From positions 1,736,001 through 1,800,000 of the forward strand of contig NZ_JAODVR010000001.1 in NCBI RefSeq assembly GCF_025399835.1: a DNA stretch of 64,000 nucleotides, written 5' to 3'. The DNA is from Haloarchaeobius sp. HME9146 (GTDB taxonomy: Archaea; Halobacteriota; Halobacteria; Halobacteriales; Natrialbaceae). The translations under genes and the position numbers were made by a program. Of the stretch, positions 1 through 64,000 are shown piece by piece. The notes under the pieces are model-generated. The model was not told the DNA's origin, ran no database searches, and saw only the letters and a list, made by a program, of their open reading frames with translations. Position 1 is the stretch's first letter. The number at the start of each line of letters is the position of its first letter.

Positions 1-2098
1 TCTCGCGCAGGTCCTCGAGTTCCTCGATTTCACCCCGGACGCGACCGGCCCGGTCCTGCAGGTCGTCGCGGGTCTCCGTAAGTTCTTCCAGCTTCGTTTC
101 GACCTGTTCGATGTACGTCGCGGCGCGCTTCTTCTCGCTCCGGGCGTTCTCGACCTGCGAGTCGTCGACCGCGTCCTCGAGTTCGGCCTTTCGCTCGCGC
201 TTGTCCGCGAGGGTCTGGCGGCGCTCGTCGTTCTGCTCGCCGAGCAGGTCGCGTTTCTCGCCGAGGCGTTCTATCTCGCTCTCGGTCTCCGAAATCTCGT
301 CGAGCGTATCCGCGAGCGATTCGAGCGTCTCCTTTCGCTGGGTGACCGTGGCCTTCTCGGCGTTCGCTTCGCCGAGTGCCTCGCGGCTGTCCTCCAGCGC
401 GTCGCGTTCGGCCTCGGCGTTCTCGCGTTTCTCGTCGGCCTCACTGTCGAACTCGTCCGCCTCGGAGCGCAACGTCTCGCGACGGTCGCGCTTGTCGGCG
501 AGTGACGATTCTCGCTCCTCGACGAGCTGGGTTATCTGGTCGATGCGCTGGCGAAGCTGGGTCGCCTCGTCCTCGGCGTCGACCAGTGACTCGGCCGCTT
601 CGATGCGGTCGTCGAGGGCCTCGAGGTCCGATTTCACCGACTCGAGTTCGGCTCGTTTCGCTTCGAGTTCCGCGCGGTCGTCCTCGATAGTGTCGACGTG
701 GGGTGAGTCCTCGACAGGCTGGCCACACTCGGGACACTTGCCCTCGGCCAGCAGGTCTTCGGCCTCCTCGATGCGGCTGCGGAGCAACTCGACCTGGGTC
801 TGGACCTCGTTTCGCTCCTCGCGCAGGTCCTCGCGCTCGCTCCGGAGCTCGTCGCGATGGGCCTCGGCCTCACCGAACTCGACCGGTGCGTCCTCGAACG
901 GCTCCTTGGCGGCAGCGACCTCCGATTCGAGGCTGTCGAGCTTCTCGCGTCGGTCCGCGATGGCCTCCTCGTCCGCCTCTATCTCGTCGGCGAGGTCGGC
1001 TGCTTGCTCGCGTTTCTGTGCTGCTTTCGCGTCGAGGTCCTCGGCTTCCCCTTCGAGGCGGTCGGCGCGCTCGCGGTGGTTCGAGAGTTCGTTCCCGAGG
1101 TCGTTCACGCGCTCTTTGAGTTCGTCGAGGTCCGCGGTGACCTCGTCGATCCGTCCCGCGACGGTGTCGGCGTCCGGGTCATCATCGAGGTCAGTATCCG
1201 CCACGAGCTCGTCGCGGCGGTCGCGGGCCGCGGTCAGTTCCTCGCGCAGTTCCCGGCGTTCGGCCTTGAGTTCGTCGCGTTCGCGCTCGGTCTCGGCGAT
1301 GTTCGACTGGAGCGTCTCGATGTCGTCCGCGACCGACTCGAGCGTCTCCCGTTTCTCCTCGTACTCGGCGAGGATGTCTTCGGCCTCCTGCTTCGTCTGT
1401 TTCGCCGTCTCGACCTGCTGTTCGTAGTTCTCGATCTGCGATTTCGTCTCGGACAGGTCGGTCTCGATGGTGTTGAGCGTCGCGTGCAGGTCCTTCGCTT
1501 CCTTCTCGGTGATCTGGTCTTCCAGCCCCTCGTAGCGCCCGCGCACGTTGTCGAGCACGTCGTTGACGCCGAGGCGGGCCTCGCTGGCGCGCTCGCGGTA
1601 CTCCTCCAGCTTGCCTAACTGGAGCAGGTCGTCGATCATGTCCTGGCGGTCCGACGGTGAGGCGTGGATGAGCTTGTTGACCTCGCCCTGGCGGACGTAC
1701 GCGCAATTGACGAACGCGTCGGCGTCCATCCGGAGCAGTTCCGTCACCTTCCGACGGACGGCCCGCGCGCCCTCGAAGGTTCCTTCGGGCGCTTCGAGGA
1801 CGCACTTCGCGGTCTGGGCGCGGTCGGTGGTGTAGCGGATGCGGCGCTCGATGTGGTACTCGGACCCGGCGTGGGTGAACCAGAGTTCGACCTCGGCGTC
1901 CTCGGCACCAGTCCGGACCACGTCGTCCATCGTGCCGGTGAGTGCCTTCGAACCGTAGAGCGCGAAGAAGCAGGCTTCGAGCAGGCTCGACTTCCCGCTC
2001 CCGTTGACGCCGTGGACGACGGTGACCCCGCGGTCGAGCGTGAGGTCGGCGTCGCCGTAGCACTTGAAGTTCGAGAGGCGGACGCGTTCGACCTTCAT
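1..2098 (-). CDS. rad50: DNA double-strand break repair ATPase Rad50 (3' part outside window)
   Basis: Rad50 is the SMC-like ATPase of the Mre11-Rad50 complex that tethers and processes DNA ends. Translation from the ATG at 2098 shows the N-terminal ATPase lobe with Walker [10 protein letters not shown] at residues 30-38, followed by a long Glu/Arg/Gln-rich coiled coil. The zinc hook CPEC lies at residues 455-458 (codons near 725-736), after which the returning coiled coil runs off the left edge. The C-terminal ATPase lobe (signature motif, Walker B) is therefore not visible. The start overlaps the mre11 stop by four bases, the usual mre11-rad50 operon arrangement. The opposite-strand Ser/Arg-rich open frames here are antisense shadows of the coiled coil. 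Confidence 0.96.
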
Positions 2099-3423
2099 TC
2101 GAAGTCCTCCATGGATGCCTGGCCGTCGTCATCGCCGGCGACGGTCGCCTCCGCCTCGGTAGGTGCGGGCTCGGATTCGGCGGGTGCGGCCTCGGCTTCG
2201 ACAGGTTCGGGGTCGGATTCGGTGGGTGCAGGCTCGGCTTCGGCAGTTCCGGAATCGGCCTCGGCGGTGTCGGTCGAAGCATCGGCTTCGGTCGCACCGT
2301 CGGCAGCCTCGACCGCCTCGAACGCCCCGAGGTCGTCGTCGACCAGCGCCTGCACGCGGTCTTTCACCTCGTCGCGGACGTTCGAGTCGGCGACCTTGCT
2401 CGCGCGCACCGTCTCGTCCACGTCGCGGGCGGCCTGGCTCAGGCCGAGTTCGCGGACGCGCTCGCGGACCGCCTCGTCGGGGTCGGCGAACGACACCTCC
2501 ACCCCACTGTCCTCGTCGAACTCCCGGCGGTCGGTGACGCGGGCGACCAGTGCGCCGCGGTCGATGGCGAACTCCTCGACGGCGGCGGGCGAGACGGGGT
2601 CGCCGTCGCCGGTGACCGAGACGATGACGACCGCGTCCTCGCAGTCGTGCTCGCGGACCGCTTCGCGCACGCGCTCGACACCCTCGCCCGGCGCGAGGTC
2701 CACGTCGACGAACCGGAAGGGGCGGTTGTCGGGGATGCCCCGGCGGGTGATGGTCACCTCGTCGTCGGCGGTGACGATGTTGTAGCCGCGGTCGTCGCGC
2801 TCGCTCGCGCTCACGCGCTCGGTCGACCCGCAGTAGGTGACCCAGGTGTCGCCGAGCTGTTCGACGCCGGGGGCGTGGTTGTCCCCGAGCAGGAGCGCGT
2901 CGAAGTCGACCGACGATTCCTCGATGAGGCGTTCGGTGTCCCAGTCGGCGTGCGCGAAGGGTTCGAACAGACCGTGGGTGACGAGCATGGCGTGGTCCGT
3001 GTCGTGGGGCGCGAAGTCGTACTCCAGGTCGTCGCGGCGCGAGCGCGGGACGAAATCGAGCCCGTAGAACGCGGTGTCGCCGAGTACGTAGGGCTCGCGG
3101 CCGAGGCGGGTCGCGAGGCCGATGTCGGCGAAGAGGTCGAGCCACTGCCCGTCGCGTTTCCCCTCGTGGTTCCCGACCACCGCGAGGAACGGGATGTCGG
3201 CGTCGGCGAGGTCGCGCAGCGCGGCGACCGTCCCCTGGAGGTCCTGCAGGCCGGGGCGACGGTCGTGGAAGAGGTCGCCCGCGTGGACCACGGCGTCGAC
3301 ATCGTCGTCGATAGCGTCGGCGATGACCCGTCGGAACGCATCGAGGAAGTCCTCCCGACGAGCCGGGGAGTGGTACTGGCGATACCCGAGATGGGTGTCT
3401 CCAGTGTGGATCACTCGTGTCAT
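2095..3423 (-). CDS. mre11: DNA repair exonuclease Mre11
   Basis: This is the Mn-dependent nuclease partner of Rad50. The 442-residue product carries the calcineurin-like phosphoesterase motifs in order: GDTHLG (D9, H11), HAGDLFHD (D50), GNHE (N85, H86), LVTHG and LLGDNH. A capping domain follows. The last ~65 residues form an acidic Ala/Glu/Pro/Thr-rich low-complexity tail, which ends in QASMEDFE, a sequence that resembles a PCNA-interacting (PIP) box. The gene starts at the ATG at 3423 and its TGA overlaps the rad50 ATG. The tail is typical of haloarchaeal surface acidity; its PIP-box role is inferred. Confidence 0.96.
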
Positions 3424-3627
3424 AGCTGGGACTATCGCCCGATGCCGTAAAGACGTTCCGCGAGTGGGGTGAAAGTGAAGCGACGGTCCGGTCGGTCGCG
3501 GGGTCGAAACAGGAGAGCGAGAAGGGTTCGCTATGGAACGGCAGCACCGCGACGGCGCGAATGGGTAGACGCGTGCGGGCCGCGGTCGTGGTCGACGATG
3601 CGGGGTGTCGCCGACGGGTGGTTCCGC

Positions 3628-3890
3628 CTACTCGATGTTCAGCGTATACAGTCGCTTGCGGGCGTCGGAGAACGAGAACCGGGAGTGGACCACGTCCTCT
3701 TCCTCGAGACGGTTGAGGGCGTAGCGGACCGTCCGGGGCGGGAGCAGTGTCTCCTCCGCGAGCTGACTCTGGGTCAGCGTGTCGTTGTACTCCAGCACCT
3801 TCGCCACCAGCTTCGCACTCGGGGGAGGTCGCGAACGTCGTCCCAGCTCCCCGCGGGTTGATCGGTCTGTTCCAGTTCGGTTGCGCTCAT
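3628..3890 (-). pseudogene. Small winged-helix DNA-binding protein, frameshifted
   Basis: The downstream frame encodes a clean winged helix (SAKLVAKVLEYND, then LTQSQLAEETLLPPRTVRYA and RLEEEDVV) and ends at TAG 3628-3630. The only ATG that fits (3888-3890) is in another frame, giving MSATELEQTDQPAGSWDDVRDLP before running into nonsense. The two frames meet at a run of five G (3821-3825 on the plus strand). One extra G would restore ...RDLPPSAKLV... and an ~87-residue protein. This is either a real homopolymer frameshift or a sequencing error. The closest family is small haloarchaeal MarR/ArsR-like regulators, recalled rather than searched. It lies divergent from pan. Confidence 0.7.
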
Positions 3891-4052
3891 CGTACTCTCC
3901 CTTTCTGGATACTCTCTAATAATACTTGCTGTATTATTTTATTCCTGCTAGTAATCTCTCTGTGGCGGTCACTGGACAGGACACCGTTCCAGAATCACCG
4001 GACACAGCGGCGGGCGACAAGTTGATGACCGCTTCGGTGTCTCACCCGAAGC

Positions 4053-4060
4053 CTCTTAAG
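4053..4060 (+). promoter_or_regulatory. Probable TATA box of pan
   Basis: The sequence CTCTTAAG, preceded by a purine-rich CGAAG (BRE-like), lies about 24-31 bases before the ATG at 4084. This spacing suits a leaderless or nearly leaderless haloarchaeal transcript. Confidence 0.5.
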
Positions 4061-4083
4061 ATTCAGAACCTAATGCCACTGTG

Positions 4084-5301
4084 ATGACCGACACTGTGGA
4101 CGACGTCGACCTTCCCTATGACGAGGAGGAGGCGTCCCAGCAGGAGAAAATAGAAGCTCTCCAGGAGCGTTTGGACGTGCTCGAGTCACAGAACGACGAG
4201 ATGCGCGATAAGCTCCTCGACGCCAACGCAGAGAACAACAAGTACCAGCAGAAACTGGAGCGTCTCACCCACGAGAACAAGAAGCTCAAGCAGTCGCCGC
4301 TGTTCGTCGCCACCATCCAGGAACTCACGGATGAGGGCGTCATCATCAAGCAACACGGCAACAACCAGGAGGCGCTCACCGAGGTCACCGAAGAGATGCG
4401 CGAGCAGATCGAACCCGACATGCGGGTCGCGGTCAACAACTCCCTCTCTATCGTGAAGACCCTCAGCAACGAGACCGACGTGCGCGCTCGCGTGATGGAA
4501 GTCACGAAGAGCCCCGAGGTGACCTACGAGGACATCGGTGGGCTCGAAGAGCAGATGCAGGAGGTCCGCGAGACCGTCGAGATGCCCCTCGAGAAGCCCG
4601 AGGCCTTCGAGGAGGTCGGCATCGACCCGCCGTCCGGTGTCCTCCTCTACGGCCCGCCGGGGACCGGGAAGACGATGCTGGCGAAGGCCGTCGCGAACCA
4701 GACCGACGCCACCTTCATCAAGATGGCCGGCTCCGAACTCGTCCACAAGTTCATCGGCGAGGGCGCGAAGCTCGTGCGCGACCTGTTCCAGGTCGCTCGC
4801 GACCACGAGCCCGCCGTCATCTTCATCGACGAGATCGACGCCATCGCGAGCAAGCGCACGGAGTCCAAGACCTCCGGCGACGCCGAGGTCCAGCGGACGA
4901 TGATGCAGCTGCTCTCCGAGATGGACGGCTTCGAGGACCGCGGTGAGATCCGCATCATCGCGGCGACGAACCGCTTCGACATGCTCGACCGCGCCATCCT
5001 GCGCCCGGGCCGGTTCGACCGCCTCATCGAGGTTCCCAAGCCCGACGCCGAGGGCCGCGAGATCATCTTCAAGATCCACACCCGCGACATGAACGTCTCC
5101 GACGACGTCGACTTCGCCGAACTGGCGGGGGTCGCCGAGAACGCCTCTGGTGCCGACGTGAAAGCGATCTGTACCGAGGCCGGGATGTTCGCCATCCGTG
5201 ACGACCGCCGTGTCATCACGATGGCCGACTTCGAAGCCGCGTGGGAGAAGATCCAGGCCGAAGAAGAGGACGACCCGGACGTCTCCAAGACCTTCGCCTG
5301 A
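4084..5301 (+). CDS. pan: Proteasome-activating nucleotidase PAN
   Basis: PAN is the hexameric AAA+ ATPase that unfolds substrates and feeds them to the 20S proteasome in the cytoplasm. The 405-residue product has an N-terminal coiled coil (about residues 15-75), an OB-like domain, Walker A GPPGTGKT, Walker B IFIDEIDA, sensor AATNR and the arginine-finger region DRAILRPGRFDR. I start it at ATG 4084; a GTG immediately upstream (4081) would add one residue. The C-terminus is ...SKTFA, so the HbYX proteasome-docking motif is not canonical (Phe where Tyr is expected). It stands alone, divergent from the winged-helix relic. Confidence 0.96.
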   Translation: MTDTVDDVDLPYDEEEASQQEKIEALQERLDVLESQNDEMRDKLLDANAENNKYQQKLERLTHENKKLKQSPLFVATIQELTDEGVIIKQHGNNQEALTEVTEEMREQIEPDMRVAVNNSLSIVKTLSNETDVRARVMEVTKSPEVTYEDIGGLEEQMQEVRETVEMPLEKPEAFEEVGIDPPSGVLLYGPPGTGKTMLAKAVANQTDATFIKMAGSELVHKFIGEGAKLVRDLFQVARDHEPAVIFIDEIDAIASKRTESKTSGDAEVQRTMMQLLSEMDGFEDRGEIRIIAATNRFDMLDRAILRPGRFDRLIEVPKPDAEGREIIFKIHTRDMNVSDDVDFAELAGVAENASGADVKAICTEAGMFAIRDDRRVITMADFEAAWEKIQAEEEDDPDVSKTFA

Positions 5302-5398
5302 CCCCGCACAGCCTCCTCGTCAGCGACTCGTCTCCACACGATTTTCACCGCGGCCGCCGACCATAGTTTGAATAGCACTCCGGCACCAGCCGTGGGTG

Positions 5399-5587
5399 AT
5401 GCCGCCCTCACAGTGTCCCGATTGCAGTACCGAACTCGTCGATGGCACGGTCGGAACCGGCACGAAAGAACTGGTCGTCAAACCCGATACCGAGGACGGC
5501 GGACTGCTCGGGTTGGGTGGCTGGCAGACCACGACTGCCAAGTGCTGCCCCGAGTGCGGTCGCGTCCTGCTCTACGCCGACGACTGA
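5399..5587 (+). CDS. Small zinc-ribbon protein
   Basis: The 62-residue product has CPDC near the N-terminus and CPEC near the C-terminus, enough to build one zinc ribbon, separated by a Gly-rich loop (DGGLLGLGGW). ATG 5399 is chosen over the GTG at 5396. No catalytic motif is visible, so the function is unknown; a nucleic-acid- or protein-binding role is possible. A likely promoter (AGTTTGAATAG, around 5366-5376) lies about 25 bases upstream. It stands alone between pan and the convergent trkH. Confidence 0.75.
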   Translation: MPPSQCPDCSTELVDGTVGTGTKELVVKPDTEDGGLLGLGGWQTTTAKCCPECGRVLLYADD

Positions 5588-5741
5588 GACCGCGAGACCG
5601 CCGACCGACTGTTTATGCCGGAAGCCGCGGCCAATCGTGGCGTGACCTGACCACGGACGTCCGTCGGTTCGCGGGTGTGCGGCACCCCAGCGGACGACCC
5701 CACCAATCCATTCCAGACAGTGCCGCCTGTCCGCCACCAGC

Positions 5742-7415
5742 CTACGGGTTCAGCCCCTTGAGCGCCGACCGGAAGAACACCAGCACGGGGATGATCTCCA
5801 GCCGACCGACCCACATGTTCAGGAGGAACATCGTCTCGGCGACGACCGGCATGTCGGGACCGGTGATGCCCGTCGAGAGGCCGACGTTGCCCTGGGCGCT
5901 CGCCACCTCGAACAGCGCGTCAGCGTAGCTGAAACCCGGCCCGGCAACGTTGACCAGCACCAGGCTCGTCGCGAGCAGCAGGATGAGCCAGAGCATGCTG
6001 ACGATGGCCGCCTCGGAGAACTCGCGGTCCATCTCCTCGCGCCCGAGTGTTCGGTCGCCGATGTCGACGTTGACCACGGCATTCGCCGGCAGGAACACCC
6101 GGGAGAACTGCCACTGGATGCCCTTCGAGACGGTGTAGCCGCGGATTATCTTGATGCCGCCGACGGTCGACCCGGCCGCGCCACCCATCGTCATCGCGCC
6201 CGAGATGAGCAGTTTCCCGCCGTCGGACCACCTGCCGATGGGCGAGGACTGGAAGCCGGTGCACGAGAGCGCGCTGACCCACTGGAACGTCGCGTCCCTG
6301 ATAGCGTCGAACTGGGCGGTCGAGAGGGTGGGTAGCGGTGACGGGACGGTCGCCCCGTACCCCGCCGACGCGAGGCCCACGAACAGGTTCTGTGCGGCGA
6401 GCACGACGATTCCCCCGCCGAGCAGCAGGAACAGCCAGCGCGTCTGGAGGTCCTCGACCAGCTCGCGCCATCTGCCGTCCGAGAGGATGGCGTAGTGGAT
6501 GGGGAACGCGATAGCACCGAGTGTCATCACCGGCAGGAGGACGGACTCGATGAGCGGTGAGTTGTACGTCTCCATCGAGTTGTCCGTCACGGAGAAACCC
6601 CCGGTCGAGAGCGCCGTCATCGCGTGGTTGAGTGCGTGCCAGAACGCCTCGCCCACTGGGTAGCCCTCGGCCAGCCAGATGACGAGGAACAGCGCGAGGA
6701 TGGAGAGCAGCGTGTAGCCGACGAATATCTTCCAGACGGTCCTGACCGTGGAGACGACACTCGGATGGATTTTCTCCTCGCGCGCCTCGGAGCGGTACAG
6801 CGCGTAGCTCCCGCTCCCGGGGCGCGAGAGGATGGAGACGGTGAGGACGATGACGCCGACCCCACCGACGTACTGGATGAGCGAGCGCCACCACTGGACC
6901 GAGTGCGGCAGCGACGGCTCGTGGATGGCCATCGTCAGCCCGCTCCCCGTCCAGCCGCTCATCGACTCGAACATGGCGTGCAGCGGGTTCCGGAAGTAGC
7001 CGAGACTGGACTTCGTCGCGAGCCCGCCCGCCGTGACCACCGACCAGTCGCTCGTGTCGGTCGCGGCCGGGACGTAGCCGTTCATGACGGTCTCGGGAGT
7101 GACCCAGGCGACGAGGAAGAACGCGAGCGCGCCGAAGACGGCCGTCGCGAACCAGCCGCCCGCGGCGATGACCATCCCGTGTTTCATCATCGGATCGGGG
7201 GCGTCCGTGAAGACGCGACGGCTCAGGCCCCCGAGGAGGGCGGTGACGCCCGCGGCGGTCAGGAAGCCGAGCGCCGGGTAGAGCTCACCGAAGACCAGGG
7301 CGACGAGGACGGTGAATCCCATCAGCCCGGCCTGCATGAGGAGGAGCGTGCCCACGTCCCGGAGGATGATCGCGAGGTCAGCCGGGACGCCGGCGACGGT
7401 GCGAGTGCGAGCCAT
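5742..7415 (-). CDS. trkH: TrkH-family potassium uptake channel subunit
   Basis: This is the integral membrane pore of a Trk/Ktr-type potassium uptake system. The 557-residue protein has about ten hydrophobic helices. It has the four pore-loop/filter segments of the family: MSGWTGSGLT, ALSTGGFSV, LSCTGFQSSP and GSTVGGIKIIR. The start ATG (7413-7415) directly abuts the trkA stop, so the two are translated from one transcript with TrkA as cytoplasmic gate. Potassium uptake is central to salt-in osmoadaptation, so it is probably well expressed. The N-terminal ~25 residues are polar. Confidence 0.95.
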   Translation of the reverse strand: MARTRTVAGVPADLAIILRDVGTLLLMQAGLMGFTVLVALVFGELYPALGFLTAAGVTALLGGLSRRVFTDAPDPMMKHGMVIAAGGWFATAVFGALAFFLVAWVTPETVMNGYVPAATDTSDWSVVTAGGLATKSSLGYFRNPLHAMFESMSGWTGSGLTMAIHEPSLPHSVQWWRSLIQYVGGVGVIVLTVSILSRPGSGSYALYRSEAREEKIHPSVVSTVRTVWKIFVGYTLLSILALFLVIWLAEGYPVGEAFWHALNHAMTALSTGGFSVTDNSMETYNSPLIESVLLPVMTLGAIAFPIHYAILSDGRWRELVEDLQTRWLFLLLGGGIVVLAAQNLFVGLASAGYGATVPSPLPTLSTAQFDAIRDATFQWVSALSCTGFQSSPIGRWSDGGKLLISGAMTMGGAAGSTVGGIKIIRGYTVSKGIQWQFSRVFLPANAVVNVDIGDRTLGREEMDREFSEAAIVSMLWLILLLATSLVLVNVAGPGFSYADALFEVASAQGNVGLSTGITGPDMPVVAETMFLLNMWVGRLEIIPVLVFFRSALKGLNP

Positions 7416-8105
7416 CTATTCGAGGTCGTGGTCCTCGTAGTGCCCGAAGATGTCGGTCACGTCCGGGGTCGCGCCGTGCTGGGCGTACACCGTGAGGAGG
7501 TCTCCGGGCTGCACGACGGTGTCGCCCCGCGGGGTGAGGGGGTCGCCGTTGCCGTTCCGCTCGATGGCGACGATGAGGATGCCGTGGTCCAGCACGCCCT
7601 CCCGGTTCGCCTCCTCGAGCGTGTAACCGGCGATGGGTGCCTGCTCGTCGACGGTTATCTCGAACACCTCTGCGGTGTCGCCGACCTTCATGTAGTCCTT
7701 GATAGAGGGGCGCTTGACCGCCCGGTAGAGGTATTCGGAGATGAGACGCTGGGGGTTCTCCATCGTCGTGACGCCGACGCGCTCGAAGAGGTTCATGTGT
7801 TCGGGGTTGTGGACCACGCTGACGACCGCCGGCACCTCGCGCTCCTTGGCGAGCAGCGAGACCATGATGTTCGTCGCGTCCTGGTCGGTCGTCGAGATGA
7901 TGGCGTCGGCGCGCTCGATGCCGGCTTCCTCGAGCGTCTCCGCCACCGTCGCGTCCGCGTTGATGACCAGACAGTCGAACTGCCGCGCGGCGGCATCCGC
8001 CTTCGACTCGTCTTGCTCGATGACCACGACCTCGTTCTCGTCACGGGTCGCGATCTCGATGAGGGGCGTCCCGATGTTGCCCGCACCGACGATGATGATA
8101 TACAT
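7416..8105 (-). CDS. trkA: TrkA potassium uptake regulatory protein (NAD-binding)
   Basis: This is the cytoplasmic regulatory subunit that binds NAD(H) or other nucleotides and gates TrkH. The 229-residue protein has an RCK_N Rossmann domain (IIIVGAGNIGTPL at residues 3-15, acidic end of beta-2 VVVIEQDE) and an RCK_C domain from about residue 140 to the end. The ATG at 8105 starts the protein with a glycine-rich loop almost at once, as usual. It is the first gene of the trkA-trkH pair. The 45-base gap to the halocyanin gene contains a short inverted repeat (8111-8127). Confidence 0.95.
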   Translation of the reverse strand: MYIIIVGAGNIGTPLIEIATRDENEVVVIEQDESKADAAARQFDCLVINADATVAETLEEAGIERADAIISTTDQDATNIMVSLLAKEREVPAVVSVVHNPEHMNLFERVGVTTMENPQRLISEYLYRAVKRPSIKDYMKVGDTAEVFEITVDEQAPIAGYTLEEANREGVLDHGILIVAIERNGNGDPLTPRGDTVVQPGDLLTVYAQHGATPDVTDIFGHYEDHDLE

Positions 8106-8150
8106 TAGGCGCGGGTTCAGGACCCGCCGTCGAAAAGGTACCGTTCTCGC

Positions 8151-8702
8151 TTATTCGGGGGTCTCGTAGTCGCCGCCGTACTTGAGGAAGACGAAGGCGA
8201 GCGAGAGCACCGACAGCATCGCGCCGAGGGTCGCCACGCCGATGGCCTTCGCCGAGTCGGGGAGCGCCGGCCCGCCGCCGCCACCGCCGCTGGACGGTGC
8301 CTGGCCGCTGTCGTTCACGACGATCTCACCCTTCATGCCGAGGCCAGCGTGGGGGTCACACTGGTACTCGTAGGTGCCCTTGGTGTCGAACGTCGAGGTG
8401 AACGAGAACCCGGTGTTCTCGATGGGCTTGTGGCCCTCCCAGGACGCGCCCTCGGGGACGCTGGTGGGGTTGACGTTGTGGTTGTCGGACTCCCAGACGA
8501 ACTCGACGGTGCCACCCGCGGCAACGTAGAGTGGGTCCTCGGTCCCCGGGGTGTAGACGTAGTTTCCGCCCGGACCGACCTTCACCGTCTTGGTCTCCTG
8601 TGCACTGGCCGTGTCAGCCGTAGCTGCGACGGCTGCTGCCCCTGCGGCGCCCGTCAGAAACTGCCGGCGAGAGATGGGCGCGTCCTCTGTGTCGCGGCTC
8701 AT
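8151..8702 (-). CDS. Halocyanin-type blue copper protein with C-terminal membrane anchor (copy 1)
   Basis: This is a secreted type 1 copper electron carrier. From ATG 8702 the 183-residue product has a Tat signal (SRRQFLTG at 11-18, then an Ala-rich stretch) and a plastocyanin-like domain with copper ligands H75, C115, H118 and M123 (CDPHAGLGM). A Gly/Ser linker and one C-terminal transmembrane helix (about 152-174) follow. An upstream in-frame ATG (8750) would overlap the M42 gene and spoil the Tat signal position. The copper domain is nearly identical, also in DNA, to the halocyanin at 19653-20312, which belongs to the bc-complex cluster, so a role in electron transfer between respiratory complexes is likely. 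Confidence 0.93.
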   Translation of the reverse strand: MSRDTEDAPISRRQFLTGAAGAAAVAATADTASAQETKTVKVGPGGNYVYTPGTEDPLYVAAGGTVEFVWESDNHNVNPTSVPEGASWEGHKPIENTGFSFTSTFDTKGTYEYQCDPHAGLGMKGEIVVNDSGQAPSSGGGGGGPALPDSAKAIGVATLGAMLSVLSLAFVFLKYGGDYETPE

Positions 8703-8746
8703 ACTGACCGCTTTGGAGTCGGTTGTAGTGAAATCTTCGATACGGC

Positions 8747-9799
8747 TCACAGCGTGTAGTCGTGTTCACCGTCTTCAGTTTCGAGGAACGCTGCGGTCAG
8801 GTCGATACACGCGGCGATGTCGTCGGCGTGGGCGACCTCTGTCGGCGTGTGGAGGTACCGGGTGGGAATCGAGACGGCCCCGACCGGGAGCGCGCCGTGA
8901 GAGTACTGCAGGCCACCAGTGTCGGTCCCGCCCGAGGGGAGAACCTCGAACTGGTGGTCGATGTCCTCGTCTTCGGCGACCGCGCGGAGCCGGCGGTGGA
9001 CCTTCGGGTTCGTGATGACCGAGGAGTCCTTCAGCTTGATGCCAGCACCGTCGCCGAGCCGGGTGATGTGGTCCCACTTCTCGAAGCCGGTGATGTCGTT
9101 GGCGACGGTGGTGTCGAGCGCGATGGCGAGGTCCGGGTCCACGTCGACGCCGAGTGCCTCCGCACCGCGGAGGCCGACCTCTTCCTGGACCGTCGCGGCG
9201 AAATGGACGGTCACGTCGGGGTCCTCGATGCGCCGCGCGAGTTCGAGCATGATGAACACCGAGACGCGATTGTCGATTGATTTCCCGGAGATGCAGTCGC
9301 CGAGGACTTCGGTGTCCTGTGACATCGTCACGAGGTCACCGACCGAGACCAGTTCGTCCACCTCGTCGGCCGGGAGCCCGAGGTCGACCGTCACGTCGTG
9401 GACCGTGCGCTCCTCGTCGTCGTCCTCGCCGCCGGTGTGGGGCGGGACCGAGCCGATGACGCCCGGGAGGTCGCCGTCCTCGGTGCGAATGTTGACCCGC
9501 TCGGCACGGAGAATCTGGGGGTCCCAGCCACCGAGCGCGTCGATGGTGACGAAGCCGTTCTCGTCGACGTGTCTGACCATGAAGCCGATCTCGTCCATGT
9601 GGGCCGCGACGAGGACGCTGTAATCGCTGTCGCCCTCGATGGTGCCGACGAGGTTGCCCATCCCGTCGCTCTCGATGGCGTCTACCTCCGGGTCGAGCTC
9701 GCGACGGACGATGTCGCGAACGGCGTCTTCGTACCCGGGCGCTCCGTGGGTCTCCATGAGTTCGACGAGGAGCTCGTAATCGAAGTCGAAAGAGGTCAT
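8747..9799 (-). CDS. M42-family metallo-aminopeptidase
   Basis: This is a cytoplasmic, probably dodecameric, TET-like dinuclear aminopeptidase that finishes peptides released by the proteasome. The 350-residue product carries the metal and catalytic motifs VAAHMDEIG, SIDNRVSV, VQEEVGLRGA, IALDTT and the C-terminal TPTEVAH histidine. An acidic haloarchaeal insertion (TGGEDDDEERT) is visible near residue 140. The start is the ATG at 9799; the frame remains open further left but the upstream part is antisense to the EamA gene. It may be co-transcribed with halocyanin copy 1 downstream (44-base gap). Confidence 0.93.
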   Translation of the reverse strand: MTSFDFDYELLVELMETHGAPGYEDAVRDIVRRELDPEVDAIESDGMGNLVGTIEGDSDYSVLVAAHMDEIGFMVRHVDENGFVTIDALGGWDPQILRAERVNIRTEDGDLPGVIGSVPPHTGGEDDDEERTVHDVTVDLGLPADEVDELVSVGDLVTMSQDTEVLGDCISGKSIDNRVSVFIMLELARRIEDPDVTVHFAATVQEEVGLRGAEALGVDVDPDLAIALDTTVANDITGFEKWDHITRLGDGAGIKLKDSSVITNPKVHRRLRAVAEDEDIDHQFEVLPSGGTDTGGLQYSHGALPVGAVSIPTRYLHTPTEVAHADDIAACIDLTAAFLETEDGEHDYTL

Positions 9800-9906
9800 G
9801 CCAGAGACTGCCGTACCGCACACGTAAAAACTGGCCGAATCCGGCCGATACACCGGCTCTCCCGCCTGCGTTTCCGTTACTGGATATTTCCAATCGCGGC
9901 TGGATG

Positions 9907-10851
9907 TCAGGGCAGCCGGTCCGTCGACAGCCGCCGCCGGAGGTACCCGGAGAGCGCGTGGCGCTTGATGAGCGCGAAGCCGGCGAAGATGATGGTGAAC
10001 CCGAACAGGGTCGTGCTGTCGACGAGGTCGCCGAAGAGGAGCCAGGTCGCGACGGTCGCGACGACGGGTTCGAGGTAGCCGACGAGGTTGATCTCGGTCG
10101 GCCCGAGGCGGTCGAGCAGTTCGAAGTAGAGCAGGAACGCGACGACACCCGAGACCAGCGTGAGGTAGGTGAGCGACACCACGGCGGGGCCGGTCCATTC
10201 GATGGCCGCGAAGGACTCGCCCCGCCCGAAGCTCACGACGTGGAGTAGCCCCGCACCGAGCAGCATCGACCAGCCCTCCATGGTCTGGACGGGGAGCCCG
10301 GAGTCCAGCGGACGCGTCAGGACCGTCCCGAGGGCGAAGCTCGTCCCCGCGATGAACACGAGGAGCACGCCGATGAGGCTGGTCGACAGTGCGGTTCCCG
10401 GCTCGGGCTGGACGACGACCACGACGCCGGCGATGCCACAGAGGAACCCGATGGCCCCGAGGGGCTGGAGCGGGTCGTCGACCTTGAGGACGCTGCCGAA
10501 GCCCGCGGTCAGGATGGGCGAGAGGCTGATGACGACCGCGGCGACCGCGCCCGAGATGTGCTGTTCTCCGATGTAGAGGAGTGCGTGGTAGGCGGCGAAG
10601 ACGAAGACCGCGGTCACCGCGGTCTGGAGCCACTCGTCACGCTCGCGGGGCCGCCAGCGGTCGGTCGAGTAGAGGGCGTAGCCGAGGACGATGAGTCCGG
10701 CCACGTCGTACCGCAATGCGGCGAAGAGGATGGGTGGGAAGTGATGGAGACCGACCTCGATGGCGACGAAGGAGGTGCCCCAGAGCGTTGCCAGAATGAG
10801 GAACATTCCGCTCGTATCTGAAAGTCGTCTCCAAAGGTTCGCGTGAAACAT
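9907..10851 (-). CDS. EamA/DMT-family membrane exporter
   Basis: The 314-residue product has ten predicted transmembrane helices arranged as two EamA repeats (start FLILATLWGTSFVAIEVG; the second repeat follows a loop near residue 155). It belongs to the drug/metabolite transporter superfamily, which exports amino acids or other small metabolites. The substrate is unknown. The gene is divergent from an Lrp/AsnC-type regulator across an A+T-rich 189-base region, which suggests control by that regulator and favours an amino-acid-like substrate (inference). An internal ATG at 10806 is an alternative start. Confidence 0.9.
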   Translation of the reverse strand: MFHANLWRRLSDTSGMFLILATLWGTSFVAIEVGLHHFPPILFAALRYDVAGLIVLGYALYSTDRWRPRERDEWLQTAVTAVFVFAAYHALLYIGEQHISGAVAAVVISLSPILTAGFGSVLKVDDPLQPLGAIGFLCGIAGVVVVVQPEPGTALSTSLIGVLLVFIAGTSFALGTVLTRPLDSGLPVQTMEGWSMLLGAGLLHVVSFGRGESFAAIEWTGPAVVSLTYLTLVSGVVAFLLYFELLDRLGPTEINLVGYLEPVVATVATWLLFGDLVDSTTLFGFTIIFAGFALIKRHALSGYLRRRLSTDRLP

Positions 10852-10961
10852 GTTCGTATCTGCAACTACGGTAGATTGTCGATATTAAAGACTTCCGCAA
10901 CAGGAACAGAATAATTGGTTTGAATAGCGAGAAGATTGAGAACAGTAGAATAGAACTACAA

Positions 10962-10984
10962 TATTTCGTTTGAATATCGAAATA
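10962..10984. promoter_or_regulatory. Inverted repeat, candidate Lrp operator
   Basis: TATTTCG and CGAAATA form a perfect 7-base inverted repeat separated by nine bases. It lies in an A+T-rich intergenic region about 60 bases before the Lrp-type gene and about 110 before the divergent exporter. The position between the two start codons is what suggests an operator; no binding evidence exists. Confidence 0.4.
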
Positions 10985-11040
10985 GAATCGATTTCTTTTG
11001 TGCCGAATGTTCATTACGGTGGCGCGAGACCCCTCTCACA

Positions 11041-11526
11041 ATGGACGAACGCGACGTGCGCTTGCTCAAAGCGATCGCCGAACTGGGGACGGGGAGTCCC
11101 GAGCGACTTCACGAGGAGACGGGCATCCCGGTGTCGACCATCCACTACCGGCTGAACAACCTCAAGGAGGCCGGCGTGGTCGAGAACGAACTCTACGACA
11201 TCGACAAGGAGGCGTTCGGCCTGAGTGTCACCATCATCATCGAGGTGCTGGCCGACTACAGCGGCCCCCACGAGGTGGTGTCGGACCAGCTGCGCGAGAT
11301 AGAGGGCGTCACACAGGTGTTCTCGACGATGGGGGAGACCGACTTCATCGCCATCGCACGCTTGCGCGACAGCGACATGGTCGGCCGCATCATCCGCGAC
11401 TTCGAGGAGGTGCCCGAGGTCCAGCGGACGAACTCGACCTACGTCATCGACACGCTGTGGGAGGACTCGCGCGGGCTGCAGAGCTACAGTCTCGAGACCC
11501 TGCTCGAGGAGTTCACCGAGGACTGA
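11041..11526 (+). CDS. Lrp/AsnC-family transcriptional regulator
   Basis: The 161-residue product has an N-terminal winged helix (LLKAIAELGTGSPERLHEET, then VSTIHYRLNNL) and a C-terminal RAM/AsnC ligand-binding domain (about 60-140; VTQVFSTMGETDFIAIARL). Such proteins form dimers to octamers and sense amino acids. The divergent EamA exporter is the natural target. The ATG at 11041 gives a compact start right before the helix-turn-helix. No strong Shine-Dalgarno sequence is seen. Confidence 0.93.
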   Translation: MDERDVRLLKAIAELGTGSPERLHEETGIPVSTIHYRLNNLKEAGVVENELYDIDKEAFGLSVTIIIEVLADYSGPHEVVSDQLREIEGVTQVFSTMGETDFIAIARLRDSDMVGRIIRDFEEVPEVQRTNSTYVIDTLWEDSRGLQSYSLETLLEEFTED

Positions 11527-11574
11527 ACCGGTCCGGCGGGGAACGTTTTTCCGGCCCCACGACGGACCCGACGT

Positions 11575-11835
11575 ATGGACGACGAGGTCGAACGCGAGCT
11601 GCGCGCCCAGCTGACGGCCGCGCTGGAACCGGCCACGTATCCCGTCGCGGATCCCTTCGACCTCGTCCCGGCGATTCCCGGCGGCCCACAGACGCGATTC
11701 GAGGTCGGCGACGAGCGCTACACCGCGATGGAGCTCGCGGTCCGGCTCGGCGGCTACCACGCTTTTCCGTACGAGTCCGTCGACGAACTCGTCGACGACG
11801 TGATTGCAGCGATGCGAGAAGAAGGCCTGTTGTAG
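11575..11835 (+). CDS. MTH865-like small protein
   Basis: The 86-residue acidic product matches in layout the MTH865 family, a small helical fold of unknown function: an LxxAL helix, a P(V)ADPFDLVPAIPGGP loop, then a central helix ending in FPYESVDELVDDVI. It follows the Lrp-type gene after a 48-base gap and faces the E1-alpha gene convergently with only nine bases between stops. Assignment is by recalled family resemblance, not by search. No catalytic residues are evident. Confidence 0.8.
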   Translation: MDDEVERELRAQLTAALEPATYPVADPFDLVPAIPGGPQTRFEVGDERYTAMELAVRLGGYHAFPYESVDELVDDVIAAMREEGLL

Positions 11836-11844
11836 TCGACCGGA

Positions 11845-12909
11845 TCAGTGGTCGACGCGCGGTTCGTCGACCATCTCCCGGCGCTGGCGGCGAAGGTGGT
11901 CGGGCATCTCCGCGTACGCGTGCTCGAACATCTCCTCGGGCTCGTAGCCCGTGTGTTCCTCGGCGGCCTTCACGGCGGCGGCGACCTCCTCCTTGGCCCA
12001 CTGGGTGACGGCCGCCTCGTCCTCCTCGGACCAGCCGAACTCCTCTTCGAGGTAGGTCCGCGAGCGGTCGAGGGGGTCCTCCTGCAGCCAGTCCGCGGCG
12101 TCGTCCTCGTCGCGGTACTTCGAGGGGTCGTCGGTCGTGGTGTGGGCACCGCGGCGGTAGGTGACCGCCTCGATGAGCGTCGGACCGCCGCCGTTTCTGG
12201 CCTTCTCCAGCGCATCGGAGACGACCTCGTGGACGGCGAACACGTCGTTCCCGTCGACGCGGACGCCCTCGAAGCCGTACGCCTGTGCCTTCTGGGCGAT
12301 GGTCGCGCTGGCGGTCTGGCGCTCGCGCGGGACCGAGATGGCGTAGCCGTTGTTCTGGCAGAAGAACACCGTCGGCGCGTTGAACACGCCGGCGAAGTTC
12401 AGGCCTTCGTGGAAGTCGCCTTCCGAGGTCGCGCCGTCACCGAAGGAGACCAGGGACGCGACGTCGTCGCCCTTGAGCTGGGCGGCCATCCCGATGCCCG
12501 CGGCGTGGGGCAACTGGGTCGCGATGGGGATAGTGATGGGGAACGTGGTGAGCCCCTCCGGGTCCTCGCGGTCGATGTACTGCCCGTCGCCGAGCAGGTG
12601 GAGCAGGACCTCACGGAGGCCGATGCCGCGCTGGACGTACATCCCGTGGTCGCGATACGTGGGGAACAGGTAGTCACGGTCGGCGAGGGCCGCGGCCGCA
12701 CCGATCTGGGCAGCCTCCTGGCCCCGCATGGGGGCGTAGGTACCGATGCGCCCCTGCCGGTGGAGGCTGATCGCTTTCTCGTCGAATGTCCGGGCGAGTA
12801 CCATTGTCTCGTAGAGGGACTTCGCCTCTTGTTCCGAGAGCTGACGGTCACCGACGGCTGAGCCGCCCGGAGACATAACACGAACGAGATTTTGGGCCTC
12901 ACTTGACAT
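11845..12909 (-). CDS. 2-oxoacid (pyruvate/branched-chain) dehydrogenase E1 component, alpha subunit
   Basis: This is the thiamine-diphosphate-dependent decarboxylase subunit of a 2-oxoacid dehydrogenase complex. The 354-residue product has the ThDP motif GDGATSEGDFHEGLN ... CQNN and the regulatory-loop region YRRGAHTTTDDPSKYR. From ATG 12909 it begins MSSEAQNLVRVMSPGG. A longer frame from 12969 would add 20 unlikely residues over an A+T-rich promoter zone. No E1-beta, E2 or E3 gene lies nearby, unlike the usual pdhABC-lpd operon, so it must pair with a beta subunit encoded elsewhere. The substrate cannot be told from sequence. Confidence 0.9.
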   Translation of the reverse strand: MSSEAQNLVRVMSPGGSAVGDRQLSEQEAKSLYETMVLARTFDEKAISLHRQGRIGTYAPMRGQEAAQIGAAAALADRDYLFPTYRDHGMYVQRGIGLREVLLHLLGDGQYIDREDPEGLTTFPITIPIATQLPHAAGIGMAAQLKGDDVASLVSFGDGATSEGDFHEGLNFAGVFNAPTVFFCQNNGYAISVPRERQTASATIAQKAQAYGFEGVRVDGNDVFAVHEVVSDALEKARNGGGPTLIEAVTYRRGAHTTTDDPSKYRDEDDAADWLQEDPLDRSRTYLEEEFGWSEEDEAAVTQWAKEEVAAAVKAAEEHTGYEPEEMFEHAYAEMPDHLRRQRREMVDEPRVDH

Positions 12910-13119
12910 TAGAACCACCTGAGGGTCTATCGGATGATTGGGCCAATAGGTAATAAAACATCGCCTCAAACCGGAATCGGTGTGAAATAATCGGCAGGGT
13001 ACTTATACTCTGGAGCAGAGTGTCGATAACCACCCACGGAATCCCGCTTTCAAATGAAAAATCGTTAGCCATGTGCCGGAGTCGCAATCCTTACGCGTCA
13101 CGGGGCCACACGGCAGACC

Positions 13120-14448
13120 ATGTCTACCTGGATTGGTCGTACGTTCATCAGTGACACGGGATGGGACCACCTCGAAGCCCTCGTCGACATCGGGGACCGA
13201 ATGGCAGGCTCTACAGGGGAGCGAGCCGCCGCCGAGGTAACGCGTGACGCACTCGCGGAGGCTGGCGCGCGCGACGCGCGCCTCGACGAGTTCGACATCC
13301 AGGGGTGGGAACGTGGCAGCAGTGCTATCGAAGCCGACACCGAGACGTTCTCGCTCCAGCACGAGTGCATCGCCCTCCCCCGCAGTCCCTCCGAGACGGC
13401 GACCGGTGACCTCCTCGACCTCGGCTACGGCCTGCCGGGCGACTTCGAGGCCGCCGACTGCGAGGGGAAGGTCGTGATGGTCCGCTCCGACATCCCCGAC
13501 CACTACGACCGGTACCTCCACCGCCGCGAAAAGTACTATCACGCGGTCGAGGCGGGGGCGGCCGCGTTCGTCTACCGCAACCACGTCGAGGGCTGCCTAC
13601 CGCCGACCGGCTCGGTCGGGACCCAGGCCGACCCCATCGGTGAGGTCCCAGCAGTGGGCGTCTCCGCGGAGACCGGCGCGCAGCTCGCCCGGAAGTACGA
13701 CGGCGAGGAGGTGTCCGTCTCGGTCGAGGCGACCATCGAGGACGCGACCAGCCAGAACGTCCACGCCAAACTCGGCCCGGACACTGACGAGGAAGTCCTC
13801 GTCACGAGTCACGTCGACGCCCACGACATCTCCACGGGTGCGATGGACAACGGAGCGGGAACCGCCATGGTCGTCGAACTCGCGCGACTGCTCGCCGACC
13901 GCGAGGACGAACTCGACACCCGCGTGCGATTCGTCTGTTTCGGCGCGGAAGAGGTCGGCCTCGTCGGGTCCGAGTACGAAGCCGACCGCGCCGACTTCGC
14001 GGACATCAAAGCCATCCTCAACAACGACGGCGTCGTCCAGGCGCGCGACCTCGGGTTCTACACCCACGGGTTCCCGGAACTCGAGGAGGCGCTCGACACG
14101 GTCGGCGACCGACTCGACCACCCCCTCAAGGCGGTCCCGAAGCAGGGCCCACACAGCGACCACTGGCCGTTCACGCAGTGGGGGGTTCCGGGGTACCACG
14201 CCTACGGCGAGACCAGCGGCACGGGCCGCGGCTGGGGGCACACGCACGCGGACACGCTCGATAAACTGGAGAAGCGCGACCTGCGCGAACAGGCAATCCT
14301 GCTCGGCGACCTCGCGGTCCACCTCGCCAGCGACGAGTTCGAGGTCGCCCACCGCGACCCCGAGGACATCGCGGCCGACCTCGAAGCCGAAGACCTCGCC
14401 GAAGGGATGCGCATCACCGGTGACTGGCCCTACGACGAGCAGGAGTAG
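13120..14448 (+). CDS. M28-family metallopeptidase with PA domain
   Basis: This is a zinc aminopeptidase-like enzyme of 442 residues. An inserted PA domain spans about residues 95-205. The dinuclear zinc ligands are recognisable in VTSHVDAHD, MDNGAGTA, FGAEEVGL, ILNNDGV and the C-terminal GHTHADT. No signal peptide is visible, so it is probably cytoplasmic. The upstream 210-base gap is A+T-rich and serves as the divergent promoter region with the E1-alpha gene. The substrate is unknown; peptides are expected. Confidence 0.92.
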   Translation: MSTWIGRTFISDTGWDHLEALVDIGDRMAGSTGERAAAEVTRDALAEAGARDARLDEFDIQGWERGSSAIEADTETFSLQHECIALPRSPSETATGDLLDLGYGLPGDFEAADCEGKVVMVRSDIPDHYDRYLHRREKYYHAVEAGAAAFVYRNHVEGCLPPTGSVGTQADPIGEVPAVGVSAETGAQLARKYDGEEVSVSVEATIEDATSQNVHAKLGPDTDEEVLVTSHVDAHDISTGAMDNGAGTAMVVELARLLADREDELDTRVRFVCFGAEEVGLVGSEYEADRADFADIKAILNNDGVVQARDLGFYTHGFPELEEALDTVGDRLDHPLKAVPKQGPHSDHWPFTQWGVPGYHAYGETSGTGRGWGHTHADTLDKLEKRDLREQAILLGDLAVHLASDEFEVAHRDPEDIAADLEAEDLAEGMRITGDWPYDEQE

Positions 14449-14508
14449 GCCACCTCTCGTGGCGACGGAGTGGAGCCTTTTTTGTCGGCGGGGACGCGAG
14501 TACGACAC

Positions 14509-15276
14509 ATGGACAGCGTGGCGGGCGACGAGGAGCAGTCGCCGGTGGTCGGAGTCGCGGGCGAGTCGGACACAGAGCGCGTCGCCGCGGTGGAAGCGGC
14601 CGTCGCCGACACCGGCGCGACCGTCCTCCGTGAGGACCCGGCGACCCTCGCCGAAGCGTCGCCGACGTTCGTCGTCGCGGTCGGCGAGGCCGCAGTACTC
14701 GACCTCGTCCGCGGTGGCGTCGACGTTCCAGTCCTGCCAATCGATGCCGGTGCCGGCCTCAGGTCGGTCCCTGGAAAGGCGTACGACGAGGCGATAGCCG
14801 CCGCGGTCGCGGGCGAGACCACGACCGAATCGCGCCGGTGCTTCGACGTGTCGGTCGATGGCGACAGTACAGTTGCACTGTTCGACGTCATGCTCGTGAC
14901 CGCCGAACCCGCCCGCATCTCCGAGTACGCCGTCCGCTCCGGGGGCCACCTCGTCTCGAAGTTCCGGGCCGACGGCGTCGTCGTCGCCACCCCGACCGGG
15001 AGCCACGGCTACGCGAAGGCCGCGGGCGGGCCCACGCTCGAGCCCGGCACGGGAACCGGTGTCGTCGTCCCGATATCGCCGTTCGCCATCCAGTCCGACC
15101 ACTGGATCGTCGACGACGACGACCTCGTGCTCTCGGTCGAGCGCGACGAGGGGGCCGTGTTGCTCCGAATCGACGACCGTGCGTTCTGCGAGGTCGGCCC
15201 CGACGTGACCGTCTCGCTCTCTGCCGGCCCCAGTCTCACGGTGCTCTGCACCCCTGCGAGTGCCGGTCGGTGGTAG
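14509..15276 (+). CDS. Divergent NAD kinase-like protein
   Basis: The C-terminal half has the NAD-kinase fold hallmarks: FRADGVVVATPTGSHGYAKA, AGGP, ISPF and a final beta-rich region. The N-terminal half lacks the family's catalytic GGDGT signature. At its place (about residues 55-67) the protein reads VVAVGEAAVLDLV. From ATG 14509 it has 255 residues; an in-frame ATG at 14470 is possible but less well placed. It may be an inactive or altered-specificity paralogue, with a canonical NAD kinase elsewhere in the genome. It follows the M28 peptidase gene after 60 bases in the same direction. Confidence 0.8.
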   Translation: MDSVAGDEEQSPVVGVAGESDTERVAAVEAAVADTGATVLREDPATLAEASPTFVVAVGEAAVLDLVRGGVDVPVLPIDAGAGLRSVPGKAYDEAIAAAVAGETTTESRRCFDVSVDGDSTVALFDVMLVTAEPARISEYAVRSGGHLVSKFRADGVVVATPTGSHGYAKAAGGPTLEPGTGTGVVVPISPFAIQSDHWIVDDDDLVLSVERDEGAVLLRIDDRAFCEVGPDVTVSLSAGPSLTVLCTPASAGRW

Positions 15277-15321
15277 GGCGCTTTGGAAAAACTCTAATGG
15301 AACGGGGACAGAGTGACGACC

Positions 15322-15780
15322 ATGGACCCAGATACGATGTTCGGACCCCTCGACCAGGTACTCGCCCAGGAGGTCGTCGGCGGGGTCCTGGCCATCGAGT
15401 ACCTGTTGCTGGTGCTCGTCGTGCTCAACATGGGCACGCGCTTCCTCGCGTATCGGCGCGACGTGAAGCAGGCTGCTCAGGAGGACACTGAATCGCTCTC
15501 GCGCTGGATGCCCCACGAGGTCATGAACGTCGTGCTCATCATCGCGACGTTCTACTACACGACCATCGAACCACACGGCGGCGTCGTGCTCTCGATGCTC
15601 GTCGTCGGCATGTTCCTCGCCGACTTCTTCGAGTTCGAGGTCCGCGAAGTCGACGTCCGCAAGGACGCCAAGCCGCGCGCCCCGAAGGGCGCACTCGGCG
15701 CGTCCGCGTTCGTCCTCGCCTACGCTGGCTACCAGTCCCTGTTCTTCCTCGTGAAGGGCGTCTGGACGGCCATCATCTGA
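15322..15780 (+). CDS. Uncharacterised four-helix membrane protein near bc complex
   Basis: The 152-residue product has hydrophobic segments at about 18-37, 65-82, 86-103 and 124-143, with a cytoplasmic-like charged loop (YRRDVKQAAQEDTE). I recognise it only as a conserved haloarchaeal family of unknown function that accompanies cytochrome bc genes. ATG 15322 is chosen; a GTG at 15313 would add three residues. It converges on the bc-complex cluster across a 429-base gap, so it is not in that operon. Confidence 0.75.
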   Translation: MDPDTMFGPLDQVLAQEVVGGVLAIEYLLLVLVVLNMGTRFLAYRRDVKQAAQEDTESLSRWMPHEVMNVVLIIATFYYTTIEPHGGVVLSMLVVGMFLADFFEFEVREVDVRKDAKPRAPKGALGASAFVLAYAGYQSLFFLVKGVWTAII

Positions 15781-16209
15781 ACCGGCGCTTCCAGCAGCAT
15801 CTTCCTTCTGTCCGTCACCCCGAACAGCCACCGGTAGGGCCGAAACCGGGTGACGTCGACCACATCTGGGGGACGGATCACATCCGGTGGGACGGGAGTC
15901 ACGGTTCGGACACACCCGTTCGACCCCGCCCATCTCAACCTCGGGCTCGTAGCCCGTCGGCTCCAGGCGACACACTGAGTCCGAGTGACCCCCGCCGTGT
16001 CGGAGTCGGCCGCTCGACCTGCTCCGACACTCGGCCCCGTCAGCTCCCTCGTAGCAGGGCCGCGATTGTCGGTCGTCGGATGGCTGCATTTGTCTACTGT
16101 CTGTGCGCCGCTATCGGTGCCACACTTTCGTACGTGCTCTCGCACTATCCGTACAGTCCCGTCGCTGGCGAGGAGCGACAGAGAGGAGAGAAGGACGTCG
16201 ACCGCGACG
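15781..16209. other. 429-base gap between convergent genes, with an inverted repeat
   Basis: No convincing gene is visible. A 138-codon minus-strand frame covers it but is Arg/Thr/Pro-rich, crosses into the neighbouring gene and has no family features. A perfect 9-base inverted repeat, GTGTCGGAG (15997-16005) and CTCCGACAC (16022-16030), with a 16-base loop, sits in the middle. It could act in transcript termination or processing for both convergent units. Confidence 0.5.
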
Positions 16210-16467
16210 TTAGTCTGCCAGTTCCGCGCGCAGTCCCTTCGCGGCCGGGAGGACGACCCAGAAGGTCAACATCCCGAGGACGGCGAACCAGAACAGGCCG
16301 TTCTTGACCATGATACCGAGAGCGTCGTACGCGCCGGGGTTCTCCGGTCCCGCGCCCGTCAGCTGTGCGCCCTCGAAGCTCGGCGTGTTGTACCATCCGG
16401 CGAGCACCATCCAGATGAGGCCAGCGCCAGTGCCGATGGCGAGGCCCTTGCCAAATTCGTCAGCCAT
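16210..16467 (-). CDS. Two-helix membrane protein, last gene of the bc-complex cluster
   Basis: The 85-residue product has two transmembrane helices (about 8-25 and 53-75) joined by a polar loop and no known motifs. Its start overlaps the upstream gene by eight bases, so translation is coupled. Position at the end of the cytochrome b/Rieske operon suggests a small supernumerary subunit or assembly factor of the complex (inference). Confidence 0.8.
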   Translation of the reverse strand: MADEFGKGLAIGTGAGLIWMVLAGWYNTPSFEGAQLTGAGPENPGAYDALGIMVKNGLFWFAVLGMLTFWVVLPAAKGLRAELAD

Positions 16468-16783
16468 TGTCTGAATCTTCGGAGGAGTCGTCTTTAGACT
16501 TTCCCATTCCCGCGGTCCGGAACCGTGTCGAGAAGGCGTACACTGCTGCGCCGAAGACGATGAGTCCCAGGCCGACCAGCGCGAGCACGACGTTCACCTC
16601 CGAGAGCTCGGCTGTCGCGCGGTTGGTCGCCGAATCGAGCAGGATGAACCCCGCGATGACGCCGGCCATCGCGAGCAGCGTGGCGACCACGGTCACCGTC
16701 TTGTACACTCGCAGTGGCACCTCGACCTCGCGACCGCGTGGGCCAGCCGAGTCTGGCGACTGTGTTTCGTCTGTATCGTCCAT
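16460..16783 (-). CDS. Two-helix membrane protein of the bc-complex cluster
   Basis: The 107-residue product has a hydrophilic N-terminus, two transmembrane helices (about 29-50 and 64-83) and a short Ser/Asp-rich tail (SKDDSSEDSDNG). It lies 21 bases after the cytochrome b C-terminal subunit and overlaps the next gene by eight bases. No catalytic or cofactor motif is seen. Likely a small accessory subunit of the quinol-oxidising complex, by context only. Confidence 0.8.
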   Translation of the reverse strand: MDDTDETQSPDSAGPRGREVEVPLRVYKTVTVVATLLAMAGVIAGFILLDSATNRATAELSEVNVVLALVGLGLIVFGAAVYAFSTRFRTAGMGKSKDDSSEDSDNG

Positions 16784-16804
16784 GAGAGGAGAGAACGGGC
16801 GGAG

Positions 16805-17563
16805 TTACTTCGGCGGGCGCAGGCGGTAGTAGCGCCGGTTGAGGCTGTACATGTACCCTTCCTGCATCGACTTGAACACCGCGTACGCGATGAGGCCCGC
16901 GATGGGCGGGATGAGGAACGTCAGGTCGAACAGCAGGTGGGAGTCCATCGGGAGCAGGTTCTTGACCGACAGCGCGGAGATGGTGAACGCGAACACCACG
17001 CCCATCACACCGACTGCCGCCCAGAACGGCTGCTCGACGGGCCGCCGTGCGCTCCCCTTGTTCAGGAAGGGCACGATGGAGATGAACCCGACGACCACGA
17101 CGTTCGCGAGAACACCGTAGGTACGGTCGGACACCAGCTTGTCGCCGCCGAGGATGCTCAGCTCGGGGTTGAGCGGGCCGAGCTTCAACAGGCCGAACGA
17201 CCAGTAGAGATACCAGTCGGGCAGGATGATCGCCGGCGTCGTCGATGGGTCCGCCGGCGGACCGATGTGCGGCGGAAGCGTGGCCGAGAGGAAGATGATC
17301 ATCCCGACGAAGAAGCTCGTCAGGGCGAGGTTGCGGATCATCTCGTGGGGCCACGTCGGGAACGCGAGCACGTCGCGCTCGACGTAGTCGGACTCCATGC
17401 GGAGGTCCTGGTCCTCGCGGCGCGCGCGCTCGAAGTACTCGTAGGTCAGCCGGGAGAGGCCCTGCGTGCGCTCCTTGCGCTCACGCCACGTCGGGACCTC
17501 GTCGTCCGGCGCGACGATGCCGGTACCGCTGCCGTCTGTCATTGGTTGGTTGTCGTCTGACAT
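16805..17563 (-). CDS. Cytochrome b C-terminal domain subunit (subunit IV-like)
   Basis: This corresponds to the C-terminal part of cytochrome b (b6f subunit IV). The 252-residue product has a long charged N-terminal extension of about 75 residues and then four transmembrane helices. The quinol-oxidation (Qo) motif is PDWY at residues 115-118 rather than PEWY. PDWY-type motifs are known from enzymes that oxidise low-potential menaquinol, the haloarchaeal quinone. It lies directly after the heme-binding cytochrome b gene (nine-base gap) in the Rieske operon. Confidence 0.93.
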   Translation of the reverse strand: MSDDNQPMTDGSGTGIVAPDDEVPTWRERKERTQGLSRLTYEYFERARREDQDLRMESDYVERDVLAFPTWPHEMIRNLALTSFFVGMIIFLSATLPPHIGPPADPSTTPAIILPDWYLYWSFGLLKLGPLNPELSILGGDKLVSDRTYGVLANVVVVGFISIVPFLNKGSARRPVEQPFWAAVGVMGVVFAFTISALSVKNLLPMDSHLLFDLTFLIPPIAGLIAYAVFKSMQEGYMYSLNRRYYRLRPPK

Positions 17564-17572
17564 GATTCTCGA

Positions 17573-18367
17573 TTAGTGTGGCTCCGCGATCCCCTGCATC
17601 CAGACGATGCCGATGTGGATGGCGATGAGCGTCGTCACCACGAACGGCAGCACGAACACGTGGATGATGTACATGCGCTGGAGCGTCGCCTGGCTCAGCG
17701 AGAAGCCGCCGAACAGGAGCTGTGCGACCCACTCACCCGCGAGCGGGATGGACAGCGACATCTCGACGCCGATCTGGCCGGCCCAGTACGCCAGCTGGTC
17801 CCACGGGAGCAGGTAACCGGTGTACCCGAACACCATCGTCAGGGAGATGAGGATGATGCCGAGGATCCAGTTGAGCTCGCGCGGTTCCTTGTACGCGCCC
17901 GTGAAGTACACACGGAGCATGTGCAGGAACACTGCCGCGACCATCACCTGGGCGGACCACCGGTGGATGGACCGGAGCATGAACCCGAAGTTCAGGTCGG
18001 TCATGATGAACACGATGCTGTTGTACGCGGTCGACGGGTCGCCCGTCGTCGCCGGGGAGTAGTAGAACCCGAGCAGTGCGCCCGAGAGCGCCGCGACGAC
18101 GTACGCTATCGTGGAGAAGCTCCCTAACGCGTACAATGGGTACCAGTACCAGAACTTGTTGTCGAGGTTGTACTGCTCCGTGTGGCTCTTCGGCATCTGG
18201 AAGTTGACCTTGTAGTAGAGGTTCTCGACGAGTTCCAGGTAGTCCACGAGCCGGAGACGCTGGTCCATCCAGATGAGGACGGTCAGATACGTCTTCTCCA
18301 CGGGAGTGAGATCTTTGGTCTTCATCCACCCGCTGTGGTCGTAGTCGTCTTTCTTTTCAAGACTCAT
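17573..18367 (-). CDS. Heme-binding cytochrome b subunit (b6-like)
   Basis: This is the membrane subunit that holds two b hemes of the quinol:halocyanin oxidoreductase. The 264-residue product has an N-terminal extension of about 80 residues and four helices. Heme ligands are visible as two His pairs, H135/H149 and H236/H251. The second pair is 15 apart, as in cytochrome b6. GYTGYLLPWD precedes the Qo region. A short four-base gap separates it from the Rieske gene, and the C-terminal half of cytochrome b is a separate downstream gene, a b6f-like split. Confidence 0.95.
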   Translation of the reverse strand: MSLEKKDDYDHSGWMKTKDLTPVEKTYLTVLIWMDQRLRLVDYLELVENLYYKVNFQMPKSHTEQYNLDNKFWYWYPLYALGSFSTIAYVVAALSGALLGFYYSPATTGDPSTAYNSIVFIMTDLNFGFMLRSIHRWSAQVMVAAVFLHMLRVYFTGAYKEPRELNWILGIILISLTMVFGYTGYLLPWDQLAYWAGQIGVEMSLSIPLAGEWVAQLLFGGFSLSQATLQRMYIIHVFVLPFVVTTLIAIHIGIVWMQGIAEPH

Positions 18368-18371
18368 GATA

Positions 18372-19256
18372 TCACTCCTTGCTCGGCCGTGGTAGTGCCA
18401 CGAACGATTTCTCGACGATGTTGAACGGGTCGTACACCGACTGGTGGCACTGGCAGTAGATGGCGTCGGCCGCGGCGAACTTCGCCGAGCCTTCCTTCTT
18501 GAACCCGGGCACGCAACAGAAGTGCGTACACTTGTTCAGGTGTGCCATCACACCCTGGTCCGTACTGGCGGCGAGCCAGCTGTCGGGGTTCTCCTTTGCC
18601 ATCTGCTCGATGCGCTTCGAGCGGATGATCTCGACCGGCATCGTCTCCGCCGGTTCGAGTCCTTCAGAGCGCCAGGTGCCGGTCGCCGGCTTCCCGATGC
18701 CGGGCGTCCCGACGCCGTTCTCCCAGGTCTCGTAGTCCTCGAAGTCGCTGAGCTTCATCCGGTCGCCGCCGCTGACCTCGGAGCTCTGCCACTCGTACTG
18801 GGAGCTCTCGGTGTACCGGAAGTAGTTCGTCAGGTCGGAGTTCTCCTCCTGTGCGTCGGGGTAGACGCCCGTGTACGTCTGGACACCACAGTACTGGAAC
18901 CACTCCGAGGAGTAGGTGACGCCAGCGATGTCCTGCTTGGCGACCTTGACCTCGCGACCCTGCTGGGTCTCGGTGGACACCTCGGGCCAGACGCCCTTGA
19001 TGTAGTAGTCGTCTTCGCCATCGATGGGTTCGAGCTCGATGGGAATCTGTGGCATCCCGCGCGGCGCGGGACCGTCCGTGTTCTCGACCGCACGGAAGGT
19101 GGTTGTCCCACCACCCTGGCCGCTCGGGGCTGTCGCGGAGTTGACCGCGGCGGACCCTGCAGTGGTGATCCCTGCAAGTGTCGCACCGCCCACGACGCCC
19201 TTTACGAAGCGGCGACGGTCCGATTCGACCGGATATTTGTCTTCGTCGACTGGCAT
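18372..19256 (-). CDS. Rieske iron-sulfur protein
   Basis: This is the [2Fe-2S] subunit that takes one electron from quinol and passes it to the soluble carrier. The 294-residue product has a Tat-type start (DRRRFVKG at 13-20, then a hydrophobic anchor) and cluster-binding motifs C243-T-H245 ... C247/C248 and C268-Q-C270-H271. CTHFCC and CQCHQS replace the common CTHLGC and CPCHGS but keep both ligands and the disulfide pair. A long insertion (about residues 70-230) precedes the cluster domain. It is located upstream of the two cytochrome b genes in one operon. Confidence 0.95.
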   Translation of the reverse strand: MPVDEDKYPVESDRRRFVKGVVGGATLAGITTAGSAAVNSATAPSGQGGGTTTFRAVENTDGPAPRGMPQIPIELEPIDGEDDYYIKGVWPEVSTETQQGREVKVAKQDIAGVTYSSEWFQYCGVQTYTGVYPDAQEENSDLTNYFRYTESSQYEWQSSEVSGGDRMKLSDFEDYETWENGVGTPGIGKPATGTWRSEGLEPAETMPVEIIRSKRIEQMAKENPDSWLAASTDQGVMAHLNKCTHFCCVPGFKKEGSAKFAAADAIYCQCHQSVYDPFNIVEKSFVALPRPSKE

Positions 19257-19259
19257 GGT

Positions 19260-19649
19260 TTATTTCTTGTAGTAGGGGTAGACAGCACGCTTGAGTGTGT
19301 CCATGGCGGATGTACCGCCGATACTGACGCCATCGGCGTCCTCCTCGCGGATGTAGAGGTCCTCCCACTTGCGACGACGCTTCTTGACGATCATCACGTC
19401 GGGGAGGAACTCCTTGCGGTACAGCATCAGGATGAACGCGAGGTCGACGAAGATGATCGCGAGCAGGAACCCGAGGTACATGTTCCCGACTTCGTCGAGG
19501 CCCCACCCGTTGACGAGACCGAACGTGAACAGACCGACGAACACGATCTCGATGACGGTGAGGAGCACGATGGCGACTGCTGCGGCCGTGCTCTCGCGAG
19601 CCGGTTCGTAGCGGTGGATGTCACCGTAGTTGCTTCCTTTCGTTGACAT
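19260..19649 (-). CDS. Membrane protein of unknown function in the bc-complex operon
   Basis: The 129-residue product has two transmembrane helices (about 20-44 and 55-75), followed by a basic segment (KKRRRKWEDLY) and a short polar tail. It sits between the halocyanin and Rieske genes with three-base gaps on both sides, so co-translation is nearly certain. I know it only as a conserved haloarchaeal companion of this operon. A supernumerary subunit or an adaptor holding halocyanin or Rieske near cytochrome b is plausible but unproven. Confidence 0.82.
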   Translation of the reverse strand: MSTKGSNYGDIHRYEPARESTAAAVAIVLLTVIEIVFVGLFTFGLVNGWGLDEVGNMYLGFLLAIIFVDLAFILMLYRKEFLPDVMIVKKRRRKWEDLYIREEDADGVSIGGTSAMDTLKRAVYPYYKK

Positions 19650-19652
19650 TGT

Positions 19653-20312
19653 TTACTTCCTCCCTGGGCTGCTGGTGTGTGCGGATTCGCCGTACTTGAT
19701 GACGTAGAACGTGAACATGAGCGAGGCGATGATCGCGAGGATGGTCGCGATGCCGACCCAGTGTGCCTGGAACGGGACGCCCATGTGTTCGGGGTCCGCC
19801 TCGCCGCCGCCACCGCCGCTGGACGGTGCCTGCCCCGTCTCGTTGACGACGATGGTCCCGACCATTCCGAGGCCGGCGTGGGGGTCACACTGGTACTCGT
19901 AAGTGCCCGTGGTCTCGAACGTCGAGCTGAACGAGAACCCGGTGTTCTCGATGGGCTTGTGTCCCTCCCACGACGCGCCCTCGGGGACGCTGGTGGGGTT
20001 GACGTTGTGGTTGTCAGACTCCCAGACGAACTCGACGGTCGTCCCGGGCGTGATGTACAGGGGGCTGTCCGTTCCGGGCGTGAACACGTATTCGCCGCCG
20101 GGCCCGACCTGGACGGTCTCTGTACCTCCGCCGCCGCCTCCGCCCGAGGTCCCGGTACCTGTTCCGGTACCTGTTCCGGTCCCCGTGGAGGTGCCGGACG
20201 TTCCGGAGGTCGTCGTTGTCTCCTCCTGCCCGGCAGCAGACGCCGCCGTGCTCGCTGCTGCAGCGCCTCCGGCAACGCCGCTGGCAGCCTTCAGAAAGTC
20301 CCGCCTATTCAT
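19653..20312 (-). CDS. Halocyanin-type blue copper protein of the bc-complex operon (copy 2)
   Basis: This is a Tat-exported (NRRDFLKAA at 2-10) type 1 copper protein of 219 residues. A Thr/Gly/Ser linker (32-63) leads to the copper domain with ligands H102, C142, H145 and M150. A Gly-rich linker and a C-terminal transmembrane helix (about 183-206) follow. As first gene of the bc operon it is the likely electron acceptor of the Rieske protein, replacing cytochrome c1/c. Its copper domain is almost identical to copy 1 at 8151-8702. A TATA-like box 27-32 bases upstream implies a leaderless operon mRNA. Confidence 0.94.
   Translation of the reverse strand: MNRRDFLKAASGVAGGAAAASTAASAAGQEETTTTSGTSGTSTGTGTGTGTGTGTSGGGGGGGTETVQVGPGGEYVFTPGTDSPLYITPGTTVEFVWESDNHNVNPTSVPEGASWEGHKPIENTGFSFSSTFETTGTYEYQCDPHAGLGMVGTIVVNETGQAPSSGGGGGEADPEHMGVPFQAHWVGIATILAIIASLMFTFYVIKYGESAHTSSPGRK
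20154..20177. repeat. Tandem 12-base repeat inside the halocyanin linker
   Basis: Two perfect copies of GGTACCTGTTCC lie head to tail, followed by a degenerate third. On the coding strand they encode the Thr-Gly dipeptide run of the linker, so length variation by slippage in steps of four residues is possible. Confidence 0.7.
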
Positions 20313-20338
20313 ACATGAAATGCTCAGGATTGGGTTCG

Positions 20339-20344
20339 CTTAAA
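20339..20344 (-). promoter_or_regulatory. Probable TATA box of the bc-complex operon
   Basis: On the minus strand TTTAAG (followed by CG) lies 27-32 bases before the halocyanin ATG at 20312, the spacing of leaderless haloarchaeal promoters. Confidence 0.55.
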
Positions 20345-20372
20345 CCCACCGATGCCGCCGCCGAGAACGGGT

Positions 20373-21215
20373 TTACGAATCGGGGTTCGCGGCCGAATCC
20401 GTCGGTTCGGCTCCACCGTTGGACGGTATCGCCTCGTGGCCTTCGAGCGGCTCGACGGGCGGGAGGAACTCGGGGCGCTCACCGTCTTCGAGCCCGATGG
20501 CTCGGAGCCGGTCCTTGTACTCCTTCGCCCGGAAGCGGTCGGACAGGCGGGCGTTCGCGACGGTCAGGAAGAGGATACCGGCGGTGAGCAGGAAGACGAG
20601 CCCGGCGACCACCATCACCCCTTTCGCGATGGCGGCGTCGCCCGGGCCACCGGGGTTCGGGACGAACGCCGCGCCGCCGAACAGTGCCAGCGCACTCAGG
20701 GTGAGCACGAACGCGATGGCCTGGAGCATCCAGTTGCCGAGCTGGCCGCTGCCCTCGGGCACCTCGTCGGGGTGTGGCAGGACGGCGTTCGCCTGCGCGT
20801 CCGACGGGTCGTACTCCTCCATCGAGCAGAGCGCGACGGTCGGCTTGACGTCCCGGAGGACGGTACCGAACCCGTCCGTCGAGCCGTCGGGGTACACCAG
20901 CGCGTAGCCCTCGTCGGAGTACGCGAGCAGGCAGTGCTCGCCCTCGTACCGGACGCGCTCGACGATGGCGAACACGTCGCGGCTGGCGATCTGGGCGTTC
21001 AGGTCGCGTTCGACGCGGTCGAGGAGCTCCTCGCCGACGATCCACGTCTCGGGGTCGAACACGGCGTCCCACTCCTCGTAGGACATCTCGGCCATGTCCT
21101 GTGGGCCGAAGTTCTCGAAGTCGTAGGTCTCCTCGACGCGTCGGCGGAGCTCGTCCTCGGACGGCTCCGCCACGTCGGTGTCGGACCCGCCGTCCGCCCG
21201 TTTCGGTCGAGTCAT
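20373..21215 (-). CDS. Membrane protein of unknown function upstream of the bc-complex operon
   Basis: The 280-residue product has a soluble N-terminal domain of about 165 residues (motif-poor; ENFGPQDMAEMSYEEWDAVF is distinctive). Two transmembrane helices (about 168-187 and 201-222) and a charged C-terminal tail follow. The stop lies about 60 bases before the halocyanin start, with that gene's own promoter in between. Co-orientation with the bc operon suggests a related, possibly assembly, role. I do not recognise a characterised family. Confidence 0.75.
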   Translation of the reverse strand: MTRPKRADGGSDTDVAEPSEDELRRRVEETYDFENFGPQDMAEMSYEEWDAVFDPETWIVGEELLDRVERDLNAQIASRDVFAIVERVRYEGEHCLLAYSDEGYALVYPDGSTDGFGTVLRDVKPTVALCSMEEYDPSDAQANAVLPHPDEVPEGSGQLGNWMLQAIAFVLTLSALALFGGAAFVPNPGGPGDAAIAKGVMVVAGLVFLLTAGILFLTVANARLSDRFRAKEYKDRLRAIGLEDGERPEFLPPVEPLEGHEAIPSNGGAEPTDSAANPDS

Positions 21216-21313
21216 CTGCCGGGAGGTTAGGTCCGGACCAGTATACGCTTTCCGAACGCGCCTCCCTGCCCGGATTCAGACCGTTTAACCCGTCGGCCCC
21301 CCGAGACAGGCAC

Positions 21314-21808
21314 ATGGTCGCCGACACGACGATTGCGACGGTCGCGCTCGCCCTCGTGACGGCGAGTTTCCCGTTCTATCTGTACGGTGCCTGGATCATG
21401 ATCGACGCCGACGTCGTCACCTGGGACGTGCTCATCTACCACCTGAAGTTCATCGTGACCGGGCTCACCCTGAACACGGTGCCGGTGGTCACCTGGATGG
21501 GCCCGCGACTGTTCGAACAGCTCGGCGGGCTGTCCGCACTGCACGCCTTCCTCGGCCTGCAGGCGTACGCCCTGCTGGTGTTCGCCCTCACGGGTATCGT
21601 CCGTATCATCGCCGCGAAGCGCCGGTACAACCTGTATCACGACCCCGACCAGGACGTCGACCTGGACGACCTCGGGGAGAACATGGGGCACTGGCGGCGA
21701 CGCCTCCGCGTCGGCGTGTTCGGGTACGTGGTCTTCTGGATACTCGCGTACCTCGTCGGCGTCGCTCGCTATCTCATCAGGTACGGGTTCCTCGAGGCAC
21801 CGTTCTGA
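21314..21808 (+). CDS. Four-helix membrane protein of unknown function
   Basis: The 164-residue product has hydrophobic segments at about 5-25, 38-58, 66-88 and 130-152. Histidines occur at H39 in the second segment and H74 at the start of the third. The charged loop DPDQDVDLDDLGENMG is typical haloarchaeal. ATG 21314 fits a TATA-like CGTTTAAC about 23-30 bases upstream. It is divergent from the preceding bc-associated gene. A b-type-heme or quinone role is conceivable because of the paired histidines, but no known family motif is present. Confidence 0.75.
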   Translation: MVADTTIATVALALVTASFPFYLYGAWIMIDADVVTWDVLIYHLKFIVTGLTLNTVPVVTWMGPRLFEQLGGLSALHAFLGLQAYALLVFALTGIVRIIAAKRRYNLYHDPDQDVDLDDLGENMGHWRRRLRVGVFGYVVFWILAYLVGVARYLIRYGFLEAPF

Positions 21809-21811
21809 GGC

Positions 21812-22108
21812 TCAGTTCGGTCCCTGGTTGGGCATCTCGTCGGGGCCGTTGTCCGCGTTGGTCTGGTTCTGGGCGGTCGTGCTCTCTTTCTCGGTGTTCT
21901 TCTGTCGGCCGGGCTCGCGCTCTGTCTCTTCACGGTCTTCGACGGAGTCCTCGTGCGCGTCGTCGGTGCGCTCGCGCTCCTCCTCCGGGACCGGGTCGTC
22001 GGTCTCGTCGGGTGGGTTCTCTCCGGGCTCTCCGAGTTCGTCGGGGATGCCGGACTCGTTTCGTTGCTCGACGTGGGTGTTCTGGTCGCGAGATTCCTCG
22101 TCTCCCAT
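21812..22108 (-). CDS. Highly acidic disordered small protein
   Basis: The 98-residue product is almost entirely Glu, Asp, Asn, Thr and Gln with no hydrophobic core, so it should be disordered. Its stop is three bases from that of the convergent membrane-protein gene. It may be a real haloarchaeal hydrophilic protein, but composition alone cannot exclude a chance frame. Confidence 0.5.
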   Translation of the reverse strand: MGDEESRDQNTHVEQRNESGIPDELGEPGENPPDETDDPVPEEERERTDDAHEDSVEDREETEREPGRQKNTEKESTTAQNQTNADNGPDEMPNQGPN

Positions 22109-22219
22109 ATCTCCCGATTACGCCGACACCGAGGTCAGTGTCGGGCCTATTCCACTAGCCCTCGGGCCCGCCTGAGTGGGGACGGACGATTTGTATAAAC
22201 TTCAGAGGATGGTGTGGTC

Positions 22220-22906
22220 CTACCCCCAGGGCTCGCCAGAGGCGAGGTCGACTTCGCCGTCGCCCTTCTCCGATGGGCAGATGTCTGCGAGCACGCAGGC
22301 CTCGCAGTCGGGGTTGCGTGCGTCACAGACCGCGCGCCCGTGGTCGATGAGCAGGTGGGTGAACTGCTGCCAGTGTTCCTCGGGGACCACCGGCATGAGG
22401 TCGTCCTCGATAGCTTCGGGGCGTTTCGCCTCGGTCAGCCCCAGCCGACGGGAGAGGCGCTGGACGTGCGTGTCGACGACGATTCCCTCGACGATGTCGT
22501 GGCCGTGCTGGAGGACCACGTTCGCGGTCTTGCGGCCGACGCCCGGGAGCTCGGTCAGCTCGTCCATGGTGTCGGGCACCTCGCCGTCGTGCTCCTCGAC
22601 CATGATGCGCCCGGCCTCGACGAGGTAGCCCGCCTTGTTGTTGTGGAAGGTGATGCCGTAGATGTCCTCGGCGAGTTCTTCCTCGTCGGCCGCGGCGTAG
22701 TCGGCTGCGGACTGGTACTTCTCGAACAGGTCCTCGGTGACCTTGTTGACACGCTCGTCCGTACACTGCGCCGAGAGGACGACCGCCACCAGCAGCTCGA
22801 GCCGGTTACGGTAGCGCAGTGAGATGGTCGAATCGGGATACTCCTCCTGGAGCCGGTCGACGACCGTTTCGGCCTGTTCCGTGCGTGAATCGAGTGGTGT
22901 GCCCAT
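22220..22906 (-). CDS. nth: Endonuclease III (DNA glycosylase/AP lyase)
   Basis: This base-excision repair enzyme removes oxidised pyrimidines and cleaves AP sites. From ATG 22906 the 228-residue product has the helix-hairpin-helix LPGVGRKTANVV with catalytic Lys, the catalytic Asp in VVDTHV, and a C-terminal [4Fe-4S] loop with spacing C-x6-C-x2-C-x5-C (CDARNPDCEACVLADIC). The frame extends upstream to 23074, but that part lacks homologous features. It stands alone. Confidence 0.96.
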   Translation of the reverse strand: MGTPLDSRTEQAETVVDRLQEEYPDSTISLRYRNRLELLVAVVLSAQCTDERVNKVTEDLFEKYQSAADYAAADEEELAEDIYGITFHNNKAGYLVEAGRIMVEEHDGEVPDTMDELTELPGVGRKTANVVLQHGHDIVEGIVVDTHVQRLSRRLGLTEAKRPEAIEDDLMPVVPEEHWQQFTHLLIDHGRAVCDARNPDCEACVLADICPSEKGDGEVDLASGEPWG

Positions 22907-23310
22907 GGTGGAGTGTACGAGGGGCCGGATTTCAGCGGTTCGGTTCGCGGAGTCGTGTGACCTTACGTGTAATGGCCAATGGTTATGCAATGTGCGAACA
23001 ACCAACATAGTGAGGCGTTCCCCGTCCGACTCTGCCGGGCGCTCGTTCCACCTGCCTGTGAGGCACCCATACACACGCTTCGGAGCGGCCGTCCGGCGGG
23101 TAGGGGGGTCCGGGGAAGCCTCGTGCCCGAAGCACCTCGTGAACCGATACCTCTGGACTTCGTCCAGGGTCGATTACCGGGTGTCTCCGACGACCAGAGC
23201 CAGCGAACCAGTATCTGGCACCCGGCCTCTCGTTTCAGGACGGTCCGACAGCATCGAGCTCGCCGACCGTTGCCGTGACTTTTAAGCGCGCACTCGTTGG
23301 GTACTCACAT
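22907..23310. other. 404-base gap with divergent promoters
   Basis: Small frames here lack any protein-like pattern. The only clear signal is TTTTAAG at 23280-23286, about 25-31 bases before the decarboxylase ATG at 23311, which fits a leaderless promoter. I see no tRNA, RNase P RNA or SRP RNA signature. Confidence 0.5.
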
Positions 23311-24318
23311 ATGAAAGCAACCGCGATGGCACACCCGATCCAGGGCCTCGTCAAATACCACGGTATGCGTGACTCCATCGAACGACTCCCGTACCACGAT
23401 TCCATCAGCGTGTGTACGGCCCCGAGTCACACCAAGACGACCGTGGAGTTCTCCATGGACTACGACGAGGACGTCTACATCGTCGACGGCGAGGAACTCG
23501 ACGGGCACGCCTACGACCGGGTCGAGCGCGTCGTCGAGAAGGCGCGCTCGATGTCCGACGCCGCCCACACCGTCTACCCGGTGAAGCTCGAATCCGAGAA
23601 CTCCTTCCCCTCCAACGTCGGGCTTGGCTCCTCGTCCTCCGGCTTCGCGGCCGCCGCGATGGCCCTGGCCGAGGCCGCCGAACTCGACGCCACACTGGAA
23701 GATATCTCGACCATCGCGCGCGTCGGCTCCTCCTCTGCGGCCCGCGCCGTGACAGGCGGCTTCTCCTACCTGAGCGCCGGTCTCAACGACGAGGACTGCC
23801 GCTCGCACCGCATCGAGACGGCGCTCGACGACGAACTCAAGACCATCGTCGCGCTCGTCCCCGCGTACAAGAACACCGACGACGCCCACGAGGAGGCCGC
23901 GGACAGCCACATGTTCGACGCCCGGCGCGCCCACGTCCAGGACCAGCTCGTCGAGATGAAAGACGCGCTCCACGACGACGATCTCGACCGCGTCTGTGAG
24001 ATCGCCGAGCACGACTCGCTCTCGCTGGCCGCGACGACCATGACCGGCCCGGACGGCTGGGTCTACTGGCAGCCCGCCACGCTCGCCGTGTTCAACAAGG
24101 TCCGCGAACTCCGCAACGAAGGCTACCCCGACGACGACGACGTCGACTCGGTGCCAGTGTGGTTCTCGACCGACACCGGCGCGTCCGTGTACGTGAACAC
24201 GACCGCCGAGCACGCCGAGCGCGTCAAGGAAGCCGTCGCGGAGACGGGCGTCCGCACGACCATCTGGGAGGTCGGTGGTTCCGCGAAGTTGCTCGACGAC
24301 GACGAAGACCTCTTCTAG
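23311..24318 (+). CDS. mvaD: Phosphomevalonate/diphosphomevalonate decarboxylase
   Basis: This GHMP-kinase-fold enzyme acts in isoprenoid synthesis. In Haloferax the orthologous type acts on phosphomevalonate, giving isopentenyl phosphate (established for that genus; inferred here). The 335-residue product has the phosphate-binding loop NVGLGSSSSGFAAAA, the SSSAARAVTGGF segment and the C-terminal WFSTDTGASVYV region. ATG 23311 matches the promoter spacing; an upstream ATG at 23275 lies in the TATA region. Product supply suits the squalene/phytoene synthase at 35 kb. Confidence 0.94.
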   Translation: MKATAMAHPIQGLVKYHGMRDSIERLPYHDSISVCTAPSHTKTTVEFSMDYDEDVYIVDGEELDGHAYDRVERVVEKARSMSDAAHTVYPVKLESENSFPSNVGLGSSSSGFAAAAMALAEAAELDATLEDISTIARVGSSSAARAVTGGFSYLSAGLNDEDCRSHRIETALDDELKTIVALVPAYKNTDDAHEEAADSHMFDARRAHVQDQLVEMKDALHDDDLDRVCEIAEHDSLSLAATTMTGPDGWVYWQPATLAVFNKVRELRNEGYPDDDDVDSVPVWFSTDTGASVYVNTTAEHAERVKEAVAETGVRTTIWEVGGSAKLLDDDEDLF

Positions 24319-25598
24319 GCCAGCGACCCCGGCTCTACTCCCGTCGGTGATTCGAACGTCCTGAGCGACGGCACCAGCAGCCAGTACGTCGCGGTGAGGA
24401 CGGTCCCCGCCGCGCTCGCCAGTAGTACCGTCCACGACCCGACCAGTTCACCGAGGACACCACCCAGAAGGACGCCAGCGGGCGAGACGAGGCTCGACGC
24501 AGTGGAGAGCACCGAACTCACCCGGCCGAGACGGTCGTCGGGGACGCCGGACTGGAGCGTGGCCATCACCGAGACGTTGTAGATGCCGACGGGGACTCGC
24601 GAGAGCGTGAACAGTGCCACCGACAGGACGGGACGTGCGACCCAGACGCTCACGGCGAACAGGAGGCCGGATGCGGACAACCCGACGATGGTCGACCGAC
24701 CGAGCGGGACGGATTCGACCCACGACGAGAGCAACGACCCGCCGACGGTGCCCGCCGTCAGCCCGGCCAGTAGGAGGCCGTACGTCCCGGCCCCACCGAG
24801 GCCGGCGGCGAACGACGGGAGGACGGCGAAGGCGACGCCGAACAGGAAGTTCGCGAACAGGCTGCCGACGAGCATCAGGCCGAGAACCGAGCCAGTGAGC
24901 ATCTCGATGCCCTCGCGGAGGTCCCGAACGTACGCGTCACGGTCGAAGCCGTCCGTCTGGTTGGAGTCGTCTTCTCCGGTCCCACCGCGTGACGTGTCGG
25001 GAACGTCGAGGCTGAAGAACAGGAGTGCCGCGAGTGCGAACGTGGCGGCATCGACGACGTAGACACCGACCGCGCCGACGAGGACGATGAGTGCGCCACC
25101 GATGCCACGTGCGAGCGCGTCGACCGTCTTCCCGACCGCCGTGGCCGCGGCGTTCGCCCGGACCAGCGAGTCGTCGGGAACCAACCGTGGGACCGCCGCA
25201 GTCTGGGCCGGCCCGGCGAACAGTCCGACGAGCGAGAGCACTGGCATCGTCGCCAGCACGACCGCGACCGACAGGGACCCCGTGAGCCACGCGAGAGGGA
25301 CTACGAGGACGACGACCCCCTGTGCCAGTTCGGAGAGCGTGAGGACCCGCCCCAACCGCGCGCGGTCGACGATGGGGCCGACCAGCATCGAGAGGACGCC
25401 CGGAATCTGCGTGAGAAATCCGGCGAGCCCGGTGAAGGCGGTCGATCCGGTGAGGTCGAAGACGAGCCACATCGCCGCGACGGTGTAGAGCCCGTCGCCG
25501 AGAACGCTCACGGTCCGGCCGGCAAGGAGCCGCCGGAACTCACGGTGGCGCAACACGGTGAGTCGGCCGAGGAGGGTCATACGCGACGATTCGACCAT
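24315..25598 (-). CDS. MFS transporter
   Basis: The 427-residue product has about twelve transmembrane helices and an MFS-3/enterobactin-exporter-like start (LRHREFRRLLAGRTVSVLGDG). The conserved loop-2/3 motif is weak (GPIVDRARLGR). A hydrophilic central loop separates the halves (SRGGTGEDDSNQTDGFDRD). Alternative start ATG 25580 would remove six residues. The stop codon shares CTAG with the convergent mvaD stop. It is divergent from a small HTH gene with a palindrome in between, so that protein probably represses it. The substrate is unknown; drug or siderophore export are family norms. Confidence 0.9.
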   Translation of the reverse strand: MVESSRMTLLGRLTVLRHREFRRLLAGRTVSVLGDGLYTVAAMWLVFDLTGSTAFTGLAGFLTQIPGVLSMLVGPIVDRARLGRVLTLSELAQGVVVLVVPLAWLTGSLSVAVVLATMPVLSLVGLFAGPAQTAAVPRLVPDDSLVRANAAATAVGKTVDALARGIGGALIVLVGAVGVYVVDAATFALAALLFFSLDVPDTSRGGTGEDDSNQTDGFDRDAYVRDLREGIEMLTGSVLGLMLVGSLFANFLFGVAFAVLPSFAAGLGGAGTYGLLLAGLTAGTVGGSLLSSWVESVPLGRSTIVGLSASGLLFAVSVWVARPVLSVALFTLSRVPVGIYNVSVMATLQSGVPDDRLGRVSSVLSTASSLVSPAGVLLGGVLGELVGSWTVLLASAAGTVLTATYWLLVPSLRTFESPTGVEPGSLA

Positions 25599-25642
25599 GC
25601 CGCACTTGTCCGTTCCGCGAACGCCAGTTCTGTAGCTGAGGC

Positions 25643-25664
25643 GATATCTCTCACGAGATATATC
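25643..25664. promoter_or_regulatory. Palindromic operator overlapping divergent promoters
   Basis: ATATCTC (25644-25650) and GAGATAT (25655-25661) form a perfect inverted repeat with a four-base spacer. GAGATATATC also supplies a TATA box about 25-33 bases before the HTH gene start at 25689. Overlap of palindrome and TATA box suits autorepression. Confidence 0.55.
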
Positions 25665-25688
25665 ACGGGCGCACCCGACCGGCCCGGT

Positions 25689-26060
25689 ATGGACGACGCG
25701 GACGCGACGGACGCCCTGGAAGTCCTCGGGAACGAACTCCGGATGCGAATCCTGCGCGAACTCGCCGCGGCAGACGAGCCACTCGCGTTCTCGACCCTGC
25801 GGGAGCGTGCGGACATCCGTGACACTGGGAAGTTCAACTACCACCTCTCGCGACTCTGTGACTACTACGTTCGCGAGGGAGCGCGTGGGTACGAACTCGG
25901 GCACGCTGGAACGCGGGTCATCGCCGCGGCCGACCCGGGACGGGCCAGCGACGGCGGGTCGATCGACGCCGAGCCAGGGACGGACGAGACCTGCCCGGTC
26001 TGTGGCGACGACGACTGCGAACGGCTCTTTCACGTTCATCTGACTCCGCCGTGGGCCTGA
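25689..26060 (+). CDS. ArsR-like winged-helix protein with C-terminal Cys cluster
   Basis: The 123-residue product has a winged helix (ALEVLGNELRMRILRELA, then GKFNYHLSRLCDYYV) of the ArsR-like haloarchaeal type and a C-terminal CPVCGDDDCERLFHVH that could bind a metal through Cys/His. ATG 25689 fits the TATA spacing and leaves out an implausible N-terminal extension. Divergent orientation around a palindrome suggests it regulates itself and the MFS transporter. Metal or redox sensing by the C-terminal Cys is inferred. Confidence 0.85.
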   Translation: MDDADATDALEVLGNELRMRILRELAAADEPLAFSTLRERADIRDTGKFNYHLSRLCDYYVREGARGYELGHAGTRVIAAADPGRASDGGSIDAEPGTDETCPVCGDDDCERLFHVHLTPPWA

Positions 26061-26091
26061 CCCGTCTCCCAACGTTCGCTCTCCGAGTGGG

Positions 26092-26778
26092 CTACCGGAA
26101 CGACGGCCGCCAGTACAGCAATCCCACAGTGACGACGAACACGGTCGTCGAGAGCGGGAGCGACTGCTGCATGGCTGCGGTCGCCAGCGCCGAGGAACTC
26201 CCGGCGACACCGGTGACGATGGTCGCGATGACCGGCCAGCTACAGGAGACACAGGAGAGCAGCCCGAGCACGCCTGACACCGCCGAGCTGGCGGCGTCGA
26301 TGACGGTCGCGTACACCAGGTACGTCAGCGCGGCGTAGCCGATCAGCTTGTACGGAAGGATGGTCACGTTCACCAGCTGGCTCTCGTAGGAGAAGGCGGG
26401 GCCGAACCCCGGCGGGAGCGCGGTCGAGACGTACCAGCCGAACGAAGGCTGGTATGCGCCGGTGTCGAAGAACATGTAGCCCTGGCTCCAGAGCCCCCCG
26501 AAGTACGCGAGGACGAGACCGTATCCGAGGGCGATGGCCGCGGCCCGACGCTTCCGGCCGGTCGGTGCGGGTGGCACCTTCGCCCGCCAGAGCGCCCACA
26601 GTCCGAGGTTCACCCAGACGAACGGGAGCACGAGCGTTCCCAGTGAACTGGTCCCACCACTCGCGAGGAACAGGCCGACCAGTAGTGCCTCGCCGGTCAG
26701 GACGATGAAGAAGGCAAAGAGCGTCTCCGGTTCGGGAACGACCGTCTCCGGGTCGAGGTCGACGCGTTCGAAGGCCAT
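26092..26778 (-). CDS. Multi-helix membrane protein linked to heme-copper oxidase assembly
   Basis: The 228-residue product has about six hydrophobic helices and no known cofactor motif. A Cys pair occurs in SCVSCSWP within a C-terminal helix, which could bind copper or act in redox chemistry. Its start overlaps the stop of the ctaA-ctaB fusion gene by one base, so the two are translationally coupled. By position it may help cytochrome oxidase maturation. Confidence 0.75.
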   Translation of the reverse strand: MAFERVDLDPETVVPEPETLFAFFIVLTGEALLVGLFLASGGTSSLGTLVLPFVWVNLGLWALWRAKVPPAPTGRKRRAAAIALGYGLVLAYFGGLWSQGYMFFDTGAYQPSFGWYVSTALPPGFGPAFSYESQLVNVTILPYKLIGYAALTYLVYATVIDAASSAVSGVLGLLSCVSCSWPVIATIVTGVAGSSSALATAAMQQSLPLSTTVFVVTVGLLYWRPSFR

Positions 26779-28202
26779 CAGAAGGCGAGGGAGTCGACGA
26801 CGATGGCCACCAGCAGCGCGCCGAGGTAGGCGTTCGAGGCGTGGAACGCGCGGAACGCGGCGTCGGACGTCTGCTCGCGGTGGAGCCGGACGACCATCCA
26901 GAGGAACACCGCCCCGAGGGCCACGCTGACGAGCGCGTACAGCAGCCCCAGCGACGAGACCGCCGAGAGGAACGCCGCGCTGACCAGCGTCGCCGCGAGG
27001 TACCAGACGATGTGCTTTCGCGTCACGGCCTCACCCCGGACGACCGGGAGCATCGGGAAGCCGCCGCGGGCGTAGTCCTCCTTGTAGGCCAGCGCGAGGT
27101 TGTAGAAGTGCGCCGGGGTCCACAGGAAGATGACGCCCGCGAGCGCGAGGCCGGGGAGGCCGATGGTCTCGGTGACCGCGGCCCAGCCGATGAGCGCGGG
27201 GAGCGCGCCGGCCGCGCCGCCGATGACGGTGTTCGAGACGTAGTTCGGCTTCAGCACCAGCGTGTACACGACGCTGTAGAACACGATGGCGGTCAGACCC
27301 AGCCCCGCGGCGAGCAGGTTGAGCTGGGCGAACGCGAACAGCGACGCGGCGGTGAGCAGGAAGCCGAACGCGAGCGCGTTCCGGACCGGAATCACGTCGA
27401 CCGCGAGCGGGCGGTCGGAGGTCCGCTGCATCCGGCGGTCCACGTCGCGTTCGAGGACGTGATTGAACGTCCCGCTCGCGCCGATGGAGAGGATTCCCCC
27501 GAGGAGCGTCCAGCCGACCGTCTCGAGTCGCAGCGCCGGCCCGGCAGCCAGTGCCATCCCGGCGGCAGCGACGAGGCAGAGGAGCCACATCAGGCGTGGC
27601 TTCATCATCCGGAAGTACGCGTTCACGGTGAGTTTCGCGCGTGCGAGGAGCCCCGACGGCATCTCGACGCGGCCGTCCGTCGGTTCCCCGTCGAACGCGT
27701 CGGGCTCGGGAACCGGGTCCCAGTCGGGCTCGCTCGCGGTCTCGGTCTCGAGCGTCCAGGCCAGCGCGACGACGATGGCGGTGAAGATGCCGACGCCGAC
27801 AGTGAGGTGGACGGCCGACAGCAGGCCGGTCGAACTGGTCGTCGCGGCGACCGCCCCGAGGCCCACCTGGAGCGGGTATAGTACGAGTGAAAGTGTCAGT
27901 GCAAGCCGGACCCGGCGGTCCACGTCACGGCCGAGCCAGGCGACCGCGACCGTCGCGAGGACGGTCAGGCCCACCAGCAGGGCAGCGACGCGGTGGCCCC
28001 ACGCGATGACGAGGGCCTGGTCCGACAGGGGGACGACCCACTGTCCGTTGCACGCCGGCCACGTCGGGCACGCATCCGAGGCACCTGTGATGGCTGTCGT
28101 CGCCCCGACGATGATGAGCAGGTAGACGCCCATCGCCGCAGCGGCGAGCAGCCCGGTGAAACGGGCGTGGGTCCTGACGGGGGTCGGGAATTGACGAGAC
28201 AC
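26778..28202 (-). CDS. ctaB: CtaA-like domain fused to protoheme IX farnesyltransferase (heme O synthase)
   Basis: The N-terminal ~165 residues resemble heme A synthase/COX15 (RFTGLLAAAAMGVYLLIIVG, CPTWPACNG, WGHRVAALLVG). The C-terminal ~285 residues are a UbiA-type prenyltransferase with NHVLERDVDRRMQRTSDRPL and the later YALVSV helices. The combined enzyme would make heme O (and perhaps heme A) for terminal oxidases in the membrane. No ATG precedes the protein. I use GTG 28202 (MSRQFPTP...); GTG 28211 adds three residues. It is divergent from coxB. The two-domain fusion is recurrent in haloarchaea to my knowledge. Confidence 0.9.
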   Translation of the reverse strand: MSRQFPTPVRTHARFTGLLAAAAMGVYLLIIVGATTAITGASDACPTWPACNGQWVVPLSDQALVIAWGHRVAALLVGLTVLATVAVAWLGRDVDRRVRLALTLSLVLYPLQVGLGAVAATTSSTGLLSAVHLTVGVGIFTAIVVALAWTLETETASEPDWDPVPEPDAFDGEPTDGRVEMPSGLLARAKLTVNAYFRMMKPRLMWLLCLVAAAGMALAAGPALRLETVGWTLLGGILSIGASGTFNHVLERDVDRRMQRTSDRPLAVDVIPVRNALAFGFLLTAASLFAFAQLNLLAAGLGLTAIVFYSVVYTLVLKPNYVSNTVIGGAAGALPALIGWAAVTETIGLPGLALAGVIFLWTPAHFYNLALAYKEDYARGGFPMLPVVRGEAVTRKHIVWYLAATLVSAAFLSAVSSLGLLYALVSVALGAVFLWMVVRLHREQTSDAAFRAFHASNAYLGALLVAIVVDSLAF

Positions 28203-28288
28203 GGCAATCACTGGATGATTCGGCTCCGCGTACTTAGAGCCCGCGCTTTGCCGCCAGATAGCGGTCCCCGGTGGCGAAAGTCAGCACA

Positions 28289-28295
28289 TATTTAA
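28289..28295 (+). promoter_or_regulatory. Probable TATA box of coxB
   Basis: TATTTAA lies 28-34 bases before the coxB ATG at 28323, within the short divergent region shared with the ctaA-ctaB gene. Confidence 0.55.
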
Positions 28296-28322
28296 CCCCG
28301 AGTTCCTAACCGTCGAATCGAC

Positions 28323-29111
28323 ATGAACGCAAAGCGGCTGGCCCCGACTGCCCTGCTCGGGGCGGCGATCCTGCTGCTGCTCGCGGACCCGGTCGCAGCG
28401 CAGCCGTCGACAACAGAAGAGGCGATTCGGGGACTGAACGAGAAACTGCTCGTCGTCGCCATCCCCATCACGGTGCTCGTCGAGGGCGTCCTCATCTACA
28501 CCGTCCTCAAGTACCGCAAGAGTGACGAGGCGAAGCCGACGCGGGAGAACCGCCGGCTGGAGATAACCTGGACCGTCGCGACGGCGGTCATCCTGCTGTT
28601 CGTCGGGCTCTCCGCCACGATGACGATGGCCGACCCCGCCGTCATCGCGGACGGCGTTGACGACCGCGCGGACGTCCCATCTGACGCCGAGCACATCGGT
28701 GTCGAGGCGCGGACGTACGCCTGGACGTTCACCTACGACAAGCACAACGTCACCTCGAGCCAGAAGCTCGTCATCCCGAAGGACCAGGAGACGTACTTCA
28801 ACGTCACCACACAGGACTGGCTCCACGCGGTCCACGTGCCTGCACTCGGACTCAAGCAGGACGCCGTCCCCGGCCAGAACCACTACCTCATGACCGAGGC
28901 GAAGGAGGTCGGCACCTACCAGGGCTACTGTGCTGAGTACTGTGGTGTCGGTCACTCGGGTATGATGTTCGAGGTCGAGGTCATGCCCCAGGACGAGTAC
29001 CAGGACTGGCTCAAGTCCCAGTGTGAGGACGCTGGCGGGAGCTGGGACGCTGGTGCCCAGACCTGTACCGCGGGCAACAGCTCTTCGTCCAGTTCGGCCG
29101 TCGCAGCATAA
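28323..29111 (+). CDS. coxB: Cytochrome c oxidase-type subunit II (CuA)
   Basis: This subunit accepts electrons from the soluble or membrane-held carrier (probably halocyanin here) at the binuclear CuA site. The 262-residue product has a signal sequence (about 1-26), two transmembrane helices (about 40-62 and 82-103) and a cupredoxin domain. All CuA ligands are present: H168, C203, E205, C207, H211 and M214. A Cys-containing Ser-rich tail (CEDAGGSWDAGAQTC) is unusual. Subunit I is not adjacent. Confidence 0.95.
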   Translation: MNAKRLAPTALLGAAILLLLADPVAAQPSTTEEAIRGLNEKLLVVAIPITVLVEGVLIYTVLKYRKSDEAKPTRENRRLEITWTVATAVILLFVGLSATMTMADPAVIADGVDDRADVPSDAEHIGVEARTYAWTFTYDKHNVTSSQKLVIPKDQETYFNVTTQDWLHAVHVPALGLKQDAVPGQNHYLMTEAKEVGTYQGYCAEYCGVGHSGMMFEVEVMPQDEYQDWLKSQCEDAGGSWDAGAQTCTAGNSSSSSSAVAA

Positions 29112-29223
29112 CGGCTCCCGACGCTCGTTCTTCACCGTTCTCGCTTCCACCGCCAGAGCTTCGCGTTCGACACACGTCCCCACGCTTGCTGTCAGATATG
29201 CCGGGCGAACACGCTTGGATGGA

Positions 29224-29230
29224 TTTTTAG
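29224..29230 (+). promoter_or_regulatory. Probable TATA box of coxC
   Basis: TTTTTAG lies 24-30 bases before the ATG at 29254, so coxC has its own near-leaderless promoter despite following coxB in the same direction. Confidence 0.45.
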
Positions 29231-29253
29231 TAGTCGGGTCGTAAGCCCCGTGT

Positions 29254-30102
29254 ATGACAGTCGCGGAAGACGCTGACGACCACGGTCACGGGCACCACCT
29301 GCCGGCCGTCGAGGACTGGCCGAAGGGGTTCGGCGAGGCCAGCTGGTGGCCCTTCATCACGGCCATCGGCGGGGGCGGAATCTACCTCGCCGCGGCCCTC
29401 TACGTACTGGCGAACAAGGACATTCTCGGCATGGGCGCGTTCACCGGCGTCGCCATCGGGAGCACCTTCCTGTTCCTGGTCGGGCTGTTCGGCTGGCTCT
29501 ACCACACGTTCATCAGCACGTTCTGGGAGCGCGGCGCGAACGAGAAGAGCGAGCACAAGCTCCGCTGGGGCATGGTCGCGTTCCTCGGGAGCGAGGTCGC
29601 CACGTTCAGTGCCGGCTTCATCTACTACTTCTTCATCCGGGTCGGTGGCCTGGGTGAACTCCCGCACCTGTTCGGGAGCCTCGTCATCATCAACACGCTG
29701 TTGCTGGTGCTGTCGAGTGTCACCATCCACTTCGCGCACACGTCCCTGCTGAAGGGTAACCGCAAGCGCTTCATCGGACTGCTCGGCGCGACGCTCCTGC
29801 TGGGCGTCGTCTTCATCGGCGGCCAAGTGTACGAGTACTACAAGTTCATCGCACACGACGGCTTCATCGTCGGTGCCGAAGCGTTCGACCAGACCTTCGC
29901 GTCCGGTTTCTACGCGCTGACCGGCCTGCACGGCCTGCACGTGAGCCTCGGTGCGGTCCTCATCGGTATCGTGTTCGTCCGCGCCCTGCGCGGACAGTAC
30001 TCCGCGGAGCGCCACGTCTCCGTGAGCACCGTCTCGATGTACTGGCACTTCGTCGACGCCGTCTGGATCTTCCTCGTCGTCGTCCTGTACGCCGGCGCGT
30101 AA
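29254..30102 (+). CDS. coxC: Cytochrome c oxidase-type subunit III
   Basis: This is a structural membrane subunit of an aa3/ba3-type heme-copper oxidase. The 282-residue product has a His-rich N-terminus (DDHGHGHH) and seven helices. It has the family signatures WGMVAFLGSEVATFSAG (helix III Glu), ALTGLHGLHVSLG and the final YWHFVDAVWIFLV. It lies 142 bases after coxB and heads a short operon with two accessory genes. Confidence 0.95.
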   Translation: MTVAEDADDHGHGHHLPAVEDWPKGFGEASWWPFITAIGGGGIYLAAALYVLANKDILGMGAFTGVAIGSTFLFLVGLFGWLYHTFISTFWERGANEKSEHKLRWGMVAFLGSEVATFSAGFIYYFFIRVGGLGELPHLFGSLVIINTLLLVLSSVTIHFAHTSLLKGNRKRFIGLLGATLLLGVVFIGGQVYEYYKFIAHDGFIVGAEAFDQTFASGFYALTGLHGLHVSLGAVLIGIVFVRALRGQYSAERHVSVSTVSMYWHFVDAVWIFLVVVLYAGA

Positions 30103-30127
30103 GCCAGCCAGACACATTTCGTTCTCG

Positions 30128-31516
30128 ATGATTCGCTGGACCCGGAGCCGCCGCGCACTCGTCGCCCTGCTCGGAGTGGTGACGCTGGCGTCCGGAACGG
30201 CGCTCGCACACGGTGGCTCCCTGCGCGGACAGGCGGAGACGCTCACGATTCCGACGTGGCTCTTCCTGCTGACTGGCGGGGCCGCGGTCGGGGCGTCGTT
30301 CCTGCTCGCGACGCTCGTCACGGACCGGCGGTGGATTGCGACCATCGACGACTGGCAGCGGTTGCTCGGACGCGTCCCTGCCGCCGTCAGAATCTACCTC
30401 GCGCCGGCGGTCGGTCTCGTCGGCCTGGCCGCGATTCTCGGCTTCGGCCTCTTCGCACCGGCGCTCGAACTCGAGGCACCGCTACGCAATCTCGCGGTGT
30501 TGCTCGTCTGGGTCGGCTGGTGGGCCGGCTACACGATGTCGGTGTACCTGGTCGGCAACACCTGGCCCGCGCTGAACCCGTTCCGGACCCTCGCACGGAT
30601 TCTGCCGACGCGAGGGCGGTCGTACCCCACGGACGCGGGGGCGTGGCCGGCCGTCGTCGGCCTGCTCGCGCTCGTGTTCGTCGAGGTCGTCAGCCCGCTG
30701 GCCGACGACCCGCAGCTCCTCGCGGGAGTCGTCGCGGTGTACGGCGTGCTGACGCTGGCCGGTGCCGTGACGTTCGGCCACGAGACGTGGTTCGCACGCG
30801 CCGACCCGGTCTCGCGGGTGTTCCAGGCCTACGGGCGCGTCGCACCCCTCACACGGACCGACGACGGCCTCCGGCTCCGGTTGCCCGGGATGGCCCTCTC
30901 GGACGCGAGCGAGCACCGGGGTCCCGGCGAGGTCGCATTCGTCGTCGCCCTGCTGTGGGGGACGACCTTCGACGGGTTCGTCACCACGCCCGCGTGGGGC
31001 GACTTCGCCAGGGCTGCCGTGGCGGCGGGTGTGCCGGCCCTGCTGGTGTACCTGCTGACGTACCTGCTCGGGTTCGTGCTGTTCCTCGGCGCGTACCTGC
31101 TGGCGGCCCGGCTGGCGCGCCGGACCGGCGACACGTACCTCACGGCGCGCGAACTCGCGCGTCGGTTCGCGCCGCCCCTGCTCGCCATCGCGGCCGGGTA
31201 CCACCTCGCGCACTACCTGGGGTACTTCCTGTCGCTGTCGCTCCCGCTCGCGAGCGCGCTGGCGAACCCGCTCAACCCGCCGCTCAACCCGCAGCAGTTC
31301 GTGCTGCCGTCGTGGATCGCCGGGCTCTCCCTCGCGTTCGTCCTGCTCGGGCATCTGCTCGCCATCTGGGTGGCCCACGCCGCCGCCTACGACCTGTTCC
31401 CGAGCCGCCTGCAGGCCGTCCGGAGCCAGTACCCGTTCATCGCCGTGATGGTGCTCTACACGATGGTGAGCCTGTGGGTCATCGCGGAACCGAACCAGCT
31501 ACCACCGTTCCTATGA
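30128..31516 (+). CDS. Polytopic membrane protein downstream of coxC
   Basis: The 462-residue product has a signal-like first helix ending in AHGG, then about ten transmembrane helices. The segment VYLVGNTWPALNPFRTLARI recalls a bacterial and archaeal membrane family that databases sometimes label fenitrothion hydrolase on weak grounds; I do not adopt that function. Histidines in GYHLAHYLGYF and LGHLLAIWVAH could bind heme or metal. It starts 25 bases after coxC and overlaps the next gene by four bases, so an oxidase-assembly or copper-handling role is possible. Confidence 0.8.
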   Translation: MIRWTRSRRALVALLGVVTLASGTALAHGGSLRGQAETLTIPTWLFLLTGGAAVGASFLLATLVTDRRWIATIDDWQRLLGRVPAAVRIYLAPAVGLVGLAAILGFGLFAPALELEAPLRNLAVLLVWVGWWAGYTMSVYLVGNTWPALNPFRTLARILPTRGRSYPTDAGAWPAVVGLLALVFVEVVSPLADDPQLLAGVVAVYGVLTLAGAVTFGHETWFARADPVSRVFQAYGRVAPLTRTDDGLRLRLPGMALSDASEHRGPGEVAFVVALLWGTTFDGFVTTPAWGDFARAAVAAGVPALLVYLLTYLLGFVLFLGAYLLAARLARRTGDTYLTARELARRFAPPLLAIAAGYHLAHYLGYFLSLSLPLASALANPLNPPLNPQQFVLPSWIAGLSLAFVLLGHLLAIWVAHAAAYDLFPSRLQAVRSQYPFIAVMVLYTMVSLWVIAEPNQLPPFL

Positions 31517-31794
31517 CACGCCGAATCGACCATGCCGAGTTAGAGACCGACGTGCCAGCGGGCGAGGAGCCGTATCACTGTCCGTACTGCGACCGTCCCT
31601 TCCGGGAGGCAGAGTACCGAACCTTACACGTCGGATTGACCCACTACGACGTGATGACCGACGACGAGCGCGACCGGTTCCAGGACGCCTACCGCGGCGA
31701 GTCCGACGAGCTCGGGCTGTTCCGTCTGCGGACGTTCGCGGTGCTGGTGCTGTTGTACTTCGGGATGCTGATGCTCTACTCGATAGTCACCTGA
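31513..31794 (+). CDS. C2H2 zinc-finger protein with C-terminal membrane helix
   Basis: The 93-residue product has one finger, CPYCDRPFREAEYRTLHVGL followed by TH (C-x2-C-x12-H-x4-H, residues about 23-44). An acidic middle and one C-terminal transmembrane helix (about 73-91) follow. Its ATG overlaps the preceding stop (ATGA), so it is translationally coupled to the coxC operon. A membrane-tethered zinc finger next to oxidase genes suggests metal handling or a regulatory tether; neither is shown. Confidence 0.85.
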   Translation: MTRRIDHAELETDVPAGEEPYHCPYCDRPFREAEYRTLHVGLTHYDVMTDDERDRFQDAYRGESDELGLFRLRTFAVLVLLYFGMLMLYSIVT

Positions 31795-31908
31795 AAACGC
31801 GACGCGAAATCGCGTCACCGCGTCGGGTGTGCTATGGAAAGTCGACGCGGATATGCTCGTTTCCTGCCGTGTTTGATAAGTGTTCTTTTGTGTGGTTGTT
31901 CACGCCCC

Positions 31909-32184
31909 TCACATGCCCATGTCTTCGGCGGCCCCGGGCACGGGAAGGTCGTGCTCGGAGACGCCCAGCAGTTCGGCGACGTGGTCGAGCGCCATGTCGA
32001 AGCCGTAGTAGCGCTCGAGTTCGTCGCCGTCGGCGGTCGGGCGGACCTTCAACATCGCGTAGCCCTCGATGTTCTGGGCGACTGCCGCCGTCTTCCCGCC
32101 CTTGTCGAACTCCAGGAGGCGTTCCGTCTCGGTCTCGGAGTAACGTGCCGTGATGCCGTTCGCCTCGGCAGTGTCGTCGCTCAT
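31909..32184 (-). CDS. Conserved small acidic protein of unknown function
   Basis: From ATG 32184 the product has 91 residues with regular alternating strands and helices (ITARYSETETERLLEFDKGG, VRPTADGDELERYYGFDMAL). It looks like a small globular alpha/beta protein. The upstream part of the frame is Cys/Pro-rich and unlikely to be translated. No motif links it to a known activity. Neighbours are independent single genes. Confidence 0.75.
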   Translation of the reverse strand: MSDDTAEANGITARYSETETERLLEFDKGGKTAAVAQNIEGYAMLKVRPTADGDELERYYGFDMALDHVAELLGVSEHDLPVPGAAEDMGM

Positions 32185-32300
32185 ACACCCCGCTTGGGAC
32201 CGGGTGTTTTCGTACGTACCGGTTCCGTGCGAGCATGCCGATGTCGGTGGACCGGCTCGCAAGCGAAACACACCTGTGACCCGCGCGACACCGTCGAGGT

Positions 32301-32597
32301 ATGACGAAGTGGCTCCAGAGTGGGCGTCGCCGCGACCTCTGTTTCCTTCTCGCGGACGCGGGCGAGCTCCCGGCCCAGCGCCTCAAGACGCGCCTCGAAC
32401 AGCACTACGACGACCGTATCGACCCGAAGTCGTTCTACGGGACGCTGGAGGCGATGGTCGAATCGGGCTTCCTCACGACGCGGACCGAGGGGCTGCACGA
32501 CGTGTACGCGCTGACCGAGGCTGGCGACGCGCGGCTCCGCGAGCACTACGAGTGGGTCAGTTCGTGCGTCGATGGCGACTCGGACGAGGGCGAGTAG
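32301..32597 (+). CDS. PadR-like winged-helix regulator
   Basis: The 98-residue product starts with MTKWLQSGRRRDLCFLL and contains a PadR-type winged helix (LPAQRLKTRLEQHYDD, then SFYGTLEAMVESGFL, wing GLHDVYALTEAG). It resembles small haloarchaeal regulators related to the phage phiH1 repressor family (recalled). There is no effector domain. Its target is not evident; the neighbour at 31909 is divergent and could share the 116-base control region. Confidence 0.88.
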   Translation: MTKWLQSGRRRDLCFLLADAGELPAQRLKTRLEQHYDDRIDPKSFYGTLEAMVESGFLTTRTEGLHDVYALTEAGDARLREHYEWVSSCVDGDSDEGE

Positions 32598-32741
32598 GCG
32601 GACAGGTCACCCCATCTCGGCGGGGTCGAGTTGGCCGACCAGGGTGTCATACAGGCCCGCTAACACCCCATCGGTGTAAGAACGCCGACAGAAATGCGTT
32701 TCTGCTGACGTTTTTCTCCCGTCCGTGAGACCGATTCGACG

Positions 32742-33602
32742 ATGACACGAGGACAAAGCGAGACACAGCACCACTGGCCGACACCCCGCCCCCACGAGAC
32801 CGAGGTCCTCCTCCTCGGGACATACCACATGGACAACCCCGGGCTGGACGTGGTGAACGTCGATGCCGACGACGTTCTCTCGGCCGACAGACAGCGGGAA
32901 CTTCGTGAGCTCACGGACCAGCTCGCGGACTGGAGCCCCGACCTCGTCGCCATCGAACGCCCCCACGACCGGCAGGGCGAGGTCGACTCGCTGTACGAGG
33001 ACTATCGAACTGGTGTCCGGACCTACGACGAGGAATCCACCGTCGACCCACCGCATCCCGCGCGGAACGACCCGACCACAGAGTGTCGAAGCGAGACCGT
33101 GCAGGTCGGGTTCAGGCTCGCAGACAGACTCGACCACGAGCGGGTCCACGCCGTCGACTGTCCGATGAGACTCGACGCCCGGTCAGACGACGATGCCGAG
33201 ACGGTCGACCTCGGCGAACTGACCCATCGAGCCACGTCGGAACTCGACGTGCCACTCCCGGACCCGGCGGCGATACAACGTGAAACCGACGAACACCTGC
33301 ACGAATCGACCATCCCGGAACACCTTCACTGGCTGAACCAGGAGGACCGTCTTCATGGGAACCACGACCTGATGTTCGCGGCCGCGATGGCTGGTGCAGA
33401 CCGTCGGTATCTCGGCGCCGAACTGCTGGGAGCGTGGTACGAACGGAACCTGCGGATGGTCGAGAACGTCTGGCGGGCGACGGAAGACGACGACGAACGA
33501 GTCCTCCTTCTCGTCGGCTCGGGACACGTCCACGTCCTCCGCCACCTCTTCGACGAGCTACCGATGTGCTGCCCGGTCAGTCCGCTTCCGCTGCTCGGAT
33601 GA
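32742..33602 (+). CDS. TraB/PrgY-like protein (DUF5694-type)
   Basis: The 286-residue soluble product begins its domain with EVLLLGTYHMDNPG and has LVAIERP near residue 70. Its C-terminal LLLVGSGHVHVLRHLF is an arrangement known from the TraB/TIKI-like superfamily, where similar His/Glu positions are proposed metal ligands. The DUF5694 label is from memory. A TATA-like TTTTTCTCC lies about 25-33 bases upstream. Activity unknown; a metallohydrolase is possible. Confidence 0.75.
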   Translation: MTRGQSETQHHWPTPRPHETEVLLLGTYHMDNPGLDVVNVDADDVLSADRQRELRELTDQLADWSPDLVAIERPHDRQGEVDSLYEDYRTGVRTYDEESTVDPPHPARNDPTTECRSETVQVGFRLADRLDHERVHAVDCPMRLDARSDDDAETVDLGELTHRATSELDVPLPDPAAIQRETDEHLHESTIPEHLHWLNQEDRLHGNHDLMFAAAMAGADRRYLGAELLGAWYERNLRMVENVWRATEDDDERVLLLVGSGHVHVLRHLFDELPMCCPVSPLPLLG

Positions 33603-33614
33603 GTCTCGTCTCTT

Positions 33615-33794
33615 TCAGGCCCGGAACGTCGCCCGGAACAGCCCGAGTGCGAACAGCGTACCAGCCACGAGGAACCCGGCCGCGACGAACACGCCCGGGC
33701 CCTCCGCGAGCCCGAGGGTCCCGAGCAGGATTCCGATGAGAAACAGCCCGCCGACGGTGCCGAATCCGAGCACACCGGCTCGGAGCAGGCCCAT
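33615..33794 (-). CDS. Small two-helix membrane protein
   Basis: A 59-residue frame runs from ATG 33794 to TGA 33615-33617. It consists of two hydrophobic segments (VLGFGTVGGLFLIGILLGTL and GVFVAAGFLVAGTLFALGLF) with a Glu/Pro turn between and basic ends (MGLLRAG, FRATFRA). It begins four bases after the acyl-CoA dehydrogenase stop, so it is probably co-transcribed with it. Composition strongly favours a real small membrane protein; function unknown. Confidence 0.7.
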   Translation of the reverse strand: MGLLRAGVLGFGTVGGLFLIGILLGTLGLAEGPGVFVAAGFLVAGTLFALGLFRATFRA

Positions 33795-33798
33795 CGGC

Positions 33799-34941
33799 TC
33801 AGTCGAGCAGCTGTGCGGCGATGGTGTTCCGGAGGACCTCGGAGGTCCCCTCGTAGATCTCGTTCAGCTTCGCGTCGCGGTAGAACCGCTCTGCGGGGAA
33901 GTCCTTCGTGTAGCCGTAGCCGCCGTGGATCTGGATGCCCTCGTTGGCGACCTCACGGCTGATCTCGGAGGCGTAGAGCTTGGCCTGTGCGGCCTCCTTG
34001 ATGAACTTCTCGCCACGGATCTTCTTGTCCGCGGCCTGGTGCATCAGGAGCTTCGCGCACTGGATCTTCGTGTCCATGTCCGCGAGCTTGTGCTGGATGG
34101 CCTGGAAGTCCGAGATGGGCTGGTCGAACTGCTCGCGCTGCTGCGAGTACTCGAGGGCCTGGTCGAGCGCTGCGCGGGCGATGCCGACGGAGCGGGCCGC
34201 GATGGTGATGCGGCCGCCGTTGAGCGTCTTCAGCGCGTGGACGAAGCCGTCACCCTCGTCGCCGAGGAGCCGGTCTTCGGGGATGCGCAGGTCGTCGAAG
34301 CGGAGTTCCGCGGTCGGACAGCCCTTGTCGCCGAGCTTGTCCTCGGTGCCCTCGACGATGAAGCCGTCGTCCTCCTCGGGGCGGACGATGAACGAGGAGA
34401 TGCCCTTGTTTCCGGCGTCGGGGTCGGTCTTGGCGAAGACGGTGACGGTGTCGGCGACGGAGCCGTTGGAGATCCAGAGCTTGCCGCCGTTGATGACGTA
34501 CTCGTCGCCGTCGCGCTTCGCGGTCGTCGTCATCGCGGGCACGTCGGAGCCGGCCTGGGGCTCCGAGAGCGCGAACGCGCCGATGTCTTTCCCTTCGGCA
34601 AGCGGTGTGAGATACTCCTGTTTCTGGTCCTCGTCACCGAACTCGTAGAGCATGTTGCCGGCGAGCGAGATGTGGGCGGCGACGATGGTGCCGAGGCCGC
34701 CAGACCCGCGCGAGATCTCCTCCAGGCCGATGGCGTAGGAGTGGTAGTCGAGGCCGGCACCACCGTACTCCTCCGGGAAGGGCATACCCATGAGGCCGAG
34801 GTCGGCCATCTCCGAGACGAGGTCGGCGGGGAACTCGTCGTCGTGGTCGATGTCGGCGGCGACCGGCACGACCTCCTCGTCGACGAAGTCCGCGACCATG
34901 TCACGAATCTGCTTTTGTTCAGTGGAGAGACTGAAGTCCAT
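33799..34941 (-). CDS. Acyl-CoA dehydrogenase
   Basis: This is an FAD enzyme of fatty-acid or branched-chain acyl-CoA oxidation. The 380-residue product has the FAD/substrate motifs ALSEPQAGSD and WISNG, the region GGRITIAARSVGIARAA, and the catalytic Glu in IYEGTSEVLRN. ATG 34941 begins MDFSLSTEQ, the usual start; the 22-residue upstream extension is promoter DNA. A minus-strand TAAAGG about 27 bases upstream is a likely TATA box. Substrate chain length cannot be inferred. It works in the same pathway as the dehydrogenase at 37822. Confidence 0.94.
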   Translation of the reverse strand: MDFSLSTEQKQIRDMVADFVDEEVVPVAADIDHDDEFPADLVSEMADLGLMGMPFPEEYGGAGLDYHSYAIGLEEISRGSGGLGTIVAAHISLAGNMLYEFGDEDQKQEYLTPLAEGKDIGAFALSEPQAGSDVPAMTTTAKRDGDEYVINGGKLWISNGSVADTVTVFAKTDPDAGNKGISSFIVRPEEDDGFIVEGTEDKLGDKGCPTAELRFDDLRIPEDRLLGDEGDGFVHALKTLNGGRITIAARSVGIARAALDQALEYSQQREQFDQPISDFQAIQHKLADMDTKIQCAKLLMHQAADKKIRGEKFIKEAAQAKLYASEISREVANEGIQIHGGYGYTKDFPAERFYRDAKLNEIYEGTSEVLRNTIAAQLLD

Positions 34942-35170
34942 ACACGAAGGTACGGCCGTCGTCCCTTTACTCTTGCTACAAACCTCTCGAAAATACCTGA
35001 TAATCACGGTGTCCGACCGATGCCGGGTCCCTGTCTCTCCCGAAAGGTAGAAACGACTACAGACCTCCCATCATGAGTATGGAGCATCCGGTTCGCCGAC
35101 AGGGCCACCCCGCTGTGAAGACTACCACGGCAGGTGGGTTTTTCAGAGTGGAATACACAGGGGTAGGTGG

Positions 35171-36232
35171 ATGAACGAGGAACAGGCCGCGTATCCCGTG
35201 GACGACGACCTCGCGTGGTGTTACGACGCGGTGCAGGGCGTCTCGCGGACGTTCGCGATCACCATCGAGGAACTCGAGGAGCCGACGGCCCGTCACATCT
35301 GTCTGGGCTATCTGCTCTGTCGCGTTGCCGACACCGTCGAGGACGCGGGCCACATCCCGCCGGCGGAGAAGGCCGAGCTGTTGCGCATGTATGCGGACGT
35401 GCTGGACGAGGAAGACCCGACGACCGCCGTGGACTTCCGCGAGCAGGTCGACCCGTGGATTCCGGACGAACTGAACGACGACTGGAAGGTGGTCGCCGAA
35501 TCACCACGCGTCGTCGAGACGTATCGCAAGCTCTCGCCGGAGGCGCGCGAGGACATCCTCCCGCCGGTGCTCGAACTCACCAACGGCATGGCCGAGTTCG
35601 TCGAGCGCCACGCCGACTCGGGCGGACTTCGCATCCAGACGCTGGACGAACTCGAGGAGTACTGCTGGTACGTCGCCGGTACGGTCGGCTCGCTCGTCAC
35701 CGGACTGGTGACCCGCGGCACGTCCGAGTCCCGCGAGTCCCGCCTCTGGGACAACGCGCGCTCGTTCGGGCTGCTGTTGCAGCTCGTCAACGTCGCCAAG
35801 GACGTGAGCGACGACTACCAGGAGGAGAACAACGTCTACCTCCCCGCGGAGTGGCTGGCCGAGGAGGGCGTCGACCGTGACAACGTCCTCGACCCCGAGA
35901 ACGAGGAGGAGGTCGCGACGGTCATCGAGCGCGTGGTCGACCACGCCTCGGGCTACCTCGACGACACCCAGACCTACCTCGAAGCGCTCCCCGAGCACCG
36001 CGGGAACCGCCTCTCGGCGTGGGGTATCCCGTACCTGCTCGCGGTCGCGACGCTGCGGGAACTGCGCAAGCGCCCGCGCGACGTGGTCCGCGAGGGTGGC
36101 GTGAAGATCTCCCGGATGGAGGTCATCGCCATCATCGGTTGGTTCCGCCAGCACGGCGACCGGCAGGCGCTGGAGCAGGTCCGCAACATCATCGAGAACA
36201 AGCCGCTGCACGAAGCCGACGTGTCGGTGTAG
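35171..36232 (+). CDS. Squalene/phytoene synthase family protein, probably squalene synthase
   Basis: This trans-isoprenyl head-to-head synthase has 353 residues. Asp-rich motifs are CRVADTVED (about 51-59) and VNVAKDVSDDY. The segment EEYCWYVAGTVGSLVTGL and the length resemble squalene synthases more than haloarchaeal CrtB phytoene synthases, so squalene from two farnesyl diphosphates is my first choice. Purine-rich GGTGG just before ATG may serve as ribosome binding site, and TTTTTCAG about 30 bases upstream as promoter. It stands alone. Confidence 0.88.
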   Translation: MNEEQAAYPVDDDLAWCYDAVQGVSRTFAITIEELEEPTARHICLGYLLCRVADTVEDAGHIPPAEKAELLRMYADVLDEEDPTTAVDFREQVDPWIPDELNDDWKVVAESPRVVETYRKLSPEAREDILPPVLELTNGMAEFVERHADSGGLRIQTLDELEEYCWYVAGTVGSLVTGLVTRGTSESRESRLWDNARSFGLLLQLVNVAKDVSDDYQEENNVYLPAEWLAEEGVDRDNVLDPENEEEVATVIERVVDHASGYLDDTQTYLEALPEHRGNRLSAWGIPYLLAVATLRELRKRPRDVVREGGVKISRMEVIAIIGWFRQHGDRQALEQVRNIIENKPLHEADVSV

Positions 36233-36386
36233 TTCGGCCGGGCGACGCGCTTGGTCGGCTGTTCCGACTGCGGAGCGCGGTACCTTCGACACCTGCTGGG
36301 AGGCACTTTTCTCTGCCTCACGAGTCACTACTAGAGTCCCCGAGTAGTCTGTGGTCGAGTCCACCGTCGAGTGGCACTGCCTTCTG

Positions 36387-37751
36387 TCAGACCGAGGTCG
36401 TCCGCGATCCGTCCGGGCCGTCCGGGTGGGCCGTTCTCTGCCCCCCGAGGCAGCGGCCCAGTGCGAACAGCGGGACGCCGAGCAGTGCCGACCCGACGAG
36501 CAGGGCCGCGAACAGACCCGGTGTGACGAACACGACGCCGATTCTGGGGACGAAAGGCAGCGCAGCGACGACCGCCCCGAGCGCAGCGACGGGCGGGAAG
36601 AGCCACCGCGCGGGGTGGCCTGCTCCAGCGAGAACCCCGTAGGCTAGGAACGCGAGCGGCCCGAGCAGCAGGACGAGTACGGCGCTCCCGGGTGCGCCGA
36701 GGACGAGCACGAGCGGCCAGCCGACCGCGACGATGGCCGCGACGGTGGTTGCACGCGGACCGGGGTCGGGGTCGACGCGCTCGGCGAGCGTGACGATAGC
36801 TGCGGTCAGGACCGCCGCCGGGGCGAGTCCCACCGACTCGAGTGCGAACACGAACGCGAGTTCGCCCCATTCGCCGCCGAGCAGGGCCCCGCCCGCGCCA
36901 AGGGTGACAAGGCAACCGGCGGTCGCGAGGATGGCATAGACGACCCGACGGGCCGCCCCGTCCTCGAACGTGAGGTGGCCACCCGCGAGGAGTAGTCCGG
37001 TCGCGACCAGCCCGAGCAGCAGGGCTGGCCACTGGGCGTAGGCGCGGAGGTCGGGCTCGACCATCGCGAGAGAATGCCCCCGGACCGCGAGCGCGGTGGC
37101 GGTCTGTGCGACGAGACCGCCGTCAGGGGCGAACGCGATGGTGGCGTGGCGTCCGAGGTCGGGGTGGTAGCTGCCGGCATCGGTGTCGGCCCAGCTGACG
37201 ATGCTGCCCCGGATTGTGCCGCCGTCCGGTGCATGGGTGACGACCCGGTGCTCTGGCCCACGGACGGCGACGCGGTCCGCATCGACGTACGCCTCGCCCT
37301 CGCCCTGGTCCTGTGTGAACACGTCGAAGAGCAGGACGTCACCGGTCCGCCGGTGGGCCGCGTCCGGGACCGTCCACTGGATGACCAGGGTCCGGTCGTG
37401 TACCTGTGCGGTGAGGTCGCGGGGCTCGTCGACGACGGTCCGGGAGGAGTCGAACGTCGCGCGAACGACCCGGTCGAGCAGACTGTGGTTCGTCGTGAAC
37501 TCGTCCGCGGCTTCGGGGTTCACCTCGACGGTGGCGGTCCAGCGGCTGTCGCCGTCGTCGTCGACCCGGACGACGAGTTGGCTCTCGGCGACGGTCACGT
37601 TCACGCCTGCGTCTTCGGCGGCTCGCTCGAAACCGGGACCGCAGACGCCACAGACGCCTTCTGGCGGCGGGGCAGCGGCTGGTGCAGGGGCGAACACGGG
37701 AACGAGGAGGAGCAGCGCGACGACAGCGATGGCTGCGTGTGGAGGGCGCAT
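36387..37751 (-). CDS. Exported-domain multi-helix membrane protein of unknown function
   Basis: The 454-residue product has a signal peptide (1-26), a CGVCG motif right after it, and an extracellular beta-rich domain to about residue 230 (HDRTLVIQWTVPDAAHRRTG). A C-terminal membrane domain of about seven helices and a His/Asp-rich tail follow. No family comes to mind. A secreted sensor domain linked to a membrane module is one reading. Convergent with the squalene synthase gene. Confidence 0.75.
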   Translation of the reverse strand: MRPPHAAIAVVALLLLVPVFAPAPAAAPPPEGVCGVCGPGFERAAEDAGVNVTVAESQLVVRVDDDGDSRWTATVEVNPEAADEFTTNHSLLDRVVRATFDSSRTVVDEPRDLTAQVHDRTLVIQWTVPDAAHRRTGDVLLFDVFTQDQGEGEAYVDADRVAVRGPEHRVVTHAPDGGTIRGSIVSWADTDAGSYHPDLGRHATIAFAPDGGLVAQTATALAVRGHSLAMVEPDLRAYAQWPALLLGLVATGLLLAGGHLTFEDGAARRVVYAILATAGCLVTLGAGGALLGGEWGELAFVFALESVGLAPAAVLTAAIVTLAERVDPDPGPRATTVAAIVAVGWPLVLVLGAPGSAVLVLLLGPLAFLAYGVLAGAGHPARWLFPPVAALGAVVAALPFVPRIGVVFVTPGLFAALLVGSALLGVPLFALGRCLGGQRTAHPDGPDGSRTTSV

Positions 37752-37821
37752 CGGCTAACTCGTCTCATGGATTCGACAAATAGTTTCTGCGTGTGGTGGG
37801 GTGGAACCTGAGACTCGGCGC

Positions 37822-38685
37822 TCAGTCGTACTCGTAGAAGCCCTTGCCCGTCTTCTTGCCGAGGTCGCCCGCGTCGACCTTGCGCTTGAGCAGGTACGCC
37901 GGCTTGTACCGGTCGCCCAGTTCCTCGTGGAGCGTCTCGGTCGCGTGCAGGCAGATGTCCAGCCCGATGTGGTCGGCCAGCTGGAGGGGGCCCATCGGGA
38001 CGTTCGTGCCGAGTTTCATGCCCGTGTCGATGTCCTCCTTCGTGGCGACGCCCTCGTCGAAGGCGCGGATACCCTCGTTGATCCACGGCATGAGGATGCG
38101 GTTCGCGACGAAGCCGGGCTTGTCGTCGGACTCCCACGTCTCCTTGCCCATCGCCTCGGCGAGGTCGTGTGCGAGTTCCAGGGCCTCGTCGCTGGTCTTC
38201 TCGCCGTAGACGATCTCGACGCCCTTCATGACCGGGACGGGGTTCATGAAGTGGAGGCCGACGACGCGCTCCTCGGAGTCGATGGCGGAGGCGATGGTCG
38301 TGATGGAGAGCGTGGAGGTGTTGGTCGCGATGAAGGCCTCGTCGTCGACGACGCCTTCCAGTTCCGCGAAGATGTCCTGCTTGATGTCCATGTCCTCCAG
38401 GGCGGCCTCGACGACGGCCTGGCAGTCCGCGAGGTCGTCGAGCGCGGTCGTGCCCTCGATGCGCTCCATGGTCTCGGCCTTCTCGGTCTCGCTCAACTTG
38501 TCCTTCGCGACGAACCGGTCGAGCGAACTCTCGATGCTGTCGAACCCGTTCTGGACGTACTGGTCCTCGATGTCGCGCATGACGACGTCGTAGCCGTTCA
38601 TGGCGGCGACCTGTGCGATGCCGCTGCCCATTGTCCCTGCGCCGATGACGCCGATCCGCTCGATGCTGTCGAGGTCGTACACCAT
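37822..38685 (-). CDS. 3-hydroxyacyl-CoA dehydrogenase (3-hydroxybutyryl-CoA dehydrogenase type)
   Basis: This NAD-dependent enzyme acts in beta-oxidation or its reverse. The 287-residue product has the Rossmann loop IGVIGAGTMGSGIAQ, catalytic LHFMNPVPVMKGVEI (His of the His-Glu pair), and a C-terminal dimerisation domain ending GKKTGKGFYEYD. ATG 38685 gives MVYDLDSIERIGV. It lacks the enoyl-CoA hydratase half of larger multifunctional forms. Divergent from the antiporter gene across 81 bases. Confidence 0.93.
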   Translation of the reverse strand: MVYDLDSIERIGVIGAGTMGSGIAQVAAMNGYDVVMRDIEDQYVQNGFDSIESSLDRFVAKDKLSETEKAETMERIEGTTALDDLADCQAVVEAALEDMDIKQDIFAELEGVVDDEAFIATNTSTLSITTIASAIDSEERVVGLHFMNPVPVMKGVEIVYGEKTSDEALELAHDLAEAMGKETWESDDKPGFVANRILMPWINEGIRAFDEGVATKEDIDTGMKLGTNVPMGPLQLADHIGLDICLHATETLHEELGDRYKPAYLLKRKVDAGDLGKKTGKGFYEYD

Positions 38686-38766
38686 GTGTCGCAATTCTTG
38701 CGAACCCGTCCTAAGCCTGCCGGTCCCAGCGCAACTGCCAACCCCTTGGCACGCCTCTCTCCCTAT

Positions 38767-40626
38767 GTGTCGGAACTCCTCACGGTCGTGGTCGCGGTCG
38801 TCGGGCTCGGCGTGGCAGCCCAGGTCATCGCTGACCGGCTCCGCCTGCCCAGCGTCCCGCTGCTGGTGCTCGTCGGCCTCCTGCTCGGACCGGAGGGTGT
38901 CGGTCTCGTCCAGCCCGCGACCTTCGGCGACGCGCTCTCGGTCATCGTGGGCATCAGCGTCGCCATCATCGTCTTCGAGGGGGCGTTCAACCTCAAGTCG
39001 AAGACGTTCAAACGCGCTCCCTCGGCGACGATCACGCTCATCACCGTGGGAGTACTCATCTCGTTCCTCGGAACCGCCGTCGCGGTGCGGTTCTTCCTGA
39101 ACGCGACGTGGGGCGTCTCCCTGCTCGTCGGGGCGCTCCTGGTCGCGACCGGTCCGACGGTCATCACGCCGATCCTCTCCGTGGTCCGGGTACGTCCCCG
39201 CGTCGCGGCCACGCTGGAGGTCGAGAGCATCATCAACGACGTGACGGCGGCCATCCTCGCCGTGGCGACCTTCGAGGCCCTGACCGCCGAGAACCCGACG
39301 CTGGCGAACGTGACGATGGCGTTCGGCCATCGTCTGCTCGTCGGCGCGCTCGTGGGGGTCGTCGTCGCCGGCTTCCTCTGGTACCTGTTCGAGGCGGTCG
39401 AGCACTCGCCGTGGAACGCGCCCCAGAACGCGCGACTGCTCGTGCTCGCCAGCGCCGTCGTCGCGCACGGGACCGCCGAACTTGTCGCTGGTGAGGCCGG
39501 AATCGCGGCGGCGGCCACCGCGGGTGTCGTGCTGGGCAACGCGAACCTCGCCTACGAAGCCGACATCGCCTCGTTCAAGGACGACGTGACGGTCCTGTTG
39601 CTCTCGTTCGTGTTCATCATCCTGACCACCCTCGTCGAATTCGACGAACTGCTCGTCCTCGGGATGGGCGGGGTGCTCGTGGTGGCCGTGGTGTTGCTGG
39701 TCGTCCGCCCCCTGTCGGTGTTCGTCTCCACGTGGGGCAGCACCTTCGACATCCCCGACAGGCTGTTCATGAGCTTCGTCGCGCCCCGGGGCATCGTCCC
39801 GGCCAGCGTCGCGACCCTGTTCGCGCTCGAGCTCCGGGAGTTCGACCCGACCGGCGCGTCCATCCTCGTCGGGACGGTGTTCCTCGTCATCATCACGAGC
39901 GTCGTGGTGGAGGGTGGACTCGCCCGGTCGCTCGCCGACCTGTTCGAGGTGACCCCACCCCGCGTCCTCATCGTCGGCGGTGGCGCGGTCGGGCGCGCGA
40001 TGGCCCGTCAGTACGACGCCGGGGGAGAGCGCATCGAACTCGTCGACCGCGACCCGAGCGCGGTCGAGGCGGGACGCAACGCCGGCTTCACGGTCCACCG
40101 GGGCGACGCGACCGACCCCGTCGTGCTCCGGGCGGCCGGTGCCGCCGACGCCGACCGTGCCGTCGTCGCGACCGGGGACGACCGGACCAACGTCCACATC
40201 ACCCGGCTCCTCCGGAAGCGGTTCGACGTCGACCCGGTGTTCGTCCGGGCGGACGACCCCGACGCCGTCGAGATGGTGAAGGAACTGGGAGGTCGCCCGC
40301 TGGCCGGCTCGGTGTTGCACCTGTGGGCCATCGAGGGCATCACTCCGCGGGAGACCACGGCCAGACCGGGATGGCTCACCGCACTCCTCCGCGAGGGCGA
40401 CATCCGGCAGTTCGTGGTCGATACGTCGATGGCGGGGCTGACCGTCGGCGCGGTCGCTGCCGACCTGCCGGAGCGGGCCTTCCTCGTCACCCTGACCCGT
40501 GGCGACGAGACCTCCGTCCCCGATGCCGACGAGCGACTGGAGCACGGGGACCGAATCACCTTCGTCGGCGCGAAACCGGCCGTTCGGGAGGCACTCGAAC
40601 GACTGACCGACCCGCGAAACCGGTAG
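38767..40626 (+). CDS. CPA1-type cation:proton antiporter with cytoplasmic TrkA domains
   Basis: This is a Na+(K+)/H+ antiporter. I start it at GTG 38767 (VSELLTVVVAVVGL); no in-frame ATG precedes it nearby. The 619-residue protein has about 12 helices (GPTVITPILSVVRVRPRVAA and SIINDVTAAI cover the ion-binding region) up to residue 395. A TrkA_N/RCK Rossmann domain (RVLIVGGGAVGRAMARQYDA) and a TrkA_C domain (about 535-619; SMAGLTVGAVAADLPERA) follow. Nucleotide gating is implied by the RCK module. Single gene, probably involved in salt or pH homeostasis. Confidence 0.92.
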   Translation: MSELLTVVVAVVGLGVAAQVIADRLRLPSVPLLVLVGLLLGPEGVGLVQPATFGDALSVIVGISVAIIVFEGAFNLKSKTFKRAPSATITLITVGVLISFLGTAVAVRFFLNATWGVSLLVGALLVATGPTVITPILSVVRVRPRVAATLEVESIINDVTAAILAVATFEALTAENPTLANVTMAFGHRLLVGALVGVVVAGFLWYLFEAVEHSPWNAPQNARLLVLASAVVAHGTAELVAGEAGIAAAATAGVVLGNANLAYEADIASFKDDVTVLLLSFVFIILTTLVEFDELLVLGMGGVLVVAVVLLVVRPLSVFVSTWGSTFDIPDRLFMSFVAPRGIVPASVATLFALELREFDPTGASILVGTVFLVIITSVVVEGGLARSLADLFEVTPPRVLIVGGGAVGRAMARQYDAGGERIELVDRDPSAVEAGRNAGFTVHRGDATDPVVLRAAGAADADRAVVATGDDRTNVHITRLLRKRFDVDPVFVRADDPDAVEMVKELGGRPLAGSVLHLWAIEGITPRETTARPGWLTALLREGDIRQFVVDTSMAGLTVGAVAADLPERAFLVTLTRGDETSVPDADERLEHGDRITFVGAKPAVREALERLTDPRNR

Positions 40627-40689
40627 GGGTACCCCGTGAGACCACGGCAAGATTGAAGTCGGGGTACCGGTAGATACAGACGAGTACAG

Positions 40690-41253
40690 ATGGGTGCCGA
40701 CGACCATGGCGGACGGGAACTCGTCGCCGACGCGGACGCCGCCGACGCGCTCGAAGAGGTTTCACCGGCCGCCGTCGACGAGCTTGCAGACGCCGACGTG
40801 ACACCCGACGACCTCGCGGAGAAGCGTGTCACCTACATGGACCTCGTGGAGGCCGGGGTCGACCAGGAGGTCGCCGGCGAGATCCGCCGGCACTACTCGC
40901 TGACGTGGGCGTCCCGCATGGGCGACGGGCTGGACGACCGCGCCGAGGAGATGGGCGGCCTTCAGGCGGGCGAGCGCGACTGGGTCGCCGCGAGCACCGC
41001 CGACTGGGAGGACCTCGGCGTCCCCGAGTACGACCCGGTCGAGCGCGAGGCGATAGACATCTGGGCCGAGCACGAGCGACCGACACCGGTCGAGCGCGTC
41101 GTGAACGACTGGGTTGCCGACAACCTCGCCGAGGCCGGCATCTCGTCTGTCAGCCAGCTCGCCGGCGTGGACGCACAGGCCCTCGCCGACGCCCTCGACG
41201 TGAACGTGATGCAGGCGCGGACGTGGCGATTCGCGGCGCGGGACGCACAGTAA
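40690..41253 (+). CDS. Helix-hairpin-helix-like soluble protein
   Basis: The 187-residue acidic, mostly helical product has two regions that resemble degenerate helix-hairpin-helix modules: ALEEVSPAAVDELADADVTP near residue 20, and NLAEAGISSVSQLAGVDAQA near 146. The latter resembles the C-terminal HhH of Rad51/NusA-like proteins. A TATA-like GATTGAAG lies about 33-40 bases before the ATG. DNA binding or protein interaction is possible; no enzyme motif exists. Confidence 0.75.
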   Translation: MGADDHGGRELVADADAADALEEVSPAAVDELADADVTPDDLAEKRVTYMDLVEAGVDQEVAGEIRRHYSLTWASRMGDGLDDRAEEMGGLQAGERDWVAASTADWEDLGVPEYDPVEREAIDIWAEHERPTPVERVVNDWVADNLAEAGISSVSQLAGVDAQALADALDVNVMQARTWRFAARDAQ

Positions 41254-41376
41254 GCCGGAAACCGATTTTCGCCCCGGCGCGCGAGGGACGCGTTCCGGCA
41301 GGACACCCGACACGAACAGCCTGCGGAACGTCCCGTGAGCCCGACGAGCACGCCCCACGGGCGGCGATAGATTTTT

Positions 41377-41495
41377 ACTATATCTGTAGTGGTTTTCCCG
41401 CGTCTATTTAGACCACTCAAAACAGCTTAGAGACACTATAACGCAGATTTAGGGGATATCTTCTGAACGAAAACCGACCACCACTATTATATAGT
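41377..41495. promoter_or_regulatory. A+T-rich control region of the fba-fbp operon with inverted repeats
   Basis: An imperfect long inverted repeat pairs ACTATATCTGTAGTGGTTTTC (41377-41397) with the region 41469-41495 (GAAAACC...CCACTATTATATAGT). The right arm contains ACTAT-TAT-ATAGT, which is also the likely TATA box 24-36 bases before the aldolase ATG. The arrangement fits a sugar-responsive operator (TrmB- or GlpR-like control is known in haloarchaea), but the protein involved is unknown. Confidence 0.5.
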
Positions 41496-41518
41496 CAGTT
41501 ACGGGTACTTCCAACTGA

Positions 41519-42304
41519 ATGCGCCCCATCGACGACTCTCCCATCGTGCGCGACGGAAAGGTACTGATTCTGGCGATGGACCACGGGCTGGAACACGGAC
41601 CGGTCGACTTCGAGCCGGTCCCGGAGACGGTCAATCCCGAGACCGTCTTCGACGTAGCGACCCACGACGCAGTGACGGCGTTCGCCGTCCAGAAGGGCGT
41701 CGCCGAGACATACTACCCCTCCTACGAGGACGACGTGAACCTCCTGTTGAAGCTCAACGGGACGTCCAACATGTGGATGGGCGAGCCCGATTCTGCAGTG
41801 AATTGCTCGGTCGAGTACGCCGCCGAGCTCGGTGCCGACGCACTCGGGTTCACGCTGTACGGCGGCTCGAACCACGAGATAGAGATGGCCGAGGAGTTCC
41901 GCGACGCCCAGGAGGCCGGCCGCGAGCACGACCTCCCGATGGTCATGTGGTCGTACCCGCGCGGGCAGGGCCTGAAGAACGACCGCTCGTCCAGCACCAT
42001 CGCCTACGCGGCCCGACAGGCGCTCGAACTGGGTGCCGACATCGCGAAGGTGAAGTATCCCGGCACGCCCGAGGCGATGCAGTGGGCGGTCGACTCTGCC
42101 GGTCGGGTCAAGGTCGTCATGTCCGGCGGCTCGAAGACGTCCGACTACGAGTTCCTCAAGCAGGTCGAGGAGTGCATGAACGCGGGCGGCAAGGGTCTCG
42201 CCGTCGGCCGCAACGTCTTCCAGCGTGAGGACCCGGTCGCGATACTCGACGCCCTCGAGAAGGTCATCTACGAGGAGGCATCCGCCGAGGAAGCGCTCGA
42301 ATGA
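41519..42304 (+). CDS. fba: Archaeal class I fructose-1,6-bisphosphate aldolase (DhnA family)
   Basis: This Schiff-base aldolase acts in gluconeogenesis/glycolysis. The 261-residue product begins its barrel with VLILAMDHGLEHGP, carries the active-site Lys in ADIAKVKYPG (probably K177) and the phosphate loop VVMSGGSKTSD plus GLAVGRNVFQ. The DhnA family also includes the aromatic-pathway enzyme ADH synthase. Coupling to the bisphosphatase gene (four-base overlap) favours the sugar role. Confidence 0.93.
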   Translation: MRPIDDSPIVRDGKVLILAMDHGLEHGPVDFEPVPETVNPETVFDVATHDAVTAFAVQKGVAETYYPSYEDDVNLLLKLNGTSNMWMGEPDSAVNCSVEYAAELGADALGFTLYGGSNHEIEMAEEFRDAQEAGREHDLPMVMWSYPRGQGLKNDRSSSTIAYAARQALELGADIAKVKYPGTPEAMQWAVDSAGRVKVVMSGGSKTSDYEFLKQVEECMNAGGKGLAVGRNVFQREDPVAILDALEKVIYEEASAEEALE

Positions 42305-43161
42305 TGCACGCGACCGACCTGCACGCCACGGTCGAGGAGATAATGGACACTGTGGCGACCGCTGCGCCCAAGATTCGTCACGGGCTGGTGGGCCGCCGGA
42401 CCAAGGTCGACGAGGAGAACCCGAGCGGCGAGGTGCAGGTCGCGGCCGACGTCTGGGCAGACCAGTTGCTCCAGAACGCCATCACGGCCATCGATGGCGT
42501 CGGCCAGTACGCGAGCGAGGAGCGCGAGGATATCGTCGAGTGCGGCGAGGGTGTCGCCGTCGCGGTCGACCCGCTCGACGGCTCCTCGAACCTCAAACCC
42601 AACGCCGCGATGGGGACCATCGTCGGCGTGTACGAGCAGGACCTGCCCGCGAAGGGCGAGGACCTCCTCGGCGCGGCGTACGTGCTCTACGGACCCATCA
42701 CCACGATGACCGTCGCGCTCGACGGGACCGTCACCGAGTACGAGATCAGCGACGGGGAGCGGTCGGTCGTCCGGGAGGACCTCACCCTGCCCGAGGACCC
42801 GGTCGTGTACGGCTTCGGCGGGCGCGTGCCGGACTGGCCCGCCCAGTTCGAAGCGTATGCGCGAGAGATCGAAGACGAGCTCAAGCTCCGCTACGGCGGT
42901 GCGATGATCTCCGACGTGAACCAGGTGATGACCTACGGCGGTGTCTTCGCCTACCCTGCCCTGGAGTCGGCCCCGAACGGGAAGCTTCGGCTCCAGTTCG
43001 AGGGGATTCCCATCGGGCACATCGTCGAGACCGCAGGCGGCGCGTCCTCGGACGGGACCCAGTCGCTCCTGTCCGTCGAACCCACCGAACTGCACCAGCG
43101 CGTCCCGGTCCACATCGGGAACGAGTCGCTCATCGAACGGCTCGAAGCCGCGCTGGCGTAG
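42301..43161 (+). CDS. fbp: Class I fructose-1,6-bisphosphatase
   Basis: This gluconeogenic phosphatase has 286 residues. The metal-binding signature is AVDPLDGSSNLKPN, with an upstream acidic residue pair in YASEEREDIVE and the C-terminal GHIVETAGGASSDG. The ATG at 42301 overlaps the aldolase stop (ATGA); ATG 42304 is an equal alternative. It forms a two-gene operon with fba, so both gluconeogenic steps are controlled together by the A+T-rich upstream region. Confidence 0.94.
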   Translation: MMHATDLHATVEEIMDTVATAAPKIRHGLVGRRTKVDEENPSGEVQVAADVWADQLLQNAITAIDGVGQYASEEREDIVECGEGVAVAVDPLDGSSNLKPNAAMGTIVGVYEQDLPAKGEDLLGAAYVLYGPITTMTVALDGTVTEYEISDGERSVVREDLTLPEDPVVYGFGGRVPDWPAQFEAYAREIEDELKLRYGGAMISDVNQVMTYGGVFAYPALESAPNGKLRLQFEGIPIGHIVETAGGASSDGTQSLLSVEPTELHQRVPVHIGNESLIERLEAALA

Positions 43162-43190
43162 GGCCGGCCCACCGGTCGAGTCCACCCGTC

Positions 43191-43580
43191 TCAGAGCAAG
43201 CTCGCACCGGTGAATATCACGGTCAGGTTGTTCGCGAGCAAGAACAGGCCGAGCAGCAACAGCCCCGCGATCCACAGTTCGAACAGGAGCATGAACGACC
43301 CACGGAAGCGAGACGGCGTCACTCGAATCGTCTCCAGCAGCATGTGGAACAGCAACACGACGAGGACGACCGCGAGCACGTTCAGGAGGAGCACGACGTG
43401 GAGACCCTGTTCGAGCGCCCAGCGCACGAGCGGGTTCGCTTCGCCGTCCGTCCCGACCACTCGGGCCGCGACCAGGGTGGTGCCGAGGTCGAGCGCGACG
43501 AGGACGAACAGCACCGCGCCGAGCCAGTGCCAGTACCCGCGAAGGCGGGCGTCGATGTCGTCCCGTGGAGCCGGATACAT
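43191..43580 (-). CDS. Small four-helix membrane protein (DUF5658-like)
   Basis: The 129-residue product has helices at about 17-40, 58-80, 95-115 and a short final segment. The LDLGTTLVAARVVGTDGEAN segment followed by PLVRW resembles the pattern LDxxTT...EANPL of a small uncharacterised membrane family (recalled as DUF5658). It lies convergent with fbp, 29 bases apart. Function unknown. Confidence 0.8.
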   Translation of the reverse strand: MYPAPRDDIDARLRGYWHWLGAVLFVLVALDLGTTLVAARVVGTDGEANPLVRWALEQGLHVVLLLNVLAVVLVVLLFHMLLETIRVTPSRFRGSFMLLFELWIAGLLLLGLFLLANNLTVIFTGASLL

Positions 43581-44063
43581 CAGATTACAGGATAGAAGTG
43601 CAGCGGTGATAGCTAATCGCGAACTTAGAAGTAAGGCGGTATCGTAACGGCCGAATTCTGTGCTTACCGTCCCGTTACCTCGGCGGTATCGGAGCCGAAC
43701 GGTCAGATACTGGTCTCTTCGCCGATGAGTTCATGACGGGACGGCGCGTCGATGGTGAACCCGCCATCGCGGAGCTCGAAGCAGACGCTGTCCAGTTTGG
43801 TCCCGAACACCTCGTAGTGGTTGGCGTCCTGGGCGGCGTCACCGGGCTCTTCGCGACCGGAGTGAGTCTGGCTCGTTCGGCCTTCCGGGCGGTCACAAAG
43901 CGTCGTGCCGTGGTCTGAGGTTCATAAACAGCCAGGGACGTGGGTCGGTAGCACAGCCCATTCGGTCGGGACCGTGCGGCGGTCGCCCGCGTGACGCTGG
44001 TGGCAACATTCGTGCCTACCAGAAAGGGAAACCTTTCTCACTGCACCCTTCGCATGGCGATGC
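43581..44063. other. 483-base gap upstream of the carboxylase gene
   Basis: No certain gene. On the plus strand a 61-codon frame (43733-43918) contains one hydrophobic stretch. On the minus strand a frame open from 43921 to 43703 has a protein-like end (NHYEVFGTKLDSVCFELRDG) but no ATG. Near the right end a perfect hairpin AGAAAGG-GAAA-CCTTTCT (44021-44038) lies 26 bases before the carboxylase start. Confidence 0.5.
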
Positions 44064-45809
44064 ATGAAGGTGCGTATCAACGAGGGGGCGTCCGAAGAGG
44101 AAGCCTCCGCCATCGCCGCGGCGCTCGCAGAGCACGTCGGCGACGAGGTCGAGGTGTACGTCGGGCAGGCCGACGACCCCACCGCAGTCGAGGCGGCTCC
44201 GGAACCACCCGCCGACGCCGACGCTGGCGGTGGCGGTGGCGATTCGACTCCGGCCGACGACGACCTCGGCCCGACCGAGCGCGAGGAGGACCTCATCGCG
44301 GAGATCGAGGAGATACTCAAGGGCGGCCCTGAGAAGTACAAAGAGCGGCTCCCGGACCAGGGCAAGCTGTTCGTCCGTGACCGCATCGACCTCTGGTTCG
44401 GCGACGATGGGCTGCTGTTCGAGGACGGCAAGTTCGCCGAGTTCGACAACGAGGACCAGATTCCGGCGGACGGGCTCATCACGGGGGCGGCCGAGTTCGA
44501 GGGCCGCGACGTGCACTTCATGGCGAACGACTTCACCGTCAAGGCGGGGTCGATGGCCGCGAAGGGCGTCGAGAAGTTCCTCCGGATGCAAGAGCGCGCC
44601 CTGAAGACGGCGAAACCGGTGCTGTACCTGATGGACTCCTCTGGCGGGCGCATCGACCAGCAGACCGGCTTCTTCGCCAACCGCGAGGGCATCGGGAAGT
44701 ACTACTACAACCACTCGATGCTCTCCGGGCGCGTCCCGCAGATCTGTGTGCTGTACGGGCCGTGTATCGCCGGCGCGGCGTACACGCCCGTCTTCGCCGA
44801 CTTCACCATCATGGTCGAGGAGATGTCCGCGATGGCCATCGCCTCCCCGCGCATGGTCCAGATGGTCACCGGCGAGGACATCTCCATGCAGGACCTCGGC
44901 GGCGCGCACGTCCACGCCGAGGAGTCCGGCAGCGCCGACCTCGTCGCCGAGGACGAGGAGCACGCCCGCGAACTCGTCGACCAGCTCATCACCTACCTGC
45001 CGAACAACTCCGACGAGAAGCCGCCGCGCGCCGACCCGGTCGCGCCCGCGAAGTCGCCGGAGGGCATCGACGGCATCATCCCGCAGGAGCCGAACCGCGG
45101 CTACGACATGACCGACGTCATCGACCGCATCGTGGACGAGGGCTCGTACTTCGAGCTCCGGCCGGACTACGGCAAGGAGATAATCACGGCGTACGCCCGC
45201 ATCGACGGTCGCCCGGTCGGTATCGTCGCGAACCAGCCGGCCCACCGCGCCGGGGCCATCTTCCCCGACGCCGCCGAGAAGGCCGCGGAGTTCATCTGGA
45301 AGTCGGACGCGTTCAACATCCCGCTGCTGTACCTCGCCGACACCCCCGGCTTCATGGCCGGCTCGCAGGTCGAGAAGGACGCCATCCTGGAGAAGGGCAA
45401 GAAGATGATCTACGCCACCTCCAGCGCGACCGTCCCCAAGCAGTGCGTCGTCGTCCGCAAGGCGTACGGGGCCGGTATCTACGCGATGTCCGGGCCGGCG
45501 TACGACCCGGAGAGCACCATCGGGCTGCCCTCGGGCGAGATCGCCATCATGGGCCCCGAAGCCGCCATCAACGCGGTGTACGCGAACAAGCTCAACGCCA
45601 TCGACGACCCCGACGAGCGCGCCGAACGCGAGGCCGAACTCCGCGAGGAGTACCGCGAGGACATCGACATCCACCGCATGGCCAGCGAGGTCGTCATCGA
45701 CGAGATCGTCCCGCCGTCGTCGCTGCGCACGGAACTCGAGAACCGCTTCCGGTTCTACGAGACCGTCGAGAAGGAACTGCCGGACAAGAAGCACGGCACC
45801 GTCCTCTGA
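44064..45809 (+). CDS. pccB: Acyl-CoA (propionyl/acetyl-CoA) carboxylase beta subunit with epsilon-like N-terminal extension
   Basis: This carboxyltransferase moves CO2 from biotin to an acyl-CoA. The 581-residue product has the two crotonase-like halves (LMDSSGGRIDQQ, YGPCIAGAAYTPVFAD, IVANQPAHRAGAI, LADTPGFMAGSQVE, AYGAGIYAMSGPAYDPE). The first ~35 residues (INEGASEEEASAIAAALAEH, then VEVYVG) resemble the small epsilon/PccX-type subunits of acyl-CoA carboxylases and are joined by a Gly/Ala/Asp linker (36-67). The biotin-bearing alpha subunit gene is not in the window. A strong hairpin follows the stop codon. Confidence 0.93.
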   Translation: MKVRINEGASEEEASAIAAALAEHVGDEVEVYVGQADDPTAVEAAPEPPADADAGGGGGDSTPADDDLGPTEREEDLIAEIEEILKGGPEKYKERLPDQGKLFVRDRIDLWFGDDGLLFEDGKFAEFDNEDQIPADGLITGAAEFEGRDVHFMANDFTVKAGSMAAKGVEKFLRMQERALKTAKPVLYLMDSSGGRIDQQTGFFANREGIGKYYYNHSMLSGRVPQICVLYGPCIAGAAYTPVFADFTIMVEEMSAMAIASPRMVQMVTGEDISMQDLGGAHVHAEESGSADLVAEDEEHARELVDQLITYLPNNSDEKPPRADPVAPAKSPEGIDGIIPQEPNRGYDMTDVIDRIVDEGSYFELRPDYGKEIITAYARIDGRPVGIVANQPAHRAGAIFPDAAEKAAEFIWKSDAFNIPLLYLADTPGFMAGSQVEKDAILEKGKKMIYATSSATVPKQCVVVRKAYGAGIYAMSGPAYDPESTIGLPSGEIAIMGPEAAINAVYANKLNAIDDPDERAEREAELREEYREDIDIHRMASEVVIDEIVPPSSLRTELENRFRFYETVEKELPDKKHGTVL

Positions 45810-45828
45810 GACCGGTTCGTCCGGTCTC
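45808..45828 (+). terminator. Hairpin directly after pccB
   Basis: GAGACCGG (45808-45815) and CCGGTCTC (45821-45828) form a perfect 8-base stem with a five-base loop, starting within the stop codon region. A short T-rich stretch (CAGTTTCG) follows soon after. Termination or mRNA stabilisation is likely; archaeal terminators often need only the T-run, so the role is tentative. Confidence 0.5.
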
Positions 45829-46178
45829 CTGTCAGTTTCGCCGGCTGGTATGGTGCCGATATTCTCCGACGCGTGCTGTCGCGAGGGGGGATACCGTCGT
45901 TCGTCGAAACCGAGAGACTGAGCGGGCACCTAAGCAGTTCTTCGGGATGGGTAGTCTGTCACTACTCTGCCCGAGCAGGTGGTTCAGTCCGTAGTCGCCA
46001 TCGGTAACGTTGCCCTTCTTTCACCGAACGTATACTTCGTAACGTCGTAGTGAGGGCATACATTTGGTTGAAGACTGCCTCTCTACAGGTGCCCACGGCG
46101 ACAGTGAGAATCGTCATGGCCGAGACAACTCGGTCAGGCATGGGGGAGACGACGATTCAATCGGCTCACACTGCCGAC

Positions 46179-46213
46179 CCCGAGTCACTGCCAAGGGGGA
46201 TTGGTGACTCGGG
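46179..46213. repeat. Ten-base perfect inverted repeat
   Basis: CCCGAGTCAC (46179-46188) and GTGACTCGGG (46204-46213) are perfect complements around a 15-base loop that itself contains CCAA...TTGG. It lies about 90 bases past the stop of the minus-strand PH-domain gene, so it may be a transcript-end hairpin or an operator-like site. Confidence 0.6.
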
Positions 46214-46232
46214 CACAGCACGATAGCTGCCG

Positions 46233-46251
46233 GCCGCCGGTTCCCGGCGGC
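46233..46251. repeat. GC-rich hairpin
   Basis: GCCGCCGG-TTC-CCGGCGGC is a perfect 8-base stem with a three-base loop. With one G-T pair it extends by three more base pairs. Its location 54 bases past the PH-domain stop suggests a role in 3'-end formation of that operon. Confidence 0.55.
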
Positions 46252-46304
46252 TGGTTCAAGGGTTTCAAACACACTGTCGCACCGGGGGGAGCGCCAGTCT
46301 GTAA

Positions 46305-46886
46305 TCACCGCTCGCCGTGGGATTTCGTGACTTCGTACCGTTCGACTGCATTCCTGAGCCGACGCACCTCGTCGCGCACGGCGCGCCACTGGTCGAGGCT
46401 GCCCGGGATGTCCGTCGTCGATTCGTACCGCTGTTTCTGTGAGAGCACGATCCGCTGGACGCTGGCGGGGTCCTCGACGTTCCAGAACGCCAGTTCCGTC
46501 CCGCCGCCACCGGCCGTGTCTATCTCGACGGTCCCGTAGCCGAACAGGTTCCCGACCGCGGACTGCTCGTACGAGGAGTTCTGGACGCTCTCGAAGTCCG
46601 CGCTCAGGACGGTCCGGGAGAGCCCGCCGGTCTTGCGGTAACACGCCTGGTTCGTCACGAGGTACTCCGTGTTGATGACCTGGAAGTACGCGGCGACGGG
46701 TGGGAGAAGGGCGATGACGAGCCCCACCACGACGATGAGGGTTTCGCCGGTGACCACTACGAGGGTCGCAGCACCGGCGAGGACGAACAGGCTCACCAGC
46801 AGCGACGGCAGGACCGACTGGATGCGTGGCTTCGCCGTCCACAGCACCTCTTCGCCCTCGTCGGCGGTGAACCACGACTCGGTCAT
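46305..46886 (-). CDS. PH-domain (bPH2) membrane protein, downstream paralogue
   Basis: The 193-residue product has an N-terminal acidic start (ESWFTADEGEEVLWTAKPRI), two transmembrane helices (about 28-48 and 49-70) and a bacterial PH-like domain (NTEYLVTNQACYRKTGGLSR...YGTVEIDTAGGGGTELAFWN). The C-terminal part (about 145-193) is helical and charged. It is a paralogue of the upstream gene, which it overlaps by four bases, so the two probably form a hetero-oligomer. Family members are linked to membrane stress or lipid binding, but without proof. Confidence 0.88.
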   Translation of the reverse strand: MTESWFTADEGEEVLWTAKPRIQSVLPSLLVSLFVLAGAATLVVVTGETLIVVVGLVIALLPPVAAYFQVINTEYLVTNQACYRKTGGLSRTVLSADFESVQNSSYEQSAVGNLFGYGTVEIDTAGGGGTELAFWNVEDPASVQRIVLSQKQRYESTTDIPGSLDQWRAVRDEVRRLRNAVERYEVTKSHGER

Positions 46887-47473
46887 CGGTCGGTGTTCTC
46901 CCAGTCGAAGTCGTCGGTACTGCCCGCCTGGTTCGAGTCGGGTGTCTCGCCCTCGATGCGCTCGAAGGACTCGCGGATGGCGCGGAGTTCGACCAGGATG
47001 TCGTTGAGCACCTGTTCTTTGTCCTCGTCGCCGTCTTTCTGCGTGCCACGGGCCTGCTTGATGCGCTTGTTGATGAGCTCCTGGACCTGCTTGGGGTCAG
47101 AGACGGCCATGAACTGCATCTCGACGCCGGAGCCGCCGGCGGTGGAGATGTCGACGTTCCCGAAACCGAACTGCTTGCCGAGGAAGCTCTCGCTGAAGGA
47201 GATGTTCTGGACCTTGTCGAAGTCGATCTTCTGGACGTCTCGCGAGAGGATACCGGTCTTCTTGTAGAGGCCGTCGGTCGTGACGACGTACTCGGTGTTC
47301 TCGCGCTGGAGGTACGCCCCCACGACGATGGGGATGCCGATGAGGACGAGACACAGCGGCAACCCGATGATGAGGGCGGGATAGATGCTCTTGGCGTCGG
47401 GGATGCCCGACCAGACGATCTCCTCGTCTTCGTCGAGCGTCAACCAATCGTAGGCGGACTCGGTGGAGGCCAT
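46883..47473 (-). CDS. PH-domain (bPH2) membrane protein, upstream paralogue
   Basis: The 196-residue product has LDEDEEIVWSGIPDAKSIYP, two close transmembrane helices (about 31-52), and a PH-like domain (NTEYVVTTDGLYKKTGILSR, FGFGNVDISTAGGSGVEMQF). A charged coiled-coil-like tail follows (RGTQKDGDEDKEQVLNDILV). It shares the layout of the following gene, evidence of a local duplication. Its ATG at 47473 lies 78 bases after the P-type ATPase stop on the same strand, so a joint transcript is possible. Confidence 0.88.
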   Translation of the reverse strand: MASTESAYDWLTLDEDEEIVWSGIPDAKSIYPALIIGLPLCLVLIGIPIVVGAYLQRENTEYVVTTDGLYKKTGILSRDVQKIDFDKVQNISFSESFLGKQFGFGNVDISTAGGSGVEMQFMAVSDPKQVQELINKRIKQARGTQKDGDEDKEQVLNDILVELRAIRESFERIEGETPDSNQAGSTDDFDWENTDR

Positions 47474-47551
47474 ACCGGGTGAGTGCGCCCCCGGTCAGCA
47501 AAGGTGTTGGGTCATCGACTCGACGAGCAGACGAGAGAACCGTGGCCCTGG

Positions 47552-49876
47552 TCAGTCCCCGTCAGGGGCCGAAACCCGGGCGAGCCGCATCGCGTTACCC
47601 GTGACGGCGGTCGTCATTCCGACGTCCCCGGCGAGCACGACGAGCCAGAGCGGGATTGCGAAGACGGGGATGAGGACCGCGAGGACGGCCTTCACCGCGA
47701 GACTGCCCCAGACGTTCTGGCGGATGACGCCGTTGGTCTTCCGGGCGAGGTCGACCAGGTAGGGCAGGCGCGAGAGGTCGTCGGTCAGCAGGGCGATGTC
47801 CGCCGTCTCGATGGCGGTGTCGCTGCCGGCCGCGCCCATCGCGATGCCCACGTCGGCGGTCGCGAGCGCGGGTGCGTCGTTGACGCCGTCGCCGACCATC
47901 GCGACCGTTCCCTGTTCCTTGAGGGCGGCGACCGCGTCGGTCTTGTCCTCGGGGAGCAGGTCGGCGCGGTACTCGTCGATACCGAGCTGGTCCGCGACGG
48001 CGCGAGCCGTGCCCTCGTTGTCGCCGGTGAGCATGACGACCGAGAGCCCCCGGTCCCGGAGCGCGGCGACCGTCTCCCTGGCCCCCTCGCGGACCGTGTC
48101 GCTGACCGCGATGACCCCTTCGAGGGCGTCTTCCGTCCCGACGAGGACGACCGTCTTCCCCTCGTTCTGGAGTCGGGGGATGGTGTCCTCGACGAGGTCG
48201 AGACAGCCTTCGCGCTCGCACTGCTGGCGCATCTCGGGGCGGGCGACCCCCCCGTCGGTGGTCAGGTGGACGTGGTCGAGGTCGAACCCGAGGTCGGTGA
48301 ACAGGTCGGGTTTGCCCGCGTAGTGGGGCACGTCCCCGAGCGTGGCCTTCACGCCCTCACCGGTCAGGCTCTCGAAGCCCGACACCTCGTGGTGCTCGAC
48401 CCCGTTCTGTGCTGCGTGGCTGACGATGGCGTCGCCGATGGGGTGTTCGGACCGGCTCTCCAGCCCGCGAGCGCACCGGAGCACGTCCTCCTCGCTGTTC
48501 CCGTTCAGGGGGACGACGTCGGTGACGGCGAGTTCGCCCGTAGTGAGGGTCCCGGTCTTGTCGACGGCGACGATGTCCACGTCGCCCATCGTCTCCAGTC
48601 GGTCACCGCCCTTCACGAGGACGGCGCGCTTGGCCGCGCTGGTCACCGCGGAGACGACGCTCACGGGCGTCGAGATGACGAACGCGCACGGGCAGGCGAT
48701 GACGAGCAGGCCGATGCCGTTGACCGCCCAGTGGACCCAGTCCGCACCGAACAGGAGCGGTGGGACCGCGGCGACGAGAATCGCGACGCTCGTCACCAGC
48801 GGGGTGTAGTACTGGGCGAAGCGCTCGACGAACCGCTCGCGCTCGGTCTTGTTCGACTGCGCGTCGGTCACGAGGTCGACGATGCGCGCCAGCGTGGACT
48901 CGCTGGCGGGCGCGGTCGTCTCGACCTCGAGGTAGCCCTGCTCGTTGACCGTTCCTGCGAACACCTCGTCGCCGCGGGCCTTGTCGACCGGGACGGACTC
49001 GCCCGTGATGGGGGCCTGGTTCACCGCGGACTCGCCGTCACGGACGAGGCCGTCGACCGGAATCTTCTCGCCGGGCTGGACGAGGACGACCTCGCCGACG
49101 CGGACGTCCTCGGCGGGAATCTCGACCTGTTCGCCGTCGCGTCGCACCACGGCCGTCTCGGGCGCGAGGTCGAGCAACTCGTCGAGCGACCGGCGGGCAC
49201 GCTGTACCGAGAACCGTTCGAGCAACTCGGCGACGTTGAAGAGGAACGCCAGCGAGGCGGCCTCGATGAGCAGGTTCTCGCCGGGCACGAAGACGGTGAT
49301 GCCCGTCGCGGCGAGGATGGCCGCCGTCATCAGGAAGTCGATGTCGAGGCTCAGGTTCTTCGCGGAGTAGTAGCCGTTGCGGAGGATGACCTGCCCGCCC
49401 GCGACGACCGCCCCGAGCAACAGGGCGTCGGAGAGCGTGTAGGACTGCTCGAGGGCCGTCGCGAGGACGGGGTTCATCCCGACGACGATGACCGCGAGGG
49501 CCAGCGCGACGAAGCTGCCGGAGGCGATGGTCTTCAGCCCGCGCGGGCTGGTCCAGACCGTGTCGTCGCTCTCGTCGTCCTCGTCGCGTACCGCGTAGCC
49601 AGCGCCCTCCACCGCGGCCACGATGGCCCCGCGGCCGGTCCGGTCGGGGTCGTACCCGACGACTAGCGTCCCGGTGGTCGGACGCGTGTCGACCGCGAGC
49701 ACGCCGTCGACGCCGGAGACGCTCCCGTCCACCTTGCTCGCACAGGACGGGCAATCCATGTCGGGCACGTCGAGTCGCGCCGTCGCGGGGGCGTCGGCTA
49801 CCGAGGCAACGGACCCCGCTTCCTTCGACACCGAATCGGAACAGTCACACGACTCGGTCGTACAATCGTCACTCAT
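47552..49876 (-). CDS. Zn/Cd/Pb-type P1B heavy-metal-exporting ATPase
   Basis: The 774-residue metal pump has a Cys-rich N-terminus (DCTTESCDCSDS), an HMA domain with MDCPSCASK (C42, C45), the translocation motif CPC (C395, C397) and phosphorylated D439 in DKTGTLT. It also has SEHPIG and GDGVNDAPAL. The last helices keep a Lys in SLAVKAVL and an Asp in LAGDVG at the places of the ZntA Lys and Asp that define the Zn/Cd/Pb class. So zinc or cadmium export is more likely than copper. Upstream ACGTTATTAAGTCGG holds a promoter box. Confidence 0.94.
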   Translation of the reverse strand: MSDDCTTESCDCSDSVSKEAGSVASVADAPATARLDVPDMDCPSCASKVDGSVSGVDGVLAVDTRPTTGTLVVGYDPDRTGRGAIVAAVEGAGYAVRDEDDESDDTVWTSPRGLKTIASGSFVALALAVIVVGMNPVLATALEQSYTLSDALLLGAVVAGGQVILRNGYYSAKNLSLDIDFLMTAAILAATGITVFVPGENLLIEAASLAFLFNVAELLERFSVQRARRSLDELLDLAPETAVVRRDGEQVEIPAEDVRVGEVVLVQPGEKIPVDGLVRDGESAVNQAPITGESVPVDKARGDEVFAGTVNEQGYLEVETTAPASESTLARIVDLVTDAQSNKTERERFVERFAQYYTPLVTSVAILVAAVPPLLFGADWVHWAVNGIGLLVIACPCAFVISTPVSVVSAVTSAAKRAVLVKGGDRLETMGDVDIVAVDKTGTLTTGELAVTDVVPLNGNSEEDVLRCARGLESRSEHPIGDAIVSHAAQNGVEHHEVSGFESLTGEGVKATLGDVPHYAGKPDLFTDLGFDLDHVHLTTDGGVARPEMRQQCEREGCLDLVEDTIPRLQNEGKTVVLVGTEDALEGVIAVSDTVREGARETVAALRDRGLSVVMLTGDNEGTARAVADQLGIDEYRADLLPEDKTDAVAALKEQGTVAMVGDGVNDAPALATADVGIAMGAAGSDTAIETADIALLTDDLSRLPYLVDLARKTNGVIRQNVWGSLAVKAVLAVLIPVFAIPLWLVVLAGDVGMTTAVTGNAMRLARVSAPDGD

Positions 49877-50095
49877 TGCCTGACGGTAGTCGTCCGAACG
49901 TTATTAAGTCGGCTGCTACGAATCGGGGGTAGGATGGTATTTCTTAACAAAACGAACGAGATTAGTTAACAACGTCGGTGCAGCCTCCGGGCCGCTGGCG
50001 CCGCCGACCCGGCAGGGGCACGGCCCCACCGGGTCCCGAAATCCGTGTGTTGGACACTGAAAACTCATATACGATGAAACCCAACGGGACAAGCG

Positions 50096-51085
50096 ATGGC
50101 TGTGGCCGACCGACAATCCTGTGACGGCTGCGACCGCCAGTTCTCCCTCGAGCGCCTGGCCACCGTCCGGATGCCCGGCGGCTCACGATCGGTCTGCTGT
50201 CCGGACTGTCGAGCGTTCGCCGAGTCCGTCAGCTCCAGGGCGGAGTTCGAACGAGACGAACACGAGTGTGACGGCTGTTCGCGAGCGTTCTCGCTGGCGG
50301 ACCTGACCACCGTCGAGATGCCCGGCGGCTCACGCTCCGTCTGCTGTCCCGAGTGTCGAGCGTTCGCCGAGTCCGTCAGCACCAAGGCTGAACTCGGCGA
50401 GCGTCGCCGGGCCTGTGACGGGTGTTCACGGGAGTTCGCGCTCGACAACCTCGCCGTCGTCGACATGCCGGGTGGGAAGCAATCCATCTGCTGTCCGGAG
50501 TGTCGAACGTTCGCCGAGTCCGTCAGTAGCAAGGCAGAACTCGGGGACCGCCGCCGCGAATGTGACGGCTGTACCAGGGAGTTCCCCGTCTCGGACCTCG
50601 ACGAGATACTGCTCCCGGACGGAACGAGCGTGCTCTGCTGTGCGACGTGCAGCGAACACGCGCCCCAGGAGGAGGAGACCGACGACGTCGACGAGGACCG
50701 TCGACAGGACGCCGAACGCGAGACGGCGACCGAACTCGCGAACAAGGAACCCTCGAAGGCGATACAGACCCGCAACCTCTGTTCGCAGTGCAAGGAGTGG
50801 TGCTCGGTCGAACTCTACCGTGTCGAGATCAACGACAGGCGGACCGAGAACTTCTGCCCGGACTGTCTGGAACTCGCCCGGAGCCGCGGCATCGTCACGA
50901 ACGTCCGCATGCGACAGGCCGAAGCCTACGAGACGCTCGGCATCGACGGGGCGTCGGACGCGGAGGAACTGCGTGATGCGTACATCGAGCGCGTGAAGGA
51001 GGTCCATCCCGACCGGGCGGGCGGGAGCAGAGCCGCGTTCAAGGCCGTACAGCGGGCGTACGAACGACTCGACGCGGAGTTCTAG
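50096..51085 (+). CDS. Protein with four tandem zinc-ribbon repeats and a C-terminal J domain
   Basis: The 329-residue product has four Cys4 repeats with an exact 49-residue period (CDGC starting at C9, C58, C107 and C156; CCPDC/CCPEC at 34-38, 83-87, 132-136; CCATC at 181-185). An acidic linker (190-225), a fifth, different Cys4 ribbon (C229/C232, C254/C257) and a J domain (about 276-329) with the HPD triad at H304-P305-D306 follow. J domains stimulate Hsp70 (DnaK) ATPase, and the ribbons may bind substrate proteins or RNA. It is divergent from the Zn ATPase and its stop abuts that of a TIR protein. I know no characterised homologue. Confidence 0.9.
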   Translation: MAVADRQSCDGCDRQFSLERLATVRMPGGSRSVCCPDCRAFAESVSSRAEFERDEHECDGCSRAFSLADLTTVEMPGGSRSVCCPECRAFAESVSTKAELGERRRACDGCSREFALDNLAVVDMPGGKQSICCPECRTFAESVSSKAELGDRRRECDGCTREFPVSDLDEILLPDGTSVLCCATCSEHAPQEEETDDVDEDRRQDAERETATELANKEPSKAIQTRNLCSQCKEWCSVELYRVEINDRRTENFCPDCLELARSRGIVTNVRMRQAEAYETLGIDGASDAEELRDAYIERVKEVHPDRAGGSRAAFKAVQRAYERLDAEF

Positions 51086-51709
51086 TCACTGGGTCGCCGG
51101 GCCGGCCGGGTCCTGCCGTTCGACGTAGCCCAGCGTGACCGGGTTGAACAGGTACCGCGAGTTGCACTCGTCACAGGTCGCAAGCAGCGGCTGGTTGTGC
51201 TTGTACTGCTGCCAGAGGCCTTTCTGCGTCGCGTCGATGTCCAGAATCACTGGATGGTTACAGCCCTCGAAGTTACACGGGAACCGGACGTACCAGTTCG
51301 GCGTCGAGAGCGTGCCGAGTGGCGCGAGTTCGGCACGCAGGCGACAGAGCAGGTTGAACACGGTCACCGGTATCTCGTCACGGTCGAGCTGGACGCCCTC
51401 GACGTTCGCGATGTAGCCCGGTCGGTCGACGCCCTCGTCGTACATCGGCAGCACCGGGACGCCCTTGGCGACGGCGAACCCGACCTCCTGGTTCACCCAC
51501 GGCTCGGTCACGTGGTCGCGAGTGAACAGCGCGATGACGAGGTCGGAGTTCGCGAGCCGCCCCTTGAGGTCTGTGCGGGTTCGGCCCGACTCGATCTCCT
51601 CCATGGCGAGATAGAAATCCATAGGGAGGTTCCGCACCGTCCCGAAGAGCTCCTGGGCCAGTTCGAGGTCCTCGGCCGCGTGCGACACGAAGACCTGCGC
51701 GTCGGTCAT
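51086..51709 (-). CDS. TIR-domain protein with C-terminal zinc ribbon
   Basis: The 207-residue product starts with a TIR fold (VFVSHAAEDLELAQEL at 6-21, DLVIALFTRDH around 56-66). The W71-x3-E75 of PWVNQEVGFA matches the catalytic-Glu position of NAD-cleaving TIR domains. From about 140 a Cys4 ribbon follows (C145/C150, C179/C182). TIR proteins often act in antiphage defence or make NAD-derived signals; no Thoeris-type ThsA partner is visible. It converges on the J-domain gene with no base between the stops. Confidence 0.9.
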   Translation of the reverse strand: MTDAQVFVSHAAEDLELAQELFGTVRNLPMDFYLAMEEIESGRTRTDLKGRLANSDLVIALFTRDHVTEPWVNQEVGFAVAKGVPVLPMYDEGVDRPGYIANVEGVQLDRDEIPVTVFNLLCRLRAELAPLGTLSTPNWYVRFPCNFEGCNHPVILDIDATQKGLWQQYKHNQPLLATCDECNSRYLFNPVTLGYVERQDPAGPATQ

Positions 51710-51843
51710 AGGTGCAACTCACCCGAGACGTACAAAACCCTTACTCCGGGTGCACGGTCTCGTGACAGCTAGCGCATACGCTGTCGGGGGAATACGAAAG
51801 CGAGGACCACCGTGGTCTGCTCGGTCGGTCTGGATGGCCCGCT

Positions 51844-52488
51844 TCAGAGCGGGGAGACGAGGTCTTCGAGCGCGGCACGCGGGTCCTCGGCCTTCGCGAC
51901 ACCGGAGGCGAGGAGGACGCCGGTCGACCCGAGTTCGCCGGCGGCTTCGAGGTCGTCACCGGTCGAGATGCCGGCACCACAGAGGACGTCGACGCTCTCG
52001 TCGACCGACTCGGCGGCCTCGACCGCGCCGGTGACGATGTCCGGGTCGGCCTGGCTCACGGGCGTCCCGGTCCCGATGAGTTCCGGGGGCTCGACCGCGA
52101 CCGAGTCCGGCCCCAGCGCGGCGGCCGCACCGATCTGGCGCGGGTTGTTCGCACAGACGATGGTCTCCAGGTCCGCGCGCTCGGCTGCTCGCAAGGAGCC
52201 GTCGATGTCGGCGAGCTTCAGCCGGTTCTCGGAGTGGTTCAGGAGCGTGCCGACCGCGCCAGCGTCAGCCGCGGCCTCGGCCAGCGTGCTGCCGGTGTGG
52301 CTGCCGTGCTCGACCGGGCTGACGTGCTGGGCCCACGTCTCGACGCCGGTCGCTGCCACGCGCTGCAGGTGCGCGGCCTGTGGTGCCACCGCGATACGGA
52401 CGCCAGAGTCGTCGCTCACGTTCGCTGCCGCTGTCGCGACCTCGACCGGGTCACACGGGTATGCCTTCAGATTGACGAGTACGAACAT
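51844..52488 (-). CDS. tpiA: Triosephosphate isomerase
   Basis: This glycolytic/gluconeogenic enzyme is of the short archaeal form (214 residues, against about 250 in bacteria). It begins [11 protein letters not shown] (substrate-binding Asn/Lys), has TLLNHSENR (catalytic His), [12 protein letters not shown] (catalytic Glu and flexible loop) and VLCGAGIS plus [11 protein letters not shown] for the phosphate site. Single gene; its pathway partner operon fba-fbp is 10 kb away. Confidence 0.95.
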
Positions 52489-52575
52489 GTCGTAACGGCC
52501 ACGAGCGTCGGTAAAATAGCTACCTGTTCCGCCAGCGCTTGCCTGTTGCGCGCGACGGGGTCGGTGGCGGGACCG

Positions 52576-52974
52576 TCAGTCGTTACAGCAGCCACTCGCC
52601 TCGTCGGCGAAGTCGAGGCCGATGGTCTCCGAAAGCGTGTCGTTGACCGCTTCGAGGCGGGCATCGAGGCGGTTCTGGGCGTCGATGTACTCCGCCATCA
52701 CGGGGATGTCGTGCAGCTCCTGCTGGGTCTCCTGGAGGTTCTGGAGGTCCTCCTGGGAGGCCTGTCCGGTCTGGCGAGCCAGCATGAACTCCTGGCGGAC
52801 CTGCTCGAACTCGTCGATCTTCTCCTGGGCCTCCTCGGACTCCTCGACGGCCTGCTGGGCCTCGTGGAAGCGCTCGAACTCCGGCAGGTCGCGGATGGCC
52901 TCGCCGAGTTCCTGGGCGCGCTGGTCCACGACGGTCGTCTCTTCGGCCGCGTCGCCGCTCGTTTCGATGCTCAT
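52576..52974 (-). CDS. YlbF-family-like coiled-coil protein
   Basis: The 132-residue product is almost wholly helical, with the YlbF/YmcA-type pattern LGEAIRDLPEFERFHEAQQA and a Gln/Glu-rich middle. It ends GCCND, so a Cys pair is exposed at the C-terminus. In Bacillus, YlbF relatives form a complex steering RNase Y and bind an Fe-S cluster through Cys. Whether that applies here is unknown. ATG 52974 is favoured over 53004. It follows the Bat-type regulator by 78 bases in the same direction. Confidence 0.82.
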   Translation of the reverse strand: MSIETSGDAAEETTVVDQRAQELGEAIRDLPEFERFHEAQQAVEESEEAQEKIDEFEQVRQEFMLARQTGQASQEDLQNLQETQQELHDIPVMAEYIDAQNRLDARLEAVNDTLSETIGLDFADEASGCCND

Positions 52975-53052
52975 GGACGCGGCTACGGAGTGGACAGGTT
53001 TCAACGCTTTGGAAGCAGATTCGCGGCAATTCGCGCGACCCAGCTGGCCGGC

Positions 53053-53772
53053 TCACCGGATGTCGTTGAGCAGCTTGGCCTCGGCCTTCCGGAGGTGTTC
53101 GGTGAACGTCGTCTTCGAGATATCGAGCTCGTCGGCGAGTTCCTGCAGGGACACCTCGCGTGGCCACTGGTAGTAGTTCTCCCGTCGGGCGAGTTCGAAC
53201 ACCTCGCGCTGGCGCTGGGAGAGCAACTGGAGGTACTGGGTGGACCCACCGGAGAGCGACTGGACCGAGGAGATGTGCTGGACATCGATGGTTGCATCCT
53301 TCTCCTCGCGGACCGTCTCCAGTCGGTTCTCGAGTTCACCTCGCGGACACTGCGCGACGACCGGCCAGTACTCGTACCCGTCGTAGATGCGGACGGGTCC
53401 CTCGTGGATGAACCCGTTCGAGGTGAGCGCGGGCTCGATGCTATCCGCCTCGGAGTACTCGACGAAGATGTCCTGGGTCGCGTTGCCGGGGTCGAACCCA
53501 TCGGCGTTCATCTTGAGACCGCCCGAGAGTTCGAGGACGGACTGCGTGAGCGGTGAGTCGCGCGTCGCGTCGACCAGCTCGGCCACCTCGTCCCTGGTGT
53601 CGCCGAACGCCGTGAACAGCCCCTTGATGTTGCCGTCCGAGAGGGGGAACGCCCCGTGGTTCATCAGCCCGGCGTCGTGCTGGTCGGTGACCTGGAGCGA
53701 CCAGCAGTCCGGGTGTGCGACCTTGAGTGTGAGGCGGAGGACCTCGTCTTCCTCATCGTCCTGCTGGGTCAT
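53053..53772 (-). CDS. Bacterio-opsin-activator-type HTH regulator
   Basis: The 239-residue product has an N-terminal ligand-binding-like domain (about 1-175) and a C-terminal HTH_10 domain. The latter reads SQRQREVFELARRENYYQWP followed by VSLQELADELDISKTTFTEH, the hallmark of haloarchaeal Bat-like regulators. ATG 53772 is used; the GTG in front adds one residue. The signal it senses and its targets are unknown. Divergent from the HalX gene across an A+T-rich region. Confidence 0.93.
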   Translation of the reverse strand: MTQQDDEEDEVLRLTLKVAHPDCWSLQVTDQHDAGLMNHGAFPLSDGNIKGLFTAFGDTRDEVAELVDATRDSPLTQSVLELSGGLKMNADGFDPGNATQDIFVEYSEADSIEPALTSNGFIHEGPVRIYDGYEYWPVVAQCPRGELENRLETVREEKDATIDVQHISSVQSLSGGSTQYLQLLSQRQREVFELARRENYYQWPREVSLQELADELDISKTTFTEHLRKAEAKLLNDIR

Positions 53773-53987
53773 CACTGGGGGAAGTACGCCCGGTAGAATA
53801 AATCCATCTCACCTCCCGCGCAGCACCCGGGCTGGCGATGTGACGCGGTGGGTGTGCGCATCGTCCGGGTTCGGGTGCGAATCAGATAACCGGCGATTTC
53901 TGCAGCGTTAGACTTTTTTGAACGGTCTGAACGATTCATGAACGAGCTCACCACTTGATATACCTATGTTCCATTGTGTAATCTAAG

Positions 53988-54494
53988 ATGGTCGAGCGCC
54001 CCCCGACGGTACTCGTCGTCGCCGACGACGAACTGACACGACAGCGTTGTTCGACGTGGCTGGAGAGTGGCACCTACGACATCATCGCGACAGGCATCCT
54101 CGACGAAGCGGTCGCGACCGCCAAACAGGCCGCGGTCGTCCTCGTCGCAGGCGGCGTCGGGCGAGCGAGCCACGACGATCTGGTGCGCACCATCAGCCGA
54201 CACACCAGGGAGTGCGCCATCGTGTCTCTCGCGTCGTCTGCCAGCCACGACCTGCCGTGTGACGAGCGACTCTCCTCGCCCGTGCAACGACAGGAACTCC
54301 GCGAGAGCGTCGACCGGCTGGTCACGCGAGCGACCTACGTCGACCGACTCGACGCACTGCTCGCGGCAGCGCGCCGGGCGACCAGCAGCAATCGCGGCCG
54401 GCTGTCACGGCTCAGTTCCGAGACCAGGGACCTGCAAGACGCGTTCGAACCGGCTGACTACGAAGCCATGTTCCGGACCATCGACCCGTCGTAA
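53988..54494 (+). CDS. HalX-domain protein with a degenerate receiver domain
   Basis: The 168-residue product has a receiver-like N-terminal domain (TVLVVADDELTRQRCSTWL, acidic pair D13/D14 kept) and a C-terminal HalX domain (about 105-168; RLVTRATYVDRLDALLAAAR). The phospho-acceptor Asp expected near residue 54 is absent (AAVVLVAGGVG). Thus it cannot be phosphorylated in the usual way. It may act as a ligand-driven or constitutive partner of other response regulators. A+T-rich upstream DNA (TTGATATACC) offers a promoter. Confidence 0.85.
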   Translation: MVERPPTVLVVADDELTRQRCSTWLESGTYDIIATGILDEAVATAKQAAVVLVAGGVGRASHDDLVRTISRHTRECAIVSLASSASHDLPCDERLSSPVQRQELRESVDRLVTRATYVDRLDALLAAARRATSSNRGRLSRLSSETRDLQDAFEPADYEAMFRTIDPS

Positions 54495-54626
54495 CTGACG
54501 AACGACAGGCTACGACGGGAGCGATTCGCTCGACGACCGTTCTCCCCGCCACCAGCCCACATAGGGCACAGGCGACCGGATTCGGAACCGCGGAAGTTAA
54601 CCGTCCGCCCCAGTTAATCGAGGCTA

Positions 54627-55664
54627 ATGAGCAACGAGTCGCTTTCTGACGGGGACCTCCGGAACACAGGGATGTCCCTCAAGCACGACCGCGAGTGGGA
54701 CTACGAACTCGACCGCATCATCGAGGCGGTCGAGGAGCGCGACGCGACCAAGGTCGGCCTGCAGTTCCCCGAGGGACTGAAACGCCGCGGCCCGAAGGTC
54801 GCCGACGACCTCCGCGAACTCCTGCCCGACGAGGTCACCGTCCTCATCTCCGGCCAGCCGTGTTACGGTGCCTGCGACCTCGACACCTTCCTCATGCGCC
54901 GGACCGACGTGTTCGTCCACTTCGGCCACTCCCCGATGAAGGAGTCGGACAAGATCATCTACGTCCCGCTGTTCTCCAACGTCGAGGTCGGCCCTATCAT
55001 GGAGCAGGCCGTCGAGGAGGAGCTCGAAACGGGCGACGTGGGTCTCGTCACGACCGCCCAGCACATGAACCGCTTCGAGGAGATGAAGGAGTGGCTCACG
55101 GAGCAGGGCTTCGACGTCCACACTCGCAAGGGCGACGACCGCCTCACCCACGAGGGGCAGGTCCTCGGCTGCAACTACGCCTCCGCGGACATCGACGCCG
55201 ACCAGATACTCTACGTCGGCGGCGGCAAGTTCCACCCGCTCGGCCTCGCGATGGAACACCCCGACAAGAAGGTCGTCATCGCCGACCCCGTCAACAACGT
55301 CGTCACCGTGGCCGACACGGAGAAGTTCATGAAGCAGCGCTACGGCGCGGTCCACCGCGCCATGGACGCCGAGAAGTTCGGCGTCATCTTCTGCACGAAG
55401 ATCGGGCAGGGGCGCTGGGAGATCGCCGAGGAGATCGTCGACAACAACGACAACGCCTACCTCATCACCATGGACGAGGTCACGCCGGACCGCCTGCGTA
55501 ACTTCGACATGGACGCGTTCGTCAACACAGGCTGTCCGCGCATCACGACCGACGACGGCCCGCAGTTCCACAAGCCGATGCTCACCCCCCAGGAGTACAA
55601 GATAGCCATCGGCGAGGAACCGCTGGAGAACCTGGCGTTCGACACGTTCCACGGGACGTGGTGA
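54627..55664 (+). CDS. dph2: Diphthamide biosynthesis enzyme Dph2 (3-amino-3-carboxypropyl transferase)
   Basis: This Fe-S enzyme makes the first step of diphthamide on elongation factor 2 using S-adenosylmethionine. The 345-residue product has three cluster cysteines in the archaeal positions: C83 (GQPCYGACD), C182 (VLGCNYA) and C303 (NTGCPR). Structural motifs are VGLQFPEGL and YVGGGKFHPLGL. The ATG at 54627 is preceded by AGTTAATC about 15 and AGTTAACC about 30 bases upstream. The 15-residue N-terminal tail before a second Met (54672) is polar. Confidence 0.95.
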   Translation: MSNESLSDGDLRNTGMSLKHDREWDYELDRIIEAVEERDATKVGLQFPEGLKRRGPKVADDLRELLPDEVTVLISGQPCYGACDLDTFLMRRTDVFVHFGHSPMKESDKIIYVPLFSNVEVGPIMEQAVEEELETGDVGLVTTAQHMNRFEEMKEWLTEQGFDVHTRKGDDRLTHEGQVLGCNYASADIDADQILYVGGGKFHPLGLAMEHPDKKVVIADPVNNVVTVADTEKFMKQRYGAVHRAMDAEKFGVIFCTKIGQGRWEIAEEIVDNNDNAYLITMDEVTPDRLRNFDMDAFVNTGCPRITTDDGPQFHKPMLTPQEYKIAIGEEPLENLAFDTFHGTW

Positions 55665-56191
55665 CCGCGTCCTCGTTCTAGTTTCTCGGATTTACGGTCT
55701 TCTGCTTCTCAGACTCGACGAACCGACTGGCGCGCGCTGGGAGCGTGCCGAACGTCAGTGAGGCCGCGAGCTGTAGTTGCGCGAGGGATGAGGACCGCAA
55801 CGGAGTCGTTCGAAACGGCAGAGCCGTTTCGTGATGACGAGAGAACTCCGTTCTCTCGAACCACGAAGCGGAGTGAGGACCGCAATCGGCTGGGGAGGGT
55901 GTGGTTGCGGTGCTGTGCGGTGGTTGGGAGTGAAAGGGGCGACCGTCTCGGCGAACCCCGGCGACGTAAGCACCGCAGGCCTCTGGCCGAGGAGCGCAAC
56001 GAGCCGCGGGAGTCGAGACGGTCGGGGCTTTCTGGGTGTTGACGTCTCCAAACGTTCCCGAAAACGAAGCGATTCACTGGTTGCTCACAGTCCAGTCCCC
56101 GATTCAATCGAGAATGAAGACGACTCATGAAACAGATTCGACGACGACCAGTTCCGAAACCTGTAAACGCCGCCACCGACCACGAAGACAC
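55665..56191. other. 527-base gap with structured repeat element
   Basis: No gene fits; several frames exist on both strands but look like translated repeat. The centre (55789-55886) has two perfect three-base-loop hairpins between 12-base direct repeats. The right part (about 55900-56040) is rich in GGTG/GAGG strings. The rpoL promoter probably lies in the last 60 bases. Confidence 0.55.
55789..55886. repeat. Direct repeats flanking two perfect hairpins
   Basis: TGAGGACCGCAA occurs at 55789-55800 and again at 55875-55886. Between the copies are CGAAACGGC-AGA-GCCGTTTCG (55811-55831) and CGAGAGAAC-TCC-GTTCTCTCG (55838-55858), both with 9-base perfect stems. It resembles dispersed haloarchaeal intergenic elements I have in memory, or a small structured RNA. 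Confidence 0.65.
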
Positions 56192-56476
56192 ATGGAACTC
56201 ACCGTCACGGAGAACCTCGAGCAGGAACTCCACGTCGAGATCGCTGGCGAGGACCACACGTTCATGAACGTCCTCAAGGGTGCGCTCCTGGAGACGGAGG
56301 GCGTCAGTGCCGCGACGTACGACATGAACCCCGAGCAGTCCGGTGGGCAGACAGAGCCCATCCTCACCGTCAAGACGTACGAGGGGACCGCCCCGCTCGA
56401 CGCGCTGGAGACGGCCGCAAAGCGCGTGCAGGAGAAGACCGAGGCGTTCCGCACCGCGTTCGAGAACGCGGCCTGA
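56192..56476 (+). CDS. rpoL: DNA-directed RNA polymerase subunit L (Rpo11)
   Basis: This small assembly subunit pairs with subunit D in the archaeal RNA polymerase. The 94-residue product has the typical [14 protein letters not shown] segment followed by the strand-loop [10 protein letters not shown] and a long C-terminal helix ([20 protein letters not shown]). ATG 56192 is chosen; the upstream in-frame extension is intergenic. It stands alone behind the repeat element. Confidence 0.96.
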
Positions 56477-56548
56477 TTCTTCGGAGCAGTCTACTCGTCT
56501 CGCTCGCTCCGACAGGCAGCGACGCGTCCCGCCAGTTCGCCGGAGTCC

Positions 56549-57328
56549 TCAGCAGAAGAGGTGCGCGACGTAGATGCGGCCGTCTGGCGCGACGTGCACG
56601 TCGACGGCGTAGGTCGTGTTCGCGTCGATGACGGTCTGTCTGGACTGGCCGTCCGAGAGGAGTGAATCCGCGACGCTGTCGGCGAGCGCGTCAGCGCTAT
56701 CGTAGTCGGTGATGCGTGAACCAGTGGTTTCCTCGATAGACCCGAAGAAGTAGCCACTGGGCTGGCAGCTGGGCGAGAAGTCACCGAGTTGCCCGCGCAC
56801 CTGGCCGCCGTCGTAGTCCTCTGCGACACGCGCCTGGTTGGCGAACGTCGCCATCGCGGTGACGGTCTCGTCCTGTTCGAGGGTCCCCTCTCCCTGTTCG
56901 GCCCGGAAGTCGTTCACCTGCATCTGTACGTCGGCCTCCACCGCGGCGAGGTCGATGCCGTTCGCGGTCGTCGCGTTCCCGGGGGCGTTCGACACGGTCG
57001 GTTGCTGGTCGCCCAGCGGAAACGGGATGACACCGGTCACGAACAGCGCGGCGACCAGGAGCATGACGGCGATGACGGGGGCGAACGGTTTCGCGACGGT
57101 CAGCCAGCCGACGCCGGCGGCCTCGGTCTCCACGTCCTGGTAGTCGGGTTTCCGCTTCTCCAGACCCATGTTGCCACACCGGACACACGGCGGGTTGTTC
57201 CGGGTCGACTGCTTGCCGCACTCGGTGCAGACCCAGACGAAGCCGGTGTACTCGCCGTGTTCGTGGCCGCACTCGTCGCAGGGTGGCGTCGTCGACACCG
57301 ACCCGCAGTTGTCACACTCCCAGCCCAT
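56549..57328 (-). CDS. Membrane protein with two zinc ribbons and a CAP/SCP-like domain
   Basis: The 259-residue product has two cytoplasmic Cys4 ribbons (C5/C8 with C17/C20; C34/C37 with C48/C51) and one transmembrane helix (about 82-106). An extracellular CAP-like domain follows (MQVNDFRAEQGEGTLEQDET, ANQARVAEDY, DVHVAPDGRIYVAHLFC). Residues of the typical CAP tetrad (two His, two Glu) are only partly visible. Zinc ribbon inside and CAP outside is a signalling-like layout. Role unknown. Confidence 0.82.
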   Translation of the reverse strand: MGWECDNCGSVSTTPPCDECGHEHGEYTGFVWVCTECGKQSTRNNPPCVRCGNMGLEKRKPDYQDVETEAAGVGWLTVAKPFAPVIAVMLLVAALFVTGVIPFPLGDQQPTVSNAPGNATTANGIDLAAVEADVQMQVNDFRAEQGEGTLEQDETVTAMATFANQARVAEDYDGGQVRGQLGDFSPSCQPSGYFFGSIEETTGSRITDYDSADALADSVADSLLSDGQSRQTVIDANTTYAVDVHVAPDGRIYVAHLFC

Positions 57329-57438
57329 TCTCTAACCTACAGTACGGTGTCACGTGGAAATACCTGCCGCTCGGCAGGATGGAAAACGGGAGAGAACGCG
57401 TTCAGGGTTGCTGATTCGGCGTGGCTTCCGTCGCCTGC

Positions 57439-58254
57439 TCAGAGCCGGACCGGCACGTCGTGTTCGTCGAGGTACTCCTTCACTTCGCGGATGGTGTACT
57501 CGTCGAAGTGGAAGATGGAGGCGGCGAGGGCCGCATCCGCACCGGCGTCCTCGAACACTTCGCGGGCGTGCTCGGGGCCACCACAGCCGGAGGAGGCGAT
57601 GACGGGCGTATCGACCGCATCACACACCGCCTTCGTGACCGGGATGTCGTAGCCGTCTTTGGTTCCGTCGGTGTCGATGGAGTTCACGAACAGCTCGCCA
57701 GCACCGCGTTCTTCGGCCGCTTGCGCCCACTCGACCACGTCGCGGCCGGTGCCCTCGCGGCCGCCCTTGACCGTGCACTCGAACCAGCAGGACTCGCCGT
57801 CGACCTCGGCGTAGTACTCGCCCTGCTCGTCGAAGCGACGGCGGGAGTCGACCGAGATGACGATGCACTGGTTCCCGAAGGCGCGAGCGCCCTCGTTGAT
57901 GAGGTCCGGGTTCTTCAGTGCACCAGAGTTGATAGAGACCTTGTCCGCACCGGCACGAAGCGTCTCCTTGATGTCCTCCTTGGTCCGGATGCCACCCCCG
58001 ACGGTGAGCGGGATGAACACCTCGTCGGCGACCGCGCTGACCGTGTCGAGCATCGTCTCGCGACCCTCCGCCGAGGCCGTGATGTCGAGGAAGACGAACT
58101 CGTCGGCACCGGATTCGTTGTACCGGCGAGCCATCTCGACCGGGTCACCGGTGTACTTCAGGTCCTCGAAGTTCACGCCGGTGTATACGGCGGCGTTGCC
58201 GTCCTCGTCCAGGTCCACGTCGATACAGGGGATGATACGCTTCGTGAGGGGCAT
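57439..58254 (-). CDS. hisF: Imidazole glycerol phosphate synthase subunit HisF
   Basis: This cyclase subunit of histidine synthesis works with HisH. The 271-residue barrel has catalytic Asp in [10 protein letters not shown] and in VISVDSRRR, and phosphate loops [13 protein letters not shown] and ASSGCGG. It carries a small haloarchaeal insertion ([14 protein letters not shown]). Single gene; no other his gene is nearby. Confidence 0.96.
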
Positions 58255-58347
58255 CTACTACGTGGTGGTTCGGGCGTGTGGTGTTTGACCGTTTCGACCG
58301 TGGTCAGTTTCGATACTTTCAGGTAGCCACTGTCGCTACTCGCGAGT

Positions 58348-58536
58348 ATGAGCGACGAGACCGAGGACGTCGAACACGCGGACCACGACCACGACGACCA
58401 CCACGATCACGGCGACGAGGACGGGCGCGTGACCTCGCCGATGCAAGAGTTCGGCGCGAGCGCGGCGGGAATCGGCTTCGTCACGATGCTCGTCGGTATC
58501 CTCCTCACGATGGCCGTCCCGCTGCTGCTGGTCTGA
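58348..58536 (+). CDS. His/Asp-rich small membrane protein
   Basis: The 62-residue product begins with a metal-binding-like segment (HADHDHDDHHDHGDEDG, about residues 10-26) followed by one transmembrane helix (about 40-61). It starts 93 bases from the divergent hisF. A zinc-, copper- or nickel-buffering membrane peptide is possible. It is similar in size to small haloarchaeal membrane proteins of unknown function. Confidence 0.75.
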   Translation: MSDETEDVEHADHDHDDHHDHGDEDGRVTSPMQEFGASAAGIGFVTMLVGILLTMAVPLLLV

Positions 58537-58638
58537 AACCGTCTCTCCCGTTTTCAGCATCTCCATCTCCCCCGCCGAGCGTCCACCGTCTCCGGTGAAC
58601 CCAAAAGGTTTCAACCTCGGGAGACGCTTCGGTGGCCA

Positions 58639-60717
58639 ATGGATGCGGATTCGGTCCGGGGGGACGACCAGCCGGGAGCAATCGCCGAGTCAGGGCCGGC
58701 ACTGGTCGAGAAGCCCGAGCAGGTGAGACCCACGGACCGGCGAGTGCTCGCTGGCGTGCTGGGCATGACGATGCTCGCCCTGGTCGCCAGGGTGCTCTGG
58801 CTCGGCGAGCGGTCGGCGCACTGGAGCGAGGCCCGGCTCGGGTATGCGGTGATGACCACCGTCGAGACGGGTGTCTGGACGTATCGGCCGGTGATGCACG
58901 GGCCGCTCCTCGCGCACGCGAACGAACTACTATTCTCGACCTTCGGGCCCTCGGACGCGATGGCCCGACTCACGGTCGCCGTGGTCGGCGGCCTCCTGCC
59001 CCTCGCGACGTGGCTGTTCCGCGAGCGCCTCCGCAACGTCGAGGTACTCGCGCTTGCGGGCTTCCTCGCGATGAATCCCGTGTTGCTGTACTACTCCCGG
59101 TTCGCCCGGAGCGACCTGCTCGTCGCCGCCCTCGCCCTGGTCACGCTGGGCTTCCTCGTGCGACTCGCCGACACAGGCTCCCCTCGGTACCTCTACGCCA
59201 CGGCCCTTTCGGGCGCGCTCGCGGTCGCGGCGAAGGAGAACGCACTGCTATACTTCGCGATGTGGATCGGGGCCGGCGCACTCGTCCTGGACCATCGGGT
59301 CCTCGTGCGCCCGCTCGACTACGACCCGGTCGACGACGGCATCGAACTCGTCCCCGAGTGGCTGCTCGGCCGCATCGATGGGGCGGTCGTGCTGGTCGCA
59401 CTCCTGAACCCGGTCGTGGTCACGCTCTTCGTGGAGTCCCGGTTCGTGACCATCGTGTCGGTGCTCGTCGCGCTCCGGGCGACCCGCTGGGTACTCCCCG
59501 AGGGCGGTGACGGGCATCGGCTCTCCACGCTCACCGGTGCGCTGGCGGTGGTCTGGCTGCTCACGGGTATCGGCCCGGTCGCACTGGTCTACACCGTGGC
59601 CTGGGCCGTGTTCGGAAGCTTCGTCCTCGGTGAGGTACTCCGTGGCTCGTCGGCAGGGCAGACGCTCACCCTGTGGCGTGCACCGCTGCTGCTCGCGGGG
59701 ACGATGGTCGCGGTCGTGACTATCGGGTTCTACGCGCCCCGCGGGGAGGCTGGCCTGGGGGCCGCCCTGACGAACCCGGTGCTCCTGCCCGGTGTCGTCG
59801 AGGCTGCCCTCTTCGAGAGCTGGGACGACATGACGGCCCTCTACTTCGGGAACGTCCAGACCCTGAGCTTCCTCGACTCGTTCGCCTTCTTCGCGACCGC
59901 CCTCTGGGGTGGCGCGTTCGTCCTCCTCCTCTTCGCAGTCGTGGGATTCCTCGCCGACCGATACGGGGCGGGCGAACAGCGCGAGCTCGTCGCGTTCGCA
60001 AGCTACTGGGGCTTCGCCAGCGTCCTGGCGTACCCGGTGCTGGTCGCGGTGCAGGGCCAGTGGGCGCTCGTGCACATGGTCGTCCCGCTGGCCATCCCCG
60101 CGGCGGTGGGACTCGGGCTGGTCGGGCGCTGGGGCTGGGCTGCAGTCGGGGACCGCCGGACGGTCTCTGCGAGCCTCGCCGTCGCCGTCCTCCTGTTCGC
60201 GACCGGCCTCACCGGCGCGACGGCGGTGTCGACGGTGTACGGCAGCCCTGCTGGCGAGGAGAACCCCCTCGTGCAGGCCGGCCAGCCGGGGACCGACCTC
60301 GGGCCGGTCGCGACGGCCATCGAGACCGCGGCGAGCCAGAACACGGACGGCCCGGACGTGGTGTACTACGGCGCGTTCTTCGCCATGGACAACGAGAGCG
60401 CCGCGGACCGGTTGCCGGTCACCGACGGCGAGGGCTGGCGCAACGGTACCTGGACGGTGTACGCCGAGAACGAGAACTGGTACCACCGGCTCCCGTTGGC
60501 GTGGTACGTGGCCCAGGCAGACGCCGAGGCGGCCAGTGCACGCACCATCTCGGGGCTCCAGGTACACCTCGGCAGCCAGCCACCGGTCGTAATCACCCGG
60601 GCGACCCACGCCGACCACGTCGGCGAACTGCTCGGTGACGGCTACCAGCGCCACGCGGTGAACCTGACGGTGACCGGGACGGAGACCGTCGTGTTCGTGA
60701 ACAACTCCGCCCGGTAG
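58639..60717 (+). CDS. Agl23-like flippase-activity-associated membrane protein
   Basis: The 692-residue protein has about 13 transmembrane helices with a GT-C-like first loop (HWSEARLGYAV, acidic motif), MNPVLLYYSRFARSDLLVA and VAAKENALLYFAM. A soluble C-terminal domain follows from about residue 550. This layout is that of the TIGR03663 family, tied by genetics to lipid-carrier flipping in haloarchaeal N-glycosylation. Function here is by family. Single gene, upstream of purK. Confidence 0.88.
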   Translation: MDADSVRGDDQPGAIAESGPALVEKPEQVRPTDRRVLAGVLGMTMLALVARVLWLGERSAHWSEARLGYAVMTTVETGVWTYRPVMHGPLLAHANELLFSTFGPSDAMARLTVAVVGGLLPLATWLFRERLRNVEVLALAGFLAMNPVLLYYSRFARSDLLVAALALVTLGFLVRLADTGSPRYLYATALSGALAVAAKENALLYFAMWIGAGALVLDHRVLVRPLDYDPVDDGIELVPEWLLGRIDGAVVLVALLNPVVVTLFVESRFVTIVSVLVALRATRWVLPEGGDGHRLSTLTGALAVVWLLTGIGPVALVYTVAWAVFGSFVLGEVLRGSSAGQTLTLWRAPLLLAGTMVAVVTIGFYAPRGEAGLGAALTNPVLLPGVVEAALFESWDDMTALYFGNVQTLSFLDSFAFFATALWGGAFVLLLFAVVGFLADRYGAGEQRELVAFASYWGFASVLAYPVLVAVQGQWALVHMVVPLAIPAAVGLGLVGRWGWAAVGDRRTVSASLAVAVLLFATGLTGATAVSTVYGSPAGEENPLVQAGQPGTDLGPVATAIETAASQNTDGPDVVYYGAFFAMDNESAADRLPVTDGEGWRNGTWTVYAENENWYHRLPLAWYVAQADAEAASARTISGLQVHLGSQPPVVITRATHADHVGELLGDGYQRHAVNLTVTGTETVVFVNNSAR

Positions 60718-60787
60718 TTGGGGGAGACAGTGCACGTCGATGCATAGAGCAAGCGTTAAGCATCGGGCTGTGGAACCGCCGACCATA

Positions 60788-61942
60788 ATGCCCGCGACCC
60801 TACCAGGGCCGACACTCGGCGTCGTCGGCGGCGGCCAGCTTGGGCGGATGCTGGCCGAAGCTGCCGCGCCCCTGGGCGTCGACGTGGTGGTCCTCGACCC
60901 CACGCCAGACTGCCCGGCCGCGCCGGTCGCCCGCGACCAGCTCGTCGCCGACTTCGACGACCAGTCGGCCATCCGTGACCTGGCCGAACGCGTCGACTAC
61001 CTCACGTTCGAGATCGAACTCGCCGACCAGGACGCGCTGAACGAGGTCAGCGCCGAGACGGGCGTCCCGTGCCATCCGAAGCCGGCGACGCTCGAACTCA
61101 TCCACGACAAGCTCCACCAGAAGCAGACGCTCGCCGACGCCGGGATTCCAGTTCCCGAGTTCCGGGCGGTGGAGACCGCCGACGAGCTTCGCGACGCCAT
61201 CGACGAACTCGGTGCGCCGGCGATGCTCAAGGCCCGAACCGGCGGCTACGACGGCCGTGGGAACGTCCCTGTCGAGCACCGGGACGAGGCAGCGGAGGCC
61301 ATCGAGGCCGTCGCCGGCCCCGCCATGCTCGAAGCGTTCGTGGACTACGAGCGCGAGGTGAGCGTCATCGCCGTCAAGGGCGACGGCGAGGTGGCGACGT
61401 TCCCCGTCGGGGAGAACGTCCACGAGGCGGAGATACTGCGCGAGACGGTCGTCCCCGCCGGCTCCGACGAGGCCGTGCTCGAGGAGGCCGAGGCCGTGGC
61501 CCGCGACGTGCTCGAGCTGATGGAGGGCCGTGGCGTCTACGGTATCGAGCTGTTCGAGACCCGCGACGGCGAGATTCTGGTCAACGAGATCGCGCCCCGT
61601 CCGCACAACTCCGGGCACTGGACCATCGAGGGTGCGGTCACCTCCCAGTTCGAACAGCACGCCCGCGCGGTGCTCGGCTGGCCCCTCGGCGCGACCAACC
61701 TGCGCGCGAACACGGTCTCGAAGAACATCCTCGGGACCGGCGACGAGTCCCGCGAGGCCGAACTCTCGGGCATCGATTCGGTCCTCGACGCACCCGGGGC
61801 GTCGCTGCACTGGTACGGCAAGCGCGACGTGCGCCCGCTCCGGAAGATGGGTCACGTCACGAGCGTCGCGACCGACGGCGAATCGACCGACGAACTCCTG
61901 ACGGGCACTCGCATGCTCGTCGACGACCTCTCGTTCAGATGA
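60788..61942 (+). CDS. purK: N5-carboxyaminoimidazole ribonucleotide synthase PurK
   Basis: This ATP-grasp enzyme of purine synthesis converts AIR and bicarbonate to N5-CAIR. The 384-residue product begins TLGVVGGGQLGRMLAEAA, has LKARTGGYDGRGN, EVSVIAVKG and VNEIAPRPHNSGHWTIEG (metal and ATP site). ATG 60788 matches the homologous start; TTAAGC about 33 bases upstream may be the promoter. Its stop overlaps purE (ATGA), giving the usual purKE operon. Confidence 0.96.
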   Translation: MPATLPGPTLGVVGGGQLGRMLAEAAAPLGVDVVVLDPTPDCPAAPVARDQLVADFDDQSAIRDLAERVDYLTFEIELADQDALNEVSAETGVPCHPKPATLELIHDKLHQKQTLADAGIPVPEFRAVETADELRDAIDELGAPAMLKARTGGYDGRGNVPVEHRDEAAEAIEAVAGPAMLEAFVDYEREVSVIAVKGDGEVATFPVGENVHEAEILRETVVPAGSDEAVLEEAEAVARDVLELMEGRGVYGIELFETRDGEILVNEIAPRPHNSGHWTIEGAVTSQFEQHARAVLGWPLGATNLRANTVSKNILGTGDESREAELSGIDSVLDAPGASLHWYGKRDVRPLRKMGHVTSVATDGESTDELLTGTRMLVDDLSFR

Positions 61943-62580
61943 CCGACGACGTAGACTCCCTCATCGACGACCTGCACGCCGAAGCACAGCGCGACCGACC
62001 GGCCGAGGACACCCCCGACATCGGCATCGTCATGGGGTCGGACTCGGACCTCGACGTGATGATGGGCTCGGAGACGGGCCGCGGCGGGGCGTACGACGCT
62101 CTCGTCGACGAACTCGGCTTCGCCGAGGTCACGGACTACGACGACCCGCCGGAAGAGCGGTTCACGTTCGAGACGTACGTCACCTCCGCCCACCGCACCC
62201 CCGAACTGATGTACGCCTACGCAGAGACCGCTGAGGCCCGCGGCCTCGACGTCATCATCGCCGGGGCGGGCGGTAAGTCCGCCGACCTGCCGAACATGAC
62301 CGCGTCCATCGCGTACCCGCTCCCCGTCATCGGCGTCCCCGTCCAGGAGAAGTCTGTCGACTCCGTCATCGGGATGCCACAGGGCGCGCCCCTGACCGCC
62401 GTGGATGCCGGCAAGTCGTTCAACGCCGCGCTCTCGGCCGCGATGATACTCTCTCGCGAGCACGACGAACTGCGTGAGCGCCTCGTCGACTACCACGAAG
62501 GGCTCAAGGGCGACGTGGCACGGACCTCCCGCGATCTCCACGAGCTCGGGACGCCCGGCTTCAAAGAACGCCGCGAGTGA
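61939..62580 (+). CDS. purE: N5-carboxyaminoimidazole ribonucleotide mutase PurE
   Basis: This enzyme converts N5-CAIR to CAIR. The 213-residue product has IGIVMGSDSDL, TSAHRTPELM, IIAGAGGKSADLPNM and GVPVQEKSVDSV. It is longer than bacterial PurE (about 165 residues) by an N-terminal helix of about 25 residues and an acidic insertion (GSETGRGGAYDALVDELGFA) between the first two motifs. Translationally coupled to purK. Confidence 0.95.
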   Translation: MTDDVDSLIDDLHAEAQRDRPAEDTPDIGIVMGSDSDLDVMMGSETGRGGAYDALVDELGFAEVTDYDDPPEERFTFETYVTSAHRTPELMYAYAETAEARGLDVIIAGAGGKSADLPNMTASIAYPLPVIGVPVQEKSVDSVIGMPQGAPLTAVDAGKSFNAALSAAMILSREHDELRERLVDYHEGLKGDVARTSRDLHELGTPGFKERRE

Positions 62581-62692
62581 CGCCGGTCCCACACTGACGA
62601 GGCAGAAAATCTAGAATATCGTGCCAGTTCGGGACTCCGTTTTTCTAAGGGTTCTACACCGTAGAAAACCCGAAAATCGCAAGAATCAACCC

Positions 62693-62698
62693 TTATAT
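62693..62698 (+). promoter_or_regulatory. Probable TATA box of the complex I operon
   Basis: TTATAT is framed by ACCC and GGGT and lies 41-46 bases before the nuoA ATG (62739). GGAG at 62727-62730 fits a Shine-Dalgarno sequence, so this operon is probably leadered. A near-perfect inverted repeat with CTAC/GTAG arms lies just upstream (62650-62680). Confidence 0.5.
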
Positions 62699-62738
62699 GG
62701 GTGCGCTTCAAAGCCCCGGATGTTACGGAGTAAACGGC

Positions 62739-63155
62739 ATGAATCCATGGATAGCCATCGGGGCGCTGGCTCTGGTCGGGCTGCTGATTCCGCTCGGTAT
62801 GATGTCGGTTTCAGCACTCCTCAGACCCACAGTCCCAGAAGACAGTAAACGCGCCACCTACGAAAGTGGTGAGGTTCCGACCGGCGGGACGCGCATGCGG
62901 TTCAACATCCAGTACTACATGGTCGCGCTCCTGTTCGTCGTCTTCGACATCGAGACCGTCCTCATCTTCCCGTGGACGGTTATCTACCGCTCTGCTCTCG
63001 AAGGCGGCGTCGGGCTCGTGACGGTGCTGGTTCCGATGCTCGTGTTCATCGGCGTCCTCGTCGTCGGCCTCGCATGGGCATGGCGCAACGGCGCAGTCAA
63101 GTGGGCGCGTAGCCCGCGCGCCGAACAAAGAAAGGGAGCACAGGCAGAACGATGA
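62739..63155 (+). CDS. nuoA: Complex I-like NADH/F420H2 dehydrogenase subunit A
   Basis: This is a small membrane subunit of the proton-pumping quinone reductase. The 138-residue product has three helices and the family hallmark loop (RATYESGEVPTGGTRMRFNI, then QYYMVALLFVVFDIETV). The final residues are basic. ATG 62739 is preceded by GGAG; an upstream in-frame start would need an unlikely N-terminus. It overlaps nuoB by four bases. Confidence 0.95.
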   Translation: MNPWIAIGALALVGLLIPLGMMSVSALLRPTVPEDSKRATYESGEVPTGGTRMRFNIQYYMVALLFVVFDIETVLIFPWTVIYRSALEGGVGLVTVLVPMLVFIGVLVVGLAWAWRNGAVKWARSPRAEQRKGAQAER

Positions 63156-63853
63156 GTAGCGACAACCCCACAGACCGCACGAGTACAGACGCGCTGACCA
63201 AGACGCGCGAAGCCCGCATGGGCGAAGGCCTCGACGACCGGTTCAACTCGCGACTCCGCGAGGCGTTCGGCTCCACGCCGTTCATCCTCACGAAGTTCGA
63301 CAAGTTCATGAACTGGGTCCGTGGCTCTTCGATGTTCATGCTGCAGTTCGGTATCGCATGCTGCAGTATCGAGATGATCCACACCTACGCCATCAAGCAC
63401 GACCTCGACCGCTTCGGTGCAGGTGTGCCCCGGGCGTCCCCGCGGCAGGCGGACGTCATCATCGTTCCAGGGACCATCGTCTCGAAGTTCGCCCCCCGGA
63501 TGAAGCGGGTGTACGACCAGATGCCCGAGCCCAAGTTCGTCGTCGGGATGGGCTCGTGTACCATCTCTGGCGGCCCGTTCCAGGAGGGCTACAACGTCAT
63601 CAAGGGCGCAGAAGAGGTCATCCCGGTCGACATCCACGTCCCGGGTTGCCCGCCGCGCCCCGAGGCGCTCATCTACGGCGTCGCGAAGCTCCAGGAACGC
63701 ATCGCGAACGGCGAGTCCGCGCCGGTGACGGTGAAGCCGTACGAACTCGAACAGTTCGGCGACATGCCGCGCGACGAGGTCGTCGACAAGCTCGCAGAGC
63801 AGATCGACGAAGAGACGCTCGCCATGCGCTACAACTGGGCTGATTCGCCATGA
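63152..63853 (+). CDS. nuoB: Complex I-like dehydrogenase subunit B (cluster N2)
   Basis: This subunit holds the terminal [4Fe-4S] cluster N2 next to the quinone site. The 233-residue product has C70-C71 (FGIACCSIEM), C136 (GMGSCTISGG) and C166 (VPGCPPRPEA). A charged ~50-residue N-terminal extension precedes the domain. Coupled by four-base overlaps to nuoA and nuoCD, as in other haloarchaeal nuo operons, which lack the NADH-input module (nuoEFG) in known cases. Confidence 0.96.
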   Translation: MSSDNPTDRTSTDALTKTREARMGEGLDDRFNSRLREAFGSTPFILTKFDKFMNWVRGSSMFMLQFGIACCSIEMIHTYAIKHDLDRFGAGVPRASPRQADVIIVPGTIVSKFAPRMKRVYDQMPEPKFVVGMGSCTISGGPFQEGYNVIKGAEEVIPVDIHVPGCPPRPEALIYGVAKLQERIANGESAPVTVKPYELEQFGDMPRDEVVDKLAEQIDEETLAMRYNWADSP

Positions 63854-64000
63854 GCCTGGAACGACCGAGTGAACGGATGGTCACCGCCGAGGGCGACGTC
63901 GACACCGACGCCATCCTCGACCTGCTCGGCGACAAGGTCCTCGACACCGAGGAACACCTGAACGCCGACCAGTCGGTCGTCGTCCGCCCGGACGAGGTCG
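63850..64000 (+). CDS. nuoCD: Complex I-like dehydrogenase subunit CD (start only)
   Basis: The ATG at 63850 overlaps the nuoB stop. The 50 visible codons read MSLERPSERMVTAEGDVDTD and continue with a helical acidic segment (ILDLLGDKVLDTEEHLN), which fits the N-terminal part of NuoC or of the haloarchaeal NuoC-NuoD fusion. The CD label is inferred from operon order; the rest is outside the window. Confidence 0.75.
   Translation, partial: MSLERPSERMVTAEGDVDTDAILDLLGDKVLDTEEHLNADQSVVVRPDEV

Follow-up and report, generated by a model that had tools for sequence, protein, structure and literature searches.

A conserved haloarchaeal J-domain protein with an array of predicted zinc fingers ahead of its J domain

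The window, i.e., the stretch of 64,000 nucleotides from Haloarchaeobius sp. HME9146 analysed here, contains a gene (50096..51085, +) for a protein of 329 aa in which five finger units are followed by a C-terminal J domain. By the sequence criteria tested this finger-J protein is a J-domain protein, not a DnaJ. The probable reading, in our view, is a class C J protein with a specialised task, bringing the targets of its finger array to DnaK. As judged from the sequences, the form with four plus one fingers (4+1), present in two Haloarchaeobius species, arose locally inside an older family when the first finger was amplified in tandem.

The J domain and its family

The gene is a single open reading frame. 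An antisense reading of the same stretch was rejected, as stop codons interrupt the repeats. Ahead of the gene, at -30 to -25 from the ATG, is a TATA-like box (CATATA, 50066..50071, +). This position is A/T-rich in the family members compared: in the upstream regions of 55 members the A/T content at -31 to -25 amounts to 78-98%. A TATA element at -31 to -25 is the spacing expected for leaderless transcripts of haloarchaea, and the box suggests such a transcript for the J gene. Since it is conserved upstream of 55 members, the start codon and the expression of the gene are plausible.

The J domain covers 50909..51082 (+; aa 272-329). PF00226 matches it with 37 bits against a cutoff of 27.8, and matches 40/40 aligned members with E <= 0.01. 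The model has three helices of high pLDDT (residues 274-281, 289-303 and 312-326) and ends after helix III, without a helix IV. The HPD motif (51005..51013, +; aa 304-306) is located in the model between helices II and III. It is invariant in 40/40 aligned members and present in all 58 parsed homologs, in nearly all of which it is positioned about 50 residues past the last CxxC. Further invariant residues in the 40 members are K301 in helix II, G310, F315, V318, A321, Y322, R324 and L325. Structure comparisons of the J domain returned Tim16 (Z 9.4, 1.6 A over 57 residues), Sis1 (Z 7.8) and DnaK-bound DnaJ. The initial annotation had taken the last ~55 residues for a J domain with HPD at 304-306; profile, model and structure matches bear this out. 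DnaK itself was found in 79 of the 80 genomes checked, and in the window genome a J-domain match directly adjoins dnaK; this makes the delivery of clients to DnaK, as envisaged in the initial annotation, plausible.

Class A DnaJ proteins share a J domain and CxxC zinc modules with the finger-J protein. However, the order of domains is reversed here and the fingers are unlike the CxxCxGxG domain, both of which had been recognised at the outset. PF00684, the CxxCxGxG model, matches 1/40 members (E 0.0018). The DnaJ equivalog TIGR02349 yields 27.4 bits against a cutoff of 377.2, on the J part only, which places the protein outside class A. Because neither a G/F-rich region nor a C-terminal class A substrate domain is seen in the finger-J protein, and because DnaJ models match its J part only, it is class C by architecture.

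The nearest sequence relative of this J domain in the same genome belongs to a membrane J protein (L096:4594-5166, -). Its C-terminal J domain is alike (53% identical); its N-terminus is apparently transmembrane instead of fingered and lacks CxxC. Similar C-terminal J-only matches occur in many haloarchaea. Another protein of the genome (L095:4375-5019, +) is a fusion of a J domain with a 2Fe-2S ferredoxin-like domain (CRGGACANC) at the C-terminus.

The finger-J family was identified in 77 of 392 haloarchaeal genomes, 70 of them from the family of the window genome (Natrialbaceae according to the named loci), five from Halostella and two from one further genus; all six sampled Haloarchaeobius species possess the protein. 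The scan of contigs returned nothing with a single-protein query and 34 loci with an alignment-based one. When 393 genomes across the phylum were searched with a profile, no full-length members were detected outside the three families, J-domain matches only. Fifty-eight homologs were parsed and 40 members were aligned for conservation. Nearly all of the 58 have the same core architecture of two N-terminal fingers, one distinct finger and the J domain. Typically, a unit A (CxxC-x22-CxxC) is followed by a unit B, usually ~50 residues on, a variable acidic linker, a unit C and J. In the 40 aligned members each of the twelve cysteines in these three units is invariant, as is HPD. No Pfam or NCBIfam model covering the whole protein was found. 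The initial annotation knew of no characterised example, and this view has held: in Pfam, NCBIfam and the literature covered, which lay mostly outside subscription journals, no entry or paper on the finger-J architecture was found, and in this literature none on the TIR-finger neighbour described below.

The finger array

CDGC pairs at C9, C58, C107 and C156, spaced by exactly 49 residues, and a differing fifth unit behind them were the features that had first drawn attention; both descriptions are accurate. Each CDGC has a partner CxxC 26 residues further on (C35, C84, C133, C182), i.e., CxxC-x22-CxxC, and TRF independently reports a 147-bp period within the J gene.

Units 1 to 3 are of type A. 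Unit 1 (50108..50254, +; aa 5-53) has its cysteines at C9/C12/C35/C38. Unit 2 (50255..50401, +; aa 54-102) is an extra copy, 71% identical to unit 1, which groups with unit 1 of the congeners. Unit 3 (50402..50548, +; aa 103-151) is 63-69% identical to units 1-2. At the protein level the three share 63-71% identity with one another and 54-56% with the one unit A that congeners have. Unit 4 (50549..50671, +; aa 152-192), of type B, shares only 28-32% with units 1-3, and 58-60% with unit 2 of congeners. An acidic linker of low confidence follows (50672..50770, +; aa 193-225; pLDDT <50 at 218-222), which in the window protein has a net charge of -0.21 per residue and varies in length in the family. 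Unit 5 (50771..50908, +; aa 226-271), of type C, contains C229/C232 and C254/C257 and is modelled mostly at a pLDDT of about 92-95.

The same 4+1 array exists in the sister species G001; the other four sampled Haloarchaeobius congeners have 2+1. Between the window species and G001, units 1, 3, 4 and 5 resemble their orthologues (71-84%) more than their paralogues, with a tie for unit 2. Therefore, the triplication of unit A is most likely older than the split of these two species. By the NG86 method dN is below dS in every unit pair (0.19-0.83 vs 0.49-1.83), thus the finger copies are maintained as protein. In Halorubellus the array is 3+1; its additional unit is a different one and apparently arose independently. 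The array of four repeats emphasised in the initial annotation is real, yet it does not define the family: two N-terminal units are found in the majority of relatives.

AlphaFold2 was run on the 40-row alignment for the protein chain alone. With a mean pLDDT of 85 and a pTM of 0.37, the model presents the domains as beads, and their arrangement is not defined. In all five units a knuckle and a short hairpin are followed by a helix which starts at the second CxxC, in unit 1 from residue 36; in unit 4 the helix is short. Unit 1 matches the FYVE domain 1vfy in a VIA structure comparison (Z 5.2, 47 residues, 2.3 A), Foldseek matches of the model include eL24-type chains from archaeal ribosomes, and some of the 40 family members are recognised by TRASH models. 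According to the model the fingers are probably treble clefs (TRASH/eL24/FYVE-like) rather than beta-ribbons. As a helix begins at the second CxxC in every unit there, the term 'zinc ribbon', under which the repeats had been introduced, is probably the wrong name for a fold which structure prediction gives as treble clef. TRASH, L24e and FYVE fingers as well as PF12156 share with the finger units the CxxC...CCxxC pattern, the hairpin and the helix. The finger-J protein differs in that it is a tandem array fused to J, and no curated model covers this fusion. PF12156 scores 37.4 bits (cutoff 27), a value summed over the repeats and obtained with model positions 1-39 of 86 only; in unit 1 it matches aa 8-46.

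The convergent TIR gene and other neighbours

The next gene, on the opposite strand (51086..51709, -), codes for a TIR protein (PF13676, 39 bits vs 28) of 207 aa with a C-terminal zinc finger, a candidate partner of the J protein. This gene, the part of the context that tells most, is not mentioned in the initial annotation. Glu75 (51485..51487, -), the candidate catalytic glutamate of a WxxxE motif, is invariant in 73/73 TIR homologs and aligns with WPARE of 4c7m. The zinc finger (51164..51277, -) has C145, C150, C179 and C182, all four likewise invariant in 73/73. The TIR model resembles SPARTA TIR-APAZ (Z 13.1), SARM1 (Z 11.9) and AbTir (Z 11.2), and also nucleoside deoxyribosyltransferases. 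By modelled fold and conserved Glu the neighbour resembles NAD-hydrolysing TIRs and is a predicted NADase with the immune-type fold of the Thoeris, SPARTA and SARM1 TIRs. Beyond TIR_2 no curated family matched the TIR protein above cutoff: PF08937 stayed below, ThsB matches in PADLOC were weak (E 4e-7), and PADLOC had no match for the finger-J protein. The TIR-finger family occurs in 90 of 392 haloarchaeal genomes, each time with a single match. It looks like a resident NADase, not like a mobile defence gene.

J and TIR genes are arranged tail-to-tail in 54 of 59 loci, Halostella and Halorubellus included. In the window their stop codons abut (51083-51088). Overall the stops are <=60 bp apart in 48 of 53 loci, with overlaps of up to 31 bp. 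As these convergent stops abut or overlap in many species, an antisense overlap of the two transcripts would arise. Next in line after TIR is a tpiA-like gene (51844..52488, -), named from its own sequence, whose synteny is kept in 55 of 59 loci. Conserved adjacency is therefore no proof of a J-TIR link: tpiA is linked as faithfully.

Divergent from the J gene, a heavy-metal P-type ATPase is encoded at 47552-49876 (-), with the same arrangement in G001 and in the Halostella loci L042-L045 and L047. At 46305-47473 (-) two adjacent paralogous short membrane proteins are kept at the locus across Haloarchaeobius. A Dph4-like role, considered on account of dph2 at 54627-55664, was rejected, as dph2 is near J in only 8 loci.

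Among the 392 genomes 75 have J and TIR, 15 have TIR only, 2 have J only and 300 have neither. Genera g19 and g47 retain both genes, although these lie far from each other. Sister genera in the families of Halostella and g47 are without TIR, and the J search reported none there either. Outside Natrialbaceae, Halostella and g47 have both J and TIR, and within the sampling the others have neither. The raw counts look overwhelming, yet co-occurrence was rejected as proof of function. On a species tree from DnaK, GrpE and DnaJ of 79 genomes, TIR differs within only six independent pairs that are well supported; J mostly follows TIR in four or five of the six and does the opposite in none or one, which after this correction for phylogeny is not significant (p generally 0.06-0.125). 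Coevolution by mirror-tree was rejected as well: with the DnaK distance removed the partial correlation is 0.42 for J and TIR and 0.40 for J and tpiA, i.e., there is no excess.

Two J carriers, G117 and G240, have no TIR match at all and an intact J gene. No J gene was found beside the TIRs of the 15 TIR-only genomes, save one decayed remnant. This remnant (L109:2887-3243, +), in which one finger start is left, adjoins an intact TIR gene and looks like a loss in progress. The role of an obligate antitoxin of TIR was rejected for J, as 15 genomes keep TIR without it. The TIR-only genomes, the two J-only genomes and the locus with a decayed J indicate that J is neither indispensable to TIR nor strictly dependent on it.

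Could J be a dedicated chaperone or regulator of its neighbour? It would, with DnaK, keep TIR folded and inactive, or it would let TIR sense infection or proteotoxic stress, which would titrate the chaperone; TIR would then consume NAD+. The adjacency with closely spaced stops, the presence of TIR in 75 of 77 J carriers, the joint retention of unlinked genes in g19 and g47, the joint presence or sampled absence outside Natrialbaceae, and the NADase-type fold with its invariant Glu all speak in favour. A precedent exists in bacteria, where the NLR-like protein bNACHT25 needs DnaJ to sense phage (PMC12169576). There, the DnaJ is that of the host; here, the gene of a separate J protein adjoins the TIR gene. 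Against a dedicated regulator stand the independent pairs, a mirror-tree correlation no better than that of the equally linked tpiA, the genomes which have one gene without the other, and the absence of a common promoter in convergent genes. We regard a dedicated regulator as unlikely. Still less likely in our estimate is a chaperone-gated archaeal TIR module in which finger-J and DnaK would restrain the TIR NADase or make it respond to viral or proteotoxic stress. The J-TIR link is suggestive and serves as a lead; among single candidates for the target of the J protein, the TIR protein ranks first.

Proposed function and known relatives

The preferred reading, a class C J protein serving the targets of its fingers, follows a familiar logic: class C proteins combine a targeting module with a J domain which makes DnaK hydrolyse ATP on the target. 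The fingers would take up zinc as they fold and would recognise a specific target, either a protein or an assembly showing several copies; a multi-copy assembly is possible because finger number varies. The flexible acidic linker would let the J domain reach DnaK. HPD would then trigger ATP hydrolysis, whereupon DnaK would clamp and remodel the target or target complex. In the window species the extra fingers would add avidity, and the variation in array length, to which the extra unit of Halorubellus belongs, is what one would expect of a binding array. Against this reading stand the missing helix IV and the existence of J domains that have no Hsp70 activity.

An alternative anchors the fingers on RNA, the ribosome or the nucleoid: docked on a ribonucleoprotein, the protein would recruit DnaK through J, like Jjj1 and Zuotin. 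Treble clefs are common in ribosomal proteins, and the eL24-type chains among the Foldseek matches are in line with this. However, the units are net acidic or neutral, with family mean charges of -0.045, -0.113 and -0.068 per residue and -0.187 in the linker, although this is a weak argument because halophilic proteins are acidic generally. Further, no ribosomal gene was recognised among the conserved neighbours of the J gene. The RNA- or ribosome-bound option raised in the initial annotation is therefore not supported, and we rate it as improbable. Very improbable is a metal-homeostasis factor whose fingers sense or bind Cu/Zn and whose J domain helps to load or protect metalloproteins such as the divergent P-type ATPase: PF12156, a putative metal-binding domain of cation-transport ATPases, the TRASH matches and the ATPase gene, in Halostella too, point that way, yet only 9 of 59 loci have the ATPase close to J, PF12156 matches 10 of 40 members, and the four-Cys pattern is of the structural zinc site type.

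The class C proteins DjlA, Jjj1, Zuotin and Tim14 likewise join an HPD-bearing J domain to an unrelated targeting module, and the J domains of Tim14/16 and Sis1 are among the nearest structures. The finger-J protein is distinguished by its C-terminal J and its treble-clef array; a characterised member with the same layout was not found. In eukaryotes, DPH4/DNAJC24 and JJJ1/DNAJC21 combine J with a zinc module for specialised Hsp70 tasks. However, their J domain is N-terminal and their fingers are of the CSL or C2H2 type, unlike the treble-clef array predicted here.

J proteins choose the targets of Hsp70, and for archaea the literature covered says little about J proteins other than DnaJ. The finger-J proteins constitute a J family which is conserved and as yet without a name, and whose module for presumed target recognition is new. 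Since the copy number of fingers has changed within one genus, nature provides a test of finger number versus affinity. If TIR is indeed the target, this would be a case of chaperone control of a TIR enzyme in archaea, and a chaperone-gated TIR module, if true, would be a prokaryotic counterpart of the chaperone-assisted TIR immune receptors of plants.

Follow-up and report, generated by a model that had tools for sequence, protein, structure and literature searches.

TIR domains that cleave NAD+, such as those of SARM1, SPARTA TIR-APAZ and AbTir, are patchy in their occurrence, and nearly all work on them concerns their part as effectors of immunity or cell death. In archaea, TcpA and TcpO (from Theionarchaea and Methanobrevibacter) are described as NADases: TcpA cleaves NAD+ and NAD-RNA (deNAMing) and is dead after an E-to-A exchange, and TcpO cleaves only NAD+ (PMC10937652). 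NAD-RNA has also been reported in Haloferax volcanii and Sulfolobus (PMC10663502). A TIR domain is likewise found in Thoeris ThsB, and the TIR fold is held in common with nucleoside 2'-deoxyribosyltransferases and DNPH1.

Here we describe an archaeal protein that shares the fold of the TIR NADases, with a W-x3-E motif that aligns with bacterial TIRs, but differs from them in having a four-Cys domain instead of sensing partners, in being encoded by a fixed core gene, in the loss of the Trp in methanogens, and in that its activity is predicted. Like TcpA and TcpO it is an archaeal TIR protein, set apart from them by their description, with constructs of 327 and 341 aa compared to 207 aa here and the word "zinc" absent from the main text of that source (PMC10937652). 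Compared to Thoeris ThsB, whose PADLOC models it matches over the TIR domain, the gene lacks a nearby ThsA or defence context and encodes an extra C-terminal domain. Nucleoside 2'-deoxyribosyltransferases score similarly to TIRs in structural comparison, although their Pfam model misses its cut-off, and to our knowledge a zinc domain is absent from these enzymes and from DNPH1. We found neither a named family in Pfam, PADLOC, or NCBIfam for the whole TIR plus four-Cys architecture nor a paper on an archaeal TIR-zinc protein.

The gene was found in a 64,000-nucleotide stretch of the Haloarchaeobius sp. HME9146 genome (the window), and its features and neighbours are listed below.

Features of the TIR-zinc locus (positions within the window)
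Feature	Position	Strand	Evidence
TIR plus C-terminal four-Cys domain protein, 207 aa (P0001)	51086..51709	-	ORF, Pfam, conservation
TIR domain, residues ~3-126, with W71 and E75 in W-x3-E	51332..51703	-	Pfam TIR_2, model, SARM1/SPARTA fold matches
C-terminal domain, residues 129-207: C145-x4-C150 ... C179-x2-C182, then (D/N)PxT(L/I) motif	51089..51325	-	
J-domain protein with repeated CxxC modules, convergent to the TIR gene	50096..51085	+	Pfam DnaJ, E 3.8e-9
tpiA, triose-phosphate isomerase, upstream of the TIR gene	51844..52488	-	Pfam TIM, E 6.5e-37

The reading frame is open and begins with an ATG that is backed by homologues starting at the same Met. It meets the J-domain gene tail to tail, with adjoining stop codons. 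The G+C content around the gene (0.656-0.673 per 2 kb) is similar to that of the remainder of the window. Residues 6-109 match Pfam TIR_2 (PF13676) at 39 bits (E 1.4e-9; cut-off, 28 bits), a threshold also passed by all eight relatives scanned, and the gene provides the one TIR_2 match in the window's genome. The W71-x3-E75 motif and the cysteines C145, C150, C179, and C182, which a first-pass annotation of the window had read as a TIR domain and a zinc ribbon, are at the positions claimed.

The AF2 model shows a TIR fold at good confidence (pLDDT 84.7, pTM 0.80) and was matched to SARM1 by Foldseek (E 1.3e-5). In VIA-align, a match to SPARTA (Z 13.3, rmsd 3.3, 145 residues) was tied with one to the deoxyribosyltransferase 7o62 (Z 12.9, rmsd 2.3, 118 residues), so that the closest structures appear to be two NAD-cleaving TIRs, those of SARM1 and SPARTA, the latter on a par with a deoxyribosyltransferase. 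As TIR and deoxyribosyltransferase folds are both N-glycosidase folds, a substrate with an N-glycosidic bond suggests itself, most likely NAD+. The C-terminal domain modelled alone reached a pLDDT of 86.6 and matched no solved structure below E 0.61 in Foldseek (best Z 3.2); a zinc ribbon is absent from the PDB matches listed for it, which excludes nothing. Its Cys pairs have ribbon spacing (C-x4-C and C-x2-C, 28 residues apart). Thus, the four-Cys domain of the first-pass annotation stands, with the label "zinc ribbon" drawn from its cysteine spacing and strands rather than from a fold match. The nucleic-acid sensing that had been thought possible for this ribbon is disfavoured, as is generic nucleic-acid binding, by a median net charge of the domain that is neutral to acidic in every lineage (haloarchaea, -1, n = 110; methanogens, -3, n = 58; Thaumarchaeota, 0, n = 3; Thermoplasmata, -10, n = 2), although protein acidity is normal in halophiles. 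The charge favours contact with a protein over contact with RNA, without proving it.

Residue conservation was tallied over 172 sequences: 105 from the window's family (f1), seven from other members of the order, and 42 of the 43 and 18 of the 46 near-full-length sequences from two methanogen families (f33 and f19, respectively). E75 is kept in 171 of them (f1, 104/105; other order members, 7/7; f33, 42/42; f19, 18/18), the sole exception being a decayed fragment (G054), and G77 is present in all 172. The frequency of the catalytic Glu need not track TIR activity, according to an earlier account (PMC7075850). W71 is found in all 112 haloarchaeal sequences, whereas W is outside the four commonest residues of this column in the methanogens (n = 60), suggesting that the pocket differs there. 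All four cysteines occur in 111 of the 112 haloarchaeal sequences; in the methanogens, C150 and C179 are Cys in 60/60 and C182 in 59/60, and the first Cys lies two residues later, forming a CxxC. Overall, 168 of the 172 relatives have a CxxC or Cx4C, 22-34 residues, a CxxC, and a P-x-T-like motif. With W71 and the four cysteines near-invariant in the haloarchaea and E75 in all sequences tallied, these residues are not a matter of chance. The median dN/dS of the TIR gene is 0.25 (4015 pairs, dS 0.05-1) vs. 0.12 for tpiA, indicating purifying selection on the coding sequence.

Within the window's family, 105 of 125 genomes, representing 27 of 29 genera, encode a match, making the gene the rule there and not, as first supposed, unusual in a haloarchaeon. 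Two of these copies, both from one genus, are broken: one is frameshifted into two pieces (G071) and the other is the fragment G054. A sample of the order yielded matches in 90 of 392 genomes, only seven of them outside the window's family, and a sample of the phylum (294 genomes, 54-row alignment A2) revealed, apart from TIR-only matches, near-full-length relatives in two further families, f33 and f19. Within these families, 46 of 50 f33 genomes match (43 near full length), as do 54 of 111 f19 genomes (46 near full length); we take f33 and f19 to resemble Methanotrichaceae and Methanosarcinaceae, respectively. Among the named control genomes, Methanosarcina acetivorans matches TIR_2. Scans of genome and viral contigs with the single sequence were empty, the six exact peptide patterns probably being too strict; the alignment query of the genome contigs recovered 75 loci. 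Named relatives stem from Haloarchaeobius, Natrinema, Natrialba, Halovivax, Halorubellus, and Halostella. Relatives with both Cys pairs are also carried by three Thaumarchaeota MAGs (L104, L106, and L108) and two Thermoplasmata (L110 and L111). In the class of one of these Thaumarchaeota MAGs, nine of 150 genomes match, with the C-terminal domain covered only in the query's own genome; the architecture is thus rare in Nitrososphaeria (1/150 genomes sampled).

Profiles of the C-terminal domains alone matched between haloarchaea and methanogens (E 1.1e-5), haloarchaea and Thaumarchaeota (E 6.1e-6), methanogens and Thaumarchaeota (E 3e-11), and against the Thermoplasmata (E 6e-6 to 2e-5), all as single-pair E-values, and on this basis the domains look homologous between lineages. 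In a tree of the TIR domain only (54 rows), the lineages are mostly well supported, and the deep forks are weak and neither show nor exclude a single origin of the architecture. Such an origin is likely, though not proven.

In its haloarchaeal family, the TIR gene is a single-copy chromosomal gene at a fixed locus. Its upstream neighbour is tpiA at 102 of the 105 family loci, and the pair of tpiA and the J-domain gene flanks it in five of seven loci outside the family; two haloarchaea of another family (G148 and G159) lack the tpiA context, and the ORFs near the G148 copy look metabolic by eye. The gene was lost in 20 of the 125 family genomes and is therefore not essential. In all 13 of these genomes that were examined, tpiA and the upstream MBF1 gene are kept and no TIR gene remnant lies within ~1.5 kb of tpiA; these losses are clean deletions that left the neighbouring genes in place. 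Pairwise distances of the TIR protein correlate with those of TpiA (r 0.62, 46 loci) and the CDP-alcohol phosphatidyltransferase (r 0.68, 40 loci), but only weakly with adenylate kinase (r 0.37). The housekeeping genes correlate more strongly among themselves (r 0.79-0.86). This pattern points to inheritance that is vertical for the most part, combined with either quicker evolution or a degree of exchange. Median identities are 0.71 for the TIR protein, 0.86 for TpiA, 0.74 for adenylate kinase, and 0.55 for the J-domain protein. In the window, the latter comprises three to four copies of a Cys-rich module (Pfam ATPase-cat_bd-like); its 226-aa Natrinema relative has fewer of them. The J-domain protein is encoded in 92 of the 125 family genomes (E <= 1e-6).

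These observations bear on whether the protein acts in defence. A core, stand-alone immune NADase, silent until the zinc domain senses a virus and then causing cell death by NAD+ depletion, would be in line with TIR NADases being known mostly from immunity and with the matches of residues 3-92 to PADLOC ThsB models (E 4e-7) and of the protein to NCBIfam ThcB4 (E 6.3e-8), although the latter, at 31.9 vs. 220 bits, is far under its cut-off. We nevertheless consider it unlikely for a near-universal gene that is fixed beside tpiA and under purifying selection. Ten further neighbours in the window had no PADLOC match at E <= 1e-3, and ten proteins near relatives gave a single marginal defence match, to LmuA (E 0.0009, over 39 residues of an oxidoreductase-like ORF), which we take as chance. 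No relative was found in viral contigs with either single-sequence or alignment queries, and matches in phage records were TIR-only, in two Streptococcus phages. Distribution, place, selection (dN/dS 0.25), and neighbours thus do not fit the defence sensor-effector proposed in the first-pass annotation, nor was defence-island association seen in relatives as far as tested. Its remark that no Thoeris partner is nearby agrees with our scans of the window neighbours, including two others in which PADLOC detected no ThsA at E <= 1. Thoeris membership was rejected, as no ThsA is detectable nearby and curated TIR models score below their cut-offs (Pfam ThsB_TIR, 17.5 vs. 21.2 bits). For the STALD receptor (PF18185), neither the window's genome nor any control genome had a match. 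A mobile defence gene was likewise dismissed given the 105 of 125 genomes, the one locus in 102 of 105 loci, and the ten neighbours free of PADLOC matches. A mobile origin fared no better, as the sole plasmid record of the whole protein is a Natrinema replicon of 987 kb on which tpiA is found as well.

Two further explanations depart from NAD+ cleavage. The protein could be a non-enzymatic adaptor whose TIR and zinc domains serve protein-protein assembly only, e.g. with its J-domain neighbour, a zinc protein encoded convergently in 83 of 105 family loci whose pairwise distances correlate most strongly with the TIR protein's (r 0.78). Yet the J-domain gene is missing beside 22 of the 105 copies and the TIR gene survives there, and the almost invariant E75 and G77 over distant archaea are not obviously needed by an adaptor, so that we regard this role as rather doubtful. 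Alternatively, a glycosidase or transferase of the deoxyribosyltransferase kind, processing nucleosides or nucleotides other than NAD, would explain why 7o62 ties with the TIRs in the structural comparison, and is hinted at by a weak match to PF05014 (E 0.023). That match scores 15.3 bits where 28.8 would be needed, TIR_2 does pass its cut-off, and the first strand has the form SHxxxD, which is TIR-like, making such an enzyme very improbable.

The explanation we prefer is an old, fixed archaeal TIR enzyme, probably an N-glycosidase, that is controlled by its zinc domain and serves cell physiology rather than acting as a mobile antiviral module; as its catalysis is predicted only, we give it about even chances. 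In its favour are the core distribution beside tpiA, the clean losses, the distances that correlate with those of housekeeping neighbours, the purifying selection, the shared architecture in methanogens, the near-invariant E75 and G77, the fold, and the housekeeping contexts. Against it stand the loss of W71 in methanogens, the caution on the Glu from PMC7075850, the differing contexts, the weaker correlation than among the neighbours themselves, the rarity in Nitrososphaeria, the losses within the family, and the weak deep forks. The enzyme activity, zinc binding, control, and biological role that we infer would be as follows. The TIR domain probably releases nicotinamide from NAD(P)+ or from a nucleotide resembling NAD, E75 being the putative catalytic Glu. 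The predicted zinc-binding C-terminal domain probably controls assembly or activity via a protein partner, and the enzyme may act in NAD/adenylate or stress control linked to central metabolism and translation. The TIR-zinc gene, a mostly vertically inherited core gene of one haloarchaeal family that is common in two methanogen families and has a near-invariant Glu, is a case on which a non-immune role of TIR enzymes can be tested. Methanosarcina is genetically tractable, and together with Natrinema-like haloarchaea it makes this question approachable by gene removal.

Gene contexts vary by lineage. Although they have no one pathway in common, the settings that could be identified, tpiA included, are of the housekeeping kind. 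In 16 of 42 f33 loci, the TIR gene lies 81-395 bp upstream of a same-strand Methyltrn_RNA_3 gene (Pfam E 7.4e-52 in L158). Next come rpl3 (Pfam E 9.1e-91 in L158) and, on contigs that are long enough, rpl4 and rpl23. With one further locus at 3.3 kb from Methyltrn_RNA_3/rpl3, this context spans 17 loci and seven of 11 genera, counts in which several contigs end too early to show the neighbours. The methanogen loci with this RNA methyltransferase-rpl3-rpl4-rpl23 context were observed among L158, L160-L162, and L235-L267, while the f33 genomes L156, L157, and L159 have a DHQS gene near the TIR gene. The ribosomal-operon context, together with the deNAMing by TcpA (PMC10937652), would favour a housekeeping TIR from an early archaeal ancestor, that is, a standing glycohydrolase of NAD or NAD-capped RNA whose zinc domain attaches to the machinery of translation or of transcription. 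If that were so, archaeal NAD-RNA turnover or NAD control would be work done by a TIR, and immune TIRs could have been recruited from it. The acidic charge of the C-terminal domain and the lineage-specific contexts argue against this reading, and we consider it quite improbable.

All three Thaumarchaeota loci have two same-strand CBS-domain genes upstream, the nearer one ending 14-21 bp before the TIR gene, and a convergent gene for a CBS-M50 protease after it. The CBS assignments come from Pfam on L104, with the nearer gene also confirmed by Pfam in L106 and L108. CBS domains are adenine-nucleotide binders. Several CBS-domain proteins and the CBS-M50 protease surround the TIR gene in these MAGs (about 6200-10600), and a universal stress protein is encoded near it in L104. 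Ten of the 18 f19 loci examined (L145, L269-L271, and others) encode, downstream of the TIR gene, a 134-aa protein without a Pfam match, and three loci of one f19 genus (L148, L149, and L152; c16) have a RuBisCO-like gene, recognized by eye, ~0.9 kb downstream.
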